From positions 1 to 21,887 of the forward strand of contig CALARM010000397.1 in NCBI GenBank assembly GCA_937888925.1: a stretch of 21,887 nucleotides of DNA, in the 5' to 3' direction. Source of the stretch: an uncultured Synergistia bacterium (GTDB taxonomy: Bacteria; Eremiobacterota; SpSt-956; JAKJGF01). Numbering within the stretch: position 1 is the stretch's first letter; the number at the start of each line of letters is the position of its first letter. The notes below the pieces were generated by a model. The model saw nothing but the letters and a program-made list of their open reading frames with translations. It had not been told where the DNA came from and did not search any database. Positions 1-21,887 of the stretch are shown here, piece by piece. Both the position numbers and the translations under genes were made by a program.

Positions 1-20
1 TAAAGCGGACGTGATAGAAG

Positions 21-629
21 ATGGATCATAAAAATAAGGTTTTTAAAAATTTAATTAATTTTATTCAGAGTAAAGAGAAGTTTGCCCTGTTAATCGGCAA
101 AGAAGACGGACATGCCCATTCTATTGCACTTGCAGCTTTACTTGTTTGTTTTTTCGGACAGGAAAAAAACATACTTTTTCGTACAGGCAGTGTGAAAGAT
201 ATAGAAATATATCTTTCTAAAGCATTATCTGGCTTCTGGAACGGCGATCCCGGTGATAATAAATTCAAAAAGCGTATAAAAGAATCTGTTAAAAAAAGGA
301 ATTTTTCAATAGCTTCTATGAATATATTTATTGATACAACAAATCCGAGGTCCAGAGTTATAACCCCTGAAAAACTTCATGGAGCTATAGTATATCCGGT
401 AGAAAATTTTTTATCTCAAAATTGTATATTTGAAAAATGTCTTACAGATCTTCAGAATAGAAAATCTGAAAAAATCATTTTCTGTACATCTGTCAGTGAA
501 GTAGATTTTGATGGGCTGAAAATATTGAATCCTGTCCTGATTAATGATGAAAAACTTTCGTGTAAAAAGAATTTTGATTTCATTAAATATATGCCGGAAG
601 AGAGTTTGATTTATTCCATGGCCAGTTAA
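21..629 (+). CDS. Hypothetical protein, possible degenerate nucleotide-binding fold
   Basis: This 202-residue soluble protein is not recognised. What can be seen is a hydrophobic strand followed by a loop and helix (LIGKEDGHAHSIALAALL, residues about 24-41) where a P-loop would sit, but with no GKS/T. Later strand-like segments (IFIDTTNP near 103-110, KIIFCTSV near 150-157) resemble the alternating strands of a Rossmann or P-loop fold. A degenerate ATPase-like domain is therefore only a guess. The ATG is preceded by a weak purine-rich stretch, and an upstream gene could end within the first 17 bases of the window. It is the only real plus-strand gene here and converges, with a 26-bp gap, on the small gene at 656-829. 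It is treated as host chromosome. Confidence 0.6.
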   Translation: MDHKNKVFKNLINFIQSKEKFALLIGKEDGHAHSIALAALLVCFFGQEKNILFRTGSVKDIEIYLSKALSGFWNGDPGDNKFKKRIKESVKKRNFSIASMNIFIDTTNPRSRVITPEKLHGAIVYPVENFLSQNCIFEKCLTDLQNRKSEKIIFCTSVSEVDFDGLKILNPVLINDEKLSCKKNFDFIKYMPEESLIYSMAS

Positions 630-655
630 AGAATAAATTCTTGAAATGACGTCAA

Positions 656-829
656 TCAGGGAGTAAATTCTTCAAGATCTTTAAGCATTTCATTACACTC
701 TTCTATGGATTTTTCGCATTTTATTATATATTCTTCATATTCCTTTTTGCTCTTTTCAAAAGAACCTTTAAGTTGTAAGACTCTCATATAAAGTTGCATT
801 AAATCCCAGTCAATTTTTGTTTTCTCCAC
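656..829 (-). CDS. Small 57-aa helical protein downstream of the potassium channel
   Basis: A short open frame starts at GTG (827-829) directly after a very strong ribosome binding site, GGAGGTGA, and ends at TGA (656-658). The translation begins MEKTKIDWDLMQLYM and ends KDLEEFTP. It is rich in Glu and Lys and looks like one long amphipathic helix or coiled coil. It contains two cysteines (CEKSIEEC, a C-x6-C spacing) that could bind metal or form a disulfide. It starts 46 bp after the channel gene on the same strand, so the two are probably cotranscribed. The function is unknown. The SD strength and clean frame support a real gene; without them the size would leave it doubtful. Confidence 0.6.
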   Translation of the reverse strand: MEKTKIDWDLMQLYMRVLQLKGSFEKSKKEYEEYIIKCEKSIEECNEMLKDLEEFTP

Positions 830-875
830 TATTTTTCACCTCCATTTTATTATCGGTAAAATACCGGCTTCGACC

Positions 876-1955
876 TTATTCATTACTCATATCATAACGC
901 ACTTCTTTTAACCTGAGTCTTTTTGTTATACCCAGTAAATCTTCCCTTGTTGTTTTTCCAACCATTTCATTAAGAGCTTTAATCTGATCCTTGCTTCCCA
1001 GAACTATAAGATGGTCTCTTTCCTCTATGAATTCTTTCGGAGATGGGTTGAATAACATATGACCATTATGTTTTTTCATACCTATAACTATAACTCCGAG
1101 TTTATCTCTTATATGTGAATCCTTCAGGGGAACTCTATGAAGAGCAGAACCAGTAACTACTTCTATTTCTGACATATCCAGGTCAAGTTCTTTATTTTCC
1201 GTTATTAATTCCAGGAAGCCATAGACATTTGGTTTTATTACAGCCATAGACATTCTCATAGCACCCATATGATATGGTGATATAACCTTATCTGCTCCTG
1301 CTATATAAAGCTTTTTTTTGCCGCTTTCTTCACGGCACCGGGAAATAATAATAAGTTTTTTGTTCAGCTCTCTTGATGAAAGCACTACATAAACATTATC
1401 TGCATCTGAAGGCAGTGCGCATACAAGACCTTTTGCTCTTTCAATACCGCTTTTTTTCAGTATCTCGTCATTTGTAGCATCTCCTTCTATCATAAGATAG
1501 TTTTTTTCGTCTGTTATATGTTCATATAAATTATTATCCCTGTCTAATATAACAAATTCCACTCCTGCTTCTTTCAATTCCGATGCAATTCTGCATCCTA
1601 TTCTTCCAAATCCGCATATGATAAAATGGTCTTTTATAGCTTCTATTTGCTTCTGTAATTTCTGTTTTTTTATCATTTTACTCAGTTCCCCTTCAAGAAT
1701 AAAACGGGCTATACCCTGTAGAACATAGGCTCCTGTAGTTATACCGAATATTATAATAAATATGGTAAGCAGTCTCCCTGCAGGAGATAGAGGATGGGTT
1801 TCTCCAAAGCCTATGGTGCTCAGAGTTATAATCATCATATACATAGAATCAAGATAATTCCACCCCTCTATAAAGTGGTATCCAAAAATTCCTGTAAAGA
1901 AAATAATGATTATACAGATTGAAGCAATAATACAACGTCTGCCCGGTTCAAGCAT
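876..1955 (-). CDS. MthK-type potassium channel with RCK (TrkA-N/TrkA-C) domains
   Basis: This 359-residue protein has two membrane helices (about 8-27 and 61-82) flanking a pore helix and the selectivity filter TIGFGE (47-52), the TxGFGE form common in bacterial two-helix K+ channels. A linker leads to an RCK/TrkA-N Rossmann domain starting near 110 with the dinucleotide motif GFGRIG (115-120) and an acidic strand end (ILDRD, 136-140). A TrkA-C-like domain covers about 255-335. Homologues assemble as tetramers in the inner membrane and are gated by ligand or Ca2+ binding to a ring of RCK domains. Which ligand acts here cannot be read. The ATG has a GAGGG site 7 nt upstream. Length and domain order are normal, and this marks the host side of the window. 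Confidence 0.93.
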   Translation of the reverse strand: MLEPGRRCIIASICIIIIFFTGIFGYHFIEGWNYLDSMYMMIITLSTIGFGETHPLSPAGRLLTIFIIIFGITTGAYVLQGIARFILEGELSKMIKKQKLQKQIEAIKDHFIICGFGRIGCRIASELKEAGVEFVILDRDNNLYEHITDEKNYLMIEGDATNDEILKKSGIERAKGLVCALPSDADNVYVVLSSRELNKKLIIISRCREESGKKKLYIAGADKVISPYHMGAMRMSMAVIKPNVYGFLELITENKELDLDMSEIEVVTGSALHRVPLKDSHIRDKLGVIVIGMKKHNGHMLFNPSPKEFIEERDHLIVLGSKDQIKALNEMVGKTTREDLLGITKRLRLKEVRYDMSNE

Positions 1956-2031
1956 AAAGATACCCTCAATTTTAAATTCAACAATTTTATAAATAATCCT
2001 GTTTATTTAAAGAGTTTTATATGGGAATCGT

Positions 2032-2052
2032 AAAAGGTGAATACCCTTCACC
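2032..2052 (-). terminator. Candidate weak terminator at the end of the phage operon
   Basis: Read on the minus strand, a perfect 6-bp stem (GGTGAA / TTCACC) with a 5-nt loop is followed by TTTTA. It lies 74 bp beyond the stop of the last operon gene (2126) and upstream of the channel gene on the same strand, so it could limit read-through. The stem and T-run are short, so this is a candidate only. Confidence 0.35.
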
Positions 2053-2125
2053 CTTCACTCTTCTACAATTTGACCTTCTTATCCTTAAATGATAATATAA
2101 CTTGTAGCAAAATTTTCTTTTCCTT

Positions 2126-3061
2126 TTATATACTCACTTTTTCAGTTCCAATTAATCGTTTAATATTATCTTTAAAGGCTTCCTGCCATATATTATATTT
2201 ATTTAAATCCTTCAAATTATGATAACATTTTTTTGAGCAAGCAACCTTCTGACTATTCCAATTTAGATACTCAGGTATCTCCAGAACTCCAACTGGAAAA
2301 GCTATAATCCTATGTTCCCCTCTTATTTCAGAAGAATCATTAACTATTCTGATCATATCATATTCAAAAAGTCTTAAATCTAACGAGGCTTGCTGTAATT
2401 CAGCGTGACCGGGCAGAGCAAAATAATCAGTATAAATTTGACTTGTTGTTACTGTTTCAGCTATTATATGAAATTCTTCCCTATCTATTTCAATCTGTTC
2501 CTCCGTAATTACTCCTGCCTCAAAATTCTCTTCTGCCTGTTGTAAATTAGCCATATTAGAAAGATAATCAGCCCACATTTCACTTTCAAAAAGAGCAATA
2601 TACTCCGGAGTAATTTTCAATTCTTCTAAAATTCTATTTATCTCTCCCTGAAGTTCATCTCTTTCCTGATTATTCTGTTCTATTATCTGCTCTATTATCT
2701 CTCTAGATTGTTTACTATATTGATTATGAATGAAATATCTTTTTATCCTTTGAGGTCTATCAGCGTTGATTATTTTTCCCTCTATATCCTCAAAATTAAG
2801 TTCCCAGGAGTCAACGCCTGAATTATTATCTCCTTTTGTCTTTATTTTTCCGGTTTCTGTAATTTCTATAATCCTATGGCAGACGTGTTTATTTCCAGTT
2901 ATAGACAATGATTTTGTTACAATAATATCTCCAATCTCAACTTCATCCACAGTATGGTAAATTCCTATATCTACTATATCACCATCGAAAAACTGAGGTA
3001 CCATACTATTTCCTATATACATAAAAGTTTTAATTGGAATTATTATTACTTCATCTGACAT
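2126..3061 (-). CDS. Soluble ER-type S24/S26 signal-peptidase-like protein with long C-terminal extension
   Basis: Residues 1-105 carry the conserved boxes of the Sec11/SipW (Ser-His) branch of signal peptidases: GNSMVPQFFDGD with nucleophile candidate Ser19, CHRII with His62, and KGDNN (76-80) with Asp78. There is no Lys in the bacterial LepB position. The usual N-terminal membrane anchor is absent: Ser19 is preceded only by a short beta strand, so the protein is probably cytosolic. Residues ~112-311 are an acidic, Gln/Glu-rich helical extension, part coiled coil, ending with a C-x3-C (CSKKC), which I do not recognise. The gene starts at the base after the kinase gene's stop (ATATAAATG) with a GAGGAAGTG site and is last in the operon. 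Processing of a peptide made with the neighbouring kinase-like protein is inferred. An S24 regulator-like autoprotease is the alternative, though no DNA-binding domain is seen. Confidence 0.72.
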   Translation of the reverse strand: MSDEVIIIPIKTFMYIGNSMVPQFFDGDIVDIGIYHTVDEVEIGDIIVTKSLSITGNKHVCHRIIEITETGKIKTKGDNNSGVDSWELNFEDIEGKIINADRPQRIKRYFIHNQYSKQSREIIEQIIEQNNQERDELQGEINRILEELKITPEYIALFESEMWADYLSNMANLQQAEENFEAGVITEEQIEIDREEFHIIAETVTTSQIYTDYFALPGHAELQQASLDLRLFEYDMIRIVNDSSEIRGEHRIIAFPVGVLEIPEYLNWNSQKVACSKKCYHNLKDLNKYNIWQEAFKDNIKRLIGTEKVSI

Positions 3062-3076
3062 TTATATCACTTCCTC
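3057..3076 (-). promoter_or_regulatory. Ribosome binding site of the peptidase gene, copy of the tail tube gene's
   Basis: The minus-strand sequence AGGAAGTGATATAAATGTC, from SD through codon 2, is identical over 19 bp to that of the tail tube gene at 19271-19289. A shorter relative, GGAGTGATATAAATG, precedes the gene starting at 5454. The sharing ties the last gene to the phage operon. Confidence 0.6.
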
Positions 3077-3898
3077 TATTTTTTTCCAATATTGACCATC
3101 TTTTGTGAACTTTAAAGTAAAAACAGGTAATGGTTTTATGAAATTACAGACATTATTAAATACTTTTATACGAAAAATTCTAACATCTTCTTTAGAAAGA
3201 GATTGAATATAACCTGGCATAGCCTCATATATTGATTGATTTAAAAGCATTAAAGCCTTATCTTTTTCAATTGGTAAAACTTCATCTTTTTCATATTTTT
3301 CAAGAAAGAAAAGAGCTTTGATAGGTACACTTCTCTTGACGTTCCATCTCTTCTTTTTCTCGTATTTTTTTGTAGTGAAGTTTGTCCAGGTAGGAAAAGG
3401 GTGAGCTTTGCCATTGAGCATTAAAGAAATATCGTCAGATAATGCTCTCCATGGCTTTTGAATAATTTTTGCACAGGTAGATTTTCCCGATGAATTTGTA
3501 CCCACCAAGAGAATTCCTTCCCCTTTTTTCTCAAGTAAAGTGCTATGAATAGGTAAACCACCACAGGAGATAATTTCATTAAAAACAGGATAAAAAAGTC
3601 CGTGTTTCGCCAAGAGGAAATCTGCCTCTTCACCTTTTTTAATTATCACTTCACAAAGGATATCCTTTGAAATATTATGAATAAAGTAACGAATGTAACT
3701 ATTTTTATACTCTTTCCAGTTCTCTTTAAAAGGATGATATTTTTTAATAATTTCCTCAACCTTTCCTCTGGAGATAATAAGTTTTGAAACAGCTTGACCG
3801 GGTTGTAAATTCATAATACCTGTAAGATTATCAATAAAATCTTTATCTGTTTTACCTGTTATAAGTTGCCACGATAAATTATCTATTCGTAAAACCAT
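3062..3898 (-). CDS. HPr-kinase-like (ScmC-type) P-loop protein
   Basis: This protein has 278 residues from the ATG at 3898. A TTG one codon earlier is possible, but the ATG makes a classic TGATG overlap with the preceding gene and has GGAG about 8 nt upstream. Residues 115-141 contain the HprK-type core: a GGLPIHST strand with His118, then the Walker A loop GTNSSGKST (133-141). SDD (154-156) matches the Walker B / catalytic-Asp region of HprK. PFPTW (167-171) resembles SynChlorMet ScmC and RiPP-cluster HprK homologues as I recall them. The N-terminal ~110 residues are variable, and no DRTK/HprK-V signature is visible. HprK proteins phosphorylate serine on HPr, and homologues in lasso-peptide clusters phosphorylate a precursor peptide. 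No HPr, PqqD or precursor gene is seen here, so the substrate is unknown. A kinase in a phage late operon is unexpected. Confidence 0.7.
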   Translation of the reverse strand: MVLRIDNLSWQLITGKTDKDFIDNLTGIMNLQPGQAVSKLIISRGKVEEIIKKYHPFKENWKEYKNSYIRYFIHNISKDILCEVIIKKGEEADFLLAKHGLFYPVFNEIISCGGLPIHSTLLEKKGEGILLVGTNSSGKSTCAKIIQKPWRALSDDISLMLNGKAHPFPTWTNFTTKKYEKKKRWNVKRSVPIKALFFLEKYEKDEVLPIEKDKALMLLNQSIYEAMPGYIQSLSKEDVRIFRIKVFNNVCNFIKPLPVFTLKFTKDGQYWKKIEEVI

Positions 3899-5454
3899 CA
3901 ATAAGCTCCAAAATGGTTAATTGGAATATTTAACCATTCATTTGTTATTCCTTTGAAAAATACATTCTGCCGGTTTACTCCGTAAGAATTCGTCTGCGTT
4001 GAAGTCAGAGAGTCTATCACTCTCCAGGTGTCTCCTGCATCTTCTGTTACCGCAACGTGCTTTTGTGTATCAGTAGATGAAACTTTTGTCGGTGACATAG
4101 AAACAAGAATTTTATTACCTATTATATTTTTAAATTCTACAATTTCTTGTTTTGTATAGAAAGTTTTCTTTAAAGTCCAAGTAGTATAAGGGCTTCCATT
4201 ACATTTATAAATCTTTCCTTTTTGATCTCCTGCTATAATAGAACCATCGGAGAGTAGGAGGAAATATCTTACTTTATCTGCACCGCTTAAAGTTGCTTTT
4301 AATGTCCAAGTATTTCCTGCATCAGTAGAGAGTTTTATTGCTCCAAACCTGCCGCCCATAAGAACATTATCCCCTCCGAGATGAAGCAAACTTCTCACGT
4401 TAAAACTATCAAAACTTCCTTTATCAGTCCAGTTCAGACCTGAGTCTATAGTTTTATATATACGTCCGCCATCCCAGGTACCAGCAAGTAATATACCACC
4501 GCTCAGATTACACATAGAAGCTACTCTCTTTTGGGTTCCCAATGTTGCCTTTAAAGTCCATTGAGTTCCATAATTAAGAGTTTCATAAATTTTTGCACCG
4601 GCTGAGCTTGTTGAACCAACACCGGCCCATATATGACCACTTCCGAAGTCCAGAAAACAGCGAACACATGTAGCAGTCCCTAATCGTCCCTGGTCTGTCC
4701 AGTTCAGCCCCCAATCTTCAGTATAAAAAACTTTGCCGGTAGATTTCGTACCAATCATAGCTTTACCACCGCCAATGTCAATTATTGTGTAAATATATTC
4801 CCCGGTTGCAAGGGTTTTTTTATACTCAGTAATAATGTAAGATAAATCTTCTATCGTAACAGTACCGGCATTTCCACCTGTTCCACCACTGGCAGTAATA
4901 TTACCGGAAAGAATAAAGTTTCCAACGTAATAAACATGAACGGTTCCTCCATTTTTCCCACTCGCCCCATCAGCTGTAACCTCTCCCGTAACTCCTACTG
5001 TAATATTGCCAGAACAATAAATATTTATAATTCCTCCATCTGTAGCAATTCCACCTGAGTTAATTGTGAAACTTTTTAGATTCCAATCGAAGGCATTATT
5101 AAAATCTATATCTCCTGAATTTACAATCTTTTGATTTTTCTTTCCAAAGAAACCATAGATATTACAAGTGATATTTCCTGCTCTGGATATACCTTTTGAG
5201 TCTAAAGAGATAATGCCATTTATAACAGCATTTCCATTTATAATTATATCCCATCGCTCACATCTATTTGAAAGTGACCAGGTTGCACCTGCATCTATAG
5301 TCAGATTTTTACATCTTGTTATTACAGCGGGACCATCCTGAAGACTTTCGATATTTGTATTCTCAGTAATATGAATATCTTGTAACTCGCTATCTTTAAA
5401 GAAAATAGAACTATTATTAAGATAATCAAAAGCAAGATTTTTTATTTGTTGCAT
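3898..5454 (-). CDS. Receptor-binding tail protein candidate: beta-helix plus Asp-box (BNR) propeller
   Basis: This 518-residue protein has two parts. Residues ~25-205 are short beta strands with repeated Gly/Asn turns (INGNAVINGIISLD, SGNITVGVTGEVTADG, SGNITASGGTGG), as in right-handed beta-helix or adhesin stalks. Residues ~220-490 carry Asp-box motifs (S/T-x-D-x-G-x-T-W) at 245-252, 292-299, 335-342, 376-383 and 470-477, with a degenerate one near 418-426, spaced about 40-50 residues apart. This is a sialidase/BNR-type six- or seven-bladed propeller. No sialidase Arg triad or FRIP motif is evident, so sugar binding is likelier than hydrolysis. It lies beyond the lysis genes. An adhesion role is inferred from architecture and position. 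Its stop codon overlaps the start of the kinase-like gene. Confidence 0.7.
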   Translation of the reverse strand: MQQIKNLAFDYLNNSSIFFKDSELQDIHITENTNIESLQDGPAVITRCKNLTIDAGATWSLSNRCERWDIIINGNAVINGIISLDSKGISRAGNITCNIYGFFGKKNQKIVNSGDIDFNNAFDWNLKSFTINSGGIATDGGIINIYCSGNITVGVTGEVTADGASGKNGGTVHVYYVGNFILSGNITASGGTGGNAGTVTIEDLSYIITEYKKTLATGEYIYTIIDIGGGKAMIGTKSTGKVFYTEDWGLNWTDQGRLGTATCVRCFLDFGSGHIWAGVGSTSSAGAKIYETLNYGTQWTLKATLGTQKRVASMCNLSGGILLAGTWDGGRIYKTIDSGLNWTDKGSFDSFNVRSLLHLGGDNVLMGGRFGAIKLSTDAGNTWTLKATLSGADKVRYFLLLSDGSIIAGDQKGKIYKCNGSPYTTWTLKKTFYTKQEIVEFKNIIGNKILVSMSPTKVSSTDTQKHVAVTEDAGDTWRVIDSLTSTQTNSYGVNRQNVFFKGITNEWLNIPINHFGAY

Positions 5455-5467
5455 TTATATCACTCCA

Positions 5468-5770
5468 TTATTCCAGAGTTTCACAATAAATCTTATCGTT
5501 TAGCGTTCCCAAAACATATAGAATATATGGATCTATAAAATGAAAAGTTCTCACTTCTCCAGGGGAGAGGTAATCAGAATTAGTTCCGTCAATAGTGGAA
5601 CCGCCATACCAGACATCACCACTATTATTTTTATCAGCACGAATAATCAACATTTTTTTTGAAGAAGATGTTGCCGATAACCTTTGTGCCACAGTGGTGA
5701 CAGTTACTTTCCAGTTATCGACAGTTTCTATCATATATTTTGAAGATACTTCTTGAGTTGAATGTAACAT
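5468..5770 (-). CDS. Small virion-type beta protein of unknown role
   Basis: This 100-residue protein is mostly predicted beta strands. The pattern VTVTTVAQRL...KKMLIIRAD..NSGDVWYGG..LSPGEVRTFHF...LYVLG resembles a family of small phage structural proteins in which a strand-rich domain ends with a GExxxF turn. The family is recalled only by pattern. It sits between the endolysin (4-bp gap) and the receptor-binding candidate (13-bp gap), with a clear AAGGAG site before the ATG. A decoration, tail-tip or fibre-associated role is plausible; a lysis role is less likely because it has no membrane segment or signal peptide. Confidence 0.6.
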   Translation of the reverse strand: MLHSTQEVSSKYMIETVDNWKVTVTTVAQRLSATSSSKKMLIIRADKNNSGDVWYGGSTIDGTNSDYLSPGEVRTFHFIDPYILYVLGTLNDKIYCETLE

Positions 5771-5774
5771 TATA

Positions 5775-6668
5775 TTACTCCTTATATTTTAATGATAATT
5801 CCTGAACCTTTTTTGCATATTGAAATGTAGGGCTATTTTGACCCTGGTTATATGCACCGGAAATAAGTAGTTCTACGGATTTACTATTATCGGCCTGGTC
5901 AATTCCGAAATGAGTTTTTAACCACGAAAGATAAGAACAACCTGCCCGGATATTATTTTCCGGGTCGAATATATCACCGGAAGAATATTGATTGAACGTT
6001 CCTTGCTTTGCCTGCATCAATCCCTTAGCGTCATTTATACTGACTGCTCTCGGATTAAAACTTGATTCTTTTTCTATCAGACCTGCCACAAAAGAAAATC
6101 TCAGGTTCTTTTCTTTTGAATACTTTTTAATCAGGTCTTGATAAGGAATTTTCTTTTCTACTGGTTTAATTTCCGGTTTCCCTTTCAATAAGGCATCTAC
6201 TTTCAAGGAAATTCCCTGCAACATCAAATGGCTAAAACCATCTCCCGGACAGGAAGTTGGACATAATTCTCTATGACCGACTATTTTGACCTGCTGAGGG
6301 ATCTTCTTTTTCCAGTTCACTAAAACTTCCAGAAGGCTTTTGAGTTGTGCATCGGTGGGTTTATCTGACCACTGACCTTTATTAATGTTATCCCGGTGGA
6401 AATACCCTGCCAAACATACACCAAGTGAACAGTGATTAAAGCCGTAAGACTGTGCCCCTTGCGAGTCCATAAGTCTACCCCACTGAATAGTTCCATCTGC
6501 CTTAATAAAACAGTGATAACCAACACAAGTAAATCCTTCGTTTAGGTGCATCTGGTGAATATCTTCTATGCTCACGTCTGGAGAGGTAGCAGAATGATGA
6601 ATAACTAAATATTGTATATCCTCTACCGGTAATTCTGTCAAATTATTATAATATTTATCTAAGTCCAT
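5775..6668 (-). CDS. Two-domain endolysin: N-acetylmuramoyl-L-alanine amidase plus lytic transglycosylase
   Basis: This 297-residue phage lysin has two catalytic domains. Residues ~15-150 form an Amidase_2/PGRP domain. Zinc ligands are predicted at His24 (IHHSAT), His132 (GHREL) and Cys140 (SCPGD), with Tyr51 and Thr138 in the catalytic positions, the Thr form seen in amidase-active PGRPs rather than the T7-lysozyme Lys. Residues ~172-290 form an SLT lytic transglycosylase domain with catalytic Glu201 in EKESSFNP, GLMQ (216-219) and AYNQG (272-276). The domains would cut the stem-peptide amide and the glycan chain respectively. No signal peptide is visible, so export would need the holin-like protein upstream. 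Most phage lysins carry one catalytic domain, so the pairing is notable. Start ATG has AAGGAAGG inside the end of the upstream gene. Confidence 0.92.
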   Translation of the reverse strand: MDLDKYYNNLTELPVEDIQYLVIHHSATSPDVSIEDIHQMHLNEGFTCVGYHCFIKADGTIQWGRLMDSQGAQSYGFNHCSLGVCLAGYFHRDNINKGQWSDKPTDAQLKSLLEVLVNWKKKIPQQVKIVGHRELCPTSCPGDGFSHLMLQGISLKVDALLKGKPEIKPVEKKIPYQDLIKKYSKEKNLRFSFVAGLIEKESSFNPRAVSINDAKGLMQAKQGTFNQYSSGDIFDPENNIRAGCSYLSWLKTHFGIDQADNSKSVELLISGAYNQGQNSPTFQYAKKVQELSLKYKE

Positions 6669-6674
6669 TTAAAA

Positions 6675-7229
6675 TTACCTTCCTTTTATAAAAGAATTGA
6701 TAAGTCCGACAAAGGAATTCACTTCATTTGCCACTTTCAAGATTTCTTTTACTTTACTTGGTTCTACTTTTCCATCTTTCTTTTCTTCTTCTGGACTAAC
6801 TACTGCCTGAATAGATTGAACTGTTTCTGTTATGGCAGGAACTATCTGAAATACTTTTGAAACTGGTTCAACCTTTTTTTCTTCCATGACTGCCTGTATT
6901 ACCGGAACCGGAACTGTAGCAGTAGAATTCACAATGGAACTGACAGCCAGAGCAAGTTTATCTTCACTTTTTGCTTGAGTCACATTCTCTGAAGTTCCTA
7001 CAGCTTTTAAAAGGTAAGAAAGAGAAGATTTTTCAAACTGCTGAATGATTGCAATAGAAGCTCTCCAGGTGATAGGCACACCGGGCAGACTTGCCACAAG
7101 ACCAAGGGCAGAAAATATAAAATCGTCATATTTATCTACCTTGACCGCGTACTTTTCAAGAAGCTTTTTAAACTCCTCACCCTTTTCCATAATACTCTGA
7201 ACCTGATTTAATGTTGCTGTTAAATCCAT
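6675..7229 (-). CDS. Unknown protein between holin-like gene and endolysin
   Basis: This 184-residue protein is not recognised. The N-terminal ~90 residues look helical (MDLTATLNQVQSIMEKGEEFKKLLEKY, then FIFSALGLVASLPG as a weak hydrophobic stretch). The middle is rich in Val, Pro and Thr (TATVPVPVIQAVMEEKKVEPVSK), resembling an extended linker. The C-terminus is a charged helix (VKEILKVANEVNSFVGLINSFIKGR). It sits between the holin-like gene (15-bp gap) and the endolysin (6-bp gap) with an AAAAGGAG site, so a lysis-accessory role such as antiholin or spanin-like factor is possible. However, there is no lipobox, signal peptide or convincing membrane helix to support this. Confidence 0.6.
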   Translation of the reverse strand: MDLTATLNQVQSIMEKGEEFKKLLEKYAVKVDKYDDFIFSALGLVASLPGVPITWRASIAIIQQFEKSSLSYLLKAVGTSENVTQAKSEDKLALAVSSIVNSTATVPVPVIQAVMEEKKVEPVSKVFQIVPAITETVQSIQAVVSPEEEKKDGKVEPSKVKEILKVANEVNSFVGLINSFIKGR

Positions 7230-7244
7230 TGAAAAACACTCCTT

Positions 7245-7517
7245 TTAAATTAATTTGAAAAATTTCATAATGGCAGGTGCAAACTCCCTGCCCATTGCAA
7301 GCACTGTTACCACAAAAAGCAAAATTCCAAAATATAATGAAAATTTACTTACTATACAACCTTTGCAGGCCTTTACTTCGCCCTGTAGCCCATTAAATTT
7401 CTCACTCAGTTTTTCCACTGCTGTCGATAGCTTGTCAACCGAATTAGTGAAATCTTGCTGGCTGGATATAAACTGATTAAAAATTCGCTCCGGATTTAAT
7501 TCTCCACTTTCACCCAT
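7245..7517 (-). CDS. XhlA/holin-like membrane protein of the lysis cassette
   Basis: This 90-residue protein has a soluble N-terminal coiled coil (residues ~12-45, heptad-like DKLSTAVEKLSEKFNGL), a CKGC pair at 51-54, one membrane helix (about 60-76, SLYFGILLFVVTVLAMG) and a short basic tail. This order matches the XhlA/BhlA group of phage membrane proteins, which act with or as holins to let endolysin reach the wall. It is placed two genes upstream of the endolysin with an AGGTGA site before the ATG. A class III single-helix holin is the main alternative. The tail fibre region upstream ends 15 bp earlier. Confidence 0.7.
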   Translation of the reverse strand: MGESGELNPERIFNQFISSQQDFTNSVDKLSTAVEKLSEKFNGLQGEVKACKGCIVSKFSLYFGILLFVVTVLAMGREFAPAIMKFFKLI

Positions 7518-7532
7518 TGCTTCACCTGCTTT

Positions 7533-8651
7533 CTAATTTATTACTATTCCTCTAATTCCACCTGACGTAAAATCAGAAGTGGAAAAACTATTTATTAATT
7601 CTAAAGTTGTTTTATCATAAATTTCAATGGTATTTGTAGAAATACCGACATAAGTATAAGTCGAAGTTGCTCTATAAAGATATGTGTCATCAGTAGTAAA
7701 AACAGATGAAAGTCCAGAAGCAGAAACAGAAGCAGTAATGCTACCTGTAGCAATATTTACAATTTTAATTATTCCACTTGTAAGAAAATAGATATTTTCT
7801 TCATCACAGGTAAAACTCGAAGGATGAAAACCTGTATAGATTTCTTTTACAAAATTGCCTGAGTAATCGAATAATAGAAACTTTTTACTTGCCCCTGTAG
7901 AACTTATTATATATTGACTATTGGTAGCTATACTACCAAGTGTTTCACCGGGATAAGTTATCCACATACTAACTCTTTCTTTTGTAGTTATGTTCATTCT
8001 AGAAATATAGCCATTTCCAGAAACATATTTTTGGTAAAAATATGTACCGTCTGTATATAATTTTGCGTAAGTTCCAAGTTCACTACTATTTATTACAGTT
8101 TCTATGAAATCTCCACTCAAATTATATTTAAAAATACCACGCTGTTCATTCATTACGTATATATAGTTATTTAAGTAACAAATACCTGAAGGATAAAAAT
8201 AATCCGGAGTAAAATCATCTGTAGAAATAACCCATTGAAAAATCCCATCTATGGTATATTTAGCGATTTTACCTTGTTCACTCCAACTTTTAGAAAATAA
8301 AGCCATATATAAATATTTAGGTATTACTACAGGTCTTACTTTCTTTTTTGTTGACATAGTTGTAACGGTCTGCTCTGGAAGAGTATAGTCTGACTTATCT
8401 GATATATAACGGGCAGACTCATTACCAAAGGGAATAACGATATTTACTGCTGTTCCGTCTGTATATTTCGGTTCAGTTCGTGAAGGGTCTGGAACTTCAG
8501 GAATAAGCTCTCCATTAATTACTACATCATACCTGTAATTTGTTTTACCTTCTCCCACTATCTTACCAAGTTTTACAGTGAGCTTTTTTTGAGCTTCTTC
8601 TTTTGCAAGTCCTATGGAAGTTTTAATCTGTTCTGAAAATGCTTTTGCCAT
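7533..8651 (-). CDS. Tail protein with C-terminal beta-propeller (NHL-like)
   Basis: This 372-residue protein has an N-terminal helix (1-25) and a small beta-barrel-like segment (KLGKIVG...VVINGELIPEVP...AVNIVIPF, about 26-78) of the kind found in tail-tip and phage-baseplate proteins. Residues ~110-372 contain at least five blade-like repeats of aromatic strands (KIAKYTIDGIFQWVIS, GIFKYNLSGDFIETV, FLLFDYSGNFVKEIY, IIKIVNIATGSI, TIEIYDKTTLELI), as in NHL/WD-like propellers. It starts in a TAATG overlap with the upstream hub gene, so the two are translationally coupled and probably stoichiometric. A tail-tip or receptor-binding role is inferred; no enzymatic motif is seen. Confidence 0.6.
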   Translation of the reverse strand: MAKAFSEQIKTSIGLAKEEAQKKLTVKLGKIVGEGKTNYRYDVVINGELIPEVPDPSRTEPKYTDGTAVNIVIPFGNESARYISDKSDYTLPEQTVTTMSTKKKVRPVVIPKYLYMALFSKSWSEQGKIAKYTIDGIFQWVISTDDFTPDYFYPSGICYLNNYIYVMNEQRGIFKYNLSGDFIETVINSSELGTYAKLYTDGTYFYQKYVSGNGYISRMNITTKERVSMWITYPGETLGSIATNSQYIISSTGASKKFLLFDYSGNFVKEIYTGFHPSSFTCDEENIYFLTSGIIKIVNIATGSITASVSASGLSSVFTTDDTYLYRATSTYTYVGISTNTIEIYDKTTLELINSFSTSDFTSGGIRGIVIN

Positions 8652-9442
8652 TATTCTTCATCCTCACGAATTTCAAAATACCATCTCGTTTCAGGTCTTG
8701 GCTCTGCACCTTTTAATTCTATTGCCTGTATTCGCTCTATTTCGTCTATAAAATTATGAGTATCAATTATCTCACACCAGTCACCGAGTTTTGCAGTAAA
8801 AACCGGTGGAACTGAAGCAGAGATACTTAAATTTTTCGTAGAGTCGTATATAAAGTGATCTGCAAGGAGTCTTGCCTGTTCCACATTTTCAATATACGGA
8901 CTGACGAATATATCAGGAGAAGCTCTCTCACCGTTCCGCAAATCATCTCTATGGTAAGTATCTATTCTTGCTTCATTTATACCTTCTGCCAAAACTACCT
9001 GGTGAGAAAACCACTGAGTTTCCTTTTCTTCATCTTCTGAATTTGTGATTTCATCTGCTATTACGTCACCTTCTGACGATTGAAGAATTTCCTCCACTTT
9101 CTCTACTTCTGCTAGAGTTGAAGGAGCAGGAGGAGGAGGAGGGGCAGAATATCCCTGATACATAACCATCCCGTTTTGAATATTTGGTTTATAAAGAGAA
9201 CGTCTATAAAACCCCACTCCATACCATTCTTCAGTAGTTACCTGATAGTTACAATTAATTCCGGTACAGGTAATAGTTCCATCTGACTCTGTAGCATCTC
9301 CAATAGTACTGCCTTTTGAAAGTCCTGAAACCCTTACGGAACTTTTAACCGCTTTTTCTCCGAAAGATACAGGAATAGAACCTGTAAAAACAGGCATTAC
9401 TCCTCCAGGGTCTGGACTTGAAACTGCAATAGGACTTCCCAT
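8651..9442 (-). CDS. Tail hub, C-terminal part
   Basis: This 263-residue protein contains, at ~170-250, a pattern typical of the last domain of phage tail hubs (gpD/gp27-like): ENVEQARLLADHFIYDS, then SASVPPVFTAKLGDWCEI and a final DEIERIQAIELKG strand. Residues 1-95 are beta-rich with a serine/glycine start. A proline hinge PPPPPAP (101-107) and an acidic segment (110-142) separate the halves; the hinge is encoded by a GGA-type triplet run at about 9128-9142. Its ATG overlaps the stop of the upstream hub gene (TAATG), and its stop overlaps the next start in the same way. I read it as the second half of a hub that other phages encode as one protein. Confidence 0.6.
   Translation of the reverse strand: MGSPIAVSSPDPGGVMPVFTGSIPVSFGEKAVKSSVRVSGLSKGSTIGDATESDGTITCTGINCNYQVTTEEWYGVGFYRRSLYKPNIQNGMVMYQGYSAPPPPPAPSTLAEVEKVEEILQSSEGDVIADEITNSEDEEKETQWFSHQVVLAEGINEARIDTYHRDDLRNGERASPDIFVSPYIENVEQARLLADHFIYDSTKNLSISASVPPVFTAKLGDWCEIIDTHNFIDEIERIQAIELKGAEPRPETRWYFEIREDEE
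9128..9142. repeat. GGA triplet run encoding a poly-proline hinge
   Basis: The plus strand reads gg aggaggaggaggggc, the complement of CC(T/C) codons for five consecutive prolines in the hub C-terminal protein. Its length may vary by slippage in whole codons. Confidence 0.6.
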
Positions 9443-10830
9443 TATTCCGTTACCTCTTCTTCTACTGTAATGAGTCTGGAATATCTCTGAACTATTTTTT
9501 TATTTATCCTGAGAACCTGACTGCTTGACTCTTCTGGTTCTCCTCTGAGTATTCTTTCTTTCAATATATATTTTGCTACATCTGGCTTCTCGTAATCTAT
9601 TGGTTTCTTTCTGATAATTAAAGTTAATGTTCCGTTTATAACTTCAATCAACCATTCTGCCGGGATAACTTCAGTTAACTTCTGAATTACTTTTATTCCT
9701 TCTTCGTTTTGACAAGTCACATCTGAACGAACCAAGTAATCAGGAAAATCCAGTATCACCGGGAAATATTCTTTACTCCATTCACTCTGGTCTTTATCAA
9801 CTATTTTCTTACATATATCTTTTATTATTTCGTGACAGGATATAGGCTGTTGAATTATTACAGGAAATCGGGAGTTAATCTTTTGATTTGAAATATATCT
9901 TTTAGTTGCCGAGTCATAAGAAAAAGAAATGCCTTTTAAATATGCCTGTTCGCCATTTACCAGGATTTTCGTAAAACCTGAAATATAATCAGGTTTGGTA
10001 AGATTACTGCTCTGAAATACAGTATAATAATCTTCTCCGTCAATGGTTTCTTTTGAACTCGCTACAGGCAAAAGGGTTTCTTCAACGCAATAAGTTTCAA
10101 GGTCAATTTTATTGAAAAGATATTCTGTTATTTCATCTCTCCCGGAAATGGTTATTTTCTTACCAGGGGGAGTTCTGGCGGTTATAACCAGACGTGGAAA
10201 ATCTGATATAATACCTGTGAGAGTATTAGCATAGACGGATTGCCATTTTAAGCGAAGGTATTTTCTTGTTTCCCTTCGTGGAGAATATTTACCCTCTTTA
10301 AATAGTCCACCGAAAAGAGCGTTATCCGGGTCAGTAAATTCTCTATTCCAGTTATCAAGCGTTAAGTTCCACTTTATTCCTCCGTTTATTGCTGATTTGC
10401 AATAAGGGGCAATTAGATATTTTTGAGGTATTTCTATCTCAGAAGGAGATAGTTCAGGAACTTGGATAAATGCTCTTATTCTGAACCGAGAATAATATTC
10501 TTCCGGGAGAGGGGCTTTTATAGTTCTGGTTTGATAACCTCCTTCTATGCTTACAGAAGGATTGAAAGAAGCAAAATATTCAGTATATGACTCAATACTC
10601 CCTCCATCTTCTGCGAGGGTAGAGGTTTTAAAACTGTCTATAACTTCATAATATCCTTTAATTTTTGGAAAACCTGAGTTTGGAATAGAAAAAGAAATCT
10701 CATAATAACCCTTCTCATTACTGCAAAGGTCATAACCCGGGATAACTTCATAATATCCCTGGTGAGGAAGTTCTAAGTCATATCCTTCTACTACTTCGTA
10801 ATATCCTATAGTCCTCTCAAGTTCTTCCAT
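9442..10830 (-). CDS. Tail hub, N-terminal part, with GYYE tandem repeats
   Basis: This is a 462-residue protein. Residues 9-62 are an unusual tandem repeat with GYYE at 9-12, 25-28, 41-44 and 59-62, and GYDL after the first two. Residues ~140-460 resemble tail hub / late-control-D proteins: IKWNLTLDNWNREFTDP, a strand with ARTPPGKKITISGRDEITEYL, and VIQKLTEVIPAEWLIEVINGTLTLIIRKKP. Such proteins form the trimeric hub at the tail tip that tube and fibres attach to. It follows the 474-aa structural gene via a 39-aa peptide whose frame overlaps its start by 25 bp, and it is coupled by TAATG to the downstream hub half. The fold assignment is by pattern only. Confidence 0.62.
   Translation of the reverse strand: MEELERTIGYYEVVEGYDLELPHQGYYEVIPGYDLCSNEKGYYEISFSIPNSGFPKIKGYYEVIDSFKTSTLAEDGGSIESYTEYFASFNPSVSIEGGYQTRTIKAPLPEEYYSRFRIRAFIQVPELSPSEIEIPQKYLIAPYCKSAINGGIKWNLTLDNWNREFTDPDNALFGGLFKEGKYSPRRETRKYLRLKWQSVYANTLTGIISDFPRLVITARTPPGKKITISGRDEITEYLFNKIDLETYCVEETLLPVASSKETIDGEDYYTVFQSSNLTKPDYISGFTKILVNGEQAYLKGISFSYDSATKRYISNQKINSRFPVIIQQPISCHEIIKDICKKIVDKDQSEWSKEYFPVILDFPDYLVRSDVTCQNEEGIKVIQKLTEVIPAEWLIEVINGTLTLIIRKKPIDYEKPDVAKYILKERILRGEPEESSSQVLRINKKIVQRYSRLITVEEEVTE
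10645..10806 (-). repeat. Coding tandem repeat, GYYE-V/I-x-x-GYDL, about 16 residues per unit
   Basis: Four GYYE motifs are spaced 16, 16 and 18 residues. On the plus strand the matching DNA is a recurring cttcataatatcc-type motif. It lies at the extreme N-terminus of the hub gene. Confidence 0.85.
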
Positions 10831-10925
10831 CTTTCCCTTTTTTCTCTTTCTTCTGTTATAGAGTATTTACCATGGTAATATCCGGCAATAGCAGTACATA
10901 TTAAAGAAACTATAAATAAAATCAT
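10806..10925 (-). CDS. 39-aa single-helix membrane peptide
   Basis: A short frame from ATG (10923-10925, sharing its A with the stop of the 474-aa gene, TAATG) to TAG (10806-10808). The product starts MILFIVSLICTAIAGYYHGK and ends RERWKNLRGL: a hydrophobic helix of about 15 residues followed by a strongly charged tail. It overlaps the hub gene start by 25 bp in a different frame. Placement and coupling suggest it is translated. A second small membrane peptide away from the lysis cassette is odd, and it might serve as an antiholin, an exclusion factor or a tail-tip peptide. The function is unknown. Confidence 0.5.
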   Translation of the reverse strand: MILFIVSLICTAIAGYYHGKYSITEEREKRERWKNLRGL

Positions 10926-12349
10926 TAAGCTGTTTCCCTTGCGTAAATCTCAAAATATCTTTTACCTCCACTCCCATCTTGACCGAATGGAGGGATAACT
11001 TTTAACCAGAAGGCTTCTACTTCTCCGTTTAAAATATCACCTAAAAGGCAATCATTATTTTCATAAGTTCCGGGAGAACCAGAACTATCCAGAGCGAACC
11101 AGAACCATTTTAAATCTTCAGAGATTGTAAAACTTACAGACTGAGTCACAAGGGCAGTAGTATCAAAACTAAACTCACAACCTTCGAGGATAGTGGTATA
11201 TTTTTTTATTGCATCACAGGTAATACTTATTGCGATACCTCCATCTATTTTTACGAAAAGAGGCACACCTGTTCCCTGTCTGCAAGTCCACACCACTGAA
11301 CCATCTGAAACAGTACTTCCGGGAGTCGTGGGAAAAGTCGGTTCAGTTTCTCCGGTAGTTCCTCCGGTAGTAGCTTCATAATAGAAGCCATTTAAAGAAG
11401 TAGGCTCACAGTAAGCACCTTCAGAAAATAAAGTTTCAGCCCCCCATGTAGCACTCGCCACGTGATGAAATGTAAGAGTATGAGTTCCCGGTTGAGGATT
11501 TTTATAATAGTATTCTATTGCAAGTGACTCTCCAGAGGAAAGAGGATCAGTTTTAAAGGCAAAAATACCCATATTTGAATATTCAGCGTCAGCGTCAGAT
11601 ATAGAGAGATAACTACTTCCATTTTTCCGGTAATAGTTTGAAGGTTTCCCGTAAAGACAACTTTTAGGTAACTGATATACGGAGTCATAATATCCTACGT
11701 CTGCCACTGCCTGAGTAGTAACACCAGAACAGGTCACTTTCACATCATACATATAAAGCCCGTTTATTTCATTTCTTTCTGCAAGACCTTCCAGAGAACC
11801 AAAGAAAATTCTTCCGTCTACCGTAAAGCCAGAAGTTCCGTCTGAAAAATCTACAGGCATAGAGGTATAAGCAGTTCCATTCCAGTAAGTAAGAGTAAGA
11901 CCTGAGTAATCACCTGCTGTAAGAATTTCCAAATAAACAGCAAAATAAAGTTCATTCATTAGAAAGTGGAATTCTTCTGAAGAGGTAGCCATGAAAGATA
12001 TATTACCTGTATCGTATGCGGTGTAAGTAGTACCTGATTTTCTATAGAATTTATCTCTATTCTGAAGTTTAGTTGCTACTGCGTCAGCGTGTTCTTTTAC
12101 CACAGAAGTAACCTGAAGAGTTCCTCCGGTTGTTCTACGGATAATATTAAAAAACGACACTGGTAAATCTATAAAATTATCTTTAAGACCAGGGAAGAAT
12201 TCTATATCGACAGATTTTAAATCTCCAGAAACTTTGTTGTTTTTTACACCGAGTTTCTTTTCTATTTTCTCTGTTTGTTTTGTTCCTCCGAGTATAAGGG
12301 AAGTTATTACTGTTGTAAGGTCTGTATTTACTAACTGCATATTAGCCAT
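10925..12349 (-). CDS. Tail structural protein, distal-tail candidate, with inserted Ig-like module
   Basis: This 474-residue protein is almost entirely beta-rich, without membrane segments or enzymatic motifs. The N-terminus (MANMQLVNTDLTTVITSLIL) is followed by repeated short strands with aromatic ends (TLTYWNGTAYTSMPVDF, SLAIEYYYKNPQPGTHTLTF). Residues 301-358 form a module with a Trp at each end that matches one inside the first tail tube protein (see the repeat entry). The C-terminus (VEAFWLKVIPPFGQDGSGGKRYFEIYARE) looks like a terminal sandwich strand pair. Its place between the tape measure region and the hub genes fits a distal tail or tail-tip adaptor, but a role as wall-associated tail decoration is equally compatible. 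Confidence 0.6.
   Translation of the reverse strand: MANMQLVNTDLTTVITSLILGGTKQTEKIEKKLGVKNNKVSGDLKSVDIEFFPGLKDNFIDLPVSFFNIIRRTTGGTLQVTSVVKEHADAVATKLQNRDKFYRKSGTTYTAYDTGNISFMATSSEEFHFLMNELYFAVYLEILTAGDYSGLTLTYWNGTAYTSMPVDFSDGTSGFTVDGRIFFGSLEGLAERNEINGLYMYDVKVTCSGVTTQAVADVGYYDSVYQLPKSCLYGKPSNYYRKNGSSYLSISDADAEYSNMGIFAFKTDPLSSGESLAIEYYYKNPQPGTHTLTFHHVASATWGAETLFSEGAYCEPTSLNGFYYEATTGGTTGETEPTFPTTPGSTVSDGSVVWTCRQGTGVPLFVKIDGGIAISITCDAIKKYTTILEGCEFSFDTTALVTQSVSFTISEDLKWFWFALDSSGSPGTYENNDCLLGDILNGEVEAFWLKVIPPFGQDGSGGKRYFEIYARETA
11276..11449 (-). repeat. Ig-like module shared with the first tail tube protein
   Basis: Residues 301-358 of the 474-aa protein: CEPTSLNGFYY, ETEPTFPTT and VSDGSVVWT align in order with MQPTTLNGKLY, TVEPTWNLT and TTDGTAVWT in the protein encoded at 18325-19275 (its residues 104-158, DNA 18802-18966). 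The similarity is at protein level. Confidence 0.75.
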
Positions 12350-12351
12350 AT

Positions 12352-12555
12352 TTATTCACCCTTTACCGAGAATTTTATTTCAAAGTTATTTATTTTATTC
12401 AGAGTGGTTTGCATTTCCGCTATATCCTGCTTTAGTTCATCAAGCAAATCGTTATATTCTGCAATATTGCTCACTATTTTTACAGGAACTAAAACCGGAA
12501 TTTCCGTCATAACTGGTTCTGCAAATTTCAGATTTTTCTGTGCTAAAAGACTCAT
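12352..12555 (-). CDS. Small 67-aa tail-region protein, unknown
   Basis: An acidic-to-neutral 67-residue protein: an N-terminal part (MSLLAQKNLKFAEPVMTEIPVLVPVKIV), then a helical stretch with heptad-like spacing (YNDLLDELKQDIAEMQTTLNKINN), then a short strand. It has a GAGGA site before the ATG and ends 2 bp before the next start. It is unrecognised. The coiled-coil centre and position suggest an accessory tail-tip or chaperone role, but nothing confirms it. Confidence 0.6.
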   Translation of the reverse strand: MSLLAQKNLKFAEPVMTEIPVLVPVKIVSNIAEYNDLLDELKQDIAEMQTTLNKINNFEIKFSVKGE

Positions 12556-12570
12556 AATATTATCCTCGCT

Positions 12571-12975
12571 TTATTTTATTTTCATACGGATTGTATAGAT
12601 ACAATATTCACTTCCGGGAATAAATTTAAAATCAGGTTTTGGAGTAATATAAACCGTATAAGTTATTTTATTATCTCCATCATAGTAAAGAACTGGTAAA
12701 CCTGCCTTTACTTTTGCCTGTATTATTTTTCTATCTTCTGGAGAAAGATGATCACCGGATATATAGAGTTCTGCCCCTGTTTCAGTTTTAGGAGATACAT
12801 GGGGAGTATATACCGGAGGAAGTTCGTTACCATCGTCATCATAACTTCCACAGGAAACCACCATTTCATCTTCACCCTGTAAGACCGGTTCAGGACTCCA
12901 GTCAGTTACATTATCGAAAATTACTTCATTCGTTCCATCTTCATCTTTTATCCAGAAATCTTCAAGCTCTGCCAT
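12571..12975 (-). CDS. Tail-region beta protein, unknown
   Basis: This is a 134-residue acidic protein, MAELEDFWIKDEDGTNEVIF onward, with alternating strands and a closing strand IPGSEYCIYTIRMKIK. Its ATG overlaps the stop of the 51-aa gene upstream (TAATG). The organisation, a short beta-rich protein right after the tape measure module, is common for tail-tip subunits, but I cannot match it to a named family. Confidence 0.55.
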   Translation of the reverse strand: MAELEDFWIKDEDGTNEVIFDNVTDWSPEPVLQGEDEMVVSCGSYDDDGNELPPVYTPHVSPKTETGAELYISGDHLSPEDRKIIQAKVKAGLPVLYYDGDNKITYTVYITPKPDFKFIPGSEYCIYTIRMKIK

Positions 12976-13130
12976 TACCTACTATCTCCTATACTGGTAT
13001 CGTAGAAAATTCTTTTTCTTAATTGTTCCTGTTCTAATAGTTCATTATTCTTCCTGATGAGTTCTGATAATTTTTCAATCCTTTCTCTATCTTCATCTGT
13101 AAATTTTATTTCTATTTTTAAAATATCCAT
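12975..13130 (-). CDS. 51-aa charged helical protein, coupled to the tape measure gene
   Basis: This frame starts at the ATG sharing its A with the tape measure stop (GCTTAATG) and ends at a TAA whose last A starts the next gene (TAATG), so it is coupled at both ends. The product begins MDILKIEIKFTDEDRERIEK and continues as a charged helix with heptad-like leucines (LSELIRKNNELLEQEQLRKR). Its DNA fills exactly the gap between two established genes, which supports it being real. The function is unknown. Confidence 0.6.
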   Translation of the reverse strand: MDILKIEIKFTDEDRERIEKLSELIRKNNELLEQEQLRKRIFYDTSIGDSR

Positions 13131-16100
13131 TAAGCCCACTCTCCATATTTTAAAGAATTATTTGTCAGACCTTCAGCGTACATCTGCGTCTGACTGGAGG
13201 CGTTCATAGTTTTCCCTCCGACATTAATATTATAGTTTATCTCAGTTTTACTACCTGCACCGTTATAACCAAAAGTGTTAGAAGAAGCAGGAACGTTATA
13301 AGTTTGACCTGGTGTATTTCCTACTGGATAAGTGTTGCCAGGCATATTGCCCTGATTACCTGTCCCTTTATTACCTCTAATTGGATAAGTATTATTACCA
13401 GGCATATTCCCTTGATTTCCTGTACCTGTATTTTTAGTTCCATAAAATTTCTTTTGGAATTCCTCATATTCTCCAAAGGACATTACCCCGATTTCTCCTA
13501 ATTTTGCAAATTCTTCTGCAATCGGCTTGGAATATTCCTGATTTTTTTCAAATAAAGTTTTGTTATCAATAGGTTGATTATTTCCGGTATTATTTTCTGA
13601 AGAGGGGGTATTACCGGTATGAGTGTTATTTCCATTACCATCTCCTGAGTCAGAAGAGTCTAAAATAGATTGTTTCAGGTTTTTTATAGTGGTTAATTTC
13701 TGGATAGTAGTATCAAGGGAAGTGTTATACTCATTTTGAAAACCAAGAGTCGCTTTTGTTATATCTCTTTCCTCTGCCTTAAGGCGGTTCATTTCAGATT
13801 GTTTTTTCGTTTTTTCTTCTTCAAGGGCTTTTTGTTTATCTTGCTCTCTTTTTATTCCCTTCATGGCTTCGGTATAACTTCCGAGAGGTTTAAATCCAGA
13901 GGCCATTTGAAGGTCTGCACCGGGTAACATAGTAAGACCTGCATTTATTCCCATTCCTTCTTCAAGTTCTTTTTCTCTGTCTTTTGAAGCCTGAATTTCT
14001 GCATCAAGGGCTTTAATTTCATCGGCAGTCTTTTTTATCTCGTCTCTTTTCTGTTTCTCTTTATCAAGGAAATCCTGAAATACTGTCTGAGTGATATTTT
14101 TTTCTTCTTCTGCTACGAGTTTTGATATAGTGGTCTGTTCTACTCCTGCTTGCTTATAGTCAGTAATTTTTTTCTGAAGAGCAGTTTCCATCTCTTTCTT
14201 TTTCAGTTCTTCTACCTGCTTGAAATTCTCCAGGTCTTTTTTATAAAGTTCATGAAGGGCATTATTTGCCTGTTCTTCTGCTATTTTAGCATCTCCACCG
14301 GAGGCAATTATTATATCTTTCCTCCGGTTCACCAATTCTACCGTCATATCATACTCTCTTTTAGCAGAGTCTATTTTGACCTGAAGGATTTCTTTTTCTA
14401 CTTGAAGAATTTTTTCAAGTTTTTGCTGTTCCTGTTTTGCTTTTTTATCAGCGAATTCTTTATCTATTTCAGCTATCTTTGAATTCTTCCATTCGGTTAT
14501 TTCAATTTCAGTAAGGTTTCTATCCCTCATATCCTGAACCTGAATGTCAAGGAGTTTTATTTTTGACTCCCTGAGTTTTCCCTGACTTTCAAGTTCTGAA
14601 GCCTGAGTCTGTATTTTCCTTTTTTGCCTTTCAGTTTCTTCTTTCTCTTCTTCCTGAAATGCTTTTTTTCTAGCTTTTTCTGCTTCGTTTCTTATTTTCT
14701 TTTGTCCGTCTGAGTATTCTTTTTCAATAGATAACCAGAGTTCACAATTACTTTCAATCGTTATACCCTGTTCCTGTTCGTATATTTTTATAGAGTCAAG
14801 ATATTGTTTTTGTGAGATTTCACCATCCTGAAGAGAGATTTTTAAATCCTTTATGAAATTCTGCCAGTTATTCTTTTGAGAGCTTAAACTATCTTTTACT
14901 GCTTTATCCGAGTCTTTAGCTATTTTATCCCGTAGGTCTTGAATTTCTTTCTCTACGGAAAGACCCTGCATCTCTGTAAGAGCATAAGAATTATAATAAC
15001 TCTGAAGATTTGCAATCTGCTGTTCGTAGTTCTGTTTTTTCGTTTCCGTTAAAAGGTTCTGCCTTCTAATTTCTTCATTTACTTCTGTGTCGGTTTGACG
15101 ACTTCCGGGATTTCTTCCTTCAGAGGCATCGGATTTATCCTGATAACCTTTTACAGCATTATATATCTCGCCCTTTTCTTCTCTGAGTTTATCAATTATA
15201 TCCTGTTCATTCTGGACATTTTTTCTCTGAGCTTCATACTGCTGTCTATATTTTTCTTTCTCTGCCCCTGTAGCATTATTCATAGCTACGATTAATTCAT
15301 TCTGCTTTTTTATCGCATCTTCTTTAATCCTCTGACGGGCTATCTCTTCAGTGGCAAGAGCTTTTACGATAGCATTTAGTTTTTCCTCTCCATCTTTCTG
15401 TTGAAGGATATTTTCTATCCCTTCTTTTTGGACTTTATTAAATGCTTCCTGTCCGCTTTTTACTTCCGGGAAAATTTCTTTTAATTTTTGTAGAGCTTCT
15501 CCCATAGCATCATAGGCATTACTTTTATCTTGTTCTTCCAGTTCTTCTCTGAGATTGTTATAATAGATAGTTCTCCTGATAAGTTCTTCTATTGCCACTA
15601 TAGCACCAGTAATAGCTATAATCGGGAGAGCAGGGGCAATTAAGGCAATAGAGGAAAGAAGGGAAGGAATTATAACTGCACCTATATTACCTATGACTAC
15701 ACCAAGAGATGTCATCATAGCAGTAAATCCACCACAGGAGGCAGTAATAGAAATTATAGAAGAAACTACAGAAAGACCTATTGCACCTATACCGGCTAAA
15801 GAACCCACGACAAGGGTTGTCCCTCCTGCAAGTAATCCGAGTGCTACAATAGTCTTTTTCATTTCCGGTGACATTTCTCTTAAAGTTTTAACGAAACCAG
15901 TTGCCATTTTAACTGCATCTTTAGCTATTGGCATAAGCTCATTACCGAGTTTTTCCTTAAGTCCGGTTATTTCACCACGAAGATTTGACATCTGATTATT
16001 AAAATTTTGAGCAGTATCTTTCAAGGAAGTACCAAACCGGTCAGACATTATTTTAGTCAGACCTTCCATTACAGCTTTTGTTTCTTCAGTCTTATTCTTG

Positions 16101-16921
16101 GCGTTAGTAACTGCACCATTAACTGCTTCGTCAATCTGAGCTTTTGTTATGCCAAATTCTTTTAATCGTTCAAGTTCTCCGGTCTGAGCGTCGGCATAGG
16201 CTTCGGTTGCCTGGTCAAGACTTTTATTCATTCCTGAAGCCATATTTGCAACCAAATTTAATGTATCAGGTAATTTATTTGCTTCAGTTCCATATGCTTT
16301 TAATTTGATTGTAGCTTCTATGACCTCATTTGTTTCAAATTTAGTCATATCGGCAAAGGCTTTTGCATCTTTATATGCTTTATCTGCCCCTGCTGAATTC
16401 CCCTGAAAAGCAGTAAGCATAGCAGATTTAAAATCCTCTGCCGTAGCTGAAGCCTCTACTAATCCAATACCTACATCTTTAATCTTTCCTGCCACAGAAA
16501 AAGCACTATCTGAAACTGCTCTCAGATTATTTGCCACATTCTGAAGGTTATTAGCTACATCAAAAGTCTTTTGAAGTTCTTCTCCATAACCTTTTACTGT
16601 GGTTTGAAGAAGAGAATAAAGATTTTTTTCTTCAGAGAGTTTTTTATTTACTTCTTCCAGTTCTTTTACTGTATCACCGGTATCAATTTTAAGTTTCTGT
16701 TCCGCTTGAAGTTTCTGTCTTAATTCAAGGGCTTTTTTAGTGAGGTCATTTATGGTCTGTTTACTCTTTTCAAGGTCTTTAGTGAAGTCTTGAATAGTTT
16801 TGCTATCAAAAGCCTTACTTAATTCAGTCTCAAAATTGCCTATAGCCTTCTTTAAATCATCTAATTTTGAAGGGTCTGTATTCAGTACAACTTCAATCGC
16901 AAGGTCAAGGTCACTTGCCAA
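13130..16921 (-). CDS. Tail tape measure protein (PhageMin_Tail / TP901 type)
   Basis: This 1263-residue protein is the longest gene in the window. Residues ~20-150 are coiled coil. Residues ~155-350 match the PhageMin_Tail pattern (ATAEDFKSAMLTAFQ, ADMTKFETNEVIEATIKLKAYG, MASGMNKSLDQATEAYADA, LKEFGITKAQIDEA). Residues 357-448 are a block of hydrophobic helices, followed by long coiled coil (~600-1080) and an Asn/Gly/Pro-rich, probably disordered C-terminus with an internal repeat. It spans the tail lumen and sets its length; at about 0.15 nm per residue, a tail near 190 nm would be expected. Translation starts at TTG with SD AAGGGGGTG, overlapping the upstream gene by 11 bp. No peptidoglycan-cleaving domain is visible, which is common but not universal. 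Confidence 0.93.
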   Translation of the reverse strand: MASDLDLAIEVVLNTDPSKLDDLKKAIGNFETELSKAFDSKTIQDFTKDLEKSKQTINDLTKKALELRQKLQAEQKLKIDTGDTVKELEEVNKKLSEEKNLYSLLQTTVKGYGEELQKTFDVANNLQNVANNLRAVSDSAFSVAGKIKDVGIGLVEASATAEDFKSAMLTAFQGNSAGADKAYKDAKAFADMTKFETNEVIEATIKLKAYGTEANKLPDTLNLVANMASGMNKSLDQATEAYADAQTGELERLKEFGITKAQIDEAVNGAVTNAKNKTEETKAVMEGLTKIMSDRFGTSLKDTAQNFNNQMSNLRGEITGLKEKLGNELMPIAKDAVKMATGFVKTLREMSPEMKKTIVALGLLAGGTTLVVGSLAGIGAIGLSVVSSIISITASCGGFTAMMTSLGVVIGNIGAVIIPSLLSSIALIAPALPIIAITGAIVAIEELIRRTIYYNNLREELEEQDKSNAYDAMGEALQKLKEIFPEVKSGQEAFNKVQKEGIENILQQKDGEEKLNAIVKALATEEIARQRIKEDAIKKQNELIVAMNNATGAEKEKYRQQYEAQRKNVQNEQDIIDKLREEKGEIYNAVKGYQDKSDASEGRNPGSRQTDTEVNEEIRRQNLLTETKKQNYEQQIANLQSYYNSYALTEMQGLSVEKEIQDLRDKIAKDSDKAVKDSLSSQKNNWQNFIKDLKISLQDGEISQKQYLDSIKIYEQEQGITIESNCELWLSIEKEYSDGQKKIRNEAEKARKKAFQEEEKEETERQKRKIQTQASELESQGKLRESKIKLLDIQVQDMRDRNLTEIEITEWKNSKIAEIDKEFADKKAKQEQQKLEKILQVEKEILQVKIDSAKREYDMTVELVNRRKDIIIASGGDAKIAEEQANNALHELYKKDLENFKQVEELKKKEMETALQKKITDYKQAGVEQTTISKLVAEEEKNITQTVFQDFLDKEKQKRDEIKKTADEIKALDAEIQASKDREKELEEGMGINAGLTMLPGADLQMASGFKPLGSYTEAMKGIKREQDKQKALEEEKTKKQSEMNRLKAEERDITKATLGFQNEYNTSLDTTIQKLTTIKNLKQSILDSSDSGDGNGNNTHTGNTPSSENNTGNNQPIDNKTLFEKNQEYSKPIAEEFAKLGEIGVMSFGEYEEFQKKFYGTKNTGTGNQGNMPGNNTYPIRGNKGTGNQGNMPGNTYPVGNTPGQTYNVPASSNTFGYNGAGSKTEINYNINVGGKTMNASSQTQMYAEGLTNNSLKYGEWA
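13324..13427 (-). repeat. Imperfect tandem repeat in the tape measure C-terminus
   Basis: Two copies encode GTGNQGNMPGN-x-TYP (plus-strand copies about 13324-13365 and 13380-13427, both containing tggataagt and ccaggcatatt). The repeat lies in a low-complexity Gly/Asn/Pro region. Confidence 0.75.
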
Positions 16922-17462
16922 TTTTTTTCACCCCCTTTTGAAGAAGATATTCTGGAACTGGAGGAGTTTTTATATTTGGGTCTGGTTTTCTTTTTCGGTC
17001 TTTTGGATCTATTTTTCCGGGAGGAGATGAAGAAGAGTTTTTATTATCTTTATAGATTTTGTCACAAAAATTACTGTGAGCATAAATAATCTCTCTGATT
17101 TGCTGATTAGAAAATTCTTTTTCAATCTCTACAAAAGAACCTAAACCCTCTTTACAGAGAAGGAATATATGCTCTGTAAGAGTAAAAGTATATTTTCCTC
17201 CTGATTTTGCAGGTAAAGGAATTTCAGAATTCACTTCTACCAGAGCAGAAAGAATTAAATTTTTATCTGCTTCAGTGAGTTTATAAACCCCTGCGAAATG
17301 AGGAAATAAATAAGAAATTTGAGTTATAGCGTCACAATTTCCAACCTTATCTTTAAAATCAATTTCTTCCCTACGGGTAAACTCTCTTACTGTGACTTTA
17401 CCCTGTGAGATTTCTATTGATTTTTTTCTTAAACTTCTATTTGGTTCAAATTGTAACGCCAT
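16911..17462 (-). CDS. Tail assembly chaperone candidate
   Basis: This 183-residue protein sits directly upstream of the tape measure gene, where lambda-type tails encode the gpG-like assembly chaperone that coats the tape measure before tube polymerisation. Residues 1-125 look compact and mostly helical (REFTRREEIDFKDKVG, LTEADKNLILSALVEV, SNQQIREIIYAHSNFCDKIY). Residues 130-183 are a basic, Ser/Pro-rich tail (SSSSPPGKIDPKDRKRK) that is probably disordered. In many phages a frameshift yields a longer GT product; here no second chaperone frame follows, so the long tail may play that role. The assignment rests on position and size more than on sequence. Its end overlaps the tape measure start. 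Confidence 0.6.
   Translation of the reverse strand: MALQFEPNRSLRKKSIEISQGKVTVREFTRREEIDFKDKVGNCDAITQISYLFPHFAGVYKLTEADKNLILSALVEVNSEIPLPAKSGGKYTFTLTEHIFLLCKEGLGSFVEIEKEFSNQQIREIIYAHSNFCDKIYKDNKNSSSSPPGKIDPKDRKRKPDPNIKTPPVPEYLLQKGVKKIGK
16919..16937 (-). promoter_or_regulatory. Ribosome binding site fixing the TTG start of the tape measure gene
   Basis: Minus-strand AAGGGGGTG, then seven A, then TTG (16919-16921). The next in-frame methionine is more than 200 codons downstream, and the N-terminal coiled coil continues back to this point, so the TTG start is preferred. The site lies inside the upstream gene. Confidence 0.65.
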
Positions 17463-17480
17463 AACTCAATTACTCTTTCT

Positions 17481-18308
17481 TTATGCTAAATTCTTATTCA
17501 CGTCAACAGTAATATATCCCAGAGGCCAGTTAGGAGTAGCAGGGTTATCGACTGCCTCTATTTCTATATCCATACCCCAAGCAGAAGTTTCGTCAGTATT
17601 AAAACCACCGCCAGAAACTTCTGCTTTAGGGTGATAAATCTGTATTTCCTGATTACTGGTAACATCAGTTCCTACTATAAGAGTTTCCCCTGTCCAGTTT
17701 ATAAATCCATTTCTTTTAAATGGTATCTGTTTCCCGGCAGGAGGAATACACTTATATTTTGCGTAAACCTGTCCGAGTGAGGGAATAGTAGAACTTCTTT
17801 TCCTGATAATAAGCCTTCTTGCAGGCTCAAATCTATAATCAGTTCCGGCAGCATAAGGAGTTCCTTCTAAATTAGAAATTACCGGAACGTCACCTGTAAG
17901 AACTAAACCTTTATGAGTGAGCATAGCGAACTCAAAATCACTACCGGGATCCTTTTTGAAAGTTAAAAGTTGCTGTCCTGTAGTTAACGCTTCCCAATAT
18001 TCTGTATATTCTGTTAGACCATCCCACTCTACTATCAAACTTTCACTTATACCCTGGGCCCAGCATACATTTTCAGGAGTTAATTCGATTGCTTTAATTT
18101 TTGTTTTACTGGAAAATCCTATAGGGATCTGTCCAATTAAAAGTAAAGGAACTCCCGTTTTTAATTGATAAGTATCAATAGTGAAATCAATAGAAGTTTC
18201 TCCGTCAAGATATCCTCTGTCATACCAGACTTCTCCATCTTTTGTATATAAAATCGCATCTAAAAGCCGTATATGGTTTGACTCTTCAAGCTTTAAAAAA
18301 CTTTTCAC
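17481..18308 (-). CDS. Second tail-tube-like protein
   Basis: This 275-residue beta-rich protein starts at GTG with a GGCGGTGAT site and follows the first tail tube gene by 16 bp. The N-terminus (AILYTKDGEVWYDRGYLDGETSIDFTID) and the strand run KTKIKAIELTPENV fit a tail-tube subunit. Residues ~134-187 contain an AGTDY-type inserted domain (GLVLTGDVPVISN, GTPYAAGTDYRFE, VYAKYKC) that parallels one in its neighbour. The C-terminus (NWTGETLIVGTDV..EIQIYHPKAE) is strand-rich. It may be a second tube paralogue, a tail completion ring or a minor tube subunit. No enzymatic motif is seen. Confidence 0.6.
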   Translation of the reverse strand: MKSFLKLEESNHIRLLDAILYTKDGEVWYDRGYLDGETSIDFTIDTYQLKTGVPLLLIGQIPIGFSSKTKIKAIELTPENVCWAQGISESLIVEWDGLTEYTEYWEALTTGQQLLTFKKDPGSDFEFAMLTHKGLVLTGDVPVISNLEGTPYAAGTDYRFEPARRLIIRKRSSTIPSLGQVYAKYKCIPPAGKQIPFKRNGFINWTGETLIVGTDVTSNQEIQIYHPKAEVSGGGFNTDETSAWGMDIEIEAVDNPATPNWPLGYITVDVNKNLA

Positions 18309-18324
18309 TTAAAATATCACCGCC

Positions 18325-19275
18325 TTAATTCGTATAGAAGAACATATAACCCAGTGAGCAGTCAGTATATTCTTCTTTACTATTTGCTGAGAATTTAGGT
18401 TTAAAACTTGCCCAGTCTTTACCCATTGGAAGAGTAATCTGGTTCGACTGAACCGACCATAAGAGTAATTCTATTTCAAGTCCGGTCGTGGGTCTTAAAA
18501 AGACTGCTCTTAAAGGAACTTGAGCGATAATAGTATCCTCTGGTTTTAAATTAATCTGTATTTGGTCAATAGGCTTATATTCATAGAGAACTTTCAAGCC
18601 CGCAGGTGCAGTTCCATTAGTCCATATTATTCTTCCAGGAATTTTATCCATATCGAAGTCAGTTTCATCTGTATACTCTGTCGTGAAGTCAGAATTATAA
18701 ACCCTGTAACCAGCTTGAACATTATCAAAGTCCAATTCATAACAGTAAATATCAGTTTCATCTAACCACAATTCGCGCGTAACCGTCTCTCCGGGATAAG
18801 CCATAGCAGTCCAGACAGCAGTTCCATCTGTAGTATCACCGGTTAAATTCCATGTAGGTTCTACCGTTGCAGAAGTTCCGGGAGTTTTTAAAACATAGAG
18901 TTTTCCGTTCAATGTGGTGGGTTGCATATAAATCGTTCCGGTATATGCGTGTTCTGATTGCCACGCTACAATAGTTTTATGAAGAGTGGAAACTTTTGCC
19001 CCTTCAATTTTAGTTAGAATATTATCTTCTACACCCATACCGAGAAGGAAATTTTCCGCTCTGATTTCATCCATACTAAGTTCAACATCTACGCCAAACT
19101 CAGTAATGGCTGTTTTTTTTAATCGTTTTGGTCTCCCACCTTCTTTTCTGAGTTTATTAACTATGGTTTTGACGGACATTTCAGATACACTTCCAATGGT
19201 TCTATTGTAAATCCATACCTTATCTGCACCGCCCACCATTACGTTTGCAAATTGTTTTGTAAGGGTCTTTGACAT
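18325..19275 (-). CDS. Major tail tube protein candidate with Ig-like insertions
   Basis: This 316-residue protein has the N-terminal pattern of siphovirus tail tube subunits (VMVGGADKVWIYN, GGRPKRLKKTAITEFGVDVELSMDEIRAENFLLGMG, about 12-81) and matching C-terminal strands (IIAQVPLRAVFLRPTTGLEIELLLW). Between them are two inserted modules: residues 104-158 (Trp-Thr module shared with the 474-aa tail protein) and ~180-234 (AGTDY-like: YTDETDFDMDKIPGRII...LKVLYEY), the latter also in the next gene. Insertions of this sort would project from the tube surface. It is long for a tube protein because of them. It starts after a strong AAGGAAGTG site. No tail sheath gene is found, so the tail is non-contractile. 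Confidence 0.68.
   Translation of the reverse strand: MSKTLTKQFANVMVGGADKVWIYNRTIGSVSEMSVKTIVNKLRKEGGRPKRLKKTAITEFGVDVELSMDEIRAENFLLGMGVEDNILTKIEGAKVSTLHKTIVAWQSEHAYTGTIYMQPTTLNGKLYVLKTPGTSATVEPTWNLTGDTTDGTAVWTAMAYPGETVTRELWLDETDIYCYELDFDNVQAGYRVYNSDFTTEYTDETDFDMDKIPGRIIWTNGTAPAGLKVLYEYKPIDQIQINLKPEDTIIAQVPLRAVFLRPTTGLEIELLLWSVQSNQITLPMGKDWASFKPKFSANSKEEYTDCSLGYMFFYTN
18802..18966 (-). repeat. Ig-like module, copy in the first tail tube protein
   Basis: Residues 104-158 (WQSEHAYTG, MQPTTLNGKLY, TVEPTWNLT, TTDGTAVWT) match the module at 11276-11449 in order and spacing. Confidence 0.75.
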
Positions 19276-19293
19276 TTATATCACTTCCTTTAT

Positions 19294-19410
19294 TTATTCT
19301 TCAAATCCACAGGTTAAGGCATCAAGATAGTTATGGATTGCATCTATTGTTATAGTTGCAATCTTATCTATTGCTTTATCTACCATTACACTTAAAAATT
19401 TTTTAAACAT
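19294..19410 (-). CDS. 38-aa amphipathic peptide coupled to the tail terminator gene
   Basis: The ATG (19408-19410) shares its A with the TGA stop of the upstream gene (TACTGATG), with GGAG 11 nt before it. The frame ends at TAA 18 bp before the tail tube gene. The product begins MFKKFLSVMVDKAIDKIATI and ends HNYLDALTCGFEE, an amphipathic helix with a short acidic end and one cysteine. It exactly fills the gap between two well-supported genes. The function is unknown; the position between tail terminator and tube suggests an accessory tail peptide. Confidence 0.5.
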   Translation of the reverse strand: MFKKFLSVMVDKAIDKIATITIDAIHNYLDALTCGFEE

Positions 19411-19865
19411 CAGTATTTCCACTCCAAGTTACAAGGTATCTGCTCTGCTAAAAAGAAACTCTTATCTTCATTCTCCTTAAAAATATAAGGTGAACTCTCT
19501 CCCACCTTGAGCCATATAGGAGTAGAGTCATACTGAGGAAGAGGATCTTCAGGAGTTCCTTTTCTATAGAGTCTATCAAGGACTATAGTTATGTAATCGC
19601 TCAGTTCATCCTCCGCATCATCAAGGTCAAAACAGTTAACAGCTACGATTATTCTGCCGTTATAAAATCTTGCAGACTTACCGCCCTGTAACTGTCTTTT
19701 TGTTGCCCGGTAATCAAGTAAAATAGCAGGACATTCGGAAAGCATAAGATTATAAATTTCCTCAGACCCCATTTCTATTGCTGTCACTCTTCCAGGTTTT
19801 AAAATAGTAAACTGAGTGAGAGATGAAATGTAAACTCTGAGAGCCTCTATTGCTTCTTTACGCAT
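19410..19865 (-). CDS. Tail terminator candidate (Mu gp37 / DUF1834-like)
   Basis: This 151-residue protein begins with a helix (MRKEAIEALRVYISSL) and has a central strand-helix-strand pattern (ARFYNGRIIVAVNCFDLDDAEDELSDYITIVLDRLYRKG) typical of phage tail terminator and minor tail proteins of the lambda gpU / Mu gp37 kind: an edge strand, a helix with DDAExEL, then a loop and final strands (SFFLAEQIPCNLEW). Its position, between a gpG-type morphogenesis protein and the tail tube, fits. Such proteins form a hexameric ring that stops tube growth and joins tail to head. It overlaps the upstream gene by 8 bp. A family assignment by sequence is not possible here. Confidence 0.6.
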   Translation of the reverse strand: MRKEAIEALRVYISSLTQFTILKPGRVTAIEMGSEEIYNLMLSECPAILLDYRATKRQLQGGKSARFYNGRIIVAVNCFDLDDAEDELSDYITIVLDRLYRKGTPEDPLPQYDSTPIWLKVGESSPYIFKENEDKSFFLAEQIPCNLEWKY

Positions 19866-20448
19866 TTTTAAAATATCCTTTCAGCCAGGCTTTTGTTTCA
19901 GCTTTTATATTTTCTTTATCTACTTCATTAAGACCAAGAAAAGGACGGGCATCAACATTTATTTCTTTTGTATAAGCAGTGGCAAATTGACCTTCTTTTT
20001 TATTTCTTTTCCTATATTTACCGGCATTTTTTCCTTTTGTTATTTTTTTATTTTTCTTCCTGATGACTGTTATCATAGACTTCCCTCCATACTGCATAGT
20101 CTTTGCGTATTCAAGGTTTGTTCCATATTCTATGGAAGTATTATCTATTTTCTGAACTGCTTGAGTGGTAATTCTTTTTCTGAGTTCTCCGGTATTATTG
20201 AGAACTTTATAATTACCATACCGCCCCTGTAAATTCTTCTTTCCTTTCGGTCTTAATATCTGTGTTATTTTTGCTATATCTTTAAAAGGCGTTCCATCTG
20301 GACTCTGCTCTTTTTCAAAATTTTGGATAGTGGATCTCTGGATTATTGCCCCTATTCTTATCATCAAAGGTCTGGCATCAGGTCTTTTAAAGTTCTGAAT
20401 AGCTTTATCCAGTTTATTTAAGTTTGAAGATACACTCACGCCTACCAC
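19858..20448 (-). CDS. Phage virion morphogenesis protein (Mu gpG / P2 gpS, Phage_tail_S type)
   Basis: This 196-residue protein has the hallmarks of the family: an N-terminal helix, RIGAIIQRSTIQNFEKEQSPDGTPFKDI (about 31-58), LNNTGELRKRI (82-92) and SIEYGTNLEYAKTMQYGG (104-121), then a basic KKNKKITKGKNAGKYRKRNKKE stretch and the ARPFLGL ending (166-172). Family members act in head completion or head-tail joining. Start is GTG with AAGGAG nine bases upstream; that site is part of a 15-bp tandem duplication. It overlaps the next gene by 8 bp. The lysine-rich insert might contact DNA or capsid; this is an inference. Confidence 0.82.
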   Translation of the reverse strand: MVGVSVSSNLNKLDKAIQNFKRPDARPLMIRIGAIIQRSTIQNFEKEQSPDGTPFKDIAKITQILRPKGKKNLQGRYGNYKVLNNTGELRKRITTQAVQKIDNTSIEYGTNLEYAKTMQYGGKSMITVIRKKNKKITKGKNAGKYRKRNKKEGQFATAYTKEINVDARPFLGLNEVDKENIKAETKAWLKGYFKNA

Positions 20449-20478
20449 TTATTCCCACTCCTTTTATTCCCACTCCTT
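20449..20478. repeat. Exact 15-bp tandem duplication across a gene junction
   Basis: ttattcccactcctt occurs twice, at 20449-20463 and 20464-20478. On the minus strand each unit reads AAGGAGTGGGAATAA. The first-read copy (20464-20478) encodes the last residues KEWE and the stop of the connector gene; the second supplies the AAGGAG ribosome binding site of the next gene. Confidence 0.95.
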
Positions 20479-20856
20479 AATTTCGTCTATATCCAGAAGA
20501 TAATCTTCTTCGCAGTAAGTTGTATCAATTGTGGTATAAGACTGATTTTTTATATCTTTATAGGCAAGAATTTCTTCTTTTACCTGGTCAAGTTTATCCT
20601 GTGCAACCTTTTCACGTTCATTACCTGCAAATAACCAATAATAGGCTAACTCCTGCCACCATATATTCAGATTTGCTTCAGTCCAAAAAGTAATATCCAA
20701 ATCACATAAAGTCTGAAGAGTTACATAAGCCCGGTCAATAGCACTTTGGATTACACTATCATCTATAGTTCCGGCTTTACTCCTATCTGTCGTACGAAGA
20801 AGAAAAGAATTATTATATTTTGCCTTCATTATTGCCGGTGTCACAGAGACTGCCAT
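20464..20856 (-). CDS. Head-tail connector candidate (Mu gp36 / DUF1320-like)
   Basis: This 130-residue protein has three or more helices (AGTIDDSVIQSAIDRAYVTLQTLCD, NIWWQELAYYWLFAGNEREKVAQDKLDQVKEEILAYKD) and an acidic C-terminus (EEDYLLDIDEIKEWE). The pattern of a helix with DxxIxxAIxxA followed by an aromatic-rich helix is typical of small phage head-tail connectors of the gp6/Mu gp36 type. Its position after the capsid gene and before a gpG-type gene agrees. It would form a ring below the portal. Start ATG has AGGAG 8 nt upstream. Expression must pass or restart after the terminator at 20871-20907. Confidence 0.6.
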   Translation of the reverse strand: MAVSVTPAIMKAKYNNSFLLRTTDRSKAGTIDDSVIQSAIDRAYVTLQTLCDLDITFWTEANLNIWWQELAYYWLFAGNEREKVAQDKLDQVKEEILAYKDIKNQSYTTIDTTYCEEDYLLDIDEIKEWE

Positions 20857-20870
20857 TTTTATATCTCCTA

Positions 20871-20907
20871 CGAAAAAGAGGAGAAAGAGTTGCCTTTTTC
20901 CCCTCTT
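20871..20907 (-). terminator. Rho-independent terminator after the capsid gene
   Basis: Minus strand: a 14-bp stem (AAGAGGGGAAAAAG / CTCTTTCTCCTCTT, one G-T pair and one mismatch) closed by a GCAA tetraloop at 20876-20907, followed by TTTTTC. It sits between the capsid gene stop (20923) and the next start (20856). It probably attenuates transcription so that capsid is made in excess over connector and tail proteins. Confidence 0.8.
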
Positions 20908-20922
20908 AATATGAAAAGAAAT

Positions 20923-21887
20923 TTAACTGACTTTTACGTTCATTACTGCCACAGAATTAATATCAGAACACATAGGAAGAGGGTTACTTTCAGCTAAAAG
21001 AATTCTGCTTGAAGGGTTCTGCTCTATCCAGGATTTTGAAAATATATCTCCTACAGGGTTGTCGATTTCTGTCAATCTTCCAAAGTCATAAAAGAAATCA
21101 TTGGCCGTGCTGGAAGCAATAATATATCCGTCTGTGATAAGATAACTTCCAAGGTCATCCTTAACGCTATAACGATAAATAGGTCTACCAAGGTAATAAG
21201 CCATAGGTTGAAGATAACCAGGTTTACCAGGATTGATTTTTGCCATCTCAATATTTCTTTTATCAAGAAGAGTTAATATTTTTTCATTTTCAAAGAAATA
21301 TTGATAAGCAAGAGGACTGAAAAGGTAAAAATCTGGAATTCCTGCAGAAGTTCCCATTAAATAATCATCAATTTTCATTAAGTCATTTATGGGATTTGCT
21401 GTACTTTCATCCCAGTCTGTAGTTACAGAAATAGTTGCACTTCCAGACCTGCCGTAATTTACATCTATCTCTACACCTTTATTATCAGTGTAATCTATTG
21501 CACCATCAAGCATCATTTTTATAAACATCCATTCGATACGGGCCTGTATCATCTGCCTGAATTCTGCAAGCTGTTTGGTTATCTTTCTCTGAAGTAATCC
21601 TCCAGGGTCCTGGTTTGCGTAAATGTTTGGCTGAGTTAAATCTATACTCTCCATATCATCATCGCCAAAAGGAGTCCAGAGTCTTATATGCGGAAATTCA
21701 ACATATTCATACTTACCAGAACGTTTACCAACCATTTTCCCGGTAGTTTTTCGATTGCTAAACGGAGCCATCTTTACAGAACCAGAAAGTGAAGCTATAT
21801 CTACAGTTTTGGTATTGTGATTTATTCCTTTGCGTGCAAAGTTATCAACAAAAGGTGTAGGTTTAGGAACTATTCTTTCTATTGCTC
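20923..21887 (-). CDS. Major capsid protein, lambda gpE family (5' end outside the window)
   Basis: The frame is open from the right edge, with no start in the 38 codons before the internal ATG at 21771, so the gene is partial: 320 residues are present and perhaps 10-30 are missing. The upstream part (AIERIVPKPTPFVDNFARKG, then TKTVDIASLSGSVKMAPF) matches the start of Phage_cap_E proteins, which read PLFLR.F...TEKVYLSQIPG...MA in lambda. Further agreement comes from RKITKQLAEFRQMIQARIEWMFIKMMLDGAIDY, the EIDVNYGRSGS strand, and the terminal segment with SPLAYQYFF and RPIYRYSV. It forms the icosahedral shell. The ATG at 21771 is not the start; taking it would drop conserved residues. It is followed by a terminator. 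Confidence 0.9.
   Translation of the reverse strand, partial: AIERIVPKPTPFVDNFARKGINHNTKTVDIASLSGSVKMAPFSNRKTTGKMVGKRSGKYEYVEFPHIRLWTPFGDDDMESIDLTQPNIYANQDPGGLLQRKITKQLAEFRQMIQARIEWMFIKMMLDGAIDYTDNKGVEIDVNYGRSGSATISVTTDWDESTANPINDLMKIDDYLMGTSAGIPDFYLFSPLAYQYFFENEKILTLLDKRNIEMAKINPGKPGYLQPMAYYLGRPIYRYSVKDDLGSYLITDGYIIASSTANDFFYDFGRLTEIDNPVGDIFSKSWIEQNPSSRILLAESNPLPMCSDINSVAVMNVKVS

Follow-up and report, generated by a model that had tools for sequence, protein, structure and literature searches.

A ScmC-type kinase and a soluble S26 peptidase as a gene pair in the late region of tailed phages

In the late region of a tailed phage, a kinase gene and a peptidase gene were found which, with an estimated probability of about 0.9, represent a phage module of the ScmC-S26 type known from SynChlorMet (SCM) cassettes. 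As far as the searches show, this is a real and conserved phage variant of the known pair; neither a report of such a pair in phages nor an assay or tested function of ScmC or its peptidase was found in the literature searches. Judged by the sequences, the module is adapted to phages and not an artefact of a junction, because the gene block recurs, the phage-type ScmC proteins group together and the phage-type peptidases have a C-terminal half of their own. The findings suggest that phages reuse enzymes of peptide cassettes for a task of their own.

The window, i.e. the whole stretch of DNA analysed (21.9 kb), contains this late region on the minus strand, with a major capsid protein (capsid E-type), a virion morphogenesis protein, a tape measure and an amidase/SLT protein, which agrees with the phage context proposed in the initial annotation. 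Following the amidase/SLT gene, the order is 100-aa protein, 518-aa propeller-like protein, HprK-like gene, peptidase gene and a TrkA-type potassium channel gene, which has complete Pfam domains and is presumed to belong to the host (Table 1). In the window, the pair comprises the outermost phage genes and adjoins the channel gene. The terminal place in the operon proposed for it is correct here, but not for the second phage described below (L001), where the pair precedes the amidase/SLT gene and the integrase. Both annotated reading frames are present on the minus strand at the positions given for them, with the motifs GTNSSGKST, SDD and PFPTW in the kinase. The described overlap of start and stop codons was likewise found: since the junction between the 518-aa gene and ScmC reads TTGATGG, the TGA of the former overlaps the ATG of the latter, and the peptidase ATG follows immediately after the ScmC stop (ATATAAATG). 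An SD-like GGAG ahead of the ScmC ATG sits within the final codons of the 518-aa gene in both the window and L001; the two phages also share the gapless coupling, in which SD-like stretches fall within the gene before. In the window, no tRNA was found and no Rfam family was matched.

Table 1. Features of the kinase-peptidase region, given in positions of the window
Feature	Position	Strand	Basis
Soluble SEC11/SipW-type S26 peptidase, 311 aa, ATG start	2126..3061	-	TIGR02228 profile; SEC11A/C by profile; invariant catalytic residues; no TM
Stretch of DNA-level similarity to the L001 phage, apparently an exchanged module	2561..5643	-	blastn, five pieces, 65-75% identity
ScmC-family HprK/PEPCK-fold kinase, 278 aa from ATG	3062..3898	-	TIGR04249 profile match; alternative TTG start at 3901
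Propeller/BNR-like tail-region protein, 518 aa, candidate substrate	3898..5454	-	60% identity to L001 homologue; weak Sortilin-Vps10 match
100-aa protein, marking where the conserved block ends upstream	5468..5770	-	52% identity over 84 aa to a frame in the L001 contig

The kinase was assigned to ScmC by the NCBIfam profile TIGR04249 with 193.6 bits compared to a cut-off of 125 (E=4.6e-57), which turns the suspected SynChlorMet link into a family assignment. Its reading frame comprises 279 aa from the TTG and 278 aa from the ATG, the latter as in the database copy P0001; copies of this ScmC in the database stand on contigs as long as 66,072 bases. The profile was also applied to four further phage-type ScmCs (P0015 of L001, P0016, P0018 and P0019), and all of them exceed the cut-off. 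In an alignment of 20 sequences, His118, Lys139 and Asp155 are invariant and Ser140 and Asp156 nearly so. Aligned to HprK (1jb1), the window ScmC shows the His, the Walker A Lys/Ser and the Asp pair as in HprK, and ScmC shares the fold and the layout of His, Walker A and Asp-Asp with HprK and PEPCK. The Foldseek matches include HprK (1knx), while the 50 VIA fold matches listed comprise PEPCKs and no HprK. In contrast to HprK itself, the window ScmC reaches only 19.9 bits against the HPr kinase/phosphatase profile TIGR00679 (cut-off 240). As an HprK/PEPCK-fold kinase, ScmC would be expected to phosphorylate Ser/Thr of a polypeptide. Compared to its chromosomal relatives, the identity of the window ScmC is 20-35% in the aligned set and 28-40% for the non-phage sequences among the matches listed.

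The S26 core of the peptidase, of the SEC11/SipW type, occupies the first ~105 residues (SEC11A/C by profile, and an alignment with SEC11C). The TIGR02228 match (4.5e-13, 49.4 bits) lies just below the cut-off of 51.85, and relatives score on both sides of it (P0012 45.7, P0014 64.3 bits). Ser19, His62, Asp78 and Asp84 are invariant in 15 aligned proteins. SEC11/SipW signal peptidases are membrane-anchored; the window peptidase shares their Ser/His/Asp core but, as annotated, has no anchor, since no hydrophobic segment was found (maximum 19-residue Kyte-Doolittle value 1.06, threshold 1.6, TrkA control 2.51). Among the chromosomal S26 partners measured, eight of nine are without a stretch of 1.6 or more, and that of L011 has one (1.94) inside the core. 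Two chromosomal partner peptidases match weakly to the nickel-SOD maturation protease (TIGR02754), which is soluble. A soluble peptidase of this type would be expected to cut a cytoplasmic polypeptide. Unlike SEC11/SipW and without an evident counterpart in the chromosomal peptidases, the phage-type peptidases carry ~200 extra residues, a mostly helical half in the predicted model (helices about 117-235, then a small alpha/beta end); the model is of modest quality (pLDDT 67 on average and low within the core).

A scan of genome contigs yielded 18 ScmC-like loci. Counts were made for L004-L015, the 12 loci from those genomes (11) in which the ScmC cut-off is exceeded; two other over-cut-off places (G005:C77 and G009:C279) stand outside these counts. 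ScmC is directly followed by the S26 gene in eight of the 12 (L004, L005, L006, L007, L009, L010, L013 and, with broken frames, L015), and the S26 gene belongs to the ScmC cluster in ten, being non-adjacent in L011 and L014; at L008 and L012 no S26 peptidase was seen. Among the remaining six loci, an S26-like gene lies nearby in L017, L019 and L020. The pairing of HprK homologues with such peptidases in chromosomal cassettes, which had been stated in the initial annotation, is thereby borne out, and the kinase-peptidase pair can therefore be regarded as an old unit. Since each of the 14 control genomes also gives sub-threshold matches to the ScmE and ScmF profiles, only over-cut-off matches were counted: ScmE in 9, ScmF in 7 and ScmD in 7 of the 18 records, in some genomes far from ScmC or on another contig. 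Precursors with a [WY][EQ]KPx[LI][IV]DL leader and a Cys/Gly-rich core stand directly upstream of ScmC in L006, L007, L008 and L011, and looser candidates were seen in L013-L015.

Compared to these cassettes, the phage pair shows the same family assignment, the same order of ScmC and soluble S26 and the same catalytic residues, but it sits in a late region, its peptidase has a different C-terminal half and it is not accompanied by a recognised ScmD, ScmE, ScmF, precursor or NTP_transf_5. No PqqD or radical-SAM Pfam match was obtained among the 23 window proteins, in agreement with the initial annotation, which likewise saw neither of these nor an obvious precursor in the window. Judged by ScmD, two radical-SAM enzymes and a precursor nearby, neither the window nor the L001 contig (G018) carries a recognisable SynChlorMet cassette, and the ScmD, ScmE and ScmF profiles (TIGR04248/04250/04251) gave no match in G018. 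Searches for the leader motif and for Cys/Gly-rich segments revealed no convincing precursor candidate in the window or L001. When both were scanned for the leader in six frames, the motif was matched twice in the window and nowhere in L001; one match falls in a frame of just 15 codons and the other within the large tail gene 9442-10830, and neither was accepted. Short Cys/Gly-rich segments amounted to 0 of 419 in the window and 2 of 748 in G018, both without a leader, by a loose filter that gave 1 to 26 segments in each of six chromosomal control loci. A CxxxCxxC codon pattern occurs once in the window, where 0.41 would be expected on average by chance.

Evidence for a mobile module, as had been proposed, comes from the IMG/VR contig G018 (L001, 37,082 bases). 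In the middle of this genome, the block of 100-aa protein, propeller-like protein, ScmC and S26 is found in unchanged order; behind it lie two small ORFs, the amidase/SLT gene and a serine recombinase, with a CI-like repressor further on; based on the latter two, L001 looks like a temperate phage. The identities between window and G018 are 60% for the 518-aa protein, 58% for the peptidase, 46% for ScmC and 52% over 84 aa for the 100-aa protein, while the five other protein matches, most of them partial, show 24-39%. The capsid proteins gave no match at E<=1e-3. At the DNA level, similarity is confined to the block, with none elsewhere at E<=1e-5. Such similarity amid unlike genomes is the pattern expected from module exchange between unlike phages. 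Recurrence beside phage tail genes, which had been named as support for a phage module, was thus seen directly in one further phage. The opposite picture, in which homologues would be confined to host loci beyond a prophage boundary or would have lost their motifs, does not apply, since the L001 block lies inside the phage and the pair keeps Walker A, SDD and Ser/His/Asp there.

Further copies were obtained from a protein search, in which 195 ScmC proteins were found and 120 of these listed. Besides the window's own, the matches listed include at least seven phage-type ScmCs (P0002 and P0015-P0020; 45-63% identical). P0015-P0019 share their contig sizes with phage-type peptidases (37,082; 24,006; 9,153; 6,726 and 43,029 bases), so the pair appears to be present on five metagenome contigs besides that of the window, in L001 by direct observation and in the other four by equal contig size, which joins P0016 to the peptidase P0009, P0017 to P0008, P0018 to P0010 and P0019 to P0012; co-location was seen directly, and the phage nature shown, for the window and L001. 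P0002 (4,789 bases) and P0020 (a fragment of 1,735 bases) are without a matched peptidase, and the peptidases P0013 and P0014 are without a matched ScmC among the 120 of 195 listed; based on these unmatched copies, the two genes may separate in some cases. In a careful ScmC tree of 69 sequences, the seven phage-type ones (P0020 left out) form one group with a support of 100/100, and in a quick tree of 57 sequences eight phage-type ones group with an SH-aLRT of 98. Since five phage-type sequences were flagged for odd composition, their common AT-richness may contribute to this grouping. Six phage-type ScmCs compared are 46-83% identical to each other, and the catalytic residues are conserved across the aligned phage-type copies. 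The divergence of ScmC correlates with that of the peptidase (r=0.86, 15 non-independent pairs).

Searches of viral sequences by pattern scans gave the L001 contig as the sole carrier of the pair, although such scans can miss relatives, as one missed L001, whose motifs read AYPFPTW and GKSKC, and another was built on the window's own sequence stretches. In 50,697 GenBank phage records no match was found to two ScmCs, two peptidases and the 518-aa protein, and a plasmid search for ScmC gave no match. L002 and L003, in which the S26 core alone matched, were dropped as relatives of the pair.

Most simply, the findings would be read as a retargeting of the pair to the 518-aa protein or the virion. 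Tailed phages would have acquired the kinase-peptidase part of a SynChlorMet-type cassette in the distant past, and it would now travel together with the gene of a tail-region protein. In the chromosomal cassettes, ScmC and peptidase presumably act on the precursor; in the phages, the new substrate would most likely be the propeller-like protein translationally coupled to the pair, to which the phage-type C-terminal half of the peptidase could dock the enzyme, and whose trimming or charge would change ahead of assembly. We infer phosphorylation and clipping of this co-translated tail protein as the most likely function of the pair, whereas the whole view of a captured SCM module retargeted to it is tentative, at slightly under even odds. 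Rather doubtful is the further step that a RiPP-tailoring kinase-protease became the dedicated maturation system of a receptor-binding tail protein and is exchanged with it between unrelated phages, tuning host recognition by phosphorylation and clipping. The receptor-binding role of 3898-5454 is an assumption, as the gene shows only a weak Sortilin-Vps10 match below cut-off. Against the tail protein as substrate, neither an SCM leader nor a Cys/Gly core was found in it. The 518-aa gene upstream of the pair is known from two contigs, the window and L001. Operon position does not prove a substrate, as such places also hold cargo genes. Reduced to two genes and a co-translated partner, the phage version narrows the candidate substrates to a small set, and should the tail protein prove to be acted on, enzymes of peptide natural products can be redeployed onto virion proteins.

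Another explanation would be cargo for lysogenic conversion or takeover, acting on another host protein by superinfection exclusion or a change of the envelope. This would agree with the accessory location of the pair next to tail genes, where the window shows it as the final gene pair ahead of the TrkA-like channel gene, and with the temperate appearance of L001. It is nevertheless unlikely, as the pair has no transcription unit of its own, being coupled translationally to a tail-region gene in both phages, and a PADLOC scan of seven proteins gave weak matches only, the best one being that of the peptidase to PtuA (E 6.7e-4). The pair could also act on an SCM-type RiPP made by the host, which it would complete, inactivate or release, the phage turning a host peptide to its own use or disarming it. 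In chromosomes, the partners of ScmC are a precursor rich in Cys and Gly, a relative of PqqD and a pair of radical-SAM enzymes; since none of these was recognised in the phages, the substrate could come from a host cassette. The low identity of the window ScmC to its chromosomal relatives, the different C-terminal half of the phage peptidase and the coupling to a structural-region gene, which suggests late expression, make this quite unlikely.

A peptidase that is itself a structural or scaffold-type virion protein, with the S26 core for self-processing and ScmC as its regulator, would account for the phage-type helical and C-terminal half and for P0013 and P0014 occurring without a matched ScmC among the matches listed. 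However, the same core is found in chromosomes without that half, and no structural relative was obtained from BFVD at E<=0.001, a result that counts little because of the weak model; we consider this very unlikely. Finally, a chance junction that placed host SCM genes beside the end of a prophage, or a passenger in decay, might be supposed from the window, where the pair borders the presumed host gene, but it is extremely improbable: it is already contradicted by the position inside the L001 phage, and the phage-type copies retain their catalytic residues and form a single group. The reading as a retargeted phage module is preferred over all of these.

A related chemistry is known from lasso peptides. 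According to PMC8498205, HprK homologues of lasso clusters phosphorylate the C-terminal Ser of the linear precursor, the rest of the peptide mattering little, and sugars can be put on the lasso-peptide phosphate by a nucleotidyltransferase. ScmC resembles these lasso peptide kinases (e.g. ThcoK) as an HprK-like kinase of a peptide cluster, but a Pfam scan of 23 window proteins revealed no lasso enzymes, and the window has an S26 peptidase instead. As in the phosphoglycosylated lasso clusters described there, nucleotidyltransferases (PF14907) lie downstream in the chromosomal loci L005, L007 and L010, with an ABC transporter in L007. Although none of the SCM precursors listed ends in Ser, ScmC beside PF14907 in the chromosomes would fit a lasso-type phosphate chemistry.

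The TrkA-type potassium channel gene and the 202-aa ORF of the window probably represent host flank, and a prophage end would therefore fall near 1956-2125.

Flanking genes of the window and features of related loci
Feature	Position	Remarks
202-aa ORF	window 21-629	without family
TrkA-type potassium channel gene	window 876-1955	complete domains; adjoins phage block
Hint-domain-like protein	L001 4336-5193	tail region; PF13403 and PF07591 matches, both under cut-off
ScmC, 380 aa	L011 9548-10690	
HprK-like, PqqD, NTP_transf_5 and CxxxCxxC motif genes	L021 8364-15800	Clostridia MAG

L001 is an apparently temperate phage contig carrying the same ScmC-S26 block as the window. For P0013 and P0014, relatives of the phage-type peptidase, no ScmC from a contig of equal length was found among the matches listed; within this scope, the peptidase may occur on its own.

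Three further chromosomal loci (L017, L019, L020) encode divergent HprK-like kinases that do not reach the ScmC cut-off, and each has an S26-like gene close by. A PqqD-related match adjoins these genes in L017 and L020, the latter also comprising a PEP-CTERM protein; judged by eye, the same holds for a PqqD-related gene in L019. Upstream of the HprK-like, PqqD, NTP_transf_5 and CxxxCxxC motif genes of L021, ORFs without Pfam match resemble phage baseplate and holin genes by eye.

The ScmC of the chromosomal locus L011 resembles an SCM precursor leader at its N-terminus (MKWKIPLLIDLNGK...), which perhaps reflects a precursor-ScmC fusion or else a misplaced start.
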